A program made the position numbers and the translations under genes. A stretch of 63,393 nucleotides of DNA from Thermogemmatispora onikobensis (GTDB lineage: Bacteria > Chloroflexota > Ktedonobacteria > Ktedonobacterales > Ktedonobacteraceae). The stretch is from contig NZ_BDGT01000036.1 of NCBI RefSeq assembly GCF_001748285.1, positions 1-63,393 on the forward strand, written 5' to 3'. The notes under the pieces were generated by a model. It made no database searches. It saw nothing but the letters and a program-made list of their open reading frames with translations, and was not told the origin of the DNA. This document shows positions 1 to 63,393 of this stretch, piece after piece; the stretch's first letter is position 1; each line of letters starts with the position of its first letter.

Positions 1-714
1 TATACGAATGGCACCAATGGTCTGACCGGGATCTATTCGCCGGCCTTCTTCGGGATACGCTGGAACGTCTCAACTTCGGAGCCGTACTACTACTTGATCC
101 TGGCGCTGATCTCCATCGTGCTGCTGGCCAATCTGCGCCTGCGCGATTCGCGCATTGGACGAGCCTGGATCGCAATGCGTGAGGATGAGATCGCCGCCGC
201 CTCCTCGGGAATCAATTTGACGCGGACAAAGCTCCTCGCCTTCGCGGCGGGTGCCTTCTTCTCTGGAATCGCTGGCGCTTACTACGCCGCCAAGCTCAGT
301 ACGGTGACGTCCGGCAATTTCAGCTTCAGCGACTCAGTGATCTATCTGGCAATGGTGGTTCTCGGCGGCCTGGGAAGCATTCCCGGCGTGGTCGTGGGCG
401 CCCTGGCTGTCTACGCCGTCAACGTCCTGGTACTGCCTCAGCTCGACGCACTGGGGAATGATCCAGGCAGTATTATTCACCCGCTCTATACACAGATCCT
501 GCAGATGATCCCCAATTTCTCGTTTAGCAATATTCGCAACCTGATCTTCGGGATCATCCTGGTAGTGCTCATGATCTTCCGACCAGAGGGCCTGATCCCC
601 AGCACACGCCGACGTCGTGAGTTGCACCGCGCCGAGGCCGAAGGGGTGGAGGTCACTTCGCTGGATACTCCCCCCGGGACCCCAGGCTTTGAGTCAGAGA
701 TGCGTGTCGAGTAA
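1..714 (+). CDS. livM: Branched-chain amino acid ABC transporter permease LivM, C-terminal part (5' end outside window)
   Basis: The reading frame is open from base 1 to the stop at 712-714, so the gene starts upstream of the window. The first residues read TNGTNGLTGI, the periplasmic segment typical of LivM. It continues with the cytoplasmic EAA-type loop (GRAWIAMREDEIAAASSGIN) that contacts the ATPase, then three to four hydrophobic helices. LivM is one of two membrane subunits of the high-affinity Leu/Ile/Val (or amide/urea-type) importer. livG and livF follow on the same strand. Which amino acid or amide is carried cannot be told from this part. Confidence 0.9.
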   Translation, partial: YTNGTNGLTGIYSPAFFGIRWNVSTSEPYYYLILALISIVLLANLRLRDSRIGRAWIAMREDEIAAASSGINLTRTKLLAFAAGAFFSGIAGAYYAAKLSTVTSGNFSFSDSVIYLAMVVLGGLGSIPGVVVGALAVYAVNVLVLPQLDALGNDPGSIIHPLYTQILQMIPNFSFSNIRNLIFGIILVVLMIFRPEGLIPSTRRRRELHRAEAEGVEVTSLDTPPGTPGFESEMRVE

Positions 715-801
715 AGAGTGCGAGCATGTGTGACGCAGTGCGACGGAGCAGAGATATATGCTACCAACTATTGAGGTTGTTCCTAGCTGGAGGCTGCAAT
801 C

Positions 802-1683
802 ATGACCGCTGAGCACGAGCAGGCCCCTCAGTCCACGCGCCAACCTTTGCTAGAGCTGCAAAAGGTGACCAAGCACTTCGGCGGCCTCGCCGCGGTTCAG
901 GACCTGGACCTGACTCTCTATCCACAGGAGATTGTCAGTATCATCGGGCCGAATGGCGCGGGGAAAACCACGGTTTTCAATCTGATTACCGGGATCTATC
1001 TGCCCACTTCGGGAGAGATCCTTTTCGAGGGCCAGCCCTTGAAGAAGCCAACACCCCATCAGGTCGTGCAGCGCGGCATTGCGCGCACCTTCCAGAACAT
1101 CCGTCTGTTCAATAATATGACGGTGCTGGAAAACGTGCTGGTGGGCGAGCATCTGCGTCTGAAGGCTTCGATTCTGGATGCGGTCTTCCGTCCCCCGTGG
1201 GTCAAACAGGAGGAGGAGGAGGCCCGCCAACGCGCAATTGAGCTGCTCAGTTTCTTCGGTCAGCATCTGGTCGATCGCCAGGACGAGTATGTGATTAATC
1301 TCTCCTACGCCGATCGCCGCCGCGTGGAGATCGCCCGCGCTCTGGCTTCGGGCCCTAAATTGCTGTTGCTCGATGAGCCAACCGCCGGTATGAATGAGGC
1401 GGAGACGATGGAGGCTGTGCATTATATCCGCCGTCTGCGCGATGAGCTGCATCTGACGATCTTGCTGATCGAGCATAAGCTGATGGTGACAATGGGCATT
1501 TCCGACCGCATCGCCGTACTCGACTACGGACGCAAAATCGCTGAGGGGCTACCCGATGAGGTCCGCCGCGATGAGCGGGTAATTACGGCCTATCTCGGAA
1601 AGGCAGCTACTGCCGAGCGCCAGACCTGGCAGGCGGCGCTCCGGCTCCAGCCGGAGGGGGAGGCAAATAACCATCATGAGTGA
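802..1683 (+). CDS. livG: Branched-chain amino acid ABC transporter ATP-binding protein LivG
   Basis: 293-residue ABC ATPase. Walker A GPNGAGKT is at residues 49-56, the Q-loop region reads RTFQNIRLF (typical of LivG), and Walker B is LLLLDEPTAG. The C-terminal GRKIAEG...AYLG segment is the usual LivG ending. The ABC signature reads LSYAD rather than LSYGQ or LSGGQ, so alanine stands where glycine is usual. A GGAGG-like site lies just before the ATG at 802. It is one of two nucleotide-binding subunits that power the permease encoded just upstream. Confidence 0.92.
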   Translation: MTAEHEQAPQSTRQPLLELQKVTKHFGGLAAVQDLDLTLYPQEIVSIIGPNGAGKTTVFNLITGIYLPTSGEILFEGQPLKKPTPHQVVQRGIARTFQNIRLFNNMTVLENVLVGEHLRLKASILDAVFRPPWVKQEEEEARQRAIELLSFFGQHLVDRQDEYVINLSYADRRRVEIARALASGPKLLLLDEPTAGMNEAETMEAVHYIRRLRDELHLTILLIEHKLMVTMGISDRIAVLDYGRKIAEGLPDEVRRDERVITAYLGKAATAERQTWQAALRLQPEGEANNHHE

Positions 1684-1755
1684 AATGCTGACTGTGCCAA
1701 GCGCTATGCTGCTGTTCGTTGATTGCCAAACCGCTGCATGTGTGGGAGGGGATCG

Positions 1756-2475
1756 ATGAGTGATGTAATGCTGCAGTTGGAGCACGTGGATACGTTCTAC
1801 GGCCCCATCCAGGTGCTCTATGATATCAACCTGGAGGTGCACCGTGGAGAAATCGTCTGCCTGCTTGGCGCCAACGCCGCTGGTAAGACGACTACGATGA
1901 AGACAATCTTCGGTCTGGTCCGCCCACGCCGGGGAAGGATTACCTTCGACGGACAGCGCATTGATAACCGGCCCGCCAGCGATATTGTCCGCCTGGGCCT
2001 GGCCCTGGTTCCAGAAGCGCGACGCATTTTCCCGCGCATGACGGTCTTGGAAAATTTACAGATGGGCGCCTACACGCGCGCGAATAGGGCTGAGATCCAG
2101 CAGGACCTCGACCACGTCTGTCAGATTTTCCCACGTATTAAGGAGCGTCTGAAGCAGATTGCCGGGACCCTCTCGGGTGGCGAACAGCAGATGCTGGCTA
2201 TGGCCCGCGCTATGATGTCGCGCCCACGGATGATGTGCATGGATGAGCCATCGATGGGCCTCTCCCCTCTTCTGGTAGAGACGGTCTTTGAGACGATCGT
2301 GCGCATCCGCTCGGAGGGCGTGACCATCTTTCTGGTGGAGCAGAATGCCTCGATGGCCCTCAGTCTGGCCGACCGTGGCTATGTGCTGCAGACCGGGAAA
2401 ATCGTGCTGAGCGATACCGCCTCTAATCTGCTTCAGAACGATATGGTACGGCAGGCTTACCTCGGGGGCGCTTGA
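1756..2475 (+). CDS. livF: Branched-chain amino acid ABC transporter ATP-binding protein LivF
   Basis: 239 residues from the ATG at 1756, chosen because GGGAGGGG precedes it at 1744-1751. An in-frame ATG at 1723 has no such site. Walker A is GANAAGKT (residues 38-45), the signature is LSGGEQQ, Walker B is MCMDEPSMGL, and the LivF-type ending QAYLGGA is present. It is the second ATPase of the livMGF transporter, 72 bases after livG. A strong hairpin at 2576-2602 probably ends this operon. Confidence 0.92.
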   Translation: MSDVMLQLEHVDTFYGPIQVLYDINLEVHRGEIVCLLGANAAGKTTTMKTIFGLVRPRRGRITFDGQRIDNRPASDIVRLGLALVPEARRIFPRMTVLENLQMGAYTRANRAEIQQDLDHVCQIFPRIKERLKQIAGTLSGGEQQMLAMARAMMSRPRMMCMDEPSMGLSPLLVETVFETIVRIRSEGVTIFLVEQNASMALSLADRGYVLQTGKIVLSDTASNLLQNDMVRQAYLGGA

Positions 2476-2575
2476 GCCACAGACGTTCTTTTATCTAGTC
2501 TGGTCTGGCCGCCCTGCGCTGCTCCCTAGCCGCCTCCGCCTCGCTTCGGCCAGCAGGCCAGACATCGAGGGCGAT

Positions 2576-2602
2576 GGCCCGCAGGAGAACGTACTGCGGG
2601 CC
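2576..2602 (+). terminator. Hairpin terminator after livF
   Basis: Perfect 8-bp inverted repeat GGCCCGCA/TGCGGGCC with an 11-base loop, followed by a pyrimidine-rich stretch (CTGGCCTCTTTTCT). It lies between livF and the phosphoribosyltransferase gene. A looser inverted repeat (GTCTGGCC/GGCCAGAC) lies just before it. Confidence 0.5.
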
Positions 2603-2738
2603 TCTGCTGGCCTCTTTTCTCCCGGTAAGTCCATCCATGATGGGATGGGACGCTAGCATCTCTTTCTTTTTCTTTGATCAGAGTGCAACAGCCAACAGCG
2701 CTCTCTAGCGAGCAGAGAGGCAAAGGAGGTCCAACGAT

Positions 2739-3287
2739 TTGGTGGTTCGCAGTTACGACTATGTCCATCGACGGGGAGTGCGTTTTCTCTCGTGGGAGGA
2801 ATTCGCTTCCTTGGGGCACAAGCTGTGTGAGGCCCTGGCCAGTGAACGAATCGAGGCCATTGTTGGTATTGCTCGCGCTGGTCTCTTCCCAGCGACGTTA
2901 GCTGCCTGCGCGCTGCGGCTCGACCTTTATCCAGTGCGCGTGAGTCGACGCCTTCAGGATGAGGTGCGTTTTCATTCACCGGTCTGGCATGTACCGCTAG
3001 TCGCGGCTATCGCGGGCAAGCGTGTCGCTGTTGTCGATGAGATCGCCGATAGTGGGGAAACACTGGCGCTGGTGGCGCAGCAGGCGCGTGCGCTCGGAGC
3101 TAGGCAGGTGATTACAGCCGCTCTGGTCAGCCATAGCTGGGCGAAGCCCCAGCCCACACGTGTGGCCTTGCTGACGGATGAGCTGGTGATCTTTCCCTGG
3201 GACCAGCAGGTACTGATAGATGGGAGCTGGCAACTCCATCCAGAGATGGTTACCGCCATCACAGCTCAACAGGGAGATCCCAAATAG
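2739..3287 (+). CDS. Phosphoribosyltransferase domain protein
   Basis: 182 residues from a TTG start at 2739. The start is fixed by AAAGGAGG at 2722-2729 and by the conserved N-terminus. The PRPP-binding signature reads VAVVDEIADSGETL (about residues 94-107). Upstream, GIARAGLFPA matches the first PRTase loop. The size and order resemble xanthine-guanine/hypoxanthine-type transferases and the many uncharacterised small PRTases. The base substrate cannot be named. The gene stands alone between two predicted terminators. Confidence 0.8.
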   Translation: MVVRSYDYVHRRGVRFLSWEEFASLGHKLCEALASERIEAIVGIARAGLFPATLAACALRLDLYPVRVSRRLQDEVRFHSPVWHVPLVAAIAGKRVAVVDEIADSGETLALVAQQARALGARQVITAALVSHSWAKPQPTRVALLTDELVIFPWDQQVLIDGSWQLHPEMVTAITAQQGDPK

Positions 3288-3402
3288 GAGTCGGGCCGTC
3301 TTCGCCTGAGCCAGCCAGGTTCCCTGACCGGGGGAGCCAGGAGTGTCGCTTACCTTGCGCTTCCGCGTCCGTCTCTAGATCCCCAGGACAGGCTGGTAAT
3401 GA

Positions 3403-3429
3403 CGGCTCCTGCCTCTATGGCAGGAGCCG
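3403..3429. terminator. Perfect hairpin between convergent genes (bidirectional terminator)
   Basis: An 11-bp perfect stem (CGGCTCCTGCC/GGCAGGAGCCG) with a 5-base loop sits between the ends of the phosphoribosyltransferase gene (plus strand) and the methyltransferase gene (minus strand). It can fold in either transcript. There is no clear T-tract on either side. Confidence 0.55.
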
Positions 3430-3462
3430 AGCCGTGGACGGCTGCCAAGCTCGATGGCCGGC

Positions 3463-4335
3463 TCATTCGCTCGTTGGATTGACGGCCCAGGCCGTGAGTC
3501 CAAAGCCAACAATGGTGTAGTCTTCGGCAGCCATTTCCTGTAGCATCTGCTGATAGACGTGCACAAATTCCGCTTCGTCAATGACCCCGCTGGCCAGCAA
3601 GAAAGGTTTCGTCAGGCAAAAAAGCGCCTGCATGTCTCTGTACCCGCTGTCATGCATGGGCATGCCATAGGAGCCGTCGTAATAGAAGGCACGGCGCTGG
3701 ATGTTGACAAAGCCGGCTTCACGCAAGAGACGCGCCAGCATATAGACAATACCCGTTGAGTTGCCATCGACGGAAAAGGTTCGCTTCTGTTGGGCCAGCG
3801 CGCGGTTGAGACAGGTGTAGAGGCGTTGATAAGCCAGGCTATTGCTCACCGGGGTCTCAATCTCAGTGAGACGAATGATGCCACCGGGCCGAAGGATGCG
3901 CCGGCATTCTCGTAGCAGGGCTGGCCAGGTCTGCTGATCCATAAAGGCCATAATCAGCCGCGCATTGACCAGGTCAAAGGTGGCATCCTGGAAGGGAAGG
4001 CGCTGACGGGCATCCGCCACTTCGAAGGTAACGTTGGCAAGCTCGCGCACACGAGCGGTGGCGAGAGCATAATCGATCATGGTCGAGTTGATATCAATGC
4101 CCACAACCTCTAGATGAGGATAGCGGGCCGCTAGCTCCAAGGCCCACCCCCCAGGACCACAGGCAATATCAAGCACACGCCGAAGCTGGCCGAGATCCTC
4201 CAGCTCTGGCAGTAAGCCCCCCATCGCTTCGCTAAAGAGGCGCTCCTGCTCAAGCAGTCGAGCAGTCTCTGCCCCCTGCTCAATATCGATAAAATAGCGG
4301 TTCTCTCCCGCGGAAGAGGTGGAATCAGCAGCCAC
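3463..4335 (-). CDS. Class I SAM-dependent methyltransferase
   Basis: 290 residues from a GTG start, with AAAGGAGGC a few bases upstream on the minus strand. Motif I is VLDIACGPGGWALELA, the acidic residue after strand 2 is in VVGIDINS, and the motif around EVADARQRLPF fits the methyltransferase domain 11/25 families. The C-terminal half has no recognised domain. The acceptor substrate is unknown. The Hsp20 gene lies upstream on the same strand, about 235 bases away. Confidence 0.85.
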   Translation of the reverse strand: MAADSTSSAGENRYFIDIEQGAETARLLEQERLFSEAMGGLLPELEDLGQLRRVLDIACGPGGWALELAARYPHLEVVGIDINSTMIDYALATARVRELANVTFEVADARQRLPFQDATFDLVNARLIMAFMDQQTWPALLRECRRILRPGGIIRLTEIETPVSNSLAYQRLYTCLNRALAQQKRTFSVDGNSTGIVYMLARLLREAGFVNIQRRAFYYDGSYGMPMHDSGYRDMQALFCLTKPFLLASGVIDEAEFVHVYQQMLQEMAAEDYTIVGFGLTAWAVNPTSE

Positions 4336-4570
4336 GTGCTTCTGCCTCCTTTCCCTGCGCTGCTCTCGCTGCCAGGAAACCCTCCAGGAGACAGGCCGGC
4401 GCCCGACCAGCGGAGCGATCGCTTATCGGCCAGCACCAGAAGGGTGACTCCAGACAGCCAATAATGATCTTTCTCTATATTACCGCAGCGGAGATATGCA
4501 CTGCCACAAGGGTTCAGGGTGAAAGAAGGGTCCAGGAAGACAGAAGCCGCCTATGCTGAGGCCGGGCGCG

Positions 4571-4972
4571 TCAGGTCCAGGCGGAGGGACGGCCTGCCCC
4601 GCCTTGATGAAGGCCATGCGCCTGGCCATGAGCCGCGAGAGTCAAGTGGGCTGGGCGCATGGCGGTACTCAATGGTAAGGCCACGACCAGAACCCCATTC
4701 CCATAGGTGACATTCGCTCGCTCTCCATCGACTGGCTGTGTGAGCTGCAGCTCGCGATGGTAGGCCCCGATACTCCATTCGTCGATGAGCAGCTCTTTGA
4801 CCTCTTTGAGAAGGGCGCGTACATCTCCATGCAGGATCAGGCGCCCGTCTTCTTGTAACTCGATGTGAATGTCCTCCGGCTCCATGCCCGGCATGGGAGC
4901 CGCCACAACCAGACGTTCATCGCTCCGGTAGACTTTGACGGGAACGTGATGGATCTTCAGTCGCTCTTGCAT
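4571..4972 (-). CDS. Hsp20/alpha-crystallin small heat-shock protein
   Basis: 133 residues from the ATG at 4972, which lies at a good distance from GGAGGAGG. A TTG two codons upstream sits too close to that site. The alpha-crystallin domain spans about residues 12-105, with the usual start (VYRSDERLVVAAPMPGMEPEDI), the strand LILHGDV and the final GNGVLVVALPL. The expected role is ATP-independent holding of unfolding proteins. The C-terminal tail (from about residue 108) is Gly/His/Ala-rich and has no clear IXI anchor motif. An odd palindrome TCTTCTAAGAAGA at 5051-5063 lies upstream. Confidence 0.88.
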   Translation of the reverse strand: MQERLKIHHVPVKVYRSDERLVVAAPMPGMEPEDIHIELQEDGRLILHGDVRALLKEVKELLIDEWSIGAYHRELQLTQPVDGERANVTYGNGVLVVALPLSTAMRPAHLTLAAHGQAHGLHQGGAGRPSAWT

Positions 4973-5221
4973 TGCCAATCCTCCTCCTGCCTGCCAAGTT
5001 TAGGGACAGGCCCAGCTGAGTTCGATCACTTCACTGGCTGGCTCTCTTCTTCTTCTAAGAAGAGGCACGACGCGCAGCCGGTCAGAGTGTCAGGCTGAGC
5101 TTGCAACATAGCTCGGCCATCAAGCTGTTTCCAATTTGGCACAGAACGAAAAGAACCCTTCTACAGAGCACGACTCCCATCGCATCCTCCGCAGGAGGAC
5201 AAAGGAGAGAGAAGCAAGACA

Positions 5222-6586
5222 GTGGAGATGGTATTAACACAGGAAACTCTCGCAGCCCTTGCTCCCGACGAGCAGGTCATGAAGGCTGGACAGAAACTTG
5301 CCAACCAGAGGCACTGGCAGTCTCTGGGTCAGGACGAGCAAGCCCTGTGGGGAGAATGCCAGGGCAGCGCCCTCTACCGCGTCTGTGTGGATAGGCGTTC
5401 GCTGAAGACGTTCTGTAGCTGCCCCAGCCGCAAGATTCCCTGTAAGCACAGCATTGGGCTGCTCTACCTGGCAGCATCCAGGGACAACAGCCTGCCAGTC
5501 TCCAGCCCTCCAGAGTGGGTAGAAGCCTGGCTCAAACGCCGTCTGGCAGGTAGACAGCCAGGGGATCAGCCACAATCGGCCTCGGAGGATCAAGGGGCCA
5601 CGCCGGCTATGGCCACCGCAAAGCAATCAGGCCGTCAACGGCGGGTCCAGCAGCGTCAGCAACGGATGCTCCAGGGCCTGGAGCGCTTTGACCTCTGGCT
5701 TGCTGACCTGCTGCGTACTGGTCTGGCCGATGTCCAGGGTGAGATGCTCCGTCAGTGGGAACAGGAGGCCGCCGCCTTGGATGACGCTCAGATCCCGGGC
5801 CTGGCCTCCCGCCTGCGGACATTGACGACCGTGCCGTACAGTCGCCCCGACTGGCCAGCAGCCTTGCTGTGCCAGCTCGGACGGCTTGCCCTCTTGAGCG
5901 AGGCATTCCGTCATCTGGAGCGCCTGGATTCCGGGCTGCAGGAGGATGTGCGTCAGGCCCTGGGCCTTTCCCTGTCCACAGAGGAGTTGCTCACCCGCGG
6001 CGAGCGAGTACGAGATCGCTGGCTCTTTCTCGGTCAGCGTTTGGAACAGCGAGATCAGCTCTGGCAGCAGCGTACCTGGGTGTTTGGGCAAGAGACAGGA
6101 CGCCAGGCTTTGCTTCTGCAATTTGCCTCTGGCAAACAGCCGGTCTTCCCTGAGCACTACCCTCTTGGCTGCGAACAGGAGGCGGAACTGCTCTTTTGGC
6201 CCGGCGCCTACCCACAACGGGCCCGGCTGTTAGAGCACCTTAATCCCGCTACACCTTTGCTCAGCAGTTTACAAGGGGCTGCCGATTTTGCTGGGTTTCT
6301 GGAGATGGTGGCAAGGGCGCTGGCACGTCAACCCTGGCTTGAACACTTCTTGTGCATCCTTCAGGAGGCCCTCCCCGTTTGCCTTGATCATGGCCAGCAC
6401 TGGTATCTCCGCGATCGCCACGGGCAGGCCCTGCCGCTGAGCCACGGCCCACACTGGCAATTACTGGCGCTCTCGGGCGGCCACCCGGTGACTTTCATCG
6501 GCGAGTGGAACGGAGAAGAGCTAGTTCCTCTGGCGGTGCTCAGTGCTACCGAAGGCTTTTGCTTGCTACCGCCCCCGCAGAAGTAG
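5222..6586 (+). CDS. SWIM zinc-finger family protein
   Basis: 454 residues from a GTG at 5222, with AAAGGAGAG about 14 bases upstream. An ATG two codons later is an equally possible start. The SWIM finger CxCx6CxH is formed by Cys65, Cys67, Cys74 and His76 (CSCPSRKIPCKH). The rest is a large helical Leu/Gln/Arg-rich region. SWIM fingers bind nucleic acid or protein. It is the first gene of a five-gene set (SWIM, DUF5691, MoxR ATPase, DUF5682, VWA) with short gaps or overlaps, so it is probably the target-recognition or scaffold part of that machine. Confidence 0.85.
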   Translation: MEMVLTQETLAALAPDEQVMKAGQKLANQRHWQSLGQDEQALWGECQGSALYRVCVDRRSLKTFCSCPSRKIPCKHSIGLLYLAASRDNSLPVSSPPEWVEAWLKRRLAGRQPGDQPQSASEDQGATPAMATAKQSGRQRRVQQRQQRMLQGLERFDLWLADLLRTGLADVQGEMLRQWEQEAAALDDAQIPGLASRLRTLTTVPYSRPDWPAALLCQLGRLALLSEAFRHLERLDSGLQEDVRQALGLSLSTEELLTRGERVRDRWLFLGQRLEQRDQLWQQRTWVFGQETGRQALLLQFASGKQPVFPEHYPLGCEQEAELLFWPGAYPQRARLLEHLNPATPLLSSLQGAADFAGFLEMVARALARQPWLEHFLCILQEALPVCLDHGQHWYLRDRHGQALPLSHGPHWQLLALSGGHPVTFIGEWNGEELVPLAVLSATEGFCLLPPPQK

Positions 6587-6621
6587 CCAGAGCAGCCTGT
6601 CTGACAGAGGTGAATCACATA

Positions 6622-8277
6622 ATGAGTCGTATGAATCGCATCGAATCCCTGGTTCATTGCGCCTTGATCGGCACACGTCAGGAGCCGCCACCGCCCGCTC
6701 TTGCTTCAGCACCTTTCGAGCGGCTGCTTGACGAGCTCCCGGCGGCCATGCCCCTGGAGCGTAAGTTACTCTTGCTGGCCGGCGCGGAAGCGGTCTATGC
6801 CCTGGCCGGAACCTCTCCGTTCCCGTTGGGAGTGACAGTCATCCCTGCGCCAGCAGAGAAGCTGCCCCCTTGCTCACCCCAGGCTGCCGCGCTGATCAAG
6901 GGCGTCCTCCAGCAATCTCACAGCGAGCTGCTGCTTCTGGCCCTGGAGCTCCTGGCCCGTCACGGGCGTCGCCTGCCCTTCGCCCTGCTGCCGACCGTAT
7001 TTGCAGCCCTATCCAGCCTGTCCGCGGCTGCCTCGTGGCCAGTCTTAGCACAGGTGATAGGGGAGCGCGGGCGCTGGCTGATCCGCCTGAACCCTTCCTG
7101 GCGCTGCCTGCTCAGCAGCTTGCCTGTGACCGAGTTGAGTGAGCAGGAGCTAAACAGCCTCTGGTATGAGGGCAGCGCCTCAGAGCGCCTGGCTCTTTTG
7201 CGCCAACTACGAGTCTACAATCGCCCTCTGGCCCGTCAATTGCTGGAAGAAGTCTGGCCACAGGAGCAGCGAGAGCGGCGACTAGCTCTGCTGGAGACAT
7301 TTGAGATTGGCCTTGAGCAAGACGATGAGGTTTTCCTGGAGAAGGTCCGTAATCAGCGCAGTTACTATGAGCGCCGCCTGGCCGTCAGCCTGCTCTTGCG
7401 CTTGCCTTCCTCAGCCTGCCGTCGCGAGCTGCCCTTGCTGGCTCATGGCTTGCTTCAGAGAGTACAGCAACCAGAGGAAGGCTACGTACGGGCCGTTTTG
7501 CCAGAAACCTATCCGCCCAGATGGCAGCGCTTTGGCATCGAACAGAAGCGTTTATCTGTGGTACAGGAACAGCGCACCGCCTGGCTGCGAGAATTGATCA
7601 GCCTGGTCCCCCCTGGCTATTGGGAAGAGCTGCTGCAGCTCTCCCCAGCGAGCATCGTGCGCTCGCTTGAGAGCACCTGGCGCACTGAGGTGCTGGCTGG
7701 CCTGGTAGAGGCAACCCGGTTTCATCGCACCCCCTCCTGGGCACGCGCCTTGCTCTCATGGGTCGATGCCGATACGCAGGAGCCTCTCTCGGGAGCCGAA
7801 GATCTGATCTCCTGCTTAGAACAAGAGGAGGCAGAGCAGTTTCTGCTCCAGGCCCTGGCCTCTTCTCAACACCCCTGGCATGAACGCTGGCCAGCACTAC
7901 TGGCCAGGCTACCTAGACCGTGGAGCACCTCTTTTGGATCGAGCTTTCTTGAGCATACGCAAAAACGGCTGCAAGAGCTGGTGAGCCATCCATGCCTGGA
8001 CACAGGTTCTACCGCATCAGAAATCCAGCAGGCAGCCCGCGTAGCTATGAAATGGCAACAACAATGGGAGCCAGCTCTCAAGATCGCTGCACGTGCCTTA
8101 CCTGCAAGCTGCCTTAAACTTGCTCTGCAACTGGTTCAGCCTCTTCAGCTAGCTGAAGGAAAAGCAGAAAAGAACAATGTACACTTCATTAAGAATGAGA
8201 TCAACCGTTTGATCATTACCTTCATAGAAACAATAGATTTCCATTACAAATTACTCAGGGAGTTGGAGAACCAATGA
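6622..8277 (+). CDS. DUF5691-like helical repeat protein of the MoxR/VWA cluster
   Basis: 551 residues from the ATG at 6622 (CAGAGG upstream). An in-frame ATG at 6505 would overlap the SWIM gene by about 80 bases and is less likely. The N-terminus SLVHCALIGTRQEP is typical of DUF5691 proteins found beside SWIM and MoxR genes. The body is made of Leu/Arg/Glu-rich helical segments resembling HEAT-type repeats. There are no catalytic motifs, and the C-terminal 30 residues are less GC-rich than the rest. The stop overlaps the next start by four bases (ATGA), which implies translational coupling. Confidence 0.7.
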   Translation: MSRMNRIESLVHCALIGTRQEPPPPALASAPFERLLDELPAAMPLERKLLLLAGAEAVYALAGTSPFPLGVTVIPAPAEKLPPCSPQAAALIKGVLQQSHSELLLLALELLARHGRRLPFALLPTVFAALSSLSAAASWPVLAQVIGERGRWLIRLNPSWRCLLSSLPVTELSEQELNSLWYEGSASERLALLRQLRVYNRPLARQLLEEVWPQEQRERRLALLETFEIGLEQDDEVFLEKVRNQRSYYERRLAVSLLLRLPSSACRRELPLLAHGLLQRVQQPEEGYVRAVLPETYPPRWQRFGIEQKRLSVVQEQRTAWLRELISLVPPGYWEELLQLSPASIVRSLESTWRTEVLAGLVEATRFHRTPSWARALLSWVDADTQEPLSGAEDLISCLEQEEAEQFLLQALASSQHPWHERWPALLARLPRPWSTSFGSSFLEHTQKRLQELVSHPCLDTGSTASEIQQAARVAMKWQQQWEPALKIAARALPASCLKLALQLVQPLQLAEGKAEKNNVHFIKNEINRLIITFIETIDFHYKLLRELENQ

Positions 8278-9467
8278 AAAAAGATCCCAAGCCGCAAAGC
8301 CTGCAGAAAGCAGCAGAGCCTGCCGTCTCAACCGATTGGCGGCAAGAGCGGCAAGAGCAGCCTTCGACCCATGCCGAAGGGCAGGGCGGTAACAACGTTC
8401 TGCGCCAGCATGCCGAGCAGCAGTTTGCCGAGGAGCTGGAGGAGCTGGCCAGGGTTGATCGGCAGCAGCGACCGCCCAATTGGCGCCTCTCACCCTGGGC
8501 TGTGCGCACCTACCTGCTTGGCGGACGTCTGCCGAACGGCTTCCAGGTTTCGCCCAAATATATCGGTAACGCCCGTCTGATCGAGATTGCCATCAGCACC
8601 CTGGCGACCGACCGTGCCTTGCTGCTCTATGGCCTGCCTGGTACGGCCAAGTCTTGGGTCAGCGAGCATCTGGCAGCAGCGATCTCCGGTGACTCAACCC
8701 TTCTCATTCAGGGGACAGCGGGCACGGACGAGAGCGCGCTACGCTATGGTTGGAACTATGCACGCCTGCTTGTCGAGGGACCATCACCGGCGGCCCTGGT
8801 GGCCAGCCCGCTGATGACAGCCATGCAGACAGGAAAACTGGCGCGCATCGAGGAGCTGACACGCATTGCCAGCGAGGTGCAGGATACGCTGATCACACTG
8901 CTTTCGGAGAAGACGCTGCCTATCCCTGAGCTGAATATGGAGGTACAGGCGCGCAAGGGCTTCAATGTTATCGCAACGGCCAATAACCGCGACAAGGGCG
9001 TCAACGACCTGTCTAGCGCTCTGATGCGCCGCTTCAATACGGTAGTGCTTCCGTTGCCCCAGGACATGGAAGAGGAGGTACGTATCGTTGAGCGGCGCGT
9101 GGCAGATTTGGGTCGGGTCCTGGAGCTGCCTGCCGAGAAGCCCGCCCTGGAGGAGATCCGGCGCGTGGTGACGATCTTCCGCGAGCTGCGCGAGGGCAAA
9201 ACCCTCGATGGCAGCCTCAAGCTGAAGGTTCCCAGTGGGACGCTCTCAACGGCGGAGGCGATCTCGGTAATTAACAGTGGCCTGGCCCTGGCCGCCTATT
9301 ACGGCGATGGAACGCTCAGAGCTGGCGATCTGGCTGCTGGTCTGACGGGAGCCATCGTGAAGGACCCCGTACAGGACCGCATCGTTTGGCTGGAGTATCT
9401 GCAGACGGTGATGAGGGAGCGCAGCAATTGGCAGGACCTCTACCGCGCTTGCCGGGAGGTGGTGTGA
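8274..9467 (+). CDS. MoxR-family AAA+ ATPase
   Basis: 397 residues. Walker A is GLPGTAKS (residues 120-127), the GxPGTAKS form usual in MoxR proteins. The segment after it reads RIEELTRIASEVQDTLITLLSEK..., matching the MoxR Walker B and following helix, but with Glu-Glu where Asp-Glu is usual. Sensor 1 is IATANNRDKGVN and an arginine-finger region SSALMRRFNTVVLPLP follows. MoxR ATPases work with VWA proteins as chaperone-like machines that remodel or activate targets. A VWA partner is encoded two genes downstream. Confidence 0.9.
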   Translation: MKKDPKPQSLQKAAEPAVSTDWRQERQEQPSTHAEGQGGNNVLRQHAEQQFAEELEELARVDRQQRPPNWRLSPWAVRTYLLGGRLPNGFQVSPKYIGNARLIEIAISTLATDRALLLYGLPGTAKSWVSEHLAAAISGDSTLLIQGTAGTDESALRYGWNYARLLVEGPSPAALVASPLMTAMQTGKLARIEELTRIASEVQDTLITLLSEKTLPIPELNMEVQARKGFNVIATANNRDKGVNDLSSALMRRFNTVVLPLPQDMEEEVRIVERRVADLGRVLELPAEKPALEEIRRVVTIFRELREGKTLDGSLKLKVPSGTLSTAEAISVINSGLALAAYYGDGTLRAGDLAAGLTGAIVKDPVQDRIVWLEYLQTVMRERSNWQDLYRACREVV

Positions 9468-9470
9468 GCT

Positions 9471-11735
9471 GTGTGCTTCCATTTCTTCGGCATCCGCCAT
9501 CATGGTCCTGGCTGTGCGCGCAGTTTATGCCTGGCTCTGAAGGAGCTGGCTCCCGATCTGCTGCTCGTCGAAGGCCCAGCTGATGCTCAAGAGATTCTGC
9601 CACTGCTCAATAATCCGCAGATGTCTCCACCAGTGGCCTTGCTCGTCTATCGTCCCGACCAGCCACGTCAGGCCAGCTACTACCCGCTAGCGGTCTTCTC
9701 GCCCGAGTGGCAGGCGCTGCGCTATGCTCTCCAGCAGCGTATTCCGACGCGCTTCATCGATCTGCCACTGGCGCTACGCCTCGGCGGCACAGAGCCAGAA
9801 GAGGAAGCAGAGCACGAGGCAGCTTGCTCGTGCTCTGCTTCCGAGGAGGAGGGGCCAGCGGCGCTTGAGGAGATTGCTGATGACCCGCTAAGCCTGCTCT
9901 CGCTGGCAGCCGGCTATCAGGATCATGAACTGTGGTGGGAGCAGCAAATTGAGCAGCGGCGGAATGTCCAGGGGATTTTCGAAGGGATTCGCGAGGCGAT
10001 GCGCGTGGTCCGCGGAGGAGGGACGCCACGCCATCGCGAGGAGGCCCAGCGCGAGGCTCACATGCGTCAAATGCTGCGCCAGGCCCGCTCAGAGGGCTTT
10101 CAACGCATCGCTGTCGTCTGCGGCGCCTGGCATCTGCCCGCCCTTGAAGATCTCGATGCTTTCTCCGAAGCCGACGATCGCGCCTTGCTGCAGAGCTTGA
10201 AACCCGTGAGTGTCGTGGCGACCTGGATTCCCTGGAGCAATGATCGTCTGACCTATGCCAGTGGCTATGGCGCAGGCATCGCCGCCCCCGGCTGGTATGA
10301 GCTTCTCTGGTCGGCACCGACTCAGGCCGGTATACGCTGGATGATACGCGCCGCCGAGCTGCTGCGTCAGGAGGGCTTCGATGTCTCTTCTGCCAGTGTG
10401 ATCGAGGCCGTACGCCTGGCCGAGGCTCTGGCAGCGTTGCGCGATGTGAGTGCTCCGGGCCTGGCAGAGTTGCAAGAGGCCATTCAGAGCGTGCTCTGCC
10501 GGGGAGAGACGGCCCCTATGCGGCTGATCGAAGAGCGGCTGGTCACTGGCTCGCGCATGGGGAAAGTCCCGCTGGAAACGCCCGCAGTTCCTCTGCAGCG
10601 CGATTTAGAGCAACAGCAGCGACATCTGCGTCTGAAGCCTTCTCCTGAAGTCAAGGAGCTTGAGCTGGATCTGCGCAACGAGAACGACCGCGCCCGCAGC
10701 CGCCTGCTTCATCGGCTACGCCTGCTCGGCATCCCCTGGGGTGAACCTCTGGCTGTCGCAGCCAGCAAGCGCGGCACCTTTCATGAGCGCTGGAAGCTGC
10801 AATGGCAGCATGAGTTTGTCCTCCTCCTGATTGAGGCCAACGTCTGGGGCAATACGCTGGAGAGCGCCGCTACAAGCTTTGCTATCAAGGAAGCAGAGCA
10901 CTGCCAGCAGCTGGCAAGGCTCACGGAACTGCTGGATCGAGCGTTGCTGGCCGAGTTGCCATCAGCCGTTGCCCGCCTGCTGGATCAGATTCACGCCCGC
11001 GCCGCTCTGGCCAGCGATGTACGCCACCTGATGGATGCGCTACCCGCACTGGCCCGTGTTGCTCGCTACGGCGATGTACGTGGGAGCGATACTCAGCAGC
11101 TGCAGACTGTCGCCGAGGCTTTTTTCGCTCGTATTCTGATCGGCCTGCCAGGGGCCTGCCTGGCTCTCGACGAGGAGGCCGCACGCGAACTGCTCGCCAG
11201 CGTCCAGCGCCTGGACAGCAGTATCCAGACCCTCGCCGACGAGGAAATGTACACAGCCTGGTACTCATTGCTAGGACGCCTGAGCGAGACAGAGGGTGTT
11301 CATCCCCTCTTGCGTGGCTCCTTCTGCCGACTCCTCTTGGACCGCCAGGCCCTGGAGACCGCCAGGCTCTCCAGGCTGGCCCATCAGCAACTGTCTCCCG
11401 CTGTTCCTTCGGAAGAGGCAGCACTCTGGCTGGAGGGCTTGCTCGCTGGCCGAGGCCAGCGCCTGCTGGCCATCGATGAGCTGTGGCAGACTCTCGATGG
11501 ATGGCTCCAAGAGCTAAGCGCTGAGCAGTTTCTGCTGCTGCTCCCCCTGCTGAGACGCGCCTTTCGCGACTTTAGCAGTGCCGAGCGGCGCGCGATGGGG
11601 GAAAAGGTTCGCTATCTCTACCGTCCTCGTCCGCCGCAGACCAGCAGCAGCGCCGCTGCGCTTGATGAAAGGCGAGCCAGCTTTGTTCTACCTCTCCTGA
11701 GCCAATTGCTAGAGGTGACTCTGTATGCCGATTGA
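9471..11735 (+). CDS. DUF5682 family protein (TraB/ChaN/EreA-like fold predicted)
   Basis: 754 residues from a GTG start at 9471, with GGGAGGTGG just upstream, 3 bases after the MoxR stop. The N-terminus (FFGIRHHGPGCARSL, then LLLVEGPAD) and the later VVCGAWHLPAL carry the conserved His/Glu positions seen in DUF5682 and reminiscent of TraB/ChaN and erythromycin-esterase folds. The C-terminal half is helical with no named domain. No enzymatic activity is proven for the family as far as I know. The last 11 bases overlap the VWA gene. Confidence 0.75.
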   Translation: MCFHFFGIRHHGPGCARSLCLALKELAPDLLLVEGPADAQEILPLLNNPQMSPPVALLVYRPDQPRQASYYPLAVFSPEWQALRYALQQRIPTRFIDLPLALRLGGTEPEEEAEHEAACSCSASEEEGPAALEEIADDPLSLLSLAAGYQDHELWWEQQIEQRRNVQGIFEGIREAMRVVRGGGTPRHREEAQREAHMRQMLRQARSEGFQRIAVVCGAWHLPALEDLDAFSEADDRALLQSLKPVSVVATWIPWSNDRLTYASGYGAGIAAPGWYELLWSAPTQAGIRWMIRAAELLRQEGFDVSSASVIEAVRLAEALAALRDVSAPGLAELQEAIQSVLCRGETAPMRLIEERLVTGSRMGKVPLETPAVPLQRDLEQQQRHLRLKPSPEVKELELDLRNENDRARSRLLHRLRLLGIPWGEPLAVAASKRGTFHERWKLQWQHEFVLLLIEANVWGNTLESAATSFAIKEAEHCQQLARLTELLDRALLAELPSAVARLLDQIHARAALASDVRHLMDALPALARVARYGDVRGSDTQQLQTVAEAFFARILIGLPGACLALDEEAARELLASVQRLDSSIQTLADEEMYTAWYSLLGRLSETEGVHPLLRGSFCRLLLDRQALETARLSRLAHQQLSPAVPSEEAALWLEGLLAGRGQRLLAIDELWQTLDGWLQELSAEQFLLLLPLLRRAFRDFSSAERRAMGEKVRYLYRPRPPQTSSSAAALDERRASFVLPLLSQLLEVTLYAD

Positions 11736-12912
11736 AGAATATGAGCGGCTGCGCCGCTGGCGCCTTATCCTCGGTTCCCAGGCCGCCGCAGCGCTGGGGA
11801 TCGGTGGGTCAACAGAAGATCAGTCCCGCTTTGGCGACGACGATAGGAAGATTGATCAGGCCCTGGAGCTGCTCTATGACGCTGAGCGTTCTGGCAGTCT
11901 GGATGGATCAAAGCCCTATATCCCGCGCTGGTTGGGGGACATTCGCACCTACTTCCCCACGCCAGCGGTGCGCATCCTTCAACAGGACGCCATCAAATTC
12001 CTCAATCTACGACAATTGCTGCTAGAGCCGGAGGTATTGACAACGATCGAGGTCGACTTGCAGCTCGTCACGACTCTGCTTTCGCTCAAGAGCGCACTAC
12101 CCGAGCGCACGCGCGAGACAGCGCGCAGCGTTGTGCGCAAGCTAGTCGAGGAGCTGGAGCGCCGCTTAGCCCACCGTATGGAGCAGGCGGTACGCGGCAG
12201 CCTTCGTCATATGAACCGGAGCATGCGCCCGCGCCCCACTGAGATCGACTGGGACCGCACGATTCGGGCCAATCTCAAGCACTACCAGCGTGAGCAGCGC
12301 ACCCTTATTCCCGAACGTTTGATTGGACATCAACGGCGGCAGCGCAGTTCTGCCCTGCGCGATATCGTGCTCTGCGTCGACCAGAGTGGTTCGATGGCGG
12401 CCTCGGTCGTCTACGCCTCAATCTTTGGGGCTGTGCTGGCCTCGCTGCGAGCCGTTTCGACGCGCATGATTGTCTTCGATACGGCAGTGGTTGACCTGAG
12501 CAAGCATCTGCAAGACCCAGTCGAGCTGCTCTTCGGCGCTCAGCTCGGCGGGGGCACCGATATTAACCAGGCGCTGCACTACTGTCAGCAGATCATTACG
12601 CGCCCTCGGGAGACGGTCCTGCTGCTGATTACGGACCTCTACGAGGGAGGCAACGCCCAGGAGCTGCTCAAGTGCGCTGCTGCACTGGTGGGCGGCGGTG
12701 TGCAGCTCATCTGCCTGTTGGCTCTCAGCGATCAAGGCACGCCTGCCTTTAACAGTGAGCTGGCTGGGCAGATAGCGGCCCTAGACATCCCGGCCTTCTC
12801 CTGCACACCAGAGCTTTTTCCAGAGCTGATGGCTGCGGCCTTGCAGCGCCGCGACCTGAATCTCTGGGCAGCTCAGCAGGGCATTACTACCGTGCGCGCC
12901 GCCCAGTCGTAA
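11725..12912 (+). CDS. VWA domain protein, CoxE-like, partner of the MoxR ATPase
   Basis: 395 residues. The MIDAS metal site reads DQSGS (Asp219, Ser221, Ser223), with the matching threonine in GGGTDINQAL and the aspartate in LLITDLYEGG. The first 200 residues form a helical, arginine-rich region, as in CoxE-type VWA proteins. It overlaps the DUF5682 gene by 11 bases and closes the five-gene cluster. It probably binds a target through a metal ion and passes it to the MoxR ATPase. Confidence 0.88.
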   Translation: MPIEEYERLRRWRLILGSQAAAALGIGGSTEDQSRFGDDDRKIDQALELLYDAERSGSLDGSKPYIPRWLGDIRTYFPTPAVRILQQDAIKFLNLRQLLLEPEVLTTIEVDLQLVTTLLSLKSALPERTRETARSVVRKLVEELERRLAHRMEQAVRGSLRHMNRSMRPRPTEIDWDRTIRANLKHYQREQRTLIPERLIGHQRRQRSSALRDIVLCVDQSGSMAASVVYASIFGAVLASLRAVSTRMIVFDTAVVDLSKHLQDPVELLFGAQLGGGTDINQALHYCQQIITRPRETVLLLITDLYEGGNAQELLKCAAALVGGGVQLICLLALSDQGTPAFNSELAGQIAALDIPAFSCTPELFPELMAAALQRRDLNLWAAQQGITTVRAAQS

Positions 12913-13015
12913 AGCTCAGGCCGCGCTGGGGGCGAGCGCTGCCGAACTCACGTCCGTCCCGAGCGAGACAAGGGCTGATTATGCTCCCAGGCTCTCCGCG
13001 CCCTAAAAGCTACCC

Positions 13016-14434
13016 CTACTCGTCGTCAGCAAAAGAGCTGAAGAGATTGTTGAGGGCTTCGGAGAGCGTGGGATGAGCAAAGATGGCGTCGCGCAGAACG
13101 GTATAGGGAAGCTTGCCGAGCATGGCCAGTTCCAGCATGGCCATGATCTCGCCGCCTTCGATCCCGAGAATGGCCGCCCCCAGGATCTGCCCACTTTCGG
13201 CATCGACGATAGCCTTCATGAAGCCACGCGCTTCATCTACTTCGAGTGCGCGAGCGACGGCGCTCATGGGCATTTTGGCCACGCGAATGCGCCGTCCACC
13301 GGCTCGCGCCTCGGCTTCGGTCAGGCCAATGCGTCCGAGCTGGGGATCAATGAAGATGGTGTAGGGGACAAGACGGTCGCGGGTGCTTGCCTGACCGCCC
13401 TCCAGGAGATTAGTGCGCAGGATGCGGAAGTCATCGTAGGAGATATGTGTGAAGGCAGGGCCGACACGGGCATCGCCGATGGCGTAGATGCCAGCTACAG
13501 TGGTTTCGAGGCGCTCGTTCACCAGGATACGCCCACGCTCGTCGGTGCGCACACCACAAGCTTCCAGATTCAGAGTATCAGTATTGGGCTGTCGACCAGT
13601 GGCCAACAGTAGATGCGAGGCACTCACCTGGCGCTCGCCCTGGGGCGTGGTTACGGTCAGGCGCAGCTGGCCATCGGGGGCCTGCTCCACCTGCTGAGGG
13701 ATGCTCTCCAGTAGCAGTTCGATGCCATCTTCGCGCAGAATCTGGGCCACCGCCTCGGCCACATCCTCATCTTCACGCGCCAGCAGCTGCTTGCCCCGAT
13801 GAACGAGTGTGACGCGGCTGCCAAAGCGACGAAACATCTGGCCAAATTCGAGGCCCACATAGCCCCCACCGATGATGAGCAGATGGGATGGTAAGCTATC
13901 CAGCTCCATAATAGAGGTCGAATCCAAGGCCGGCACGCTCTCCAGTCCCGCCAGCCTGGGCCGGGCCGATCTGGCTCCGACATCGATCACAATGAGTTCG
14001 GCACGCAGACGGCGCAGTGATCCATCGGCCAGCCTCACCTCCAACTCCTTGGAGGCGACGAAACGGGCTTCCCCTTTGAGCAGGTCGAGGCCCGCCGCCT
14101 CTCTGATCCGACGCTCGCTTCCCTGACGGAAGCTCTCAACGATGGCACGCTTGCGCTGGCGCACTGCGCCCATCTCTACCTGTACTTCTCCTTCAGGAAG
14201 ACGCACCCCATAGCTGGCGGCACGACGGACAAGATAAGCGACGCGCGCGCTGGCAATCATAGTTTTGGTGGGAGTGCAGCCCGTATTGATACAGGTGCCA
14301 CCAACGTGCTCGCGCTCGATCAGGGCCGTCTTGTGACCAGCCTGGGCCAGTGCCGTAGCCAGGGGACCACCTCCCTGGCCAGCCCCGATGATGATGGCGT
14401 CATAGACTGCCAGAGATGCGTCAGTACTCGTCAT
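13016..14434 (-). CDS. FAD-dependent pyridine nucleotide-disulfide oxidoreductase (mercuric-reductase-like)
   Basis: 472 residues from the ATG at 14434, which has AGAGGA upstream. A TTG ten codons earlier lacks support. The FAD site is IIGAGQGG, the redox-active pair is in GGTCINTGCTPTK, the NAD(P) site is IIGGGYVGLEFGQ, the second FAD motif is YAIGDAR, and the C-terminal active-site His is in AHPTLSEALNNLF. This matches MerA-like/dihydrolipoamide dehydrogenase-fold enzymes. It has neither the N-terminal metal-binding domain nor the C-terminal Cys pair of true MerA, so mercury reduction is unlikely to be its main job. The substrate is unknown. Confidence 0.85.
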   Translation of the reverse strand: MTSTDASLAVYDAIIIGAGQGGGPLATALAQAGHKTALIEREHVGGTCINTGCTPTKTMIASARVAYLVRRAASYGVRLPEGEVQVEMGAVRQRKRAIVESFRQGSERRIREAAGLDLLKGEARFVASKELEVRLADGSLRRLRAELIVIDVGARSARPRLAGLESVPALDSTSIMELDSLPSHLLIIGGGYVGLEFGQMFRRFGSRVTLVHRGKQLLAREDEDVAEAVAQILREDGIELLLESIPQQVEQAPDGQLRLTVTTPQGERQVSASHLLLATGRQPNTDTLNLEACGVRTDERGRILVNERLETTVAGIYAIGDARVGPAFTHISYDDFRILRTNLLEGGQASTRDRLVPYTIFIDPQLGRIGLTEAEARAGGRRIRVAKMPMSAVARALEVDEARGFMKAIVDAESGQILGAAILGIEGGEIMAMLELAMLGKLPYTVLRDAIFAHPTLSEALNNLFSSFADDE

Positions 14435-14668
14435 GATTGCTGTCCTCTTTCTTTGTTCGGGCAAGCCTGCCTGTCGGTCGGACAGCTCGCCCGGTTTCTT
14501 CGCTCATGCCTTGCCCTGGTACTACAGCCAACACGCATGGCAATGGGGCAGAGTGTCAGCTGCTGTATACCGCTGAGAGAGGGCCCTGGCTCACCTCAGT
14601 TTTTTACTGGGGAACGAGGCTTTCCCCCCTGGCCGGAGCAATAGAGAGGCTGTGATCATGTGGCAGAC

Positions 14669-15484
14669 TTAGTGCACCTGAGTCCAGACCGCAATGCAAA
14701 GCCAGCTCGTCTTGTAGCGCTCCCACTCAGCTGGCAGCTCGCTGAGGACCTGAGCCATTTCCTGGGATGTCAGCCCGAGCTGGGCCACCAGCACTGGCTG
14801 CAGGTGGAGCAGAGCCTGGAGCACATCACAGCAGAAGAGTCGGCCAATCGCTGAACCCCAGAGCGGGGCGACGATCCTGCGTACATGGGGTACCAAACCG
14901 AGAGCGGTGAGGAGCTCGGGCAGCTCCAGAGCCAGGGAGAGCTGAATGTCTCGACAGAGGAAGAGTCGGCGCAGCCAATGCTGGACCAGTAAGGTCCGGG
15001 GGCCTGGATTCAGGCAGTGATCGCTCAGTTCGACCAACTCGATCCAGCCGGTGCTAGCCGTCACGCGCTTCAATTCATTGAGTACCTGGTCCCAGGCCGC
15101 CAGAGGAATGGCCTCCGCCAGGAAGCGCTGATGGGTATAGTCGCTGATGCCATCGTCTACTGGCAGTCCTTCAAGCAGGCTGGCCCGTATCACCTGACAG
15201 TTACGTGGTAGCCTGCGCAAGAGGGTCAGGTCGCTGTCAACGGTGAGCACGGCGGCCTCCCTCCAGCACCGTGCCGCCTCTCTGGCCCAAATACCTGTTC
15301 CCGTGCCGACATCGAGAACGACGCGCGGACGCTCGACCGGCGCCAGGAAATGGGTGCCTAGAAGACGGTAGAGGGTATAGTGCTGAAATTCCAGGCGATC
15401 CTGCTCGCTGGCTGTGCGGGGCAATAGATAGAGATCATGTATCTCAGGTCGGGCCTGCTGGCCCCGTTCAGGATCGTTGAGCAT
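14669..15484 (-). CDS. Class I SAM-dependent methyltransferase
   Basis: 271 residues from an ATG with GAGAGG upstream. Motif I is VVLDVGTGTGIWA and the acidic loop is LTVDSD. The 5' part (EIHDLYLLPRTASEQDRLEFQHY) is the lead-in seen in many methyltransferases of this group. The region corresponding to motifs II-IV is shortened compared with the methyltransferase at 3463-4335. The substrate is unknown. It lies just upstream of the flavoprotein gene on the minus strand, with a 234-base gap in which I see no recognised element. Confidence 0.8.
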   Translation of the reverse strand: MLNDPERGQQARPEIHDLYLLPRTASEQDRLEFQHYTLYRLLGTHFLAPVERPRVVLDVGTGTGIWAREAARCWREAAVLTVDSDLTLLRRLPRNCQVIRASLLEGLPVDDGISDYTHQRFLAEAIPLAAWDQVLNELKRVTASTGWIELVELSDHCLNPGPRTLLVQHWLRRLFLCRDIQLSLALELPELLTALGLVPHVRRIVAPLWGSAIGRLFCCDVLQALLHLQPVLVAQLGLTSQEMAQVLSELPAEWERYKTSWLCIAVWTQVH

Positions 15485-15759
15485 GGCCGAACCTGCCTCT
15501 CCACAGTTATGACTGCTGCGATCAGATAAGAATCTCCAAGTAATACAGGTCTTCCATATTTCCGCATTTCATTCGAGCGCCTCCCACAGTCAGGCGTCTT
15601 GATAGCCACTTAGATTGAGCAGGCAGCTCGCACATCTTCGTGCTCAAGGGTAGTCCAATAAAGGGAGGGGCGTCAAGAGCATTGATGTTGCCCAGTGCTC
15701 CTGCTAGCTCGGCCTCACCTCAGCGCTTGAAACTTCTGGGCCCGCAGTGAGCCCCCTGC

Positions 15760-15788
15760 TGGTCAGGATAGTCAGGTCGCTCTATAAT
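15760..15788 (+). promoter_or_regulatory. Predicted sigma-70 promoter of the menaquinone cluster
   Basis: TGGTCA at 15760-15765 and TATAAT at 15783-15788, with a 17-base spacer. It lies about 107 bases before the menF start. Between the two is a GC-rich inverted repeat (GGCCGC.../...GCGGCC) that could act in the leader. In the rest of the 410-base gap from 15485 I see no gene or known RNA element. Confidence 0.5.
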
Positions 15789-15894
15789 ACTACAAGGCAG
15801 TGCTTTCGGACGGAGGCCGCTCGCTTCAGCAGGGCGGCCTTTAGCTTGCCGCCGCGGCCTTTGCGCCGTCATCAGTCCCCCGTGCTTCCAAGTC

Positions 15895-17580
15895 ATGAAC
15901 TGGGCGGCTACGCCATTACTTTCGCTGGATAGGAATGATTCTGAACTGATGAGGAACGCCTTTAGCAGCACTCTGGGCACAAGTACAGAGTCAGAGCCTG
16001 CGTTTTTCCCCTGGCAGCGACAGCGTCTGCTTCCTCTGCTGATGGAAGCCCGCGAGCGCGCTTTGCGCACAAGACACCCCGTGCTTGTGAGCGTCAGCGG
16101 CCCGCTGGCACTGGCCAGGCAGCTTTTGCCTTTCTCCACAGCCCACCTCCAGCCGCCGGCAGACGAGAGCACCGACGCCCATCCGCATTCTGCCAACGAG
16201 AGAGAGCGAGTAACGGCAATAGCTTCAACCGGGCTTGATCCCTTGATCTGTTTCGCAATCGGGCCAGCGCTTGGCTTCACAGAACGCTTCTATTGGCAAG
16301 AGCCAGGGGAGCAACGGATTCTGGTCGGCCTCGGTAGCACGGCCACGCTGGAGGCCCAGGGGCGGGAGCGCTTCCGCCAGTTGGCCGGAGCCTGGCAGCG
16401 CCTGACGGCGGAGGCCCTGGTTGCAGCGGAGCCAGCGCCCGCTGGTCATGGCCAGCCCCTCCTGTTCGGCGGCTTCTCATTCGATCCAGAGCAGCCACAC
16501 TCAACCCTCTGGAAGGAATTTCCTGATGGGCTGCTGATGCTCCCTACCTTCTTGTTTAGCTTTGCTGCTTCAGAACCCACTCTAACAGTCAACGTGCTGG
16601 CCGAGGCAGCAATGGACCCGCGGCAGCTGGAGGACACTGTTATGGCGCAATTGAAGGCCCTGGCCCAGGCGCTGGCCAATCCCCCTGCAGTTCCTCTCTC
16701 CATAGCTGCGGCCGCAACACCATCCTCTCTGCGCCTTGAGCCGCTGCTGCCTCCGGCAGCCTGGATGGCCCAGGTCGCCCAGGTTGTCGATCAGATCCGC
16801 CGTGGCGCCTATGAAAAAGTTGTCCTTGCCCGCGCCATGCGCCTGCTGCGCCAGGATGGGATCTTTGAGCCAGAGCCAGCCCTTCAACGTCTACGCGAGA
16901 GCTACCAGGAAGCCTATCTCTTCGCCTTCAGTCGCGCCGGGAGCTGCTTTCTGGGAGCGACGCCTGAACGCCTCGTCCAGGCCCAAGGAGGGGCAGTAGA
17001 GACAATGGCCCTGGCCGGGTCCGCTCCCCGTGGTCGCTCTCCCCATGAGGATGAGCAGCTCGCCCGTGAACTGCTGGGCAGTAGCAAGAATCAGCGCGAG
17101 CATCAGATCGTGGTGGAGATGCTGCGGCAAGCGCTCGGGCGCCTGTGCACCGAGATTCATAGTGATCCCGAGCCGCACCTGCGTCGTCTGAAGAATATTC
17201 AACATCTGGAGACGCGCATTACCGGCCAATTGTCATCTGGTCGTTCGGTATTGGAGGCCCTAGAAGAGCTACACCCTACCCCGGCGGTTGGCGGCTTTCC
17301 ACGGGCCGCCGCCCTGGCAGCGATTCGCTCTGGCGAACGGCTTGATCGCGGCTGGTACGCGGCCCCTATCGGATGGATGGATGCCGCCGGCAATGGGTCT
17401 TTCGCCGTGGCTCTGCGCTCAGCCCTCCTGCGGGGCCAAGAGGCGACGCTCTTCGCGGGCGGCGGGATTGTGGCCGATTCTGATCCGGCCAGCGAATACG
17501 CTGAGACCCGATGGAAATTCCGCGCCATGTTAGGGGCGCTGGGAGTGGACGAAGACGATGACGAGAGCAACTTCCGATAG
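15895..17580 (+). CDS. menF: Isochorismate synthase MenF
   Basis: 561 residues, converts chorismate to isochorismate, the first step of menaquinone synthesis. The chorismate-binding domain fills the C-terminal half: LAGSAPRGRSPHED, then HLETRITGQL, HPTPAVGGFPRAAA and WYAAPIGWMDAAGNGSFAVALRSA. Mg2+-binding glutamates and the catalytic Lys region (YEKVVLARA) are recognisable. The start is uncertain: ATG 15895 has no clear ribosome site, and ATG 15949 has AGGA 14 bases before it. The end overlaps menD by 23 bases. Confidence 0.9.
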   Translation: MNWAATPLLSLDRNDSELMRNAFSSTLGTSTESEPAFFPWQRQRLLPLLMEARERALRTRHPVLVSVSGPLALARQLLPFSTAHLQPPADESTDAHPHSANERERVTAIASTGLDPLICFAIGPALGFTERFYWQEPGEQRILVGLGSTATLEAQGRERFRQLAGAWQRLTAEALVAAEPAPAGHGQPLLFGGFSFDPEQPHSTLWKEFPDGLLMLPTFLFSFAASEPTLTVNVLAEAAMDPRQLEDTVMAQLKALAQALANPPAVPLSIAAAATPSSLRLEPLLPPAAWMAQVAQVVDQIRRGAYEKVVLARAMRLLRQDGIFEPEPALQRLRESYQEAYLFAFSRAGSCFLGATPERLVQAQGGAVETMALAGSAPRGRSPHEDEQLARELLGSSKNQREHQIVVEMLRQALGRLCTEIHSDPEPHLRRLKNIQHLETRITGQLSSGRSVLEALEELHPTPAVGGFPRAAALAAIRSGERLDRGWYAAPIGWMDAAGNGSFAVALRSALLRGQEATLFAGGGIVADSDPASEYAETRWKFRAMLGALGVDEDDDESNFR

Positions 17581-19399
17581 ATCGACTCCAGCCAATCCAC
17601 TCTACGCTTACGTCGGAGCTTTTGTCTCCGAGCTACGGCGGGCTGGTATTGCTCATGTGGTAATCTGCCCCGGATCGCGCTCGACGCCGCTCGCGCTGGC
17701 TTGCGCAGAGCAAGAGGGCCTGCGCGTCTGGATGCACATCGATGAGCGTGCGGCAGCCTTCTTTGCCCTCGGAATGGCCAGGCGGCTGGCCTCGCCTGTG
17801 GCTTTGCTGTGCACCTCGGGGACAGCAGCAGCGAACTTTTTTCCGGCCATTATCGAGGCCAGGCTGACGCGCGTGCCGCTGGTGGTCCTGACCGCTGATC
17901 GCCCTCCTGAGTTACGCGACTGCGGAGCCCCCCAGGCCATCGATCAGCTCCGTCTCTATGGCGTCTATGTGAAATGGTTCATGGACGCGGCCCTGCCCGA
18001 GGCTACTACGGCAGCCTTACGTTATATCCGCACGCTGGCCAATCGCGCGGTGGCTCTGGCGCGCGCCAGGCCCGCCGGTCCTGTGCATCTCAATCTGCCT
18101 TTTCGCGAGCCACTGACGCCCGAGCCACAGCCTCAGCTGCTGCCCCCCACCAGTGAGCGTGATCCGCTTGCCTGGGAGGGACGAGCCGGGCAGGCTCCCT
18201 ATGTGCGGGTCACGGAGGCGGAAGGCGTCGGCCTGCCTGCAGCTGAGGTGGCGCGCCTGGCAACCCTGCTGCACCAGCACCGCCGTGGCCTGATTATTGC
18301 CGGACCACAGAGTGAGCCAGACCTGGCCCCAGCTCTTCAACGCCTGGCCGAGCGCTGCGGCTATCCGCTCCTGGCCGATCCGCTCTCTCAGGTGCGCAGC
18401 AGCGGGCAGCCCACTGGCTCAGTCCTGTGCAGTTACGATGCTTTTCTGCGCAGCGAGCGCTTTGTCACCAGCTCCGCCCCTGAACTGGTGCTGCGTTTTG
18501 GCGCCATGCCAACCTCTAAGCCGCTTTTGCTCTATTTACAGCGCTACGCCGATCGACCTCTACTGGTGGTTGACGGCGCTGGCGGTTGGGAGGAGCCGAC
18601 GCAGCTCGCCAGCGAAATGCTCCACGCCGATCCTCTGATCGTCTGCGAGCAGTTGGTCGAGGCTCTGGCTCAGACAGGCAGCAACGAAGAGCGTCAGGAG
18701 GGCTGGCTTGAACACTGGCAACAGGCCGAGCGGCTGACCCGGCAGGCCCTGCGCCAGACAATGGAGACATTTCGCCCGCTGTTCGAGGGCCGCGTCTTTA
18801 GCGAGCTGGCAGAGCTGTTGCCCGACGGCAGTACGCTCTATGCGAGCAATAGCATGCCCGTGCGCGATCTGGATACCTTTTTCTGGAGCACACGGCGCAT
18901 CCGCTGCCTGGGCAATCGCGGCGCCAATGGGATCGACGGCGTTCTCTCCAGCGCCCTCGGAGTGAGCGCCGCGCAGCAGACCCTGGCCGATGCAGGACCG
19001 GTGGTGCTGGTCATCGGCGATCTGGCTTTTCTCCACGATCTCAACGGACTGATCGCAGCCCATCTACACCGGCTGCCCCTCCTGATCATTCTGATCAATA
19101 ACGACGGCGGCGGGATCTTCTCGTTCCTGCCCCAGGCAGCCTACCCGGAGCACTTCGAGCAGCTTTTTGGGACGCCCACGGGCCTGAACTTTGCGCCCGC
19201 TGTAGAGATGTATGGCGGACGGTTCCGCCGCGTTCACTCGTGGGAGGAGTTCCGCCGTGCCTGCCGGGAAGGGCTGAGAGACGGCGGACTACAGGTGATC
19301 GAAGTGGTCACCGAACGAGCGAGCAATGTACAGCTCCATCGCCAGCTCTGGCAAGCGGTGGATCAGGCATTGCATCCCACGGCCAGCGAGGGGGTATAA
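17558..19399 (+). CDS. menD: SEPHCHC synthase MenD
   Basis: 613 residues, thiamine-diphosphate and Mg2+ enzyme that joins isochorismate to 2-oxoglutarate (2-succinyl-5-enolpyruvyl-6-hydroxy-3-cyclohexene-1-carboxylate synthase). N-terminal motifs are VICPGSRSTPLALA and MHIDERAAAFFALGMA. The cofactor-binding part is GNRGANGIDG then GDLAFLHDLNGL...INNDGGGIFSFLPQA. Length is slightly above the E. coli enzyme. It overlaps menF by 23 bases and menH by one base (TAATG), so the three are probably translationally coupled. Confidence 0.95.
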   Translation: MTRATSDRSTPANPLYAYVGAFVSELRRAGIAHVVICPGSRSTPLALACAEQEGLRVWMHIDERAAAFFALGMARRLASPVALLCTSGTAAANFFPAIIEARLTRVPLVVLTADRPPELRDCGAPQAIDQLRLYGVYVKWFMDAALPEATTAALRYIRTLANRAVALARARPAGPVHLNLPFREPLTPEPQPQLLPPTSERDPLAWEGRAGQAPYVRVTEAEGVGLPAAEVARLATLLHQHRRGLIIAGPQSEPDLAPALQRLAERCGYPLLADPLSQVRSSGQPTGSVLCSYDAFLRSERFVTSSAPELVLRFGAMPTSKPLLLYLQRYADRPLLVVDGAGGWEEPTQLASEMLHADPLIVCEQLVEALAQTGSNEERQEGWLEHWQQAERLTRQALRQTMETFRPLFEGRVFSELAELLPDGSTLYASNSMPVRDLDTFFWSTRRIRCLGNRGANGIDGVLSSALGVSAAQQTLADAGPVVLVIGDLAFLHDLNGLIAAHLHRLPLLIILINNDGGGIFSFLPQAAYPEHFEQLFGTPTGLNFAPAVEMYGGRFRRVHSWEEFRRACREGLRDGGLQVIEVVTERASNVQLHRQLWQAVDQALHPTASEGV

Positions 19400-20274
19400 T
19401 GGGAAAGGCACAGGTTGAGCGCCTTCTTCTTCAGGTCAACGGGCTGCATCTTAGCCTGCTTCAGGCTCACCCGCTGGACCAGCAGGGCCAGCCGACTCTG
19501 GTTCTGCTGCACGGTTTCACCGGCAGCGCTCTCAGCTGGGGCGCGCTGCTTGAGGAGTTTGCCAGCGCAGGTTTGAGGGTCATCGCCTTCGATCTGCATG
19601 GTCACGGCCTCTCAGAGGCACCCACGACTCCTGAGCGCTACAGCATGGAGCACTGCCAGGCCGACCTGCTTGCCGCCTTGCGGCAACTCGGGATTGCCCC
19701 CGGCGAGGCGATTCTCCTCGGCTACTCGCTGGGGGGGCGGATCGCGCTCTATTGTGCTTTCTCCGGCTTTTTCCGCTCTCTCATTCTGGAAAGTGCCTCT
19801 CCTGGTATCGCTGATCCCCAGGAGCGTGCCCTGCGCCAGCGCCAGGATGAGGAGCTGGCCGCCAGCATCGAGCGCGAAGGAGTGGCGGCCTTTGTCGCTC
19901 GCTGGGAGCAGCTGCCGCTCTTCGCCAGTCAACAGCGCCTGCCCGAGGAACAGCGGGCTATCCTGCGGACTCAACGGCTGGCTAATCGTCAGCAGGGCCT
20001 GGCCGGCAGTCTGCGCGGCGTAGGCACCGGGGTACAGCCCCCCCTGCATGGGCGGCTGCCGGAGTTGGCGCTGCCAGTCTTGCTGATCTGCGGGGCCTTG
20101 GATGAAAAGTTTTGCTCCATTGGCAAGGAGATGGCTCGCCTCCTTCCCAAGGCCATCCTGGCGATCGTGCCAGACGCCGGCCATACGGTCCATCTGGAGC
20201 AACCAACCCGCTTCGCCGAGCTGGTTCTCTCTTTCTGCTCCACCCTGGCACCCGCAGGCGAGCAGAGAACCTGA
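19399..20274 (+). CDS. menH: SHCHC synthase MenH (alpha/beta hydrolase)
   Basis: 291 residues from the ATG at 19399, preceded by GAGGGGG and overlapping the menD stop. The alpha/beta-hydrolase fold shows an oxyanion region LLHGFTGS, a nucleophile elbow GYSLGG, the acid in ICGALDEKF and the histidine in DAGHTVHLEQP. Members in men operons remove pyruvate to form 2-succinyl-6-hydroxy-2,4-cyclohexadiene-1-carboxylate. Its place between menD and menB supports that over other hydrolase roles. Confidence 0.9.
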   Translation: MGKAQVERLLLQVNGLHLSLLQAHPLDQQGQPTLVLLHGFTGSALSWGALLEEFASAGLRVIAFDLHGHGLSEAPTTPERYSMEHCQADLLAALRQLGIAPGEAILLGYSLGGRIALYCAFSGFFRSLILESASPGIADPQERALRQRQDEELAASIEREGVAAFVARWEQLPLFASQQRLPEEQRAILRTQRLANRQQGLAGSLRGVGTGVQPPLHGRLPELALPVLLICGALDEKFCSIGKEMARLLPKAILAIVPDAGHTVHLEQPTRFAELVLSFCSTLAPAGEQRT

Positions 20275-20329
20275 TGCGACAACAGTGCCGTGAGTAACAT
20301 CAACGAAGAAAGGGGAATGTTGCAAAACT

Positions 20330-21148
20330 ATGCCTGTTCATTGGCAAAAGGTCTGCGATTATCAAGACATTATTTTCGAGAAGGCCGAAGGGATCGGCAA
20401 GATCACAATCAATCGCCCGGAGGTCCATAACGCCTTTCGTCCCGAGACCCTGAGCGAGATGATTGACGCTTTCAACCGCTGTCGCGAAGACCCCGAGATT
20501 GGTGTGGTGATTCTGACGGGTGCCGGCACAAAAGCCTTCTGCTCCGGCGGGGACCAGCGTGTACGCGGCGAGGGCGGCTATGTTGATCAGGGTGGCGTGC
20601 CACGCCTCAATGCTCTCGATCTTCAGAAAGTGATCAAGTATCTGCCCAAGCCTGTCATTGCGATGGTGGCCGGCTATGCCATTGGCGGCGGCCACGTGCT
20701 GCATGTGCTCTGCGACCTGACCATTGCCGCCGACAACGCGCGCTTTGGTCAGGCCGGGCCGCGCGTGGGTAGCTTCGATGCCGGTTGGGGCGCGACCATG
20801 CTGGCGCGTATCGTTGGCCATAAGAAGGCTCGCGAGATCTGGTATCTGTGCCGTCAGTATACCGCCCAGGAAGCCTTCGAGATGGGCCTGGTCAATAAAG
20901 TGGTGCCGCTAGAGGAGCTAGAAGAGGAGACCATCAAGTGGGCTAAGGAGCTGCTGGAGAAGAGTCCCACGGCCCTGCGCTTCCTTAAGGCCGCATTCAA
21001 CGCCGATACGGATGGCCTGGCCGGCCTGCAAGATTTGGCCGGCAATGCGACCATGCTCTTCTACATGACTGAGGAGGGCAAAGAGGGACGCAACGCTTTC
21101 GTGGAGAAGCGCAAGCCGAATTTCTCCAAGTTCCCGCGCTTGCCCTAG
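20330..21148 (+). CDS. menB: 1,4-dihydroxy-2-naphthoyl-CoA synthase MenB
   Basis: 272 residues, crotonase-fold enzyme that cyclises o-succinylbenzoyl-CoA to DHNA-CoA. Diagnostic stretches are [38 protein letters not shown] and [12 protein letters not shown]. The ending [21 protein letters not shown] is typical of MenB. The start has AAAGGGGA upstream. This is the most conserved enzyme of the pathway and makes the cluster assignment secure. Confidence 0.97.
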
Positions 21149-21181
21149 TGTGCCAGAGTGCCGAGCGAGGACAGAGCCGCG

Positions 21182-22282
21182 ATGGTCGCCGATCTCACGC
21201 TTGAGCGCATCCGCTGGCAGGTCTATTGTCTGCCGCTGCGCGCTCCCTTTCGCACCGCTCACGGTCTGCTCAGAAAACGCTGGGGGGCCATCGTTGAGGT
21301 GAGCAGCGCCGGCGGGAGCCTCCAGGGCTATGGCGAGCTGGCTCCGCTGCCGCCTTTTAGTCCGGCGCTGAGCAGCGTTCTGGCAGCTCTGCCTGCCCTG
21401 GCGAAGAGCCTGGAGGGGATCACGCTGACCGAGGCCCTGGCCCGGCTCCTGGCAGCACAAGAGGCAGGGCAGCTACCAGCTCCAGCAACCTTCGCGCTGG
21501 AGGTGGCCCTGCTCGATCTGGCCGCCCGCGCGCATGGGCATGGACTGCTCGCTCCCTATGCCCGCCTCACCGTGCCCGTCAATGCCGTCATTGGCGCCTC
21601 CGCGCCCGATGAGGCCGCGCAGGCCGCTCGCCAGGCAGTAGCCGCCGGCTTTCGCTGTCTTAAGCTTAAGCTGAGCGGTGATGAGCAGCAGGACAGCGAG
21701 CGCCTGGCAGCGGTGCGCGCCAGCGCGGGAGAGGCCATCGGCCTGCGCCTGGATGCCAACGCCAGTTGGAGCCTGACGCAGGCCGAGCACCTGCTACGGG
21801 CCTATGCCCGGTACGATATTGCCTACGTTGAGCAGCCCCTGGCTGCCAATGACCTGGAAGGGCTGCGTCAGCTGCGTCGTCACAGCCCTGTTCCTATCGC
21901 CGTCGACGAGAGCCTGAGTAGTCTGGAAAGCGCTCGCCAGGTGCTGCGCCTGGAGGCCGCCGATGTGCTCATCCTGAAGCCGCAGTTTTTCGGCGGCCTC
22001 CGACCAGCCCTCCAGCTCATTGAGGAAGCTGTTGCCCACAAGGTGACCTGCGTCATCACCAGCGCTCTGGAGGCGGGCATCGGCGTCTGCTCCGCCCTGC
22101 ACCTGGCTGCCGCGCACCCTGCACTGACTGAGGCTGCCGGTCTGGCAACCCTCTCGCTGCTGAGAACAGACCTACTCACAGAACCGCTCTCCCTCGACGC
22201 AGGCCAGTTCCAACTACCGCCCGGGCCTGGCCTGGGTGTGAGACCGGATCAGATAGCTCTGGCCCACTACTCAGTACTATAA
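21182..22282 (+). CDS. menC: o-Succinylbenzoate synthase MenC
   Basis: 366 residues from the ATG at 21182 (GCGAGGA upstream). An in-frame GTG at 21158 lacks a ribosome site. It is an enolase-superfamily dehydratase: the KxK pair is in LKLKLSG, metal ligands are in RLDANASW, YVEQPL and AVDESLSS, and the second catalytic lysine is in LILKPQFFGG. Its place between menB and menE supports o-succinylbenzoate synthase activity rather than N-acylamino acid racemase, which shares the fold. Confidence 0.93.
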   Translation: MVADLTLERIRWQVYCLPLRAPFRTAHGLLRKRWGAIVEVSSAGGSLQGYGELAPLPPFSPALSSVLAALPALAKSLEGITLTEALARLLAAQEAGQLPAPATFALEVALLDLAARAHGHGLLAPYARLTVPVNAVIGASAPDEAAQAARQAVAAGFRCLKLKLSGDEQQDSERLAAVRASAGEAIGLRLDANASWSLTQAEHLLRAYARYDIAYVEQPLAANDLEGLRQLRRHSPVPIAVDESLSSLESARQVLRLEAADVLILKPQFFGGLRPALQLIEEAVAHKVTCVITSALEAGIGVCSALHLAAAHPALTEAAGLATLSLLRTDLLTEPLSLDAGQFQLPPGPGLGVRPDQIALAHYSVL

Positions 22283-22320
22283 GAAGAAGCGCATCGGAAG
22301 GAGAGAGAAGAGAGAGAAGC

Positions 22321-23883
22321 ATGGACCCGGACACTTCCCAGACCGCAGAGGGTTCCGTCCACCTGCCCGACTGGCTGCAGCGCTGTGCAGAGAATCGTCC
22401 TCAGCATCTGGCCGTTCAGAGCGGGGCCTTGCGCTGGAGCTTTGCAGAGCTGGCGCAGCAGACTACCCAACTGGCCCGGCAGCTCGCCGCGCTTGGCGTC
22501 AGCAGCGGCAGCCGAGTTGCCTTGCTGGCGGCCAACAGCCCGGCTTACGTCGCCTGCGTCCACGCCCTGACTCGCTTGCGCGCCATCCTTGTCCCGCTGA
22601 ACACGCGCCTGAGCGAGGCCGAACTCAGCTGGCAGATCCAGGATGCCCGTGTCAGTCTGCTCCTGAGCGATCCAGGACAGGCAGAGCGAGCACGTTGCCT
22701 GGTTGCAGCACTACCGCAGCTCTCCTCAGCGGTGTTGCAGTTACGACCGGAGGGCAGCGTGGTGCTTGATCCGTTCCCCGCCCAGGCCCAGGCTGTCAGT
22801 CTGACATCTGCTCCCTTGATCGATCTCAACGCAGTGCAAGCGATCATGTACACCTCCGGCACCACGGGCCAGCCCAAAGGCGTGCTCATCACCTATGGGA
22901 TGCACTGGTGGAATGCCATCGGCTCTGCTTTGAACCTGGGTCACCACCTCGACGATTGCTGGCTGGCCTGCCTGCCCTTCTTCCATATCGGTGGCCTGAC
23001 CATCATCATGCGCAGCGCCATCTATGGCATCAGCATCAATGTTCACGAGAAATTCGACGCCGGCGCCGTCAACCGCTCCATCTTCAACGAGGGCGTCACG
23101 ATCATCTCGGTCGTGGCCGTGATGCTCCAGCGCATGCTGGAGGCACTGGAGAGTGAGCAACCAGGGGCCCGCTATCCGGCCCGTCTGCGCTGTGTCCTGC
23201 TCGGTGGAGGGCCGGCCCCGCGCCCCTTGCTGGAAGCCTGCGCCGCGCGTGACATTCCCGTCGTCCAGACCTATGGTCTCACTGAGGCCTGCTCGCAGGC
23301 CGCCACGCTCTCGCCCGCCGATGCCCTGCGCAAGCTCGGCTCTGCCGGGCGCCCGCTGCCGCCAGTTCAACTGGAGATTCGCCAGGATGGCCGACGCGCT
23401 GCTCCCGGAGAAGCCGGGATGATCTATCTCAAAGGCCCAACAATCACGCCGGGGTATCTCAACCGTCCCGAGGCAACAGGCGAGGCGCTGCAAGATGGCT
23501 GGCTGGCAACCGGCGACATCGGCTATCTCGATGAAGAGGGTTATCTCTACGTGCTCGACCGCCGCTCCGACCTGATTATCTCAGGCGGCGAAAATATTTA
23601 TCCCGCCGAAATTGAAGCCGCCTTGTTGAGCCATCCCGCTGTCGCGGAAGCCGGCGTCTGCGGCCAGCCCGACCCACACTGGGGCCAGGTGCCGATCGCC
23701 TTTGTACGCCTGCGTCCAGGTCAATCCACGAGCGCCGAGTCGCTGCTCTCCCACCTGCAACCACGTCTGGCACGCTATAAGCTGCCGCGTGCTATCCACT
23801 TTGTGACCGAGCTGCCACGCAACTCTTCCGGCAAATTGCTGCGCCGCCAGCTTCCCTCACTGCTTCAGCATGCGCTAGACTGA
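22321..23883 (+). CDS. menE: o-Succinylbenzoate-CoA ligase MenE
   Basis: 520 residues, ANL-superfamily ligase that activates o-succinylbenzoate with ATP and CoA. The P-loop is YTSGTTGQPKGV, the adenylate-binding motif is YGLTEAC, the hinge is GDIGYLDEEGYLYVLDR with SGGENIYPAEIE, and the C-terminal catalytic lysine is in NSSGKLLRR. AAGGAGAG lies upstream. It is the last men gene here. menA, menG and a DHNA-CoA thioesterase are not in the window. Confidence 0.94.
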   Translation: MDPDTSQTAEGSVHLPDWLQRCAENRPQHLAVQSGALRWSFAELAQQTTQLARQLAALGVSSGSRVALLAANSPAYVACVHALTRLRAILVPLNTRLSEAELSWQIQDARVSLLLSDPGQAERARCLVAALPQLSSAVLQLRPEGSVVLDPFPAQAQAVSLTSAPLIDLNAVQAIMYTSGTTGQPKGVLITYGMHWWNAIGSALNLGHHLDDCWLACLPFFHIGGLTIIMRSAIYGISINVHEKFDAGAVNRSIFNEGVTIISVVAVMLQRMLEALESEQPGARYPARLRCVLLGGGPAPRPLLEACAARDIPVVQTYGLTEACSQAATLSPADALRKLGSAGRPLPPVQLEIRQDGRRAAPGEAGMIYLKGPTITPGYLNRPEATGEALQDGWLATGDIGYLDEEGYLYVLDRRSDLIISGGENIYPAEIEAALLSHPAVAEAGVCGQPDPHWGQVPIAFVRLRPGQSTSAESLLSHLQPRLARYKLPRAIHFVTELPRNSSGKLLRRQLPSLLQHALD

Positions 23884-23989
23884 GAGGAAGGACGCCCCAG
23901 GAGTCCTGGCACTCTGCAGCTCGCCAGCGCCTACAGCGCGCCTGTCTACCGGAGAGCCAACAACGAGGAAGGAGAAAGGAGCCACCACC

Positions 23990-24304
23990 ATGCAACGCAT
24001 TGCCTTCTTGATGAGTGTGAAGCCCGGCTACGAGGAGGAATATAAGCGCCGCCACGACGAGATCTGGCCGGAGATGGTGGAGGCGCTGCGTCGCGCCGGC
24101 GCCCGCAACTACAGCATCTTCCGTCACGGGACTCAGCTCTTCGCTTACCTGGAAACGGACGATTTCGAGCGCATGGCCAAAACCCTGGCCCAGGACCCGG
24201 TTAATCAGCGCTGGCAGCAGCGGATGGCCGACATTCTGACCCAGGAGATCGATCCACAGACCCAGTGGCCGCCGCTACTACCTGAAATGTTTCATATGGA
24301 TTAA
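23990..24304 (+). CDS. rhaM: L-rhamnose mutarotase RhaM family protein
   Basis: 104 residues, the usual RhaM length. N-terminus MQRIAFLMSVKPGYEEEYKRR, the conserved HDEIWPEM, then NYSIFRHG, LFAYLE and the C-terminal LLPEMFHMD all match the family, which interconverts the alpha and beta anomers of L-rhamnose. AAGGAGAAAGGAG lies upstream. No rhamnose catabolic genes are nearby, so its role beside the men cluster is unclear. A hairpin terminator follows. Confidence 0.88.
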   Translation: MQRIAFLMSVKPGYEEEYKRRHDEIWPEMVEALRRAGARNYSIFRHGTQLFAYLETDDFERMAKTLAQDPVNQRWQQRMADILTQEIDPQTQWPPLLPEMFHMD

Positions 24305-24353
24305 CCATACAGCTTACCGCTGGCTGATTTGAGCCACTCAACTCACTGGCTTT

Positions 24354-24389
24354 GGGGCCGCTGAGAGCCTCATGGTCTCCGGCGGCCCC
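24354..24389 (+). terminator. Hairpin terminator after rhaM
   Basis: GGGGCCGC at 24354-24361 pairs with GCGGCCCC at 24382-24389. An inner GAGA/TCTC pairing shortens the loop, and a pyrimidine-rich run (CACCTTCTTGTT) follows. It probably ends the men-rhaM transcript. The remaining bases to 24556 contain an isolated perfect Shine-Dalgarno sequence (24491-24500). Confidence 0.5.
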
Positions 24390-24556
24390 ACCTTCTTGTT
24401 AGCCGCAGTCCTCCGGCATCCCCTCTTGCCAGAAGATCGCAGCCATGACTCGCTCCTCTTGTCTCTCTCCTCCCCCCCTCACTCGTGTTGAAGGAGGTGA
24501 TGCATCGCTCACGGCCCTGAACCCAACCGTTGTCACAGGAAGTCATGGAGGTTACC

Positions 24557-24727
24557 ATGCCAGACAAAAAGCCCCTCAAAGGGGTAGGCGAAAAAGAAGA
24601 GCGGCAATACGAACACATCAAAGAAGAGGCAGAGAAGAGTGGGCGCTATGGCAAGCGAGCACGTGAGGTCGCTGCCCGCACCGTCATGAAGCAGCACCAC
24701 GAGAAAGGGCACAAAAAAGGCGAGTAG
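24557..24727 (+). CDS. Small basic/acidic hydrophilic protein, plasmid-stabilisation-like family
   Basis: 56 residues from the ATG at 24557, with GGAGG five bases upstream. In-frame starts at 24530 and 24545 are possible. The pattern KEERQYEHIKEEAEKSG...RAREVAARTVMKQ resembles the small proteins often annotated as plasmid-stabilisation protein or Rho-N-like, which occur widely on chromosomes and have no settled function. The sequence is rich in Lys, Glu and Arg with no hydrophobic core segment, so it may be partly disordered or nucleic-acid associated. Confidence 0.65.
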   Translation: MPDKKPLKGVGEKEERQYEHIKEEAEKSGRYGKRAREVAARTVMKQHHEKGHKKGE

Positions 24728-24752
24728 CAGCCCGCGTCTTCACCGCGCTCAT

Positions 24753-24820
24753 CCAGGCAGAGAGGTGAGGCTCGCCCGGCACCCGCAGCCAGGGCCAGGC
24801 CAGTGTTCTTCTCTGCCTGG
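24753..24820. repeat. 11-bp inverted repeat downstream of the small protein gene
   Basis: CCAGGCAGAGA at 24753-24763 and its exact complement TCTCTGCCTGG at 24810-24820, separated by 46 bases of GC-rich sequence. It could form a long stem-loop ending the small gene's transcript. I see no transposase or flanking duplication that would make it a mobile-element end. Confidence 0.35.
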
Positions 24821-24939
24821 TCTGGCAACAGGAAGAGCAGTCGTGGAATTGGCCCCAGGAAAGGTCTCTACCTCACCCAGTTTCCCATCTCTCGAAGCTT
24901 CCCCTAACAAGACCGCCTCTGAAGCCCTTCGCCCTTGAC

Positions 24940-25191
24940 ACGCCCGTGGCCATTGCCTATAAATAACTAAACCAGCTCGCTGAGGCCACCACCCTTATCA
25001 ATGCTGGCGAGTATGGCAACGCCGCCTTGATCCTCACCCGCAGTGGGGCCGCCGCATGTGCCTTCCGCTATCGCGTCGAGGTCGACAACGTCAGTATGCA
25101 TCACCATCGGTGAAGTCGCCCCAATGGTCTACCTTCTTTCAGCGACGCCGTGCGTCTCTTCACCGAGAGCAGGGCGTCCATCTCACGCTGA
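24940..25191 (+). pseudogene. Decayed C-terminal fragment of methylmalonate-semialdehyde dehydrogenase (MmsA/IolA-like)
   Basis: Read across frames, the stretch gives LINAGEYGNAALILTRSGAA then a VEVDNV segment (frame of 24967, to the TGA at 25111). It continues as VCITIGEVAPMVYLL in the +1 frame from about 25091, then SDAVRLFTESRASISR back in the first frame to the TGA at 25189-25191. This follows, in order, the C-terminal part of CoA-acylating semialdehyde dehydrogenases (EYGNG..IFTRSG, VGVNVPIP.APM, GV.F.T...V..R). At least two frame changes, an internal stop and a deletion of about 15-20 codons mark it as a relic. The upstream limit is approximate. No intact copy is in the window. Confidence 0.6.
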
Positions 25192-25330
25192 GAGAGCGAC
25201 GATAGCAGCCATGCAAGTGGCATTGGGAGCAACAGAGGCATAAATGGCATGGCGCGATTGTGAGCCTGCCAGCCTCACTACATCTTGCCCCTGGTAGAGC
25301 GGGGCTTGCGCGAGAGTTCTCGTCAATTTT

Positions 25331-25347
25331 TGGTCTAGTGGTCTAGA
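25331..25347. promoter_or_regulatory. DasR/NagR-like GntR operator, upstream site
   Basis: Two head-to-tail half-sites, TGGTCTAG and TGGTCTAGA, immediately upstream of a -35 element. The half-site is that of the HutC-type GntR regulators DasR/NagR, whose published palindrome is ACTGGTCTAGACCACT. A matching site lies just after the -10 element. Confidence 0.5.
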
Positions 25348-25351
25348 TGTC

Positions 25352-25380
25352 TTGACAGATCGCAGGAAAGGGAGTATAGT
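25352..25380 (+). promoter_or_regulatory. Strong sigma-70 promoter of the family-5 ABC importer
   Basis: TTGACA at 25352-25357 and TATAGT at 25375-25380 with exactly 17 bases between. It is flanked on both sides by DasR/NagR-like operators. The first gene downstream on this strand starts at 25826, so the predicted leader is about 440 bases. Confidence 0.65.
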
Positions 25381-25389
25381 TTCTAGAGA

Positions 25390-25405
25390 ACTGGTCTAGA
25401 CGATC
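25390..25405. promoter_or_regulatory. DasR/NagR-like GntR operator, downstream site
   Basis: The core TGGTCTAGACGA at 25392-25403 matches 11 of 12 positions of the dre-type palindrome TGGTCTAGACCA, and the flank AC also fits. It begins about 12 bases after the -10 hexamer, overlapping the predicted start of transcription, a classic repressor position. Confidence 0.55.
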
Positions 25406-25813
25406 TGTCATATTTCTCAAAAGAGGGGTCGGAGGCAGAAAGGCTGCGCCGACCGGGAAAGGAGTGACGAGAGGAGGGCACGGTGGCGCCGTGGCGCCCG
25501 CAGCGGGGAGCGGGTAAAAGCGCGCGCTCGTGGCACCGATCCGCAGAGACACGAGACGAGAGGGGCGACCATCACCTCAGCAGCATCGACAACCGACAGA
25601 GCGGCTCAGCTTGGGCCGCGCCGTGCCGAGGCGAGTTATCAGGCGAGGAGCAACTTGGGCGGCGCGGCAGAAGCCAGAGAGCGCAGGCATCCATTTCCTC
25701 CCTGGCCAGGGGCAGGCTGGCGCTTAGCGACAGCGTTTTCCAGCCTGCGCTGATCAGGCCCACGCGGAGCACCAACAAGCGGTAAATACTCACCGTATTT
25801 CAAGAGCCGTTAC
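25406..25813 (+). other. Long GC-rich untranslated leader of the ABC importer operon
   Basis: About 410 bases without a convincing gene. Short open frames here lack ribosome sites and codon structure. A possible stem (GGTCGG.../CCGACC around 25429-25455) and a GC-rich palindromic stretch (GGTGGCGCC/GGCGCC around 25482-25498) suggest RNA structure, but I recognise no known riboswitch. Confidence 0.35.
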
Positions 25814-25825
25814 AGGAGGTTCTTT

Positions 25826-27508
25826 GTGTTTGGCAACCCAGAGCGCACAACAGGCATGAAGCGCAAGGCCGGCATCCTGTGTCTCAGCCTCCTGGCCCTC
25901 CTTGCGCTGCTGCTCACAGCCTGTGGCGGGAGCAGCTCGCAGAGCAGCCAGTCCGGCAAAAAGGTCCTCACACTGGCTGCGCAAGCCAGCGCCTTCACCG
26001 ATCAGGGTTTCAACCCCTATGCCCCCACGCCGAACATCGGCATCAACGGCTTCGTCTATGAGCCACTTGAATTCTGCAACGTCAATGACAACACCTACCA
26101 TCCTCTGCTGGCGCTCAGCCATCAATTCAACAGCGACTACACCCAGGTCACCTTCCATCTGCGGCAGGGTGTTAAATGGAACGACGGCCAGCCCTTCAGC
26201 GCCGACGATGTCGTCTTTACCTTCAACGCCCTCAAGCAATATCCAGCTGCGGACCTGAACGGCGACTGGGGCTATCTCAAGAGCGTCGTGGCCTCCGATG
26301 CCAACACGGTTGTCATGACCTTCCAGAAGCCCTTCCCCGGGGCGATCTATTACATTGCCGGCCTGACTGTCATCATCCCCAAACACATTTTCGAATCGGT
26401 CGGCGATGTTACCAAATATTACAGCAGCAAGCCAGTTGGCACTGGCCCCTTCGTCGTAGGCAAATACACCTCTGATCTGCTGGTACTGGACAAGAATCCC
26501 AGCTACTATCAGGCCAACCTCGTCAAGGTTGACGAAATCAAGGAGCCGCGCTACAAAGACAACGATGCCTTCAAGCTGGTCATGCCCAGCGGCCAGGTCG
26601 ACTGGTCGGGCTACTATGCAGACAACCTTCAGCAGAACTTTGTAGCCAAGGACCCGCAGCACTTCCACTACTTCATGGCCCCAGTTGACGAGTTCGGGAT
26701 CTTCATCGACGTGCATGACCCGCTGCTGAGCGACGTGGCGGTGCGCAAGGCGATCAGCGCGGCCATTGACCGGCAAGCAGCGGCCCAGCAGGGCGAGTCG
26801 GGTCTCGTGCCCCCCGCACCACAAACAGGCCTGCTCCCCACGCCCGGCAATCAGCAATATGTCTTGCCAGAGTATGCCAACCTGGCGACGACCCCCAATG
26901 CAAGCCAGGCTCAACAGATCCTCAAGAGTGCCGGCTATACCCAGGGAAGCGACGGTATCTTCACTAAGAATGGCCAGCGCCTCTCCTTCGAGCTGATCTC
27001 GGTCGCCGAGTACTCTGACTGGAACAAGTGGGCCCAGGTGGTGCAGAGCAACCTCAAGGCCGCAGGCATCGATATCCATATCAAGCTCATGCCGGAAGCC
27101 CAGTATCTCACCTTCCGAGCAGCAGCGAAACCTTACCAGCTGATGATCAGCGGTGTGGGAGGCGGCCCTACTCCCTACTCCATCTACAATGGCACGCTGA
27201 GCAGCCAGAACATTCCGCCCAATGGACGCAACAGCAGCTACTGGAAGGATGCCCAGACCGACAAGCTTCTCCAGCAGTTCGCATCGACGATGGACCCGGC
27301 TCTCCAGAAGCAGGCGATCCAGGGCCTGGAACGCATCATGGTTGAGCAGGTGCCCTGGATTCCGGTGGTGGCCGGCGCTCGCTGGTTCGAGTACAACACG
27401 ATGCGCTTCACCGGCTGGCCCGACCAGCAGAACCAGTACGCTGTCGGCTCGCCCTACTCCTATCCCGATAATGAGATTATTGTGATGCACCTGCAGCCCG
27501 TTTCGTAG
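25826..27508 (+). CDS. ABC transporter substrate-binding lipoprotein, family 5 (oligopeptide/oligosaccharide type)
   Basis: 560 residues from a GTG at 25826, with AGGAGG at 25814-25819. The signal peptide ends in the lipobox LLTAC (cleavage before Cys at about residue 32). The mature protein has the SBP_bac_5 pattern: YEPL near the start, VTFHLRQGVKWNDGQPFSADDVVFTF, and GTGPFVVGKY. The family binds di- and oligopeptides, nickel, or in many thermophiles oligosaccharides. DasR/NagR-like operators at its promoter hint at an amino-sugar link, but the ligand is not known. Permeases and ATPases follow. Confidence 0.9.
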   Translation: MFGNPERTTGMKRKAGILCLSLLALLALLLTACGGSSSQSSQSGKKVLTLAAQASAFTDQGFNPYAPTPNIGINGFVYEPLEFCNVNDNTYHPLLALSHQFNSDYTQVTFHLRQGVKWNDGQPFSADDVVFTFNALKQYPAADLNGDWGYLKSVVASDANTVVMTFQKPFPGAIYYIAGLTVIIPKHIFESVGDVTKYYSSKPVGTGPFVVGKYTSDLLVLDKNPSYYQANLVKVDEIKEPRYKDNDAFKLVMPSGQVDWSGYYADNLQQNFVAKDPQHFHYFMAPVDEFGIFIDVHDPLLSDVAVRKAISAAIDRQAAAQQGESGLVPPAPQTGLLPTPGNQQYVLPEYANLATTPNASQAQQILKSAGYTQGSDGIFTKNGQRLSFELISVAEYSDWNKWAQVVQSNLKAAGIDIHIKLMPEAQYLTFRAAAKPYQLMISGVGGGPTPYSIYNGTLSSQNIPPNGRNSSYWKDAQTDKLLQQFASTMDPALQKQAIQGLERIMVEQVPWIPVVAGARWFEYNTMRFTGWPDQQNQYAVGSPYSYPDNEIIVMHLQPVS

Positions 27509-27542
27509 GCTCCCTCCCTACTTCCGGGACCTGCCGAGCAGC

Positions 27543-27579
27543 GGGATGGCCTCTCGGCCCTGGCCAGAGAGGCCATCCC
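27543..27579 (+). terminator. Hairpin between substrate-binding protein and permease genes
   Basis: A perfect 13-bp stem (GGGATGGCCTCTC/GAGAGGCCATCCC) with an 11-base loop, 34 bases after the binding-protein stop. There is no T-tract. It probably acts as an mRNA-stabilising or partial-termination element giving excess binding protein over membrane subunits, as is common in ABC operons. Confidence 0.55.
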
Positions 27580-27644
27580 CTTGTCTGAGACCAGTCCAGG
27601 AGAGAGGCGGCAGGCGCAGGCGAGTGATCTCTTTACGTTGACCG

Positions 27645-27673
27645 TTGTTCTGCTTCAATCTTGATGGTATACT
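27645..27673 (+). promoter_or_regulatory. Possible internal promoter before the permease genes
   Basis: TTGTTC at 27645-27650 and TATACT at 27668-27673 with a 17-base spacer, about 115 bases before the first permease gene. The -35 box is weak. It would allow separate transcription of the membrane and ATPase genes. Confidence 0.3.
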
Positions 27674-27788
27674 CCCCCCAGATGGGGAGAATCTCTGAGG
27701 AGCGCGCCTTGCCTATCTGCGCTGCCTGCGAGCCTCGATGACAGGTCTGGCGCAGCGCAGATCACGGAAGGTACGAAGGAGTCCCTGA

Positions 27789-28790
27789 ATGCGCCACTTG
27801 CTTCGTCGCATTCTGTTCTATCTGTTCGCCGCCTGGGCGGCAATTACCCTGAACTTCGTGATTCCGCGCCTGGCTCCAGGTGACCCGGCAGCAGTACTGT
27901 TGGGCAATCTGCAGAGTCGCGGTATCCACGTGGGAGCCGCCTACTTGAAGGCCATCCAGGCGGAGCTGGGCTATAATACCAGTGACCCGCTCCCTGTCCA
28001 GTACCTCGACTACCTCAATAGTCTGTTGCACGGCAACCTGGGGGTGGCCGTGACTTCCTCCTTCGAACCAGTGACCAACGTCATCGGGCGCGATATCTTC
28101 TGGTCGCTGGGTCTGGGCCTGGTCTCCGTGATCCTCAGTTTTGCCCTCGGCTGCCTGGTGGGCATCATTGTGGCCTGGAAACGCGGCTCGCTGCTCGATA
28201 CGATCTTGTCACCAGTGCTGAATTTCCTGTCGGCGATCCCTTACTTCTGGATGGCCCTCTTGATCCTTTACATCTTCGGCTTCGAGCTGCGCTGGTTCCC
28301 CCTGACCGGCGGCTACGATGAGCTGAATGTCGACCCAGGATGGACGCTTGATTTCATCGCAAGCGTGATATATCATGGGATCTTGCCAGCCCTGACGATT
28401 GTTATCGCTTCCATCGCCGGCTGGATGCTCACCATGCGCAACTCGATGATTACTACGCTCTCAGAGGACTACGTGCTGATGGCGAAGGCCAAAGGCTTGC
28501 GCACCAGTCGCATTATGTTCGCCTACGCGGCCCGCAATGCGATTCTGCCCAATGTGGCCGGCTTCGCTATCTCGCTGGGCTTCATTGTCGGCGGCCAGTT
28601 GCTGACGGAGATGGTCTTCTCCTACCCCGGCATCGGCTACTCCCTGCTGCAGGCGGTCCAAAACCAGGACTATTCCCTGATGCAGGGCATCTTCCTGGTC
28701 GTCGCCCTCGGCGTGCTCGGCGCCAATTTCCTCGCCGAGCTGAGCTACGCTTTCCTCGATCCCCGCGTCCGCCTCGAAAGGAGCGCCTGA
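27789..28790 (+). CDS. ABC transporter permease, DppB/OppB type
   Basis: 333 residues, six predicted membrane helices. The N-terminus (LLRRILFYLFAAWAAITLNFVIPRLAPGDP) and the cytoplasmic EAA loop (MRNSMITTLSEDYVLMAKAKG) are diagnostic of the DppB family. AAGGAG precedes the ATG. It pairs with the DppC-type permease encoded 5 bases downstream to form the channel of the importer. Confidence 0.93.
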   Translation: MRHLLRRILFYLFAAWAAITLNFVIPRLAPGDPAAVLLGNLQSRGIHVGAAYLKAIQAELGYNTSDPLPVQYLDYLNSLLHGNLGVAVTSSFEPVTNVIGRDIFWSLGLGLVSVILSFALGCLVGIIVAWKRGSLLDTILSPVLNFLSAIPYFWMALLILYIFGFELRWFPLTGGYDELNVDPGWTLDFIASVIYHGILPALTIVIASIAGWMLTMRNSMITTLSEDYVLMAKAKGLRTSRIMFAYAARNAILPNVAGFAISLGFIVGGQLLTEMVFSYPGIGYSLLQAVQNQDYSLMQGIFLVVALGVLGANFLAELSYAFLDPRVRLERSA

Positions 28791-28795
28791 CCACT

Positions 28796-29794
28796 ATGAG
28801 CCTGGGCAAGAATCTTCAGCACGTTGCTACTCTAGAGCCGGAAACGATCCCGTCAACGTTTCCAAAAAAGTTTCCACGCAGGGATTCGCGGCTGGCCCGT
28901 CTGGGAGGGAGCCTTCGGCTCGTCTGGCGGGTCTTGACGAGCAATCGCAAGGTGGCGATTGGCAGCAGCATTGTCGCCTTCTTCTTGTTGGTGGCCATCT
29001 TTGGGCCACTGTTGGCCCCTTATGATCCCACTGCGACCTCCAGGCTTTCGGAAACGCCGCCCTCGGCAGCCCACTGGCTGGGCACGACGGCCACGGGTCA
29101 GGACATCTTCTCGCAGCTGCTCTACGGCACGCGCAGCAGTGTCTTCTGGGGTTTCCTGACCGGCCTGCTGGTGACACTGGTCTCGGTCGTGGTCGGCCTG
29201 GTGAGCGGCTACTTCGGCGGGATCATCGACGAGCTTCTCTCGCTGGTGACCAACGTCTTTCTGGTGATCCCTGCGCTCCCGCTGGCCATTGTGGCGGTCG
29301 GCTACTTCCCCAAGGGGCCGCTAACGATCGCCCTGGTGATTATCCTCACCAACTGGTCTTTCAACGCCCGCCTGCTGCGAGCACAGACGCTCTCGATGCG
29401 CAGCCGTGAGTTTGTCACGGCGGCGCGGGCCAGCGGTGAGAATGTGTGGCGTATCATTTTCTTCGAGATTTTCCCCAACGAGATCGGCATTGTGGCGGCG
29501 GCTTTTGTGAGCACAGTGATCTTTGTGCTGTTGGCCTGGACGGCACTGGAATTCCTGGGTCTGGGCGATATCAATACCGTGAGCTGGGGAAGCATGCTCT
29601 ATTGGGCTCAGCAGTCCGATTCGATCTTCTCTGGCCTCTGGTGGTGGTTCGCTCCCCCAGGCTGCTGTATCGCCTTGCTTGGTGCCGCCCTGGCGCTGAT
29701 CAACTTCGGTATCGATGAGATCGCCGATCCGCGTCTGCGCAGCGAGGTCAGCGAGCATGTGCCGAAGGAACTCAAAGAGAAGGCGGTAACGTAA
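28796..29794 (+). CDS. ABC transporter permease, DppC/OppC type
   Basis: 332 residues. A cytoplasmic N-terminal tail of about 40 residues precedes the first helix, as in DppC. HWLGTTATGQDIFSQLLYGTRSS is the family's conserved periplasmic segment, and the EAA loop reads MRSREFVTAARASGENVWRIIFFEIFPN. It is separated from the DppB-type gene by 5 bases, and its stop overlaps the next start (TAATG). Confidence 0.93.
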   Translation: MSLGKNLQHVATLEPETIPSTFPKKFPRRDSRLARLGGSLRLVWRVLTSNRKVAIGSSIVAFFLLVAIFGPLLAPYDPTATSRLSETPPSAAHWLGTTATGQDIFSQLLYGTRSSVFWGFLTGLLVTLVSVVVGLVSGYFGGIIDELLSLVTNVFLVIPALPLAIVAVGYFPKGPLTIALVIILTNWSFNARLLRAQTLSMRSREFVTAARASGENVWRIIFFEIFPNEIGIVAAAFVSTVIFVLLAWTALEFLGLGDINTVSWGSMLYWAQQSDSIFSGLWWWFAPPGCCIALLGAALALINFGIDEIADPRLRSEVSEHVPKELKEKAVT

Positions 29795-31020
29795 TGTCTA
29801 TGATGGACAACCAGTCTCTCCATACCCCCAACAATCAGAGCAGCGGCAATGATGTCCTGCTGGAGGTCCGCGATCTGAGCGTTGACTACTACGCGGTCAA
29901 CGGCATCGTGCACGCGGTCAAAGAGGTGAGCTTCGAGCTGCGGCGGGGCGAGATTCTGGGGTTGGCGGGCGAGAGTGGCTGCGGCAAGTCGACGCTCGCT
30001 TACGCGATCTCGCGTCTTCTGCGCCCTCCAGCTTATATCACCGGCGGCCAGGTGCTCTATCATCCGCGCAAGGGCGAGAAGCTCGAAAAGGCCTCTCAAA
30101 TTGTCGCGGTGAGCGATCTGGGAGCCGGTCATCGCACGGCCCAGCATGGTGCTGCCGCTGCTTCTCCTGCTCCTTCGCCGGAGACGATCGACGTGCTGCG
30201 GCTCTCTCCGGCTCAGCTGCGGGCCTTCCGCTGGCATGAGATGGCCATCGTCTTCCAGAGCGCCATGAATGCCCTCAATCCGGTGATGACGATTGGCACT
30301 CAGATTATGGATGTGCTGAAAACGCATTGCCCTGAAATGAGTGCCGCGCATCGCAGGGAACTCGCTGCCGAGTTGCTAAGAATCGTCGGTATCTCCCCCG
30401 ATCGCCTTCGCAGTTATCCCCACGAGCTGAGTGGCGGCATGCGCCAGCGCGCGGTAATCGCCATTGCCCTGGCGCTGACGCCAGAGCTGATCATTATGGA
30501 TGAGCCAACGACGGCGCTCGATGTGGTGGTCCAGCGCGAGATCCTTGATCTGGTCAGCTCGCTCTGCCGCGAGTTTTCGACGGCGCTGATCTTTATTACT
30601 CATGATCTGTCGCTACTGCTGGAGCTGGCCGATACGATTGCGGTAATGTACGCCGGCAGGATGGTGGAGAAGGCGAGCAGTCGGGCGTTCTATGCTCACC
30701 CATGCCATCCGTATAGCTACGGCCTGCTGAATTCTTTCCCCAAGTTGCATGGCCCTATTCGCCGCATGGTTGGGATTCCTGGCTCTCCTCCCGATCTGCG
30801 CGCTGTCCCCGCTGGGTGCGCTTTCCATCCTCGTTGCCCCTTTGCCTGGCAGCCTTGCCAGCAGCTTGAGCCCCAGTTGCAGCCCTCGACGGCTGAGACG
30901 CCAGATCAACTGGTGGCCTGCCATCTCTATGATGCTCATCAACGTCCAGAAGGGCCGCCGAGCAGCGCCGAGTTCGCGGCACGCTACGAGGCTCTGGCTG
31001 AAGGGAGTGCAATCGCATGA
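29794..31020 (+). CDS. ABC transporter ATP-binding protein, DppD/OppD type, with extra linker
   Basis: 408 residues. Walker A is GESGCGKS (59-66), Q-loop [12 protein letters not shown], signature LSGGMRQR, Walker [13 protein letters not shown]. The C-terminal oligopeptide/dipeptide transporter domain includes the Cys-rich [15 protein letters not shown], which may bind an Fe-S cluster as reported for DppD-like proteins. About 40 residues (92-130), rich in Ala, Ser, Gly and Pro, sit between Walker A and the Q-loop where relatives have a short turn. Confidence 0.92.
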
Positions 31021-32189
31021 GCGTTTTCGAGCAGCTGACGGTGGAACAGACTCCTGAGAAGGTTTTAGAACCAGTGCTGGAGGCCGAGCATTTGCGTAAG
31101 GATTTCCCGCTACGCTCGATTCGCCTCTTCGGCCCCCCACGTGCTGTCCATGCCGTGGAAGATGCTTCGCTGGCCCTCTACCCGGGACGCGCGACGGCTG
31201 TGGTGGGGGAGAGTGGCAGCGGTAAGACGACTGTGGCACGCATGCTGGCCCGCCTCTATGATCCAACGTCGGGGGTGATCCGCTTCCACGGCCAGCCAGT
31301 CGATCTGAAGGCTCGTGGCCAGGCTCTGCGGGCTTATCGGCGCCATGTGCAGCTGATTTTCCAGGACCCCTTCGCTTCTTTGAATCCGATCCACAGTGTC
31401 CGTTACCATCTCAGTCGTCCCCTGCGCGTGCATGGCCACGTCCATAACCGCCAGGAGGAAACGGAACAAATTCTGGCGCTGCTGCGCCGCGTGAGCCTGA
31501 CGCCCGCTGAGCAGTTTATTGAAAAATATCCTTACCAGCTCAGCGGTGGCCAGCGCCAGCGTATCGCCATCGCTCGCGCTCTGGCCGTGCGCCCGGAGGT
31601 TCTGCTGGCCGACGAGCCGGTCTCGATGCTCGATGTCTCGATCCGCCTCGATATTCTGAATCTGTTGCTACGCCTCAAGGATGAGGAACGGCTCGCGCTG
31701 CTCTATATTACGCACGATATTGCGAGTGCTCGCTACTTTGCGGAGGAGACGCTGGTGATGTACGCCGGGCAGATGGTGGAGGGCGGCCCCAGCGAGGAGG
31801 TGACGCAGCGTCCGAAGCATCCCTACACTCAGTTGCTGCTGTCGGCGGCTCCCGATCCCGACCGGATGATGGCCGGCCAGAAGGTGGAGCTGCCGGCACG
31901 CGGCGAGATTCCTAGCCTGATCAATCCGCCCAGCGGTTGCCGCTTCCATCCGCGCTGCCCTCATGCGATGGAGATCTGCCGCCAGCGATTCCCAGGCCGC
32001 ACACAGCTGGGTAACGGTCACTGGACCCACTGTTTCCTCTATGGCGACGGCGACGGCAAGCCGGTGGCCAGTCCTCGTCTGAAGGCCACGAGCAGCAGTG
32101 ACTCGGCAACTCCGACGGCGATGGATGGAGCTGGCCCCGGCTCTTCTCCTCTGAAGACTCCGCCGAGTAGTCCCAGCTCTCAATCATAG
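31017..32189 (+). CDS. ABC transporter ATP-binding protein, DppF/OppF type
   Basis: 390 residues, overlapping the DppD-type gene by four bases (ATGA). Walker [10 protein letters not shown]-loop [12 protein letters not shown], signature LSGGQRQR, Walker [13 protein letters not shown], and the C-terminal Cys motif [14 protein letters not shown]. The last 40 residues are a Ser/Thr/Pro-rich tail not needed for the fold. The 3' end overlaps the convergent amidohydrolase gene by 10 bases. Confidence 0.92.
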
Positions 32190-33613
32190 AGGCTGGTGGT
32201 AATGGGAATCTGACTGCTTTTGAGACCCGAACGCGCGACGACTCGCTCCGTGAGTCGTCGCGCTTGCTCGATGACTTCGCTTTCGTCAAAGGTGAGGATA
32301 CGGCGATTCTCCATGACCAGGGTGCCATTGATGATGCTGTGCTTGACGCTGCTGCCGGTGGCGGCGTAGACCAGGGTCTGCACGGGATCATTGCAAGGCA
32401 CCCATTCGACCTGGTTGAGGTCGAAGAAGATGAGATCAGCCCGCTTGCCAACTTCGATGGAGCCGATTTCATCGTCCCAGAGCAAGGCGCGCGCCCCTTC
32501 GATGGTGGCCATACGGATGGCTTGCCGGGCAGGGATCATGGCGGCATCCATGCGCGCATCTTTGAAGAGACCCGCCGCCAGGTAGAGCTGGCGCGTCATG
32601 TCGAGGGCACCAGAAGCGGAAACACCGTCGCAGCCAAGGGCGACGGTGACACCGGCAGCCAGCATTTCGGGATAGCTGCCGATGCGCGTGGCTCCCTTGG
32701 CAATCTTGAGTGAGGTGCCAGGACAGAAGGCTACTTTGGTTCCTCGTTGAGCCAGCAAGGCGATCTCATGGTCTTTGATGGCCACGACATGGGCCAGGAC
32801 GAGATTCGGCCCCAAGGCGCCTATGCGCTCCAGTCGCTCGACCGGCCAGAGACCATATTTCTGCTCGCTGACACGCGCTTCTTCGATGGAGGAGGCAATA
32901 TGATAGGTGGTGCCGACTCCGAGCCGCTCGGCTAGCTGGCGGGCACCACGGTGTAGCTCGGGACTGCATGGCTCTTTGCCTTCGATGTTGACCCAGCAGC
33001 GGATGCGTCCGTCGGCGTAGCCGTGCCAGCGCTTGACGCAGGCTTCGAGGGCGACCAGGGCTTCGTCGGCGTCGCGGAAGAAGTGATGGGCGACCATCTC
33101 AGGGGTCCAGTAGGGTGGGATGACCTCCGGCTTGACGTCGGCGGCGTGACGGCCCGTGATGCCACGCATGCCGGCCTGGGCCGCCGCCTGGACGGTGATG
33201 CCGGCGTCGTTCTGGGAACCCATGTCCAGGAAGCAGGTGGTGCCGGTCTTGATCATTTCGAGACAGGCTAAGAGGACACTCCAGTGCTCAGCCTCTTCGT
33301 CGACGGCGGCATAGAAGGGCTTGGCCCAGTTGAAGACCCAGGGCCGCGTGGTGAGGCTATCGGGAAAGAGGCCGCGACTGAGCTGCTCAGAGAGGTGGAC
33401 ATGGGCTTCGATGAGGCCAGGCATGAGCAGGGTGCGCCGCCCCTCGATGATGCGGTCGAAGTGGCTACCTCGGTAACGGGCGGCGATGTCGTCGGCCCGG
33501 CCTACGGCGGCAATGCGCGTGTCTTCGATGACGACCGAGGCGTGCTCCAGGACACTGTCGTGTTGATCAACGGTCAGAAGATAGTCGACGTTATCGATGA
33601 GGATGCGTGTCAT
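32180..33613 (-). CDS. Amidohydrolase of the Atz/Trz (chlorohydrolase/deaminase) family
   Basis: 477 residues. Metal ligands: HxH at His71/His73 (EAHVHL), a His in [11 protein letters not shown], a second His in [11 protein letters not shown], and an Asp in GCDGVSASG. The family includes guanine, S-adenosylhomocysteine, melamine and triazine deaminases and hydrolases, so the reaction is deamination or hydrolytic removal of a ring substituent. It is the last of three minus-strand hydrolase genes, about 107 bases after the dihydropyrimidinase-like gene. The substrate is probably an N-heterocycle. Confidence 0.87.
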
Positions 33614-33720
33614 CGCTTCGTTCCTCGCTGTTTTCTGGCTCTCTGGTTTGATCGGCTGACGAGACGGCAGGCTGCTACCGTTGGGCCGCCGCCCGGTCTG
33701 GCCGGCAGCCCTCTCCTCGC

Positions 33721-35076
33721 TTAGGGATAGGAGCGCAGGACGCGCCCGATGCCCGGCTTGACGAGCAGTTGGCCCTCGCGATAGACAAGCTGGCCCCCCT
33801 TGATGGTGAGCACCGGCCAGCCTTTGACTGTCATGCCGTTGGCTGGCGTTTTGAGCTTGGAGAAGGTGGTCTCGGGACTGACGACGCGCTCGGCTTCCAT
33901 GTCGACGAGGACGAGGTCGGCGTCTTTGCCAATGGCGATGGAACCTTTGCGGTCGTCAATGTGGTAGAGGCGGGCGGGATTGAGGGCCGCGACGTGGGCG
34001 AGTTGCTGCAGGGTGATGCGGCCTTTGTGAACACCTTCGGAGAGGAGAAGCGGGAGGGCGACTTCAATGCCAGGCATGCCAGCGGTGACGCTCCAGAGGT
34101 CATCGGTTTCGTGCTTTTCGCAGGCGATGTGGTCGGTGCCAACGGTGGCAATGGCTCCACGGCGAATGGCTTCCCAGAGGCGCTCACCGTTGGCGCGGTC
34201 GCGCAGGGGCGGATTCATTTTGCCAATGGCTCCGATGCGCGCTCCAGCCTCCTCGGGGAAGACTGTCAGAAACTGGACGAGGGTTTCGAGCACGGGCGGG
34301 ACCTTGGTCCAGCGGGCCGCAGCGTCTACTCCGTCGGCGGTGCTGAGGTGCAGGACGACGATGCGGCAGCCGGTGAGTTCGCTGAGGTAGGCCATCGTGT
34401 GGATGTCGGCCACTTCGCAGAAGGCGGGCCGCCCATCGCTCCAGGCTTGCAGGTCTCTGCGCCCGGTGGCCTGGATGGCAGGCAAGGTGTAGCGCACGAT
34501 TTCGACATCCTCACAGTGAAGCGCCACCAGCCCATTGAAGGGTGCGCATTGCTTCATGGTGAGATAGGCATCGCCATCATCCAGCGGCTCGATGTCTAGC
34601 TCGGCCACCGCAGGCGCACGGTAGTCGAGATGGAGCTTGTAGCAGAGGACGCCAAAGCGCTCGTGGTAGAGGGGGATTTCGTCGATGTGTTGCCGATTCT
34701 GGATCTGCAGGTGAATGACCACGTCGCAGTAGGAGTGCTCGGCAATGCTGCGCTCCCAGCGCGGATAGACCTCTAGATAGGAGGTTTTGGCCCGATTGTG
34801 CGGCATCATGACGGTGGTGCCTCCGGCGATGGCGGCGGCACTGGTCTGCTCGACGTCCTGGTCAAAAGGGTAGTGGACGCCCAGGTGAATGTGTGGCTCG
34901 ACGCGCCCGGGCAGTAAATAGTGACCGCGCCCGTCGATGGTCTCTTGGGCCGCCGGCGGGCTGTCGTCGTCGCCGAGAGCGCTGATCTTGCCATCACGCA
35001 CAGCGAGCCAGCCGGCGAAGGTGGTGGTGGGCGTGACGATGCGACAATTCTTGATGACCAGGTCCGCTTTTGCCAT
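33721..35076 (-). CDS. Cyclic amidohydrolase (dihydropyrimidinase/hydantoinase/allantoinase/dihydroorotase-like)
   Basis: 451 residues. HxH at His62/His64 (EPHIHLG), the lysine expected to be carboxylated at Lys147 (CYKLHLD), His in VALHCEDVE and VVLHLST, and Asp in VGTDHIAC. The pattern KMNPPLRD is shared by dihydroorotases, allantoinases and hydantoinases. With pyr genes absent and other ureide-type hydrolases adjacent, a catabolic ring-opening role is more likely than pyrimidine synthesis. The exact substrate is not resolved. Confidence 0.87.
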   Translation of the reverse strand: MAKADLVIKNCRIVTPTTTFAGWLAVRDGKISALGDDDSPPAAQETIDGRGHYLLPGRVEPHIHLGVHYPFDQDVEQTSAAAIAGGTTVMMPHNRAKTSYLEVYPRWERSIAEHSYCDVVIHLQIQNRQHIDEIPLYHERFGVLCYKLHLDYRAPAVAELDIEPLDDGDAYLTMKQCAPFNGLVALHCEDVEIVRYTLPAIQATGRRDLQAWSDGRPAFCEVADIHTMAYLSELTGCRIVVLHLSTADGVDAAARWTKVPPVLETLVQFLTVFPEEAGARIGAIGKMNPPLRDRANGERLWEAIRRGAIATVGTDHIACEKHETDDLWSVTAGMPGIEVALPLLLSEGVHKGRITLQQLAHVAALNPARLYHIDDRKGSIAIGKDADLVLVDMEAERVVSPETTFSKLKTPANGMTVKGWPVLTIKGGQLVYREGQLLVKPGIGRVLRSYP

Positions 35077-35168
35077 GATGTTGCTCGCTCCTCTCTTCTT
35101 GTTCTCTGTCTTGTCGGTCTTGCTCTTGGCGAATCGTTCGGCGTGGATGGACCGCTCGCCACTGTGGC

Positions 35169-35813
35169 TCAGCTCTGTGGCTCGACCTGAGTGGTGACTC
35201 GCTCGATGACAGGCAGCAGCTCGTCCAGGGAGACAACGGCGCCAATGTAGCGCTCCCAGACGGCCAGGGCCATGTCATGCCAGGCCGGGTCAATGCCCCC
35301 AACGCATTCGCGTACAACGACGATGTCGTAGTCGCGCATGTAAGCCTCGCGGACAGTGGTGTCAATGCAGGCGTTGGTGGTGGTGCCAGTGATGAGCAGC
35401 AGCCGCCGCCCAAGGATACGCAGGAGGACCTCTAGCCGTGTGCCGTAAAAGGCGCTGAATTTGTGCTTTTCGATGAGATGGCTGCGCTCGTCGATGAGGG
35501 GCTGCAGTTCGGCAACGATCTCGGCATCCCAGGTGCCGGGTTGGCAGGCAATGCGAGCCCGCTTCTGCGTGTGCGGGGTGATACGGTGCAGCTCCCGCGT
35601 GCAATCTTCGGCAAAGTGGTGCTGAATGGTCCAGATGTCAGGGATGCCACAGACCTTGCAAACCTCTACCAGACGGCGAATGTGGGGAATGATGGCCGCC
35701 AGCGGCCCGGTGTCGACACCGCTGAGACCAAGCGTTCCCCGGGGGTGACAAAAGGCGTTTTGGACGTCAATGACGAGTAGGGCGGTTTCGCGAGGGTCGA
35801 TCTGGAAGTTCAT
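35169..35813 (-). CDS. Isochorismatase-family cysteine hydrolase (ureidoacrylate/carbamoylsarcosine amidase-like)
   Basis: 214 residues with the catalytic triad Asp16 (VIDVQN), Lys118 (EKHKFSAF) and Cys149 (TTTNACIDTT), and a cis-peptide motif before the Cys. Members of this family next to cyclic amidohydrolases release ammonia or CO2 from N-carbamoyl products (ureidoacrylate, N-carbamoylsarcosine), which fits this operon. It is the first gene of the minus-strand operon, reading from the promoter region with the paired palindromes. True isochorismatase activity is unlikely here. Confidence 0.85.
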   Translation of the reverse strand: MNFQIDPRETALLVIDVQNAFCHPRGTLGLSGVDTGPLAAIIPHIRRLVEVCKVCGIPDIWTIQHHFAEDCTRELHRITPHTQKRARIACQPGTWDAEIVAELQPLIDERSHLIEKHKFSAFYGTRLEVLLRILGRRLLLITGTTTNACIDTTVREAYMRDYDIVVVRECVGGIDPAWHDMALAVWERYIGAVVSLDELLPVIERVTTQVEPQS

Positions 35814-35892
35814 CTCGCTCCCTCTCTTTCTTGTTTGCTTGCTTGTTCTTCACAGGACTCCCCCGACCACGGACGGGCCGCCCGCCGGAGGC

Positions 35893-35921
35893 TTGACGGG
35901 CTCCGCAAAAAGTGGTATAGT
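35893..35921 (+). promoter_or_regulatory. Predicted promoter of the Hyi-like gene, overlapping operator A
   Basis: TTGACG at 35893-35898 and TATAGT at 35916-35921 with a 17-base spacer. The -10 box lies inside the palindrome at 35913-35931, so a bound regulator would block RNA polymerase. On the other strand the same palindrome contains TATAAT, a possible -10 for the minus-strand hydrolase operon, although I see no good -35 for it. Confidence 0.6.
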
Positions 35922-35931
35922 GATTATACCA
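35913..35931. promoter_or_regulatory. GntR-type operator A
   Basis: TGGTATAGTGATTATACCA: 7-bp arms TGGTATA/TATACCA around a 5-bp centre, extended to 8 bp by the flanking G and C. The TGGT...ACCA form suits FadR-subfamily GntR regulators, one of which is encoded at 45702. Operator B, 91 bp away, is its exact reverse complement. Confidence 0.65.
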
Positions 35932-36003
35932 CATTGGCGGCGGCAAAGAGAGCGCCCACCCCTGTCCTCCTCAGTCGAGGGCCGGGTTGACCGCTGCCAG
36001 AAG

Positions 36004-36022
36004 TGGTATAATCACTATACCA
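36004..36022. promoter_or_regulatory. GntR-type operator B
   Basis: TGGTATAATCACTATACCA, the exact reverse complement of operator A, with the same 8-bp extended arms. It lies 52 bases before the Hyi-like start, within the predicted leader. Two such sites about 91 bp apart could allow looping. Confidence 0.65.
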
Positions 36023-36073
36023 CACTGATGGAAGCCCGGTGCAAGCAAGGGACGCCAGCGAGAGGATGGCACC

Positions 36074-36937
36074 ATGCAGTACATTGCCATGATTGAAGCG
36101 ATAGCGGAGGCGCCGCAGTACCAGTTTCTCTGGCGTGAGTTGCCGGTTGAGGAGCGCATCAAGGAGGCGGCGCGTGCGGGTTTTGCCGGTGTTGATTTCT
36201 GGGACTGGATTGACAAGGACATTGACCATCTGGCTCGGGTCGCTGCTGATCACGGCATCTTTATCAATTCGGTCTTTGGCTCGCGGTTTGGCTCGCTGAG
36301 CAATGCTGCTGACCATGCCCGCGTTCTCGACCAGTTTCGTGAATCGCTGGAGACGGCAGCGCGTTGTGGTATCCGGGCCCTCTTTGTTCAGAGCGACGAG
36401 GTTGGTCCTGGGGGGCAGGTAGTGCCTCCGGCCCGTTCTCTGAGCGAGGCAGAGCGCTGGCAGGGGCTAGAGGAAGGACTCTGGCGCCTGGTGGAGCTGG
36501 TCGATAGCTCGGGGCTGGAGGTGACGCTCCTGATCGAGCCGCTCAGCAAGCTCCATGTTCATGGCTATTTGCTGCGCAGCGTCCTCGACGCCGCCCATCT
36601 GGTCCGGCGTCTCAATTCACCCCGGCTGAGGCTGGTCTTTGATCTTTTCCACCAACAGATCAACGAAGGGAATCTGATCAATAACCTGCGAGCGACCATT
36701 GATCTGGTCGGCGCGATCCACATCGCCGATGTCCCCGAGCGTGGTGCTCCGGGTACGGGGGAGATCAACATCGCCAGGATCTACCGTGAGATGCTGGCCC
36801 TCGGCTATGATGGCCAGGTCGGTTTCGAGTGCGTGCCGGGAGACAGTTCAACAGCGGAGGTATTGGCAGCTATCCGCGCTATTTTCCCCTTCCCCGATCC
36901 TGATCCCGATCCTGATCCTGACGCTGAGCGGCGCTAG
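36074..36937 (+). CDS. Hydroxypyruvate isomerase-like TIM-barrel protein
   Basis: 287 residues of the xylose-isomerase-like TIM-barrel family. The segment VFDLFHQQINEGNLINNL, then HIADVPERGAPGTGEIN and YDGQVGFECVP are the metal-binding and substrate-loop signatures of the Hyi group. Hyi interconverts hydroxypyruvate and tartronate semialdehyde, an intermediate of ureide/glyoxylate breakdown, but related enzymes act on other sugars. The tail is a DPDPDPDPD repeat encoded by near-identical 6-base units at about 36894-36923. It is the first gene of the rightward operon. Confidence 0.8.
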   Translation: MQYIAMIEAIAEAPQYQFLWRELPVEERIKEAARAGFAGVDFWDWIDKDIDHLARVAADHGIFINSVFGSRFGSLSNAADHARVLDQFRESLETAARCGIRALFVQSDEVGPGGQVVPPARSLSEAERWQGLEEGLWRLVELVDSSGLEVTLLIEPLSKLHVHGYLLRSVLDAAHLVRRLNSPRLRLVFDLFHQQINEGNLINNLRATIDLVGAIHIADVPERGAPGTGEINIARIYREMLALGYDGQVGFECVPGDSSTAEVLAAIRAIFPFPDPDPDPDPDAERR

Positions 36938-37053
36938 CTGGCACGGTCATCGCGCGCTCTCGCCTGCTGTTGTTGTCCGTGCGTTCCGTTCCGTTCGGTT
37001 CGTCCTGTCAGAAGTCGCTGGCTCCAGCTCATGGAGCGAAAGGTTGGCTGGCT

Positions 37054-38085
37054 ATGCTGAAAGGTTCTCGGCTTCCCCGGCTTCGGCTCTTCGGGATACC
37101 TGTATTTCTCCTCCTCTTGCTTCTGCTCAGCGCCTGTGGCAACCAGGGATCTTCTTCATCGTCCTCGGGGACCTCTGGTAGCTCGCAGCCAATGCGAGTG
37201 GCGATGGTCACCAGCGGCCCGGTGAATGATCACAGCTGGAATGAGGACGCGCTCAAAGGGGTGCAGCTGATTAAGGAGCAGCTGGGCTGGTCGTTCGCCT
37301 ATTCGGAGAACGTCTCACAGGCAGAACAGGCGAACGTGCTGCGTCAGTACGCGCGTCAGGGCTATAATCTGATCTTCGCCCACGGCTTCGAGTACGCTGA
37401 CTCGGTGAAGGCCGTGGCTCCGGAGTTCCCCAATACGCACTTTGTGATCATCAACGGTAAAGGGTCGCTGGCTAATCTGAGTGGAACGGAGTTCCGCTAT
37501 GGCGAGCTGGGCTATTTTACTGGCATGGCCGCCGGTCTGGTGACAAAGAACAAGAAGATTGGGATTGTGGCCGCAGTCGACGCGCCCCAGGTGACTGCTG
37601 ATATTGACACTTTTAAGAAAGGCGTGGCAGCGGTCAACCCACAGGCCAGCGTCAGTGTGGCGTTTGTTGGCTCCTACGACGATGTGGTCAAGGGTCAGCA
37701 GGTGACGCAGGCTCAGCTTGATCGTGGCGTGGACGTCCTCACGATTATGGGCAATGCCTTTGATGGGCCGGCCATTAAGCTGGCTCAGCAAAAGGGCGTG
37801 AAGGTGATCGCGGGCTGGTCTACGGATGCCTATTCGCTGGCTCCCAATACGGTTGTGACGAGCGGGGTGCAGGAGGTGCCTGGCCTTTATCTGCAAATCG
37901 CCAAGCTCTTTAAGGAGGGCCAGCTGAAGGGCAATACAACCTATCAGTTCGGCTTCAAGGAGCAGGTACAGCACCTGGGACAGTGGGGCAACTGGGTGCC
38001 CCAGGATGTCCGTAGCCGCGTGGAGGCGGCAGTCCAGCAGTATCTGGGCGGCAAGCTGGATATTGGTTTGTCTGCCTCTGCCTAG
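37054..38085 (+). CDS. BMP-family (PnrA/TmpC) substrate-binding lipoprotein, nucleoside-type ABC importer
   Basis: 343 residues from the ATG at 37054 (GAAAGG about 10 bases upstream). An in-frame ATG at 36970 would add an unsupported N-terminus. The signal peptide ends in the lipobox LLSAC. A Ser/Gly linker follows, then the BMP signature VAMVTSGPVNDHSWNEDALKG and GFEYADSVKAVAPEFPNTHF. Characterised BMP proteins bind purine or pyrimidine nucleosides. The permeases and ATPase of the same importer follow. Confidence 0.9.
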   Translation: MLKGSRLPRLRLFGIPVFLLLLLLLSACGNQGSSSSSSGTSGSSQPMRVAMVTSGPVNDHSWNEDALKGVQLIKEQLGWSFAYSENVSQAEQANVLRQYARQGYNLIFAHGFEYADSVKAVAPEFPNTHFVIINGKGSLANLSGTEFRYGELGYFTGMAAGLVTKNKKIGIVAAVDAPQVTADIDTFKKGVAAVNPQASVSVAFVGSYDDVVKGQQVTQAQLDRGVDVLTIMGNAFDGPAIKLAQQKGVKVIAGWSTDAYSLAPNTVVTSGVQEVPGLYLQIAKLFKEGQLKGNTTYQFGFKEQVQHLGQWGNWVPQDVRSRVEAAVQQYLGGKLDIGLSASA

Positions 38086-38233
38086 ACCGGACTGTCTGAC
38101 GTGTCTTGTACTTTCGACGCTCCTCCAGTGTGAGCAGCGGAGCGAGAGAACGAGGAGGGGCCAGGGCCGCGGTTCTTATGAGCTCCAGCCTGTTCCCTTC
38201 CTCACCACTCTCGCTCTTCGGGGGCAATTGGCT

Positions 38234-39424
38234 ATGGCTATGATGCGTGTTGTGACAGGTGCTCGCTCCGGCTTCGGGCGCTTGAGGCGCTCGTGGCTCT
38301 CGCTCGTGCTACCGGTGGTGGCCATTGGGCTGGCGCTGCTGCTCGGGGCCGTGGTGATGCTCATCAGTGGCTTTAGTCCGCTCGATGCTTACTCTGGCCT
38401 CTTTCAAGGCGCCTTCGGGACGCTGCCCCAATTCGCTGAGACGCTCAATGAGGCGACGCCGCTGCTGTTGATTGGTTTGGGAATCACGGTCGCTTTCCGG
38501 GCCGGGGCCTTCAATATCGGCGGTGTCGGTCAGGAATATCTGGGCGCACTGGCGGCTGTGGTTGTCGGTGGCAAGTTCGCTGACCTTCCAGGTGGTCTGC
38601 ATCTGGCTCTGGCAACCGTGGCCGGGTTCGTGGCTGGGGGACTGTGGGCCGCACCCGCCGCCTTGCTGAAGGTCCGCTTCGGCATCAATGAGGTCATTAC
38701 GAGTATCTTGCTCAACTACATCGCGATCTATTTTATCGATTACATGATCTCGGGCCCGATCCATGCTCCGGGTTTTACGGCTGCTCCGACTTCGTTTCCG
38801 GTCGAGCAGAATGCCACCTTCCCTATTCTGGTGCGGGGCAGCGATTTGAACGCCGGTTTCTTCCTGGCGGTGCTGGCCCTGGTGGTGATTTTTGTGCTGC
38901 TGCGCTCCACAACCTGGGGCTATCGCATTCGCCTGGTGGGGCTGAACCGTGAGGCGGCCCGCCACGCTGGGGTGCATGTTGACCGCGTCTACCTGCTCTC
39001 CTTCTTCATCAGCGGGGCGCTGGCCGGCCTGGCCGGGGCAATCGAGATCCTGGGCTATCGCTACCAGCTGATCACAGGCTTTGCTCCCAATACGGGCTAC
39101 GATGCCATCGCTGTCGCGCTGCTTGGTGGCTTGAACCCCGGTGGCGTGGGGCTGGCAGCCCTCTTCTTCGGAGCTTTAGCCAACGGTGCTTCGGCTATGG
39201 AGGCCATCGCCCAGCTGCCATCACAGCTGGCGGACATTGTGCGGACCCTGGCGATATTGGCGGTGCTGGCCGTTTCGTCGCCGGTGATTCTCGACCTGGT
39301 GCGCCGGCGCCAGGTCGGTGGAGAGGAGACGGGGGGGAGCGACCCATCATCTGTCAGGGCTGCCGGCACGGATGGGCAGCCGCCAACGAGTCGTCTTGAG
39401 CCTGAGACCTTTGTTGCAGAGTGA
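38234..39424 (+). CDS. Nucleoside-type ABC transporter permease (YufP/NupP-like)
   Basis: 396 residues from the ATG at 38234, with GGGGGC upstream. ATGs two and three codons later are also possible. About eight to ten membrane helices are predicted. Family stretches: FNIGGVGQEYLGAL, FGINEVITSILLNYIAIYF and LVGLNREAARHAGVHVDRVYLLSFFISGALAGLAGA. This BPD_transp_2 permease normally pairs with a second, shorter permease. Here that partner is fused to the ATPase encoded 10 bases downstream. Confidence 0.9.
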   Translation: MAMMRVVTGARSGFGRLRRSWLSLVLPVVAIGLALLLGAVVMLISGFSPLDAYSGLFQGAFGTLPQFAETLNEATPLLLIGLGITVAFRAGAFNIGGVGQEYLGALAAVVVGGKFADLPGGLHLALATVAGFVAGGLWAAPAALLKVRFGINEVITSILLNYIAIYFIDYMISGPIHAPGFTAAPTSFPVEQNATFPILVRGSDLNAGFFLAVLALVVIFVLLRSTTWGYRIRLVGLNREAARHAGVHVDRVYLLSFFISGALAGLAGAIEILGYRYQLITGFAPNTGYDAIAVALLGGLNPGGVGLAALFFGALANGASAMEAIAQLPSQLADIVRTLAILAVLAVSSPVILDLVRRRQVGGEETGGSDPSSVRAAGTDGQPPTSRLEPETFVAE

Positions 39425-39434
39425 GGGAGTGCCT

Positions 39435-42131
39435 ATGCGCAAGCAACAGTCCCGACGGTGGCTCTGGATCAGCCTGGCCATCGTGCTGCTGCTGGCCTGT
39501 CTGATGATTCTCAATGTGGTGACGGGCCGCCGATCCGCTGCTGGTCAGGGAGTCGGTGGTCTGATTGCGCTCCTCACTTCGCCCGATTTTGTGGTGGCTT
39601 CGCTGGTGGCCATGACGCCGCTGTTGTTGGCTGCACTGGGCGGGCTGTTCAACGAGCTGGCGGGTGTGCTGAATCTGGCCCTGGAGGCCATCATGCTCTG
39701 TGGGGCCTTGGCGGCTTATATGGGCGCGCTGGCCGGTCATAGTCCCTGGGTCGGTCTGCTGCTGGCGATTGTGGTCGGCATGCTCGTCGCCCTGGTGCAT
39801 GCCTGGTTCTCGGTGACGCTCCGCGTCGATCAGATCGTGAGCGCGGTCGGCCTCAATCTCTTCGCACTGGCGGCTACGGCCTATGTGTTTCGCCTGCGCT
39901 TCGGCAACATGTCGCAGTTTCCTTCGGCCCCCGGGTTCGGGACGCTTTCATTTCCGCTCCTCAGCTCGCTTCCCTACATCGGACCGGCCTTCTTTCAGTT
40001 GAATGCCCTGGTCTACATCGCCCTGGCCTTGGTCCCGGTGACCTGGTTTGTTCTTTATCGCACCACCTGGGGCCTGGCCCTGCGCGCGGTTGGCGAGAAG
40101 CCGCTGGCGGCGACCACGGTCGGCATCGAGGTACAGCGCGTCCGCTATCTGGCCTTGCTGGTCTGCGGGGCTTTGGCTGGCGCTGGCGGCGCGGCCCTGG
40201 TGAGCGCCAGTGGTGTGAATGCTTTTCAGGAGAATATGACTGCCGGGCGCGGCTATGTGGCCTTTGCGGCGATCGTCTTCGGGCGCTGGCATCCTCTGGG
40301 CATTCTGTTGGGGGTGCTGCTCTTCGGCTTTGGCGATGCCTTGCAGATTCGCCTGCAAGCCTACGGTGTCAATGTGCCTTATCAACTGCTGGAGACGCTT
40401 CCTTATGTGATCACGCTGCTGGCGCTGATGTTGCTGATGCGCAATGCCCGCGGCCCGGCGGCCAGTGGCCAGCCTTATAGCACCGAAGGAGCGCGCGCTT
40501 TGCTCAAGGGTGCCACTGCTCGCGAAGAGCAGGCGACAGAGGAGACGGCGCCAGCAACAGCGGGGACTGTGCTGGAGCTGCGTCAGATCGTGAAGCGCTT
40601 TCCGGGAGTAGTGGCCAACGACCATGTGACGCTGGCCATTCGCAGGGGAGAGATCCATGCCTTGCTTGGTGAGAACGGTGCTGGTAAGACGACGCTGATG
40701 AATATTGTCTACGGCCTCTATCGCCCTGATGAGGGCCAGATCCTGGTTGAGGGGAGGCGCGTGCAGATCAGGACACCGCGTGAGGCCATGCAGCTAGGTA
40801 TTGGCATGGTGCATCAGCATTTCATGCTGATTCCCGCCCTTTCGATCCTGGAAAACATTGTGCTGGGAACGAGGCCGGAGCGGGCGCCCTTGCTTGACTT
40901 GCGCCAGGCCGAGCAGCGTATTGCTCAGCTCGCTCAGAGTCTCGGGCTGGAAGCCTCACCCTATGAGCGCGTGCAGAATCTGACGCTCGGGCAGCAGCAG
41001 AAGGTCGAGATCATGAAGGCGCTCTATCGCGGGGCCCGCTTGCTGATCCTCGATGAGCCAACGGCAGTGTTGACGCCCCAGGAGAGCGAGGAGCTGTTTG
41101 CTCTCTTGCGCCGCCTGCGCGCCGAGGGTGTGACCATTATCTTCATCAGCCACAAGTTGAAAGAGGTGATGGCCATCAGCGATCGCGTGACGGTGATGCG
41201 CCTGGGGCGAGTGGTGCGCACGCTGGAGACGCAACAGGCGACGCCATCCGAGCTGGCGCGGCTGATGGTGGGACGGGCGGTCGCGCTGACGGTGGCCAAG
41301 GAGGAGGCGGTAGCCGGTGAGGTCCGCTTGCGGCTGGAAGAGGTGCAGGCACGTGGGGGCAATGGCCAGGCTGCCTTGCGCGGCATTTCGCTGGAGCTGC
41401 GCGCCGGGGAGATCCACGGTCTGGCGGGCGTTGATGGCAATGGTCAGAGTGAGCTGTTGGAGGTTTTGATGGGTTTGCGCCGCGTCGAGACGGGCCGCAT
41501 TCTTTTCGAGGGGCGCGATATTACGCTGCTCGATACGGCGGCGCGTCTGGATCTGGCCCTGGCCCATATTCCGGAGGATCGCCATCGGCAGGGCCTGATT
41601 CTCGATTTGACGGTGGCTGAGAATATGGTGCTGGATGTCTTTGACCACCCGCCCTATGCGCGCTATGGCTGGCGTCGTTTCAGGGCAGTGGTGGCCCGGG
41701 CGCGGCAGCTGATGGTGGCTTTCGATGTGCGGGCTCCGGGTCCGCTGACTCCCATGCGGCATCTGTCGGGTGGCAACCAGCAGAAGGCCGTGCTGGCCCG
41801 CGCTTTGGGCCGCGAGCCACGCTTACTGATCGCCATGCAGCCAACGCGCGGCCTGGACGTCGGGGCCATCGCCTATGTCCATCGGCGCATTGTCGAGGCT
41901 CGTGATCGTGGCTGCGCGGTGCTGCTGATCTCCTCTGATCTCGACGAGATTCTGGCTCTGAGTGACCGCATTAGTGTGATCTATGAGGGGCGTATTCTGG
42001 AAACGCTGCCAGCAGCAGCGGTCGATTTGACGCATCTGGGTTTGCTGATGGCGGGCACGCGCCCGGAGCAGGTGCCGCAGCTACAGCCACAATCGCAGCG
42101 GCTGGCCAGCGGCGACTGGCCGGTGACTTAG
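39435..42131 (+). CDS. Fusion of nucleoside-type ABC permease (YufQ-like) with tandem ATPase (YufO-like)
   Basis: 898 residues in one frame from the ATG at 39435 (GAGGGAG upstream). Residues 1-336 are a permease (FNELAGVLNLALEAIMLCGA, VDQIVSAVGLNLFA). Residues 337-378 are a Gly/Ala/Glu-rich linker. NBD1 is 379 to about 600 (Walker A GENGAGKT at 412-419, signature LTLGQQQK, Walker B LLILDEPTAVL). NBD2 is about 625-865 (GVDGNGQS, LSGGNQQK, LLIAMQPTRGLD, so its catalytic Glu is replaced as usual in this family). Relatives are separate proteins, so the fusion is unusual. The frame is continuous with no stop or ribosome site at the junction. Confidence 0.88.
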   Translation: MRKQQSRRWLWISLAIVLLLACLMILNVVTGRRSAAGQGVGGLIALLTSPDFVVASLVAMTPLLLAALGGLFNELAGVLNLALEAIMLCGALAAYMGALAGHSPWVGLLLAIVVGMLVALVHAWFSVTLRVDQIVSAVGLNLFALAATAYVFRLRFGNMSQFPSAPGFGTLSFPLLSSLPYIGPAFFQLNALVYIALALVPVTWFVLYRTTWGLALRAVGEKPLAATTVGIEVQRVRYLALLVCGALAGAGGAALVSASGVNAFQENMTAGRGYVAFAAIVFGRWHPLGILLGVLLFGFGDALQIRLQAYGVNVPYQLLETLPYVITLLALMLLMRNARGPAASGQPYSTEGARALLKGATAREEQATEETAPATAGTVLELRQIVKRFPGVVANDHVTLAIRRGEIHALLGENGAGKTTLMNIVYGLYRPDEGQILVEGRRVQIRTPREAMQLGIGMVHQHFMLIPALSILENIVLGTRPERAPLLDLRQAEQRIAQLAQSLGLEASPYERVQNLTLGQQQKVEIMKALYRGARLLILDEPTAVLTPQESEELFALLRRLRAEGVTIIFISHKLKEVMAISDRVTVMRLGRVVRTLETQQATPSELARLMVGRAVALTVAKEEAVAGEVRLRLEEVQARGGNGQAALRGISLELRAGEIHGLAGVDGNGQSELLEVLMGLRRVETGRILFEGRDITLLDTAARLDLALAHIPEDRHRQGLILDLTVAENMVLDVFDHPPYARYGWRRFRAVVARARQLMVAFDVRAPGPLTPMRHLSGGNQQKAVLARALGREPRLLIAMQPTRGLDVGAIAYVHRRIVEARDRGCAVLLISSDLDEILALSDRISVIYEGRILETLPAAAVDLTHLGLLMAGTRPEQVPQLQPQSQRLASGDWPVT

Positions 42132-42259
42132 CCGGCATTGGAGACCGGGGCCAGGCTTCCGGTCCGACCCCGGCCCACTGGCCTGGACCAGTGAACTCTC
42201 TGGCTGAGTAGACTGTGTGTAGCGCTGCGGGATGCATTCGCACGCAAAGGGGGAAAACA

Positions 42260-43042
42260 ATGACGTTGACGTTGGAAGGACACACCGCTTTGGTAACTGG
42301 CGCCGGGCGCGGGATGGGACGCGCGATCGCGCTGCGCCTGGCCCGCGAGGGAGCGCGGATAGCAGTGGCTGATATCGATGAGCAGGGTACCGCCGCTGTG
42401 GCTGAGGAGATTCGGGCCGCAGGTGGTGAGGCGCTGCCGATACGACTGGATGTTAGTCGGGAGGAGAGTGTGAATGAGGGAGTACAGCAGGCCCGCACGC
42501 GGCTGGGTCCGATCACGATCCTCATCAATAACGCCGGGATTTTCCGTGATACTCCTCTTCTGGAGTCTTCCTTGCAGGATTGGTATTTGAGCCTGGCTGT
42601 CAATCTGACCGGTCAGTTGCTCTGCGCTCGGGCAGTGGTACCCGATATGATTGCTCAGCGCTGGGGGCGTATTGTGAACCAGGCTTCGATGATGAGCAAA
42701 GTGGCGTTTGGACGCGACTATGCCTACTGTGCCTCTAAGACGGGGGTGCTGGGCCTGACGCGCTCATTGGCGGTAGAGCTGGCCGGCTACAACATCTGTG
42801 TTAATGCCCTCTGCCCGGGCAATATTATGACCGCCATGCTGGAGGAGGTCGACCGCGCGGTGGCAGTGCGCGAAGGGAAGCAGCCAGGCCAGTTTCTGAG
42901 CGAGCGCCCGCGGGACATTCCTTTGGGACGGCTGGGCAAACCGGAGGATATTGCCGGCGTGGTGGCCTTTCTGTGTGGGCCTGACGGGAGCTATATCACC
43001 GGGCAGGCGATCCATGTCGACGGTGGCCTCTATATGGCCTGA
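42260..43042 (+). CDS. Short-chain dehydrogenase/reductase (3-oxoacyl-ACP reductase/butanediol dehydrogenase-like)
   Basis: 260 residues from the ATG at 42260 (AAGGGGGA upstream). The cofactor motif is TGAGRGMG, then INNAG, the catalytic Ser in NQASMMSK, the YxxxK in YAYCASK, and the C-terminal [13 protein letters not shown]. An Asp after strand 2 (VADID) favours NAD(H). The next genes encode a 2-oxoacid dehydrogenase E1, so it may act on an alcohol, ketone or acetoin-type substrate. The product name beyond SDR is not supported. Confidence 0.88.
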
Positions 43043-43095
43043 CCCCATCTGGCTCGGGCAGGTCTGGCAGGTCAGTCCAGGAAGGAGCAGAGAGC

Positions 43096-44136
43096 GTGCA
43101 ATCGTTGGCCAGCTATACGCCAGCTTTTCTCAAGGAACTGTATCGCAAGATGGTGCTGATCCGCCGTTTCGAGGAGCGGGCGGCGGAGCTGCGCAGCCTG
43201 GGTTACATTCCGGGCTTCTTGCATCCCTATATCGGCCAGGAGGCGGTGGCCGTGGGAGCCTGCGCGGCGCTTGGTCCTCACGACTATATTACCAGCACTC
43301 ACCGCGGACATGGTCACATTTTAGCGCGCGGAGGCGACCCACGCTACATGTACGCCGAGCTGTTCGCCCGTCGCGATGGCTACAACCGCGCGAAAGGCGG
43401 CTCGCTGCATATCGCTAATATCGAGCTGGGGATCATCGGCGCTAACGGCATCGTCGGGGGCGGCATCCCGATCGCTGTGGGGGCCGGTCTGGCCCTCAAG
43501 CAGGCGCGCCAGATCGCCGTTCACCATCCCGACGATCCGCGGGCGCGGCGCGCCGATGGAGTGGCGGTGACCTTCTTTGGCGACGGCGCCTCTAATCAAG
43601 GAGCCTTCCATGAGTCGCTCAACCTGGCCGCTCTCTGGCGCCTGCCGGTGATCTTCATCTGCGAGAATAACCTCTATGGCGAGTTCACGCCGCAGCATAA
43701 GCACCAGACGATCCGTGATATTGCTACGCGCGCCAGCTCCTATGCCATTCCCGGCCTGATCGCCGATGGCAACGATGTGCTGGACGTCTATCGCGTGGTC
43801 AGCAAGGCAGCTGAGGATGCGCGCAAGGGGCGTGGGCCAACCCTGGTCGAGTGCAAGACCTATCGCCATCGTGGTCACTACGAAGGGGATATGGGCCAGT
43901 ACCGCCCTGCTGAGGAGGTGGCTTTCTGGCTGGAGGCCGATCCCATCAAGAACTATCGCCGCCTGCTGCTGGCCGGGGCAATCTGCACCGAGGACGAGCT
44001 GCGGGCGCTTGATCAAGCGGTTGAGCAGGAGTTAGAGGAGGCCGTGGCGTTTGCCAAGGCCTCGCCGCCTCCAGCGCCCGAGGAGGCACTGGAGGATGTC
44101 TTTGTTGAAAGCTATGGGGGGAGGGCCTTACTATGA
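43096..44136 (+). CDS. Thiamine-diphosphate 2-oxoacid/acetoin dehydrogenase E1 component, alpha subunit
   Basis: 346 residues from a GTG start with GAAGGAG upstream. The TPP motif runs from GDGASNQGAFHESLN to CENNLYG, HRGHGH is the E1-alpha phosphorylation-loop region, and CKTYRHRGHYEGD is conserved at the C-terminus. The length fits PdhA, BkdA1 and AcoA alike. It overlaps the beta-subunit gene by four bases. The enzyme decarboxylates a 2-oxoacid (or cleaves acetoin) and passes the acyl group to a lipoyl domain, which is encoded two genes on. Confidence 0.9.
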   Translation: MQSLASYTPAFLKELYRKMVLIRRFEERAAELRSLGYIPGFLHPYIGQEAVAVGACAALGPHDYITSTHRGHGHILARGGDPRYMYAELFARRDGYNRAKGGSLHIANIELGIIGANGIVGGGIPIAVGAGLALKQARQIAVHHPDDPRARRADGVAVTFFGDGASNQGAFHESLNLAALWRLPVIFICENNLYGEFTPQHKHQTIRDIATRASSYAIPGLIADGNDVLDVYRVVSKAAEDARKGRGPTLVECKTYRHRGHYEGDMGQYRPAEEVAFWLEADPIKNYRRLLLAGAICTEDELRALDQAVEQELEEAVAFAKASPPPAPEEALEDVFVESYGGRALL

Positions 44137-45164
44137 CTGCTACGCCCAAGGCGGAGAAGGAGCGCCGCTTGACCTATGCGCAGGCCATCCGTGAGGCGCT
44201 GGTCGAGGAGATGGAGCGCGATCCCTCGCTGCTGCTGCTCGGCGAGGATATCGGCGAGCCAGGGGGAGTCTTCGGAGTGACCCAGGGCCTGCTCCAGCGC
44301 TTTGGGGCCGAGCGCGTGCTCGATACGCCGATCTCCGAAGAGGCCGTCATCGGGACAGCGCTCGGCGCAGCGCTGCTCGGTGTGCCGACGGTGGCGGAAA
44401 TTATGTTTAGCGATTTTGCTACGCTGGCTATGGATCAGATTGTCAACCAGGCTGCGAAGTTTCGCTACATGACCGGAGGGCGGACGAGCGCGCCCTTTGT
44501 GATCCGCATGGTGACGGGCACGGCAGGCGCGACGGCGGCCCAGCATTCGCAGAGCCTGGAAGCCTGGTTCACGGCCACACCGGGGCTGAAGGTCGTGACT
44601 GCCTCGACGCCCGCCGACGCCAAGGGCCTGCTCAAGAGCGCTATTCGCGATCCCGATCCGGTGCTCTTTTTCGAGCATAAGCTGCTCTACAATAGTCGCG
44701 GCGCGGTACCGGCAGGGGTGGACTCCCTCATTCCGTTGGGTGAGGGTCGCGTGGCCCGCGAGGGCAGCGATGTGACGCTGGTGGCCTATCTGTATATGCT
44801 GCCGCGCGCGCTGAAGGCAGCGGAGGCGCTGGCCGGCGAGGGGATCTCTGTCGAGGTGTGGGACCCGTGTACACTGGTGCCTTTCGACCGCGCTGGTCTG
44901 CGTCGCTCGCTGGAGAAGACTGGCCGCCTGGTGATTGTTCAGGAGGCCCCGCGCCGCAATGGTTTTTGTGCGGAGATCGCCGCCATTGCTGCTGAGGAGT
45001 TTTTCCCGCTGTTAAAGGCGCCGATCAAGCGCGTCTGTGGCACGAATACGCCTATGCCCTATGCCCCTGAGCTGGAGCAGTTTGTCATTCCCGATGAGGA
45101 GCGCATCGCCGCCGGGGTGCGCGAGGTGATGCGCAACGCGGTACGCAGCGCATCGGGTAGCTGA
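44133..45164 (+). CDS. Thiamine-diphosphate 2-oxoacid/acetoin dehydrogenase E1 component, beta subunit
   Basis: 343 residues, start coupled to the alpha gene by ATGA. Key stretches: LLGEDIGEPGGVFGVTQGL, DTPISEEAVIGTALGAALLG, RMVTGTAGATAAQHSQSLEAW and GTNTPMPYAPELEQ. It forms the alpha2beta2 E1 with the preceding gene. The substrate class (pyruvate, branched-chain or acetoin) cannot be settled by eye. Confidence 0.9.
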   Translation: MTATPKAEKERRLTYAQAIREALVEEMERDPSLLLLGEDIGEPGGVFGVTQGLLQRFGAERVLDTPISEEAVIGTALGAALLGVPTVAEIMFSDFATLAMDQIVNQAAKFRYMTGGRTSAPFVIRMVTGTAGATAAQHSQSLEAWFTATPGLKVVTASTPADAKGLLKSAIRDPDPVLFFEHKLLYNSRGAVPAGVDSLIPLGEGRVAREGSDVTLVAYLYMLPRALKAAEALAGEGISVEVWDPCTLVPFDRAGLRRSLEKTGRLVIVQEAPRRNGFCAEIAAIAAEEFFPLLKAPIKRVCGTNTPMPYAPELEQFVIPDEERIAAGVREVMRNAVRSASGS

Positions 45165-45254
45165 TGTCAGGGCAGCCGCGGCGCCTGACTAGCCAGGCCA
45201 TGATGGGCGCGAGGCGCCGCAATGGATGGGCGAGGAAGAAAGGAGTCAGCCGCT

Positions 45255-45518
45255 ATGGCAGAAACCATTGCCATGCCGAAGTGGGGCCTGACGATGGAAG
45301 AGGGGACCATCGTCGAGTGGATGGTCGGCGAGGGCGATACGGTCCAGAAAGGGGATGTGCTGGCAGTCGTGGAGACCGAGAAGACCTCTGTCGAGCTGAC
45401 ATCGCCTTTTAGCGGCGTGGTGGCCCGCGTCCTGGTGGCCGATGGGGAGACGGTCCCGGTGGGCACGCCGCTGCTGATCCTGGCCAGCAGCCAGGAGGAG
45501 GCCGCTCAGCTCCGCTGA
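45255..45518 (+). CDS. Stand-alone lipoyl/biotinyl carrier domain protein
   Basis: 87 residues from the ATG at 45255 (AAAGGAG upstream). An upstream in-frame start at 45222 is less likely. The whole protein is one lipoyl domain: MPKWGLTMEEGTIVEWMVGEGD, then the lipoylation site ETEKTSVEL with the lysine in the hairpin turn, and the closing half SGVVARVLV. It lacks the subunit-binding and acyltransferase domains of a normal E2. Coming right after E1 alpha and beta, it probably shuttles the acyl group to an acyltransferase encoded elsewhere. Confidence 0.88.
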   Translation: MAETIAMPKWGLTMEEGTIVEWMVGEGDTVQKGDVLAVVETEKTSVELTSPFSGVVARVLVADGETVPVGTPLLILASSQEEAAQLR

Positions 45519-45533
45519 CGGCGCGCGAGTCTT

Positions 45534-45562
45534 CCTCTCCTGGCCCGCTCTCTGGGGAGAGG
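45534..45562 (+). terminator. Possible hairpin after the lipoyl gene
   Basis: CCTCTCC at 45534-45540 pairs with GGAGAGG at 45556-45562 with a 15-base loop, 16 bases after the stop. Weak, with no T-tract. Further on, AGATATATCT (45641-45650) is a perfect 10-bp palindrome before the GntR gene and may be its own operator. Confidence 0.35.
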
Positions 45563-45701
45563 CCACTGCCGGCGAGCGCTTCGACGTGGGGAGCAAGGAG
45601 CGCCCGCCAGAGTCTGTACGTCTTGCGGGGAGTCATATTAAGATATATCTGCTAAGGAGTATAACCGCATATGAGACTACACAGATAGAGGAATCTCAGA
45701 G

Positions 45702-46535
45702 ATGAGTAAAACTGAAGCGGAAGCGGCTATCAGGCCACTTCATTTGTCCACCGCGCGCAGCAGCGCAGCCGAGCAGTTACGGCAACTGATCGAGGGCGGC
45801 CATTTTGCCCCTGGCGATCGCTTGCCCAGTGAGCGCAAGCTGGCGGAGTTGCTGGGTGTCAGCCGCACAATGGTGCGCGAGGCTATCAGTACTCTGGAGG
45901 CCATCGGCCTCATCGAGGTGCGCCACGGCAGTGGCAGCTATGTGACCGCGGAAGTGCCTCAACACAGCGTCTCTGCCATGTGGAGTGCCTGGTACATCGC
46001 CCATCGTCAGGACTTGATTCACCTGCTCCAGGTACGGGAGGCCCTGGAGAGCAAGGCCGCCGCGTTGGCCGCGCAGCGGGCGCGTCCGGCACTGGTCATG
46101 CGGCTGCGCAAAATTCTGGAAAGGATGCGCAGCGCCGGAGAGCAAGGCCAGATCGATGAGGTCTCCGCTCTCGATAGCGAGTTTCACAGCGCTATTGTCA
46201 AGGCAAGCGAAAATCCGATCCTCATTCAACTGCTACTGTCGCTCAACGCTGTACTCGATAACGATCGGCTGGTCGTTTTCAGTCTGCCCGACCGTCTCCA
46301 GCGCTCGCTGCACGACCACGAGTGCATCATTCGGGCAATCGAGGAGCGTGATCCTCTGGCGGCTCAGGCCGCGCTCCACGAGCACTTTGAGAGTGTCTTG
46401 AAGGATGTTGAGTCGCCACGACGGCAGGCTCAGGCTGGTAGCGCGCATAGCCAGGACCAGGAAGGGTCTCAGTCGAAGTCGACGGTCCCTGAGCCTGTTC
46501 CGGTCACAGGAGGGCGAGAGCCATGCCAGTCGTGA
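45702..46535 (+). CDS. GntR-family transcriptional regulator, FadR/FCD subfamily
   Basis: 277 residues, AGAGGAA upstream. The N-terminal winged helix (about 15-80) contains LPSERKLAELLGVSRTMVREAISTL then RHGSGSYV. The all-helical FCD ligand domain (about 100-235) has the metal-binding residues in LDSEFHSAIV and the His residues near HDHECIIRAI and LHEHFESVL. The last 40 residues are a polar tail. FadR-type proteins bind TGGT...ACCA palindromes such as those at 35913 and 36004, so it is the best candidate in the window for controlling the divergent catabolic operons. The direct link is inferred. Confidence 0.9.
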   Translation: MSKTEAEAAIRPLHLSTARSSAAEQLRQLIEGGHFAPGDRLPSERKLAELLGVSRTMVREAISTLEAIGLIEVRHGSGSYVTAEVPQHSVSAMWSAWYIAHRQDLIHLLQVREALESKAAALAAQRARPALVMRLRKILERMRSAGEQGQIDEVSALDSEFHSAIVKASENPILIQLLLSLNAVLDNDRLVVFSLPDRLQRSLHDHECIIRAIEERDPLAAQAALHEHFESVLKDVESPRRQAQAGSAHSQDQEGSQSKSTVPEPVPVTGGREPCQS

Positions 46536-46774
46536 TCATCGAGATGTATCCGGGGCGCACGCCCGAGCAGAAGCGAGCCTTAGTGAAGGCGATCACGGAG
46601 GCAATGGTCGAGCATGCTGGGGCACGCCCCGATCATCTGCATGTCATTTTGCACGAGGTCGCACCGGAAAACTGGGCCCTGGCCGGGCGCCTGGGGACTG
46701 AACGCGACTCGGCCAGCGGCCTCCCCGGCAGCGGTGGCGACACGCCATCTACGCCGGAGAAAGGAGGAGGCTAA
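46523..46774 (+). CDS. Tautomerase (4-oxalocrotonate tautomerase-like)
   Basis: 83 residues. The sequence after the initiator Met begins with Pro (MPVVIIEMYPGRTPEQKRAL), which becomes the catalytic base of this superfamily. VTEAM-type helix and HVILHEVAPENWA follow as in 4-OT proteins. The C-terminal 25 residues are a Gly/Ser-rich tail longer than usual. It overlaps the GntR gene by 13 bases and the VOC gene by one (TAATG). Such enzymes shift double bonds in dienoate intermediates of ring-cleavage pathways. Confidence 0.88.
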   Translation: MPVVIIEMYPGRTPEQKRALVKAITEAMVEHAGARPDHLHVILHEVAPENWALAGRLGTERDSASGLPGSGGDTPSTPEKGGG

Positions 46775-47142
46775 TGGCGACGATTCGCGGAGTCTCCCAT
46801 CTCTTGTTGCAGACCAGCGATCTGGCCCGCGCTGAGCGCTTCTATGTGGAGGTGCTCGGCTTCCATGTGCGCGAGCGCACGACCTTCCGCGATGGGCGCC
46901 CGCTGGTGGTCATGCACGAGGGGCTGGGCCTGACCGAGCTGACCGAGGAGGGGAAGCGTCTCCGCCAGGAAGCGGGCCAGAGTTTAGAGCATGTGGCTTT
47001 TCGCGTCGAGAATATCGCTCAGCTTGAGCACGAGCTGCGCGCCGCTGGGGTGAAGATTGTCGATGGACCCAAGCCAACCGCTTACGGGACTTCGCTCTAT
47101 TTTCTCGACCCCGACGGCGTCCGCATCGAGTGCCACGATTAG
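46774..47142 (+). CDS. VOC (glyoxalase/ring-cleavage dioxygenase) superfamily protein
   Basis: 122 residues, one VOC unit pair: GVSHLLLQTSDLARAERFYVEVLGF at the start, LEHVAFRVENI in the middle and TSLYFLDPDGVRIECHD at the end. Metal ligands expected at the first His, a mid His and the last Glu are present. The family includes extradiol dioxygenases, glyoxalases and epimerases. The context (tautomerase, GntR) suggests a catabolic role, but the reaction is unknown. Confidence 0.85.
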   Translation: MATIRGVSHLLLQTSDLARAERFYVEVLGFHVRERTTFRDGRPLVVMHEGLGLTELTEEGKRLRQEAGQSLEHVAFRVENIAQLEHELRAAGVKIVDGPKPTAYGTSLYFLDPDGVRIECHD

Positions 47143-47479
47143 GTCGCTGCCAGTCGACCAGACCGAACGCCGACCGCGACGCCCATCCAGCGTTAGCGGC
47201 GGTGGGCGGTATGGCCCGTATCATTCGGTCAGCCTGTATTGGAGGCAACCTGATGGGTAGACAATCGGCTTCCCGTCAGGAAGGTTTTCCCGTTCCCGTG
47301 CCGGCTCGCCGGCTACAGAGAGGGCAGTCACTGGGTGGCTGCTGCATATTAGCTCCATAACAGGGCTTAAGACAAGAAACAGGCAAACTGCACAAATTAT
47401 GCACAATGTCCCTCCTGTGGAGCAACGCCGCTCCCGCGCGAAGAGAAGGGCAGGGTGCAGCCTATTGAGGAACAGCTCT
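47143..47479 (+). other. Structured intergenic region before the M24 peptidase gene
   Basis: 337 bases without a supported gene. CCTGATGGG/CCCGTCAGG (about 47250-47280) forms a 9-bp stem with one wobble. GCAGTCAC/GTGGCTGC (47324-47342) forms an 8-bp stem with a 3-base loop. TGCACAAATTATGCACA at 47389-47405 is a direct repeat of TGCACA and may be an operator. I match none of these to a known riboswitch. Confidence 0.4.
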
Positions 47480-48595
47480 ATGTCCAGCGAGATTATTGTC
47501 AGGCAGCGCGCCGCCATGCAGGAGCGCGGGCTAGACGCACTGGTCATTGCCTCGCCCGAGAACATCGCTTATACAGCGGATGTTGTCGTACCATCGCAGA
47601 CCATTGTGCGCCATCGCCTGGTCTACTGTCTGGTGCCACTGCAGGGCGAACCTGAAATCATTGTCGTTGATATCGAGGAGAGCTTTGTCAGAGGCACAGC
47701 CTCGATTGCTTCGGTCATAGCCTACAACGAATTTACCGAAGATCCTACGCGCCTGTTAGCCGAGCGTTTGCGCGCCGCCGGTCTGGCTCAAGGGCGCATC
47801 GGTCTTGAACTTACCGCCATCGCGCAGAAGAGCTACGAAACACTGCGCGAGGCCCTGCCACGGGCGACGTTTGTGGCCAGCGACGCGCTGCTGAGCGAGT
47901 TGCGGATGATCAAGACGCCGGGGGAGCTGGCGAAGTTGCGCGCTGTTGGCAAGGCGGCGGAGCGGGCGGCCCGTCAGGCTTTCGAGCAGGCGCGCGTCGG
48001 TATGACTGAGATGGAGCTGGGCCAGTTGATCACCGACGCCTATCTGGCCAACGGCGGCGATCGTCTGACGATGCTGGTCGTCGGCGCAGGCGAGCGCAGT
48101 GGTCTGGCCAATGCGGCTCCGACGCGCCGTCCTCTGCGCGGCGGCGACCTGGTACGCATCGATGTCATTGGCACCGGCCAGTGCTACTATTCCGATGTGG
48201 CGCGGACCGCTGTCGTCGGGAAGGCCAGTGAGGAGCAGCTACGTACCTGGTCGCATATGGTGGAGGCCCGCAAGGCTGCTCTCGATGGTATTCGTCCCGG
48301 CCAGAGTACGCGCGCCCTCTACCAGCGCTACGCGGCCCAGATGGAGCGCTGGGGTCTCCCTCCGATCAAATTCCTTGGGCATGGTCTGGGCCTGACCCTC
48401 CACGAGGAGCCGTATCTTGGCCCCTATACCGATATCACCTTGCAGCCGGGCATGGTCCTTTGCATCGAGCCGCTCTGCTGGTATCCCGATCGCTGGGGCG
48501 TGCAATACGAGGATGAGCTGATCGTGACGGAGGACGGCTACGAGCTGATTACGGATCAGTATGATGCTTCGGAGCTGTTCGTGATCCCCGCTTGA
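47480..48595 (+). CDS. M24 family metallopeptidase (Xaa-Pro dipeptidase/creatinase-like)
   Basis: 371 residues from the ATG at 47480 (GAGGAA upstream). A longer in-frame start at 47399 lacks support. The N-terminal creatinase-type domain (MQERGLDALVIASPENIAYTADV) precedes a pita-bread domain with the five metal ligands: Asp in RIDVIG, Asp in YSDVART, His in LGHGLGL, Glu in CIEPL and Glu in YEDELIV. Members are prolidases, but also creatinases and DMSP lyases. Among amidohydrolases and C-N hydrolases, a creatinase-like activity is possible though unproven. Confidence 0.88.
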   Translation: MSSEIIVRQRAAMQERGLDALVIASPENIAYTADVVVPSQTIVRHRLVYCLVPLQGEPEIIVVDIEESFVRGTASIASVIAYNEFTEDPTRLLAERLRAAGLAQGRIGLELTAIAQKSYETLREALPRATFVASDALLSELRMIKTPGELAKLRAVGKAAERAARQAFEQARVGMTEMELGQLITDAYLANGGDRLTMLVVGAGERSGLANAAPTRRPLRGGDLVRIDVIGTGQCYYSDVARTAVVGKASEEQLRTWSHMVEARKAALDGIRPGQSTRALYQRYAAQMERWGLPPIKFLGHGLGLTLHEEPYLGPYTDITLQPGMVLCIEPLCWYPDRWGVQYEDELIVTEDGYELITDQYDASELFVIPA

Positions 48596-48611
48596 AAGGA
48601 CGAGCAGACCG

Positions 48612-49772
48612 GTGAAGATTACTGGTTATCGCTGCTATCTGGTGACCTTGCCGTCGCGCCGGGTCCATAACTGGGCGAGTAAGATGGAGACGCCGATCGG
48701 GAGCCATCTCCTGCTGCGCCTGGAGACCGATGAGGGCTTGATCGGCTGGGGTGAGGCGCCGGCCATCGCGACCTGGGGCGGCGCTCATATGACCTATTTC
48801 GGCGAGACGCCGCGGACGGTGCACCACATCATCGCCGATTATCTGTTCCCGGTCATCGTCGGCCACTCGCCGTTAGAGATCGGCCCGCTGCATGCGGCGA
48901 TGGATCGGGTGGTCAAGGGCCATCCCTATGCGAAGGCGGCGGTTGATATGGCGCTCTACGATCTGGCCGGTCAGGCGCTGGGGGTGCCGGTCTACCAGCT
49001 GCTCGGCGGGGCTTATCGCGATCGCCTGCCGATCGCTCACAGCCTGGGTATTATGGAGAACCGTCAGGCGGTGGCAGAGGCCGAGCGCGCGGTCGCCGAG
49101 GGTGCGCGCACCATTAAGGCCAAGACGGGTCTTGATCCGGCGCGCGACATCGAGCTGGTGCGCCTGCTGCGCGAGGCTCTGGGTCCTGGAATTCAGATTC
49201 GCGTCGATGCCAACGAGGGCTATCGCTCGGTGAGTGAGGCGGTCCGGGTGACACGCGCGATGCAGTCCTTCGATCTGGCCTTCACCGAGCAGCCGGTGGC
49301 TGATGTTGAGGCGCTCGCTCTCATTGCGCGTCAGGTGGCGGTGCCGGTGATGGCGGACGAGAGCGCCTGGACACCGCAGGATATTCTGCGCATTCACGCC
49401 TTGCAGGCTGCTGAGCTGATCTCGCTCTACGTCACCAAGCCAGGGGGCCTCTTCCGCGCGCGCGAGGTGGCGGCGGTCGCCGAGGCTGTTGGCCTGCGCT
49501 GCGATATCGGTGGCTCGATCGAGATGGGTGTGGGCAATGCGGCGAATCTGCACCTGGGAGCGGCGACGCGCATTGCTGAGCTGGCCAGCGTCTGCCCGGT
49601 GAGTCGTCCGGCGGAGGCTCTGGATGGGCAGATCGCTGGAGTCTATTATCTCGACGATATTATCAGCGAACCTCTGGCCTACGAGGATGGCGCGGTGCTG
49701 GTTCCGCAGAGGCCGGGCCTGGGGGTGCAGGTTGATGAGCGCAAGCTGGCGAAGTATGCCGTGGCGCTCTGA
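48612..49772 (+). CDS. Mandelate racemase/muconate lactonizing enzyme family protein (enolase superfamily)
   Basis: 386 residues from a GTG start with AAAGGACG upstream. KxK catalytic pair in TIKAKTG, metal ligands in RVDANEG, FTEQPV and MADESAW, and the second lysine in YVTKPGG. This is the muconate-lactonizing-enzyme subgroup, which includes cycloisomerases, o-succinylbenzoate synthases and dipeptide epimerases. A men-type role is unlikely because menC is at 21182. With the tautomerase upstream, a lactonising or racemising step in a catabolic path is plausible. Confidence 0.88.
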   Translation: MKITGYRCYLVTLPSRRVHNWASKMETPIGSHLLLRLETDEGLIGWGEAPAIATWGGAHMTYFGETPRTVHHIIADYLFPVIVGHSPLEIGPLHAAMDRVVKGHPYAKAAVDMALYDLAGQALGVPVYQLLGGAYRDRLPIAHSLGIMENRQAVAEAERAVAEGARTIKAKTGLDPARDIELVRLLREALGPGIQIRVDANEGYRSVSEAVRVTRAMQSFDLAFTEQPVADVEALALIARQVAVPVMADESAWTPQDILRIHALQAAELISLYVTKPGGLFRAREVAAVAEAVGLRCDIGGSIEMGVGNAANLHLGAATRIAELASVCPVSRPAEALDGQIAGVYYLDDIISEPLAYEDGAVLVPQRPGLGVQVDERKLAKYAVAL

Positions 49773-49917
49773 CCCTCTTTGAGCTATCGACATGCCGTGC
49801 GGCCTCACGGCTGGACGCGGGCGCCAGGCAGGGCCGGCTGCAGATGGGAGCGCACTCGCCGGCCCAGTCCGCTCGTATGGCTGGAGGGATGATCAAGCTG
49901 AAAGGAGCGCGTTGAGG

Positions 49918-51012
49918 ATGGCAACCATTGCAGTGCTCGGCGGAGGCAATGGGGGCTTCGCCGCTGCCGCTCATCTCACTGCTCTCGGTGAGCGAGTTCA
50001 CCTGTACAGCCGTTCAGCGGAGACGCTGCGGGTGGCGCGCGAGCGCGGCGGTATTGCCTACAGTGGCGCTGCTGGCGAGGGTCTGGCGCCGGTGGCCTGT
50101 CTGACCAACGACCTGGCCGAGGCGCTGGCTGGGGCTGAGCTGGTGATGCTCTGCGTGCCGGCCACGGCCTTCGCCGATCTGGCGCGGGCCCTCGCGCCCT
50201 TGCTGGCCCAGGCCGGCGGGCCGCCCTTGCTACTCAATCCCGGCAATACTGGCGGCAGCCTGGTCTTCCGCCGCTTGCTCATCGAGGCCGGCTGTGCTGA
50301 CCCGCCGCCTATCGCTGAGACCAATACGCTGACCTACATTTGCCGGAAGCAGGGTGAGGGAGAGGTCTATATTTCTTCACTGGTGCAGCACGTGCGTCTG
50401 GCCACCCTGCCGGCTTCGGCGGTCGAGACGCTTTGGCCGCTGCTGAGCCGCCTCTATCCCTCGCTGCGACCGGTGGAGCATGTGCTGGTGACGGCCCTGA
50501 GCAACGTCAATGCAGTGCTGCACCCGCCAGGGATGGTGTTGAGTGCGGCCTGGATCGAGCACAGCGGCGGCGATTTTCGCTACTACTACGACGCTGGCAC
50601 GCCGGCGGTGGCCCAGGTGATGGCCGACCTTGACCGCGAGCGCCTGGCCGTGGCCGCGGCCTGGGGCCTGGCTTTGGAGCCTTTTCCCAAGCTGTTCGCC
50701 GATCTCGGCTCGACTTCGCCGGAGGCGGGGGCCAGCGGCTCGTTTCTACGCATGTTGCGTGAAAGTGCCCCCAATCAATTTATTAAGGCGCCCGCCAGCC
50801 TGGATAGCCGCTATCTGCATGAGGATATTCCCTTTGGTCTGGTGCCGATGAGCGAGCTGGGGCGGGCCTTGGGTGTGGCGACGCCGGTCATGGACGCGCT
50901 GGTGACGTTGGCCTCTTCTATGAACCGGCGCGATTACCGGGCTACGGGCTGGGGACTGGCGCGTTTGGGTCTGCCGCCTGTGCGTGAGGCGGCGCTGGCG
51001 TTGCTCCGCTGA
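49918..51012 (+). CDS. NAD/NADP octopine/nopaline dehydrogenase family protein
   Basis: 364 residues from the ATG at 49918, chosen because AAAGGAGCG lies upstream. An in-frame ATG at 49792 is rejected. The Rossmann motif is AVLGGGNGGFAAA. The C-terminal opine-dehydrogenase domain shows VTALSNVNAVLHPPGMVL with the catalytic His, then YYYDAG. Opine dehydrogenases reductively join an amino acid and a 2-oxoacid. Bacterial relatives also run in the oxidative direction or make opine metallophores. No metallophore genes are nearby, so a catabolic role fits better. Confidence 0.87.
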   Translation: MATIAVLGGGNGGFAAAAHLTALGERVHLYSRSAETLRVARERGGIAYSGAAGEGLAPVACLTNDLAEALAGAELVMLCVPATAFADLARALAPLLAQAGGPPLLLNPGNTGGSLVFRRLLIEAGCADPPPIAETNTLTYICRKQGEGEVYISSLVQHVRLATLPASAVETLWPLLSRLYPSLRPVEHVLVTALSNVNAVLHPPGMVLSAAWIEHSGGDFRYYYDAGTPAVAQVMADLDRERLAVAAAWGLALEPFPKLFADLGSTSPEAGASGSFLRMLRESAPNQFIKAPASLDSRYLHEDIPFGLVPMSELGRALGVATPVMDALVTLASSMNRRDYRATGWGLARLGLPPVREAALALLR

Positions 51013-51133
51013 AGAGGACGGCCAACGGGCAGCAAGCCGGGACCAGGGCGGCGCTCACCCCTGCGCGCTGGTCCTGGTTGGAGCGGCGCGCAGAGCACTG
51101 AATGCGGGATCGTCTCACACTATGGAGCAGCTT

Positions 51134-52087
51134 ATGATGGGAGCAGCAGCAGCAGGCAATGAGAGAGGCGAAGAGCGACCTGGACTGAGCGGACTGCAGG
51201 TCGCCGTGATCGGAGGCGATGGGCGCGAGCTGGAGGTGTTGAAAGGTCTGCTGGCCGAGGGGGCTAGCGTGCGGGCCTGCGGCTGTCCGCCGGCGGCAGC
51301 CGAGATCATGGGGTGGCCCCAGTGCCGGACGCTGGCCGAGGCCATTGCCGGCAGCGATGTCATCATTGCTCCGGTGCCGGTGATCGCCCCGGATGGGAGC
51401 CTCTACGCGCCTCAGTGGCCGGAGCCGCTTTTTTTGGATGCGACGGCCCTGGCCGAGGCGAAGCCGGGGGCGCTTTTGTTGATCGGTACCAGTACGCCGC
51501 AGTTGAATGCGCTGGCGCAAGAGCGCGGCTTGCGCATTCAGGAGTACGGCGATGACGATGAGCTGATGATTCTGCGGGCGCCGACGATTGCTGAGGGGGC
51601 CATCGGTCTGACCATCGCCAATACGGAGGTATCCATCCACGATGCCCAGGCGCTGGTGGTTGGCTTCGGGCGCATCGGCTTTACGTTGACGCGGCTGTTG
51701 CTGAATATGGGGGCTCATGTGCGTGTGGCGGCGCGTAATCCGGTGCAGCGCGCGCGGGCCTGGGAGTTGGGAGCGCGTCCTCTGCCGCTGGAGGAGCTGG
51801 CGACGGCGGTGGCTGACTGTGATATGGTCTTCAATACGGTGCCGGCCCTGGTGCTGACACGCGCGGTGCTGGAGCAGATGCGACGCGATGTTTTTGTGCT
51901 GGATATCGCTTCGGCCCCGGGGGGCACTGATTTTGAGGCGGCGCGCGAGCTGGGCATCAAGGCGATGCTGGGGCGTGGTCTTGGCAGCCGGGCCCCGCGG
52001 ACCGCCGGACGCAGTCAGTGGCAGGGACTGCGTAAGCTGATTTTGGCAGCTCTGCCCAGCCTGCGACGAGGTGAGAGGCATGGCTGA
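51134..52087 (+). CDS. Dipicolinate synthase subunit A-like (DpaA/SpoVFA) protein
   Basis: 317 residues from the ATG at 51134, which has GGAGC six bases upstream. ATG 51122 is possible. The N-terminal DpaA_N-type domain starts VAVIGGDGRELEVLKGLL, and the C-terminal Rossmann domain has ALVVGFGRIGFTLTRLL and DIASAPGGTDF as in DpaA. DpaA with DpaB makes dipicolinic acid in spores. No dpaB, dapA or asd lies beside it, and it sits in a catabolic operon, so a role with another substrate is quite possible. The 3' end overlaps the next gene by 8 bases. Confidence 0.78.
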   Translation: MMGAAAAGNERGEERPGLSGLQVAVIGGDGRELEVLKGLLAEGASVRACGCPPAAAEIMGWPQCRTLAEAIAGSDVIIAPVPVIAPDGSLYAPQWPEPLFLDATALAEAKPGALLLIGTSTPQLNALAQERGLRIQEYGDDDELMILRAPTIAEGAIGLTIANTEVSIHDAQALVVGFGRIGFTLTRLLLNMGAHVRVAARNPVQRARAWELGARPLPLEELATAVADCDMVFNTVPALVLTRAVLEQMRRDVFVLDIASAPGGTDFEAARELGIKAMLGRGLGSRAPRTAGRSQWQGLRKLILAALPSLRRGERHG

Positions 52088-53339
52088 TTTACTGCTGCGT
52101 CGGGCGCGCCTGGCGTTGGAGCAGGTCGCCGGGCCTGACCCTGTGGATATTTTGATTCGCTCCGGTCAGATCGCGGCTCTGGCTCCCAGCCCGACGGTCG
52201 CCGAGAGCGACATTCCTGTCCTCGATGTGGCTGGACGCCTGGTGCTGCCGGGCCTGGTTGAGGGCCACATTCACCTTGATAAGGCTCTGACCCGCGATCG
52301 CATTCTCAATCGCTCGGGGACGCTGGCCGAGGCCATCCGCTGCAATCTGACGCTGTCGTCGAGCGTCAGCGAGGAGGATATTGTGGAGCGGGCGACGGCC
52401 ACGGCACTGTGGGCCCTGCGCTGCGGGACGACGATGCTGCGCACCCACGTCAATGTCGATCCGCAGATCGAGCTGCGCGGCCTCCATGCCCTGCTGCGGG
52501 TGCGCGAGCGGCTGCGCTCGTTGCTGGATATTGAGATTGTAGCCCTGCCCAATCGCTTGCTGGGAGAGCAGGGACGGCGCGGGCGCGAGCTGCTGGCGGC
52601 AGCCCTGGAGGAGGGGGCCGATGCGATTGGCGGTACTCCGCTAGTCGAGGAGGATCAGCGTGGGTTGATCGACGAGGTTTTTCGTCTGGCCCGGCGCTAT
52701 GGCCGTCCTCTGGATCTGCACATCGATGAGTCGGAGTCGCCTGTCGATTTCGTGCTGCCCTATCTGGCGGAGCGCACGCTGCAGGAGGGCTACGAGGGTC
52801 GGGTGGTGGCCGGTCATTGTTGCTCGCTGGCGGCGGTTGACGATGCCACCGCGGCGCGCACCATCGAGCTGGTGGCGCAGGCGCGCATCGCGGTAGCGAC
52901 TTTGCCGGCGACCAATCTCTACCTGCAGGGTCGTCGTGATCGCCAGCCGATTCGCCGCGGGATCACGCGCGTCAAGGAGCTGCTGGCGGCGGGGGTGACG
53001 GTCTTCTGTGGCTCGGACAACATCAAGGATATGTTTAACCCCTTTGGCAGCCCCGATCTGCTTCAGATGGCGCAGCTGCTTGGCTATGTCGCGCAAATGG
53101 GCAGCCCCGAGGAACAGCGCTGGCTGCTGGAGAGCATTACGACGCAGGCGGCTACAGCACTGGGTCGGCAGGCCGGGCTAGGTGTGGGAGAGCCTGCCGA
53201 TCTGGTGGTGCTTGACTGCCAGCGTCGCGAGGATATTCTATCGGATCTGCCCGCCCGTCTCTATGTGATCAAGCGCGGGCGCATCGTCTGGTCAACCCCT
53301 GGGGCTGGACTTGATCCGCTGGCGCAGGAGGCGCGTTGA
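52080..53339 (+). CDS. Amidohydrolase, cytosine deaminase/isopropylammelide-type
   Basis: 419 residues from the ATG at 52080 (AGAGG upstream). Metal ligands: HxH in VEGHIHLDKAL, a His in LDLHIDESES, a His in VAGHCCSLAA and an Asp in FCGSDNIKDMF. HIHLDK and the downstream GSDNI are typical of cytosine deaminases and N-isopropylammelide hydrolases. The substrate is probably a nucleobase-like ring. Its 3' end overlaps the convergent P1B ATPase gene by 48 bases. Confidence 0.88.
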   Translation: MADLLLRRARLALEQVAGPDPVDILIRSGQIAALAPSPTVAESDIPVLDVAGRLVLPGLVEGHIHLDKALTRDRILNRSGTLAEAIRCNLTLSSSVSEEDIVERATATALWALRCGTTMLRTHVNVDPQIELRGLHALLRVRERLRSLLDIEIVALPNRLLGEQGRRGRELLAAALEEGADAIGGTPLVEEDQRGLIDEVFRLARRYGRPLDLHIDESESPVDFVLPYLAERTLQEGYEGRVVAGHCCSLAAVDDATAARTIELVAQARIAVATLPATNLYLQGRRDRQPIRRGITRVKELLAAGVTVFCGSDNIKDMFNPFGSPDLLQMAQLLGYVAQMGSPEEQRWLLESITTQAATALGRQAGLGVGEPADLVVLDCQRREDILSDLPARLYVIKRGRIVWSTPGAGLDPLAQEAR

Positions 53340-55421
53340 GTTGGCCAGGATGCCCAGGTCGGGCAGGGACTGCGCCGCGGCGGCGACGATGGGCGGGAGC
53401 AGTCCCCAGGCGGCCAGGCTCAGCCCGAGCAGGTTGTAGAGCAGAGTGAAGACCAGGTTGAGCCGCACAACGCGCATGGTGCGCCGTGCGATTTGCACCA
53501 GGGCCGGTAGCAGGCGCCAGTCTTCGCGCAGCAGCGCCACATGGGCCGCTTCGAGGGCGACATCTGTCCCTACCACGCCGAGCGCGACGCCGACGTCGGC
53601 CTGCGCCAGGGCCGGAGCATCATTGATGCCGTCTCCTACCATGATGACGCAGTGCCCCTGCGCCTGATAGGCTTTGACGATGGCGATTTTATCTTCGGGC
53701 AGCAGCCGGGCGCGATAGCTGATTCCCAGTGGACCCGCCAGGCTGGCGGCGGCCTCCTCATGATCGCCGGTCAGCAGTTCAATCGACTGGAAGCCAAGGG
53801 CGCGCAGTTGGGCCAGGGCCTCCACCACCTCGGGACGCAGTCTATCGCTGGCCGCCAGGATGCCGATCAGCGCTCCCTCGCAAGAGACAAAGAGCAGGCT
53901 TTTGCCCGCCGCGGCCAGGTTTCGGGCCTCAGCGGGCTGCTGTCCCTCTGGCAGCAGGGAAGCATTGCCCACGCTCACCAGGCGGCCCTCGATGCTGGCG
54001 CGGACGCCCCGTCCTGGCAGCACTTCGAAGGTCTCGGGATCGCTCAGAGCCACCCCTTCGTCGCGTGCTGCTTGCCGTACGGCCTCGGCCAGCGGATGCT
54101 CCGAGTAGCGTTCGGCGCTGGCGGCCAGGTGCAGCAGCTGCTGGCGTGTCATCCCTGCTAACGGGAGCACATCGCAGATCTGCAGGGTGCCGCTGGTGAG
54201 CGTTCCTGTCTTATCGATGAGCAGGACATCCGCTTGCGCCAGGCGCTCCAGATGGGCCCCGCCTTTGATCAGCAGGCCGTGCGAGGCGGCGGCAGCGATC
54301 GAGGCCAGCATGGCGACCGGCGTCGCCAGCGCCAGCGAGCAGGAGCAGGCCACTACGAGCACTGCCGCCGCGGCCAGTGGATCGCGCCTTAGCAGCAGGG
54401 CCAGCAGGGCAACGGCCAGGACAACAGGCAGGAACCAGGCTGAGAAGCGATCGGCCAGGCGTTGCACGGGGGCGCGCTGGGCCTCGGCCTCCTCGACGAG
54501 CGCCACAATCCGCGCAAAGGTGGTGTTGCTGCCGGCCCGCGTTGCGCGAATGCGCAGGCTTCCCCCTTGCACGAGGGTGGCAGCAAAGACCCGGCTGCCC
54601 GGGGCGGCTTCCAGTGGGAGGGCTTCACCTGTGATGGCAGCCTGGTTGACGGTCGCCTGGCCGGCAACGACCTCGCCATCGACGGGGATGGCCTCACCAG
54701 GACGCACGACAACGATTTCGCCAGGGGCTACCTCTTCGACCGGGATAACTTGCTCTTCTTCCTCTCGGATGACGCGCGCCTGCTGGGGCGCCAGAGCGGC
54801 CAGGCGTTTGAGGGCCTGGCGCGAGCGCTCGCTGGTCAGGCGTTCGCTGTATTTGCCGACGTGCATGAAGAAGACCACGACGGCAGCCGTGGGCCATTGG
54901 CCGATGAAGAGGGCCGCCAGGACGCCGAGCGACATCAGGGTATGCGAGATGATGCGTCCGCGCCGGGCCGCTTGCAGCACGTCCCAGAAGATGGGGGCCC
55001 CGGCGAGCAGGGTCAGGCCGGCCCCAATCGGCCAGGGCAGGCGATCGGTGAGGCGATCGAGCAGGCCCAGCCACTCGCCAACGATGATCAGCAAGAGTAC
55101 GGCCCCGAAGAGGAGGCCATAGAGGGTGAAGAGGGTGCGCGTCAGACGCCGCTGGGACTGTTCGGCGAGGCTTGTCGCTGTCTTCTGCTGAAGAAGCGGG
55201 GGTCTGGCCTGGTAGCCGGCACGTTCGACGGCCTGGCAAAGCGCTGGCAGGTCAACGCGCGCGGGATCAACCGTCAGGAGGGCCTTTTCGGCGCTCAGTA
55301 GTACGCTCACTTCGTGCACGCCCGGCAGCGCTTCCAGAGCCTGGCGCACGTGTCCGGCGCACTCGGGACAATCCATCCCTGTCACCATGAGTTCGAGCCG
55401 GCGTGTTCCTGCTGGCTCCAT
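53292..55421 (-). CDS. Heavy-metal P1B-type ATPase with CSC membrane motif
   Basis: 709 residues. One N-terminal heavy-metal-associated domain (GMDCPECAGH, Cys18 and Cys21), eight predicted helices, actuator motif ITGEALP, phosphorylation site DKTGT (Asp403), the P1B His-Pro in YSEHPLAEA, and GDGINDAP. The metal-binding helix has Cys359-Ser-Cys361 (ACSCSLALATP) instead of the usual CPC. Published subgrouping puts CSC pumps in a rare class (P1B-7) whose metal is not well defined. The start has AGGAG upstream. It exports a metal ion at ATP cost, but which one is unknown. Confidence 0.9.
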   Translation of the reverse strand: MEPAGTRRLELMVTGMDCPECAGHVRQALEALPGVHEVSVLLSAEKALLTVDPARVDLPALCQAVERAGYQARPPLLQQKTATSLAEQSQRRLTRTLFTLYGLLFGAVLLLIIVGEWLGLLDRLTDRLPWPIGAGLTLLAGAPIFWDVLQAARRGRIISHTLMSLGVLAALFIGQWPTAAVVVFFMHVGKYSERLTSERSRQALKRLAALAPQQARVIREEEEQVIPVEEVAPGEIVVVRPGEAIPVDGEVVAGQATVNQAAITGEALPLEAAPGSRVFAATLVQGGSLRIRATRAGSNTTFARIVALVEEAEAQRAPVQRLADRFSAWFLPVVLAVALLALLLRRDPLAAAAVLVVACSCSLALATPVAMLASIAAAASHGLLIKGGAHLERLAQADVLLIDKTGTLTSGTLQICDVLPLAGMTRQQLLHLAASAERYSEHPLAEAVRQAARDEGVALSDPETFEVLPGRGVRASIEGRLVSVGNASLLPEGQQPAEARNLAAAGKSLLFVSCEGALIGILAASDRLRPEVVEALAQLRALGFQSIELLTGDHEEAAASLAGPLGISYRARLLPEDKIAIVKAYQAQGHCVIMVGDGINDAPALAQADVGVALGVVGTDVALEAAHVALLREDWRLLPALVQIARRTMRVVRLNLVFTLLYNLLGLSLAAWGLLPPIVAAAAQSLPDLGILANSTRLLRQRIKSSPRG

Positions 55422-55605
55422 CTCCTGCCTCCTTCCGTCCTTTGAGAGTGCTGCTCTTGTCCGTCTTTTCTATAGAAGCACAGCCTGGGCAAGGAATGCA
55501 AGGCTTGTCATAGGCTGTGCTTTTCCCGTCGAATTTGTACGCTGTTTACCTCCGGTAACTTCGTTCATATCAGAAAAAGAGAAGTATGAGGAGAGAGAAA
55601 AGCCT

Positions 55606-55947
55606 ATGAAGAAGCTGGTTGCCTTTCCCCTGGAGGATGGTGGGCAGGTGGTGATTGAGGTTGAGGAGCCGGAGCCGGAAGGGGGCGAGCGGGTCCCGGT
55701 CTCCCGCCGCCTGACGAGGCCGGAGCAGGCGTCGGAAACGCTGGAGAAGGCGCTGCAGAAGGTCCTACCGGCCATCAAGGCAGTGGCAGAGAAATTACAT
55801 CATCTGGATCTCAAGCCCGACGAGGTTGAGATCGCCTTTGGGATCAAGCTCAGTGCTTCGCTGGGCGCTATTCTGGCCACTGCTGGCAGCGAGGCCAATT
55901 TCGATATTACGCTGCACTGGTACGGCAAAGATCGCCCAGTGCGCTAG
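55606..55947 (+). CDS. Trypsin-co-occurring domain 1 (CU044_2847-like) protein
   Basis: 113 residues from the ATG at 55606 (GAGGAGAG upstream). The longer frame from 55387 is not supported. The N-terminus is beta-rich (VAFPLEDGGQVVIEVEEPE), then a helix (ALQKVLPAIKAVAEKL), then DEVEIAFGIKLSASLGAILATAGSEANFDITLHW, which is the conserved core of the small domain found beside trypsin-like proteases in predicted conflict systems. The next gene does encode a trypsin-like protease. It may sense a signal or be the protease's partner or substrate. Confidence 0.78.
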   Translation: MKKLVAFPLEDGGQVVIEVEEPEPEGGERVPVSRRLTRPEQASETLEKALQKVLPAIKAVAEKLHHLDLKPDEVEIAFGIKLSASLGAILATAGSEANFDITLHWYGKDRPVR

Positions 55948-55994
55948 CGCTGCTTAGTGGGCCGTGGGAGCTGCCGCACCGCTCCTGCGGTCCA

Positions 55995-56023
55995 TTGACA
56001 TCCAGGGTGACAAGCTGTATATT
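55995..56023 (+). promoter_or_regulatory. Strong sigma-70 promoter of the protease-helicase operon
   Basis: TTGACA at 55995-56000 and TATATT at 56018-56023, 17-base spacer. The predicted start of transcription is near 56030, about 50 bases before the protease-kinase ATG. No operator-like palindrome is obvious beside it. Confidence 0.65.
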
Positions 56024-56078
56024 TGAGACGCATTCACCAGGAGTAATATTGACCTGTCTGGAATGCTGAGTCATCTCG

Positions 56079-57638
56079 ATGCCAGCTTTTGAAGAGGCTA
56101 TTCGGCGCGCTATTGTTCGAATCCTTGCTTCGCCCGAGCATACAAGTGTCTGCGGTGCCGGCTTTCTGATCGCCCCGCGCCGGCTTCTGACCTGTGCTCA
56201 CGTGGTGAGCACAGCTCTGCAGTGCTGGGAGCCAGAGGAGCTGAAGAGGCACGCAATACTGCTTGACTTCCCTTTTCTCAATGCTCGTGAGCCGTTGCAT
56301 GCCTCCATTGTCCACGTGGACCCTTCTCAACAGCACGATCTGGCCGTCCTTGAGTTGCGCGACCGGGCACCGGCGGAGGCCCGGCCCGTGCCTCTGAAGC
56401 GGTGTGGGACTTTCTGGGATCATCCCTATCGTGTGTTGGGCTTCAGTGATCAGTTTGGAGAAGGCGTTTGGGCCGAGGGCCACCTCCAGGGAGAGGATGG
56501 AACGGGCGCTATCCAGATGGCCAGCCATTCTGGTTCTGAGCATGTTATTCGGGAAGGTTTCAGCGGCGCACCCGTTTGGGATGAGACAGAGGAGGCCGTG
56601 GTTGGGATGGTAAGCGAGGTCATTCGGTGGGGCTCGTATGACAGCCGCCCCGTGATGCTGCCTCTACGGCACCTATGCCAGAGCTGGCCGGAACTCGTTA
56701 CTTACCTCATTCGCGAGCCGTCTGCGCCTGTTACAGCGCCCCGGGCTCCTGCCGATCCTTTCATAGAGCAAGAGTGGCAGCCTGGTCAGCTCATCACAAT
56801 TGACAGCGGGCAGTATCTGCTGACCGAGCGTTTGCGAGAAGAGACCAGTTCCGACCCGCCAGCCCTGGAGCGCTGGTATCTGGCTCGCCCTTTTCCGCCG
56901 AAGGAGCAGAAACGACGCCGGGGCATTGAGCATGTGCTCATCAAGCAGATCGTCCTTCGCCTCCCAATGGCAGAGGGAGCGCGTTTGTTACAACAATTGC
57001 GGAATGAGAGTGAGCTACTGATGCGGCTTCGAGCGGGTACGATTTTCCCTACTCTCCTGGTGACCGAGACCGGCTCCCAGAGCTTTACGCTCGTGCAGCG
57101 CTATCCCCCAGGTCGGCCTGTAAGTCGCTATTTCCCCGAGCAAGATCAGCCGGCTGACCTTTTTAGAGCGCGGGAGCTGTTACGTGCATTGCCGCCTTTT
57201 TGCAGTCAGTTGGCCGCGCTGCACCGGCTTGGGGCTGCCCATCGCTATCTTTGTGGTGACAGCCTGATCATGGAACCGCGCCGGCATGGCCCACCTGTCT
57301 TGCGCTTGCGTGATCTTGGACTGGCCACACGACCCGCCTGCGCTGGTGAGGGGCCCCGAGGGTATGCCGCCCCCGAGCAGCTCTACGCCCGCTATTCGAT
57401 ACCTGGCACCGACCTCTATCAGCTGGGGGCCTTGCTCTACCATCTGCTGACCGGCAAGTTGCCCGGCTCCTTCATGTATGGGTTAGCGCCTCCTTCCAGC
57501 TTGCAGCCGGAGCTTGCCCCGGCGCTCGATTCTGTCATCATGCGCGCACTTGCACGAGAGCCGGCGCAGCGCTGGCCTGACCTGGACACTTTTGCCAAGG
57601 CTCTCAACAGCGTCTTGCAAGACTGGTCTCGCGCGTGA
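56079..57638 (+). CDS. Trypsin-like serine protease fused to a protein-kinase-like domain (probable pseudokinase)
   Basis: 519 residues. Residues 1-215 are a trypsin-like domain with His41 (TCAHVV), Asp87 (HDLAVLEL) and Ser162 (EGFSGAPVW). Residues 240-515 are kinase-like: a lysine in HVLIKQIVL (289), APEQ at 431-434 and the helix region GTDLYQLGALLYHLLTGKLP. The catalytic HRD reads HRY (388-390) and DFG reads DLG (412-414), so the proton-accepting Asp is absent and phosphotransfer is unlikely. The kinase part may sense a ligand and control the protease. No signal peptide, hence cytosolic. It has its own promoter and a weak ribosome site. Confidence 0.85.
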   Translation: MPAFEEAIRRAIVRILASPEHTSVCGAGFLIAPRRLLTCAHVVSTALQCWEPEELKRHAILLDFPFLNAREPLHASIVHVDPSQQHDLAVLELRDRAPAEARPVPLKRCGTFWDHPYRVLGFSDQFGEGVWAEGHLQGEDGTGAIQMASHSGSEHVIREGFSGAPVWDETEEAVVGMVSEVIRWGSYDSRPVMLPLRHLCQSWPELVTYLIREPSAPVTAPRAPADPFIEQEWQPGQLITIDSGQYLLTERLREETSSDPPALERWYLARPFPPKEQKRRRGIEHVLIKQIVLRLPMAEGARLLQQLRNESELLMRLRAGTIFPTLLVTETGSQSFTLVQRYPPGRPVSRYFPEQDQPADLFRARELLRALPPFCSQLAALHRLGAAHRYLCGDSLIMEPRRHGPPVLRLRDLGLATRPACAGEGPRGYAAPEQLYARYSIPGTDLYQLGALLYHLLTGKLPGSFMYGLAPPSSLQPELAPALDSVIMRALAREPAQRWPDLDTFAKALNSVLQDWSRA

Positions 57639-57656
57639 GGAGGAGGCAGCCAGGGA

Positions 57657-60600
57657 ATGCAGGAAAGCAGTTTCAAGCTCCGTGTCCTTGTGCTTGTCGT
57701 TGGCAAGCTCGCCCTGATCTTGCCGGAGCTGCGGCGGCGCTATCCCGCCTGGCCTGCCAATGTGGAACGTCTCCAGGAGGAGCTGGAGCGCTCCTATTCC
57801 CGGATTCCTGTCCTGGTGCGCCCTGATCGGGAGCGCGGACAGCCGTATCTTCTGCTCTGCACCGGTACCTATGCCTTGAAAGTGGTCCTTTCATCCCAAG
57901 GCGACGCCTACATCGTCCTGAGCCTGCAGCCGCTTGGCCACCGGGAGCATGATGCCCTGGCTCGCGGCGAGGCCCTCATGCTGGAAGTGGGAAGGTGGTA
58001 TCTTGTCAATGGGTTTAATGAGATCCCGCGGGCATGGCAAGAGTGGCTCATCAATGACTATAAGCAAATCATCGAGGCCAGTCAGAGACATCAGGCGAGG
58101 CTGCGCGCCCGGCAGGCGGCCCTGGCAGAGGCCCTGCTCGCTCAGGCAGAACAGGAGGCTCTCACTCCGGCCCAGGAAGCGCTACTAGCGACCCTGGAGC
58201 GCACCATCCACTTGACACGCGAGATTGAGAAGGCTAACGAGGAGAGCAAACAGCCCATCTTCTACAGGCAGGTCGATGCCGCCGGTGAGGCTCGCTACAG
58301 CAGCCGCGATATCTATATATTTAGCTTGGTCGATCCTTCCCAGGCAGCGCAGTTAGAGCGCGGCCTCTTTCTGGCGCTGGAAGAGCGCAGAGAGCTACGC
58401 GGCCATGTCCTGGACGTTCAGGGCGATCGCTTCATCGTTCAGTTTGAGCACGCTATCGATCTCGATGATCTGCGCCCGCCGAAAGCCTTCCTGCTGCTTG
58501 GCAGTGAGGCAGCCTTTCGCGTGCAGCAGGAGGCCATCGAGAGGCTGCGCATCGGAGAGGCAGAGAATCCTTCTCTGCTGGCGGTCCTGGCAGAAGGTCG
58601 CTATCAGCCCTATTCAGAACCTCTGCCCCAACCTCACCCGCACCTCAACGCGGCTCAGGCGACCGCCTTCCGGCGGGCTTTAGCTGTCAAGGATCTGCTG
58701 CTGGTGCAGGGACCGCCGGGGACGGGCAAAACGCATACGATCAGTGAGATTGTGCGCGCTTGCGCCCGCCGAGGTGAGCGCGTGCTGGTAACCGCGCGTA
58801 CGCATAAGGCGGTCGATAACGTGCTCCAGAGCCTTCCTCGGGAGCTGGATATCTTGCGTGTCGGTCAGGAGCTGCTGGTCTCGCCAGAAGTGAGATCGCT
58901 TTTGATCGATGAGCGCGCCCGTTCGTTGCAGACTAGCCTGCTCAAGGCAACTGCAGAGCTGCTCCAGGCGTACGAGAAGCTGGCCGCACACCAGGATGAG
59001 ATCGATCGTTTTGTGGCACTGGGTCCTCGGATTCAGGCGCGGCTCGCAGAGCTGAACGCTGCCTGTAGGATGAGCTGGATGCGCTATAGCCAGGAACAGC
59101 AGCGCCTACAGGCAATGTTCAGCCAGGAGCGCGAGTCTCTCCAGCAGCGTTATGCCGCGAGTCAGCAGCAGCTGGAGAAGATCCGCCGGCGCGGTGAGCG
59201 CCTGACTCGCAGCGTCACCAGGGCCAGGAGTCGTCAGCATTGGCCGCTGCTGGGCGCTTTCTGGCGCTGGCGCCTGCCGCGCTTGCAGCGGCGCCTGAGA
59301 GAGCTGCAACAGGCTTTTCAGACCACCAGTGGGCAGTTACAGCAGCTAGCCTCTCATCTGGCTGTCCTGGACAGACGCTTTGCTCAGCTTGAGCAGGAGG
59401 AGCCGCTCATCTCTCTGCGACGCCGCTACGAGCAGGCAGCGAGCGCTTTCCAGCAGGAGCAGGAGCATGCCTCACGCCAGCTCAACCGCCTTCTGATGGA
59501 CTTGAGGGCGCTGTTTCCAGCTCAGGAATTACCCGCGCTGGCCAGCGATTATGCTTCGTTGTTGCAGTCGCTACAGGACTTTGCGCAGGGCTGGTCGCTT
59601 CGCCTGCGTTCTCTCTTCACCCACCGGCTGCAGTTGTTACGGGACTGGCATCATACGCTGGAGGTTCGTCACCAGGACCTTTATCCGTCTCTGTTGCGTA
59701 TGGCTAACGTGATCGGCGCTACCTGCATTGGCTCGGCGACGGCACGCATTCTTTCCGATGTGACCTTTGATCTGGTGCTTGTCGATGAGGCGGGTCAGAT
59801 CAGTCTCGCTGATCTGCTAGTACCGCTGGTGCGCGGCAAACGCGCTGTGCTGCTCGGCGACCATCAGCAGTTGCCGCCGATCGTCGATCAGACGGTGCGC
59901 CAGCGCCTGGCTGCTTTGAGCCAACAGGCGGCGATAGGCGAAGAAGAGGGCGGCGAGGAGGCGGTGAGCGATATTGAAACGCTGCTCTCTAAGAGCATGT
60001 TCGAGATGCTGGTTGAGCGGGTTGATGAGCAGCATTTCGTCATGCTCACTGAGCAGTATCGTATGCCCGAGCGCATTGCCCGCTTTGTCTCAGCGCAGTT
60101 CTATGGCAACAGGCTTCGGACTGCCAGTCTCCCTCGTTTGTGGCATGCTCGCTGCGAGAGCGATCCTTTGTTTCCTGCCTCTTTTACCTTTATTGATACG
60201 GCGGAGATGGAGAGTTCCTATCGCATGGAGCGCGGCCACTATTACAACGATGCCGAGGCCAGGATCATTGTTGAGCTGGTGCTGCGTGCGCTGCAGCAGG
60301 GGCGGGATTGGCGCATTATTGTGCCCTATCAGGAGCAGGCCGCTTACATCCGCGAGTTACTCAGGCAGGCAGCGAGCGAGTACGGTCTTGAGCTGCAGGC
60401 GCTGATCGCGACGGTTGACTCGTTCCAGGGGGGCGAAAGTGATCTGGTGCTCTATAGCTTTACGCGCAGTAACCGCCGTCATGCGATCGGGTTTCTGCAA
60501 GAGCACCGGCGCTTGAATGTGGCGCTGACGCGGGCGCGTGAGCAGCTGATCCTCGTCGGGGATAGCGATACGTTGCTCAATGCGATGAGCGGAGGCAGGC

Positions 60601-60716
60601 CCGCCGAGGATTTTCGCCGGTTGATGCGGGATCTACTTGAGTATGCTCGCTGTCAGGGGGAATGCTTGAGTTTCCGCACCTGTCGGGCCCGCCTGGCGCG
60701 CGGCAGCGTGGCCTGA
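57657..60716 (+). CDS. SF1 helicase of the Upf1/Dna2-like group with long coiled-coil insert
   Basis: 1019 residues, 18 bases after the protease gene. The N-terminal 330 residues include a beta-rich region with no named domain. The helicase core has Walker A GPPGTGKT (352-359), a coiled-coil Gln/Arg/Leu-rich insert (about 430-650), motif II VLVDEAGQ, motif III GDHQQLPPIV, motif IV/V LTEQYRMPERIA and VDSFQGGESDLVL, and motif VI LNVALTRAREQLILVGD. It probably translocates on and unwinds DNA or RNA. Large helicases of this type occur in defence systems, and its neighbours support such a role. Confidence 0.88.
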   Translation: MQESSFKLRVLVLVVGKLALILPELRRRYPAWPANVERLQEELERSYSRIPVLVRPDRERGQPYLLLCTGTYALKVVLSSQGDAYIVLSLQPLGHREHDALARGEALMLEVGRWYLVNGFNEIPRAWQEWLINDYKQIIEASQRHQARLRARQAALAEALLAQAEQEALTPAQEALLATLERTIHLTREIEKANEESKQPIFYRQVDAAGEARYSSRDIYIFSLVDPSQAAQLERGLFLALEERRELRGHVLDVQGDRFIVQFEHAIDLDDLRPPKAFLLLGSEAAFRVQQEAIERLRIGEAENPSLLAVLAEGRYQPYSEPLPQPHPHLNAAQATAFRRALAVKDLLLVQGPPGTGKTHTISEIVRACARRGERVLVTARTHKAVDNVLQSLPRELDILRVGQELLVSPEVRSLLIDERARSLQTSLLKATAELLQAYEKLAAHQDEIDRFVALGPRIQARLAELNAACRMSWMRYSQEQQRLQAMFSQERESLQQRYAASQQQLEKIRRRGERLTRSVTRARSRQHWPLLGAFWRWRLPRLQRRLRELQQAFQTTSGQLQQLASHLAVLDRRFAQLEQEEPLISLRRRYEQAASAFQQEQEHASRQLNRLLMDLRALFPAQELPALASDYASLLQSLQDFAQGWSLRLRSLFTHRLQLLRDWHHTLEVRHQDLYPSLLRMANVIGATCIGSATARILSDVTFDLVLVDEAGQISLADLLVPLVRGKRAVLLGDHQQLPPIVDQTVRQRLAALSQQAAIGEEEGGEEAVSDIETLLSKSMFEMLVERVDEQHFVMLTEQYRMPERIARFVSAQFYGNRLRTASLPRLWHARCESDPLFPASFTFIDTAEMESSYRMERGHYYNDAEARIIVELVLRALQQGRDWRIIVPYQEQAAYIRELLRQAASEYGLELQALIATVDSFQGGESDLVLYSFTRSNRRHAIGFLQEHRRLNVALTRAREQLILVGDSDTLLNAMSGGRPAEDFRRLMRDLLEYARCQGECLSFRTCRARLARGSVA

Positions 60717-60774
60717 ATGAAGCTGGGCAGCATCGTGCGGCAGGCGGGCGAGAAGCAGGAGAGGGGTCCGTCTG

Positions 60775-62025
60775 ATGGAGACGAGAGGGGAACGTCTCAG
60801 GAATCTTTTTGTTTCTCCGAACCGCGTCGTCGAGATCGTGCAGGCTATGGGGGAGCTGGTGCCGCTGCGTCAGTTTCGCCTGCTGTTTCCTCTGTGGCGG
60901 GTGAGTATCAGTGGCCGTCAGTATGAGAAGCGCCCTTATGAGTTGCTGGAGCGTTTTCTTGAGCGCGCGATCGGTGAGGCGGAGCTGCGAACAGCAGCAG
61001 AGCTGGTGCGCTTTTTTGGGCTGCCGCCGGCAGCCGTTGCGAAGATGCTGGACTTTTTGCGGACGGTGGGCCATGTCAGCGGCGATGATGCGGATTTGCG
61101 TCTGACCGAGCTGGGACAGGCTTCGCTGCAGAGTGGGCTGTTTCTGCGTCCGTTGGAAAGTCAGCGCTTGCTCTATTTTGAGGCGTTTGATTCGCAGCCG
61201 CTGCCACGGAGCTACTATGAGCGTGAGTCACTGATTCTCTCGGAGGTGGAGGCGGAGGCGGCGCGATTGGGCGACCGCACGATGACGCGCCTGTACAGTG
61301 ACTCGTACTTCGATCCTGAACGGTTGCGGCAATTGGCCAGGCGAGGTGACCGGGAACAGTATAATTTGCCGTCTGAGCTGGAGCTGGGGCCTAATGCAAT
61401 CCGGCAGGTGGCGCGGGCCTATTTTCCGTTGACGGTGGTCGAGGCTCACGCTTATGATGAGCACTATCGGCATGCTGTAAAGAAACGCTATCTGGCGTTC
61501 TCTCCTGTCGCTGGTTATCGTGATCTCTTTTTCGAGCGGCTGATTCAGGGGAAGCCGGCGATTGCTTATTCGTTTCCTGAGCTGGACGAGGGCAACGTTC
61601 CCAAGGTCATCGAACGCTATGCTTCGCGTCAGGGGTTGCAGCTTCCGGATGAGGCGCGGATTGCGCGCAACGCTGCTGGCCTGTGGCAGCTTGTGCTCTC
61701 GCCGCGCCTTTTTCAGGCGGCCAGCACAGGCGAGCGGCAGCCTTTGCGCCCGAGCGATGTGGGCAATGTGCGTCAGGAGAATGGGTATTTTTTCCAGCTC
61801 TGGTGTAAGGACGAGCAGCTGCGGCGCCGTAGTGCTCTGGAGCAGACGCTGCTCTTTGTTGAGCGCGAGCAGCGTCGGAGACAGCCGCTTTTCCGCGGGT
61901 CCTTGCTTCAGGTAATGGGGCATATTTGTAAGCGTCTGGCGGTGCCGGTGCCGGATTGGCCGGAGCTGGTAGATTTTGCGCGAGAGCAGGGACGCGAGGA
62001 CCTTCTTGAGGAGTTTGAAGCGTAA
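60775..62025 (+). CDS. Unrecognised 416-residue protein of the protease-helicase operon
   Basis: I do not recognise a family. The start has GGAGAGGGG upstream. Residues about 50-105 (RTAAELVRFFGLPPAAVAKMLDFLRTVGHVSG...LRLTELGQASL) look like a winged-helix domain. The rest mixes helices and short strands, with YSDSYFDPERLRQLARRGDREQYNLP and QENGYFFQLWCKDEQLRRRS as distinctive stretches. No catalytic motif or membrane segment is seen. It lies 58 bases after the helicase, is the last gene before the CRISPR array and may be the operon's DNA-binding or target-recognition part. Confidence 0.6.
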   Translation: METRGERLRNLFVSPNRVVEIVQAMGELVPLRQFRLLFPLWRVSISGRQYEKRPYELLERFLERAIGEAELRTAAELVRFFGLPPAAVAKMLDFLRTVGHVSGDDADLRLTELGQASLQSGLFLRPLESQRLLYFEAFDSQPLPRSYYERESLILSEVEAEAARLGDRTMTRLYSDSYFDPERLRQLARRGDREQYNLPSELELGPNAIRQVARAYFPLTVVEAHAYDEHYRHAVKKRYLAFSPVAGYRDLFFERLIQGKPAIAYSFPELDEGNVPKVIERYASRQGLQLPDEARIARNAAGLWQLVLSPRLFQAASTGERQPLRPSDVGNVRQENGYFFQLWCKDEQLRRRSALEQTLLFVEREQRRRQPLFRGSLLQVMGHICKRLAVPVPDWPELVDFAREQGREDLLEEFEA

Positions 62026-62212
62026 ACTATTTGGCCGGCGGGCGCTGCGAGCGCTAAGGGAAGCTGATGGCTGGCCTCTCGTCTGCCGGCCAGCCAGGGA
62101 TCAGTGCTATCCACCATTACAGACATCTGTGCTTTAGCCAATGGCTATGTGCAGTCAGTGATCTCTCGCCCTTCTCTGAGCATCCTCTTTAATCAGCTGT
62201 TCAGCATACCTC

Positions 62213-63393
62213 ATTCCAGTATCCTCGTGCGGGTCGTCCCCTCTGCAATGTCACAACCTGTACTATCTGGAATACGAGCAAGACCTTTCAGTATCCTCGG
62301 TACAGATCGTCCCCTCTGCAACATTTCTGCAGCCAGCAAGTAGATGCTTCCTTTAAGTCTTTCAGTATCCTCGTGCGGATCGTCCCCTCTGCAACTGCTA
62401 AGAGACCTCCTCTGGGCCTCAAGCAGTTCTCTTTCAGTATCCTCGTGCGGATCGTCCCCTCTGCAACGCCTACCCGTCAGCAATGCGCATGTTGCCCTCA
62501 CTGCACTTTCAGTATCTTCGTGCGGTTCGTCCCCTCTGCAACCAGGTCACGCGGTTTCTGGGCTTCCATAGCCCTGCAGCTTTCAGTATCCTCGTGCGGT
62601 TCGTCCCCTCTGCAACTAATGCGGCTCGGTGGATCGGTCATGCGGAGAATCCAGAGCCTTTCAGTATCCTCGTGCGGTTCGTCCCCTCTGCAACCAGGTC
62701 ACGCGGTTTCTGGGCTTCCATAGCCCTGCAGCTTTCAGTATCCTCGTGCGGATCGTCCCCTCTGCAACTCTTAAGAGCGCCAGGCGATGATGGTCATGCT
62801 GGATCCTTTCAGTATCCTCGTGCGGATCGTCCCCTCTGCAACTCCCCCAGAAACCAACCGCCGCGCAATGACATGCACACCTTTCAGTATCCTCGTGCGG
62901 ATCGTCCCCTCTGCAACGACGCTGGAAAACGCCGATATAGACCGGGTTGGTACTTTCAGTATCCTCAGGCGGATCGTCCCCTCTGCAACGCGGCTCAAAA
63001 TGCTTTTGTTTGCGTGAGGCGGTTTTTCTTTCAGTATCCTCGTGCGGATCGTCCCCTCTGCAACGTGTTGTAAAGTGTTTGCGATTGTTTGCTATTGTCC
63101 CTTTCAGTATCCTCGTGCGGATCGTCCCCTCTGCAACTGAGTGACTCTTGACACGATGCCGTTCTTCTTAAAAGCTTTCAGTATCCTCGTGCGGATCGTC
63201 CCCTCTGCAACGAGTTAGCGGCCTGGCTGAATCGGAACGGATGGCATCTTTCAGTATCCTCGTGCGGATCGTCCCCTCTGCAACCTCCTTTTTCCCCTTC
63301 TTTCCCCCTTTCTTTTGGGGCTTTCAGTATCCTCGTGCGGATCGTCCCCTCTGCAACAATGCCCTACGTGCGCATGGCTTGCCCAATGATACA
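62213..63393 (-). CRISPR. CRISPR array, 16 repeats of 37 bp, continuing beyond the right edge
   Basis: Repeats start (plus-strand positions) at 62213, 62285, 62359, 62431, 62506, 62580, 62658, 62732, 62806, 62881, 62953, 63028, 63101, 63175, 63248 and 63321. Each begins CTTTCAGTATCC and ends CCCCTCTGCAAC, 37 bases. The 15 complete spacers are 35-41 bases. The first two repeats are degenerate (the second is 38 bases, with GTACAG for TGCGG). Repeats 5-7 carry GGTTCG for GGATCG. Spacers 5 (62543-62579) and 7 (62695-62731) are identical. Read on the minus strand the repeat ends ACTGAAAG, like a crRNA 5' handle, and decay at the left marks the old end, so transcription is probably leftward from a leader outside the window. 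No cas genes are seen. Confidence 0.97.

Follow-up and report, generated by a model that had tools for sequence, protein, structure and literature searches.

The four-gene locus at 55606 to 62025 of the window (the whole 63,393-nucleotide stretch of Thermogemmatispora onikobensis DNA analyzed here) most likely represents the trypsin-bearing form of a modular anti-phage system that arose from the Mokosh lineage and probably works by abortive infection. Its domains, residues, conserved gene order, and the swapping of effectors on its core are seen in the sequences; a role in defense is inferred from the identity of the effectors, a patchy distribution, and kinship to Mokosh. By a modest degree, we further lean toward placing it in an undescribed immune family in which the pseudokinase is a universal socket and the helicase/winged-helix core takes proteases, nucleases, TIR/SEFIR domains, and nucleosidases, with a modularity like that of CBASS, Avs, and Lamassu; in the trypsin version, Trypco1 would replace the metallo-beta-lactamase (MBL) pro-nuclease. 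Searches of a literature in which subscription journals are thinly covered found no account of a pseudokinase-helicase-MkoB cassette that we recognized. The features of the locus are as follows.

55606..55947, + strand: Trypco1 (trypsin-co-occurring domain 1) protein, 113 aa (Pfam PF19493, 4.1e-26)
55995..56023, + strand: candidate promoter-like site in the Trypco1/protease gap (TTGACA, 17 nt, TATATT; 11/12 consensus match)
56079..57638, + strand: protease-pseudokinase fusion, 519 aa (Trypsin_2, PF13365, 2.9e-13; Pkinase, 1.8e-8)
56079..56730, + strand: trypsin-like protease domain (effector) of the 519-aa fusion (Trypsin_2, whole profile covered)
56760..57638, + strand: predicted pseudokinase domain of the 519-aa fusion, about residues 228 to 519 (Pkinase; PknB-like fold; HRD Asp replaced by Tyr)
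57657..60716, + strand: UPF1-like SF1 helicase of the MkoA family, 1,019 aa (AAA_12, AAA_11, PADLOC MkoA)
60775..62025, + strand: MkoB-like winged-helix protein without the PLD nuclease, 416 aa (PADLOC MkoB, 1.1e-10)
60925-61140, + strand: predicted winged helix of the MkoB-like protein, residues 51 to 122 (AlphaFold2 model)
62213..63357, + strand: CRISPR array, 15 repeats of 37 bp (a neighbor, probably outside the system)

The four ORFs run in one direction on the + strand, as the first-pass annotation had proposed, in the order Trypco1, protease-pseudokinase, helicase, and MkoB-like protein, with intergenic gaps of 131, 18, and 58 bp; a divergent P-type ATPase gene lies upstream of the Trypco1 gene. 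The earlier naming of the first product as a trypsin-co-occurring protein and of the second as a protease-pseudokinase, with both domains in one polypeptide, was likewise borne out. The operon is beyond chance: four Thermogemmatispora genomes keep it, and the order of its last three genes recurs in another phylum.

The helicase has all of its helicase motifs intact and matches the Pfam domains AAA_12 (3e-47) and AAA_11 (3e-41), as well as the IGHMBP2-family helicase model TIGR00376 (1.6e-74, under the cutoff of that model). PADLOC names it MkoA (5e-115; profile positions 430 to 1096 of 1112). It had been described as a very large SF1 helicase, of which the SF1/UPF1-like affiliation stands, its size being ordinary for the family. 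UPF1-like helicases have RNA and single-stranded DNA as substrates (PMC11090510), and the sensor of Hachiman is the helicase HamB (PMC12278908); by analogy, the helicase of the operon could be a sensor of phage nucleic acid.

The fourth protein had been listed as unrecognized, and it indeed belongs to no Pfam or NCBIfam family, but PADLOC matches it to MkoB over profile positions 8 to 204 of 610. An hhalign comparison of 15 MkoB-like with nine canonical MkoB proteins aligned the two sets (97.6%, E = 2.8e-12, 194 columns) in the N-terminal half only. In an AlphaFold2 model (pLDDT 87.9), residues 51 to 122 are predicted to adopt a MarR-like winged helix (Z = 11.7); a Foldseek search with the protein gave no hit at E < 0.001, and only the winged helix is placed. 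We read positions ~300 to 603 of the MkoB model as the probable PLD nuclease because it is the only part of the model to hit many other proteins, in relatives as well as in control genomes, because canonical MkoB proteins hit PLDc_2 or MkoC in this region, and because H400, K402, and D407 are invariant in nine canonical MkoB proteins. This part is absent from the fourth protein and the scanned MkoB-like relatives, Pfam finds no PLD family in the fourth protein, and the HxK...D motif of canonical MkoB is missing from the MkoB-like alignment. Judged by these comparisons, the fourth protein is a homolog of the N-terminal half of MkoB from which the PLD nuclease is missing.

In a predicted structure, the C-terminal part of the fusion protein has a kinase fold with PknB as its best match (9.7e-13), and PADLOC aligns the same part to positions 55 to 282 of the MkoA profile (7e-13). 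The HRD motif reads HRY in the window, with the DLG (DFG) and APE motifs present. An alignment of 27 cassette kinases (those of the window, L057, L058, L071, nine actinobacterial loci, and L170 to L183) showed the HRD Asp to be missing from every one, with the DFG Asp retained in 26 and the exception, L182, having a frame that ends early; in contrast, both motifs are kept in all five canonical MkoA kinases aligned. The position of the VAIK lysine is occupied by K in the Chloroflexota and by R in the Actinomycetota. Loss of the HRD Asp predicts loss of phosphorylation, hence a pseudokinase.

The trypsin-like part of the fusion (Trypsin_2, residues 26 to 177) lies ahead of the kinase fold and has a probable catalytic triad of H41, D87, and S162 (window numbering), the motifs of which are retained in three species. 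Its structural model is of low confidence owing to a shallow alignment, and the domain alone matched no PDB sequence at a threshold of 0.01. The Trypco1 gene is the sole copy in the genome; tblastn located it in the Thermogemmatispora loci and found none in the other cassette loci searched. Thus, Trypco1 accompanies the trypsin version only, and the four-gene set is seen in a single genus; this confinement of trypsin and Trypco1 implies that the choice of a trypsin effector was a single event. We propose that Trypco1 might be the dedicated partner of the protease, as its adaptor, inhibitor, or first substrate. The proposal of a candidate defense operon is supported but needs redrawing, the protease being one of several interchangeable effectors on a three-gene core of the Mokosh lineage.

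Genome contigs were searched with a helicase motif segment and whole genomes with a profile of MkoB without the PLD part; in GC-rich loci, the gene calls are ORFs picked by hand. Besides the window, the complete four-gene operon occurs in three other Thermogemmatispora genomes (G020, G021, and G022), across which Trypco1 is 90 to 100% identical. A further congener (G024, C2:137367-137507) has a short MkoB-like stretch with stop codons, not far from a piece that resembles the P-type ATPase gene of the window; the operon is otherwise missing there, and this stretch is an apparent remnant of it. In Actinomycetota, the cassettes are ordered as effector-pseudokinase, helicase, and MkoB-like protein, and this three-gene order is common to Chloroflexota and Actinomycetota, with the genes almost touching or overlapping. 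The first-pass reading depended on the homologs traveling together outside a housekeeping setting; the gene-order search found them neither dispersed nor in a housekeeping locus, with the order of kinase, helicase, and fourth protein fixed in both phyla. The family of the fourth protein is sparse: of the genomes sampled, 14 of the 395 from Actinomycetes have it, as do 8 of the 400 from Chloroflexota. With this protein as the query, a plasmid search returned no match and a tblastn search of viral contigs no relative, so patchiness is the one pointer to mobility. At a threshold of 1e-15, 86 PADLOC families were matched among 120 cassette neighbors versus 8 among 120 control proteins from those genomes, most of those listed being kinase models that hit two proteins, and the neighbors are not clearly enriched in defense genes.

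Some related arrangements were seen alongside. Two other genera of the family (L032:9596-12623 and L033:9906-12989) have a degenerate helicase of ~700 aa that has lost Walker A, beside a shortened MkoB-like protein of ~290 aa with no kinase attached. Three loci of the same family (L048, L049, and L050) are of the canonical Mokosh type I kind, with a kinase-helicase fusion and a longer MkoB. About 1 kb upstream of one LmuA-like cassette is a McrBC component (1.5e-39) preceded by a 741-residue ORF (L172:139-3614).

The effector occupies the position N-terminal to the pseudokinase, and its domain, as called with Pfam and PADLOC, differs among the cassettes. In Thermosporothrix hazakensis (G025; the locus L031, identical to L071), a caspase-pseudokinase fusion precedes the core (Peptidase_C14, 5e-21; PADLOC, 2e-22). 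The commonest effector among the actinobacterial cassettes is an LmuA/Avs2-like nuclease domain, which PADLOC matched to LmuA in L061, L171, and L176 (2.6e-48, 2.2e-38, and 4.6e-48, respectively) and to the Avs2 N terminus (1.5e-11); the domain of L061 found no match in the PDB or Pfam. The remaining LmuA-like loci of L172 to L174 and L177 to L183 were assigned by alignment, with GDxGIDV and WQxKYF as shared motifs. Other cassettes have a SEFIR domain (L059, L060, and L067, the last of which appears split over two frames; Pfam, 2e-16; bSEFIR, 1.7e-28 for L059), a TIR domain (L073 and L175; TIR_2, 6.5e-31), a CBASS-type nucleosidase (L170; PNP_UDP_1, 5e-32; CBASS PN-superfamily effector, 3.5e-22), or DUF4145 (L069). 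Neither Pfam nor PADLOC assigned a domain to the N terminus of L064, and L063, L066, and L068 have only a short pseudokinase N terminus, in which no effector was identified. Going by these matches, the domains that replace trypsin are mostly known defense effectors.

Helicase trees separate this branch from canonical MkoA. The canonical MkoA proteins group together (with an SH-aLRT of 99 in the quick tree and 100/100 in the careful tree, the latter built from fewer rows), and the cassettes form a separate group (98 and 97/94, respectively) together with L065, which consists of only the helicase and a MkoB-like protein. Both trees require two changes for the TIR effector, on supported branches, and the LmuA-like label requires three, which may represent one gain and two losses. 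In a sister group (L053, 4309-12761; L070; L072), which comes from Azospirillum, an Aliarcobacter MAG, and a betaproteobacterium, the helicase belongs to this branch and is accompanied by a distant MkoB-like protein, a large kinase protein, which in L053 has a PP2C-like part, and a second kinase. In L053, the PP2C/kinase protein was judged to hold a NERD-like part, the second kinase has intact catalytic motifs, and the distant MkoB-like protein had no PLD match.

On the anti-phage reading, we envisage the helicase and winged-helix protein as surveying nucleic acid and engaging an abnormal RNA or DNA species of the phage. As the helicase moves or assembles, driven by ATP, its contact with the pseudokinase would change, and the pseudokinase would pass a conformational or oligomerization switch on to the effector. 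Lastly, the trypsin-like domain, with Trypco1 as its partner, would be activated, and its proteolysis would halt the cell or the phage. Tested defense systems use trypsin-like proteases fused N-terminally to HamA, Avs1a, and LmuA (PMC12799240).

The immediate neighborhood raises the alternative that the operon serves the adjacent CRISPR array as an accessory, which we regard as the least credible of the readings. The array begins ~190 bp past the operon, with a repeat period of ~74 bp and a degenerate first repeat nearest the operon, and three congeners likewise have a CRISPR array adjoining it; the earlier statement that the genes lie directly next to CRISPR is right about position. Five contigs (C14, C36, C96, C23, and C31) carry arrays of this repeat or of a near-identical one, at least four of these contigs being other than that of the window and free of the operon, and cas1 is on two further contigs (C59 and C26). 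With the repeat recurring on other contigs and cas1 elsewhere, proximity is weak evidence of a link, the array, of which the genome contains several, is probably only a neighbor, and the accessory reading was set aside. In T. carboxidivorans, no cas gene was recognized by eye among the ORFs of ~20 kb beyond the array. The window array also contains a duplicated repeat-spacer unit (62506-62617 and 62658-62769; 98% over 112 nt).

The protease could instead serve a regulatory or social signaling system of the VMAP kind that is not specifically anti-phage. Actinobacteria and Ktedonobacteria are multicellular. According to PMC7159879, it was in multicellular bacteria, next to the trypsin-like peptidases of VMAP ternary systems, that Trypco1 was defined, and the window has the same adjacency (PF19493 beside PF13365). 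Unlike those systems, it has no vWA, MoxR, or VMAP domain, either in its four operon proteins or in the P-type ATPase beside them, and its core belongs to the Mokosh lineage; on these grounds, the reading was set aside as very improbable. As VMAP-type systems are themselves predicted conflict systems, it differs from ours mainly in the trigger. A housekeeping or stress function, in which the helicase and winged-helix protein would handle RNA in surveillance and the protease would clear damaged or stalled proteins, is a little less improbable. Thermogemmatispora are thermophiles, and the degenerate helicase and short MkoB-like protein kept by two relatives perhaps have another role. UPF1-like helicases take part in eukaryotic RNA quality control (PMC11090510). 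Such a function fits poorly with a distribution that is patchy even inside one family, with the remnant in one congener, and with the exchange of effectors for toxic defense domains.

The strongest rival, though still an unlikely one, is that the locus is simply a diverged form of Mokosh type I, which either can do without the PLD and kinase activities or obtains them from elsewhere, the protease being an add-on. As defined in PMC11672841, Mokosh type I has a helicase and a serine-threonine kinase domain, together with a PLD nuclease that is encoded by a gene of its own; in the canonical loci of our analysis, the kinase and helicase are fused. The window shares with these the COG1112/UPF1-like helicase, a protein-kinase fold, and the MkoB N-terminal domain downstream of the helicase, in the same gene order, and MkoA and MkoB are the best PADLOC matches of its helicase and fourth protein. 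It differs in that the kinase and helicase are separate proteins, the kinase is predicted to be dead, the PLD nuclease is missing from MkoB, and another effector is fused ahead of the pseudokinase. Canonical MkoA is a separate, fully supported group, and Thermosporothrix (G025) holds both the cassette and a locus of the kinase-helicase plus MkoB-with-PLD type in one genome. DefenseFinder has several Mokosh type I subtypes, one of which might cover some of the cassettes. Because three type I features (fusion, kinase motif, and PLD) failed, we do not file the cassette there; set against PADLOC and the definition in PMC11672841, our call is that it is Mokosh-derived but not Mokosh.

If the locus is indeed the trypsin version of such a Mokosh-derived system, the Mokosh lineage would have spawned an effector-swapping branch in which a dead kinase is the adaptor between a UPF1-like sensor and many killing domains. 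Trypco1 would gain a minimal context for testing its role beside a trypsin-like protease, and the cassettes, with one core and various effectors, would be natural chimeras for questions of helicase sensing and signal relay.

Among known systems, the closest parallel for the protease lies in the nuclease-protease pairs of trypsin and MBL reported from Hachiman, AVAST, Lamassu, and DRT, where an MBL pro-nuclease is activated by the trypsin domain of HamA or Avs1a fusions; a related pathway (canu) has a caspase as the alternative protease (PMC12799240). There, the MBL pro-nuclease gene lies upstream, whereas here that place is taken by Trypco1 and then the divergent P-type ATPase gene, and the sensor core of the window is an MkoA-like helicase. 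No MBL family was found among the four Thermosporothrix neighbors scanned. With Lamassu (LmuA) and Avs2, the cassettes share LmuA-like and Avs2-N-terminus-like effectors and the swapping of effectors on a fixed core, but the core is a helicase, pseudokinase, and winged-helix protein instead of a Lamassu or STAND core. CoCoNuT types II and III, as presented in PMC11090510, also combine a UPF1-like helicase with predicted RNA-targeting defense; neither a McrBC-type GTPase nor a coiled-coil nuclease is encoded in the window operon.
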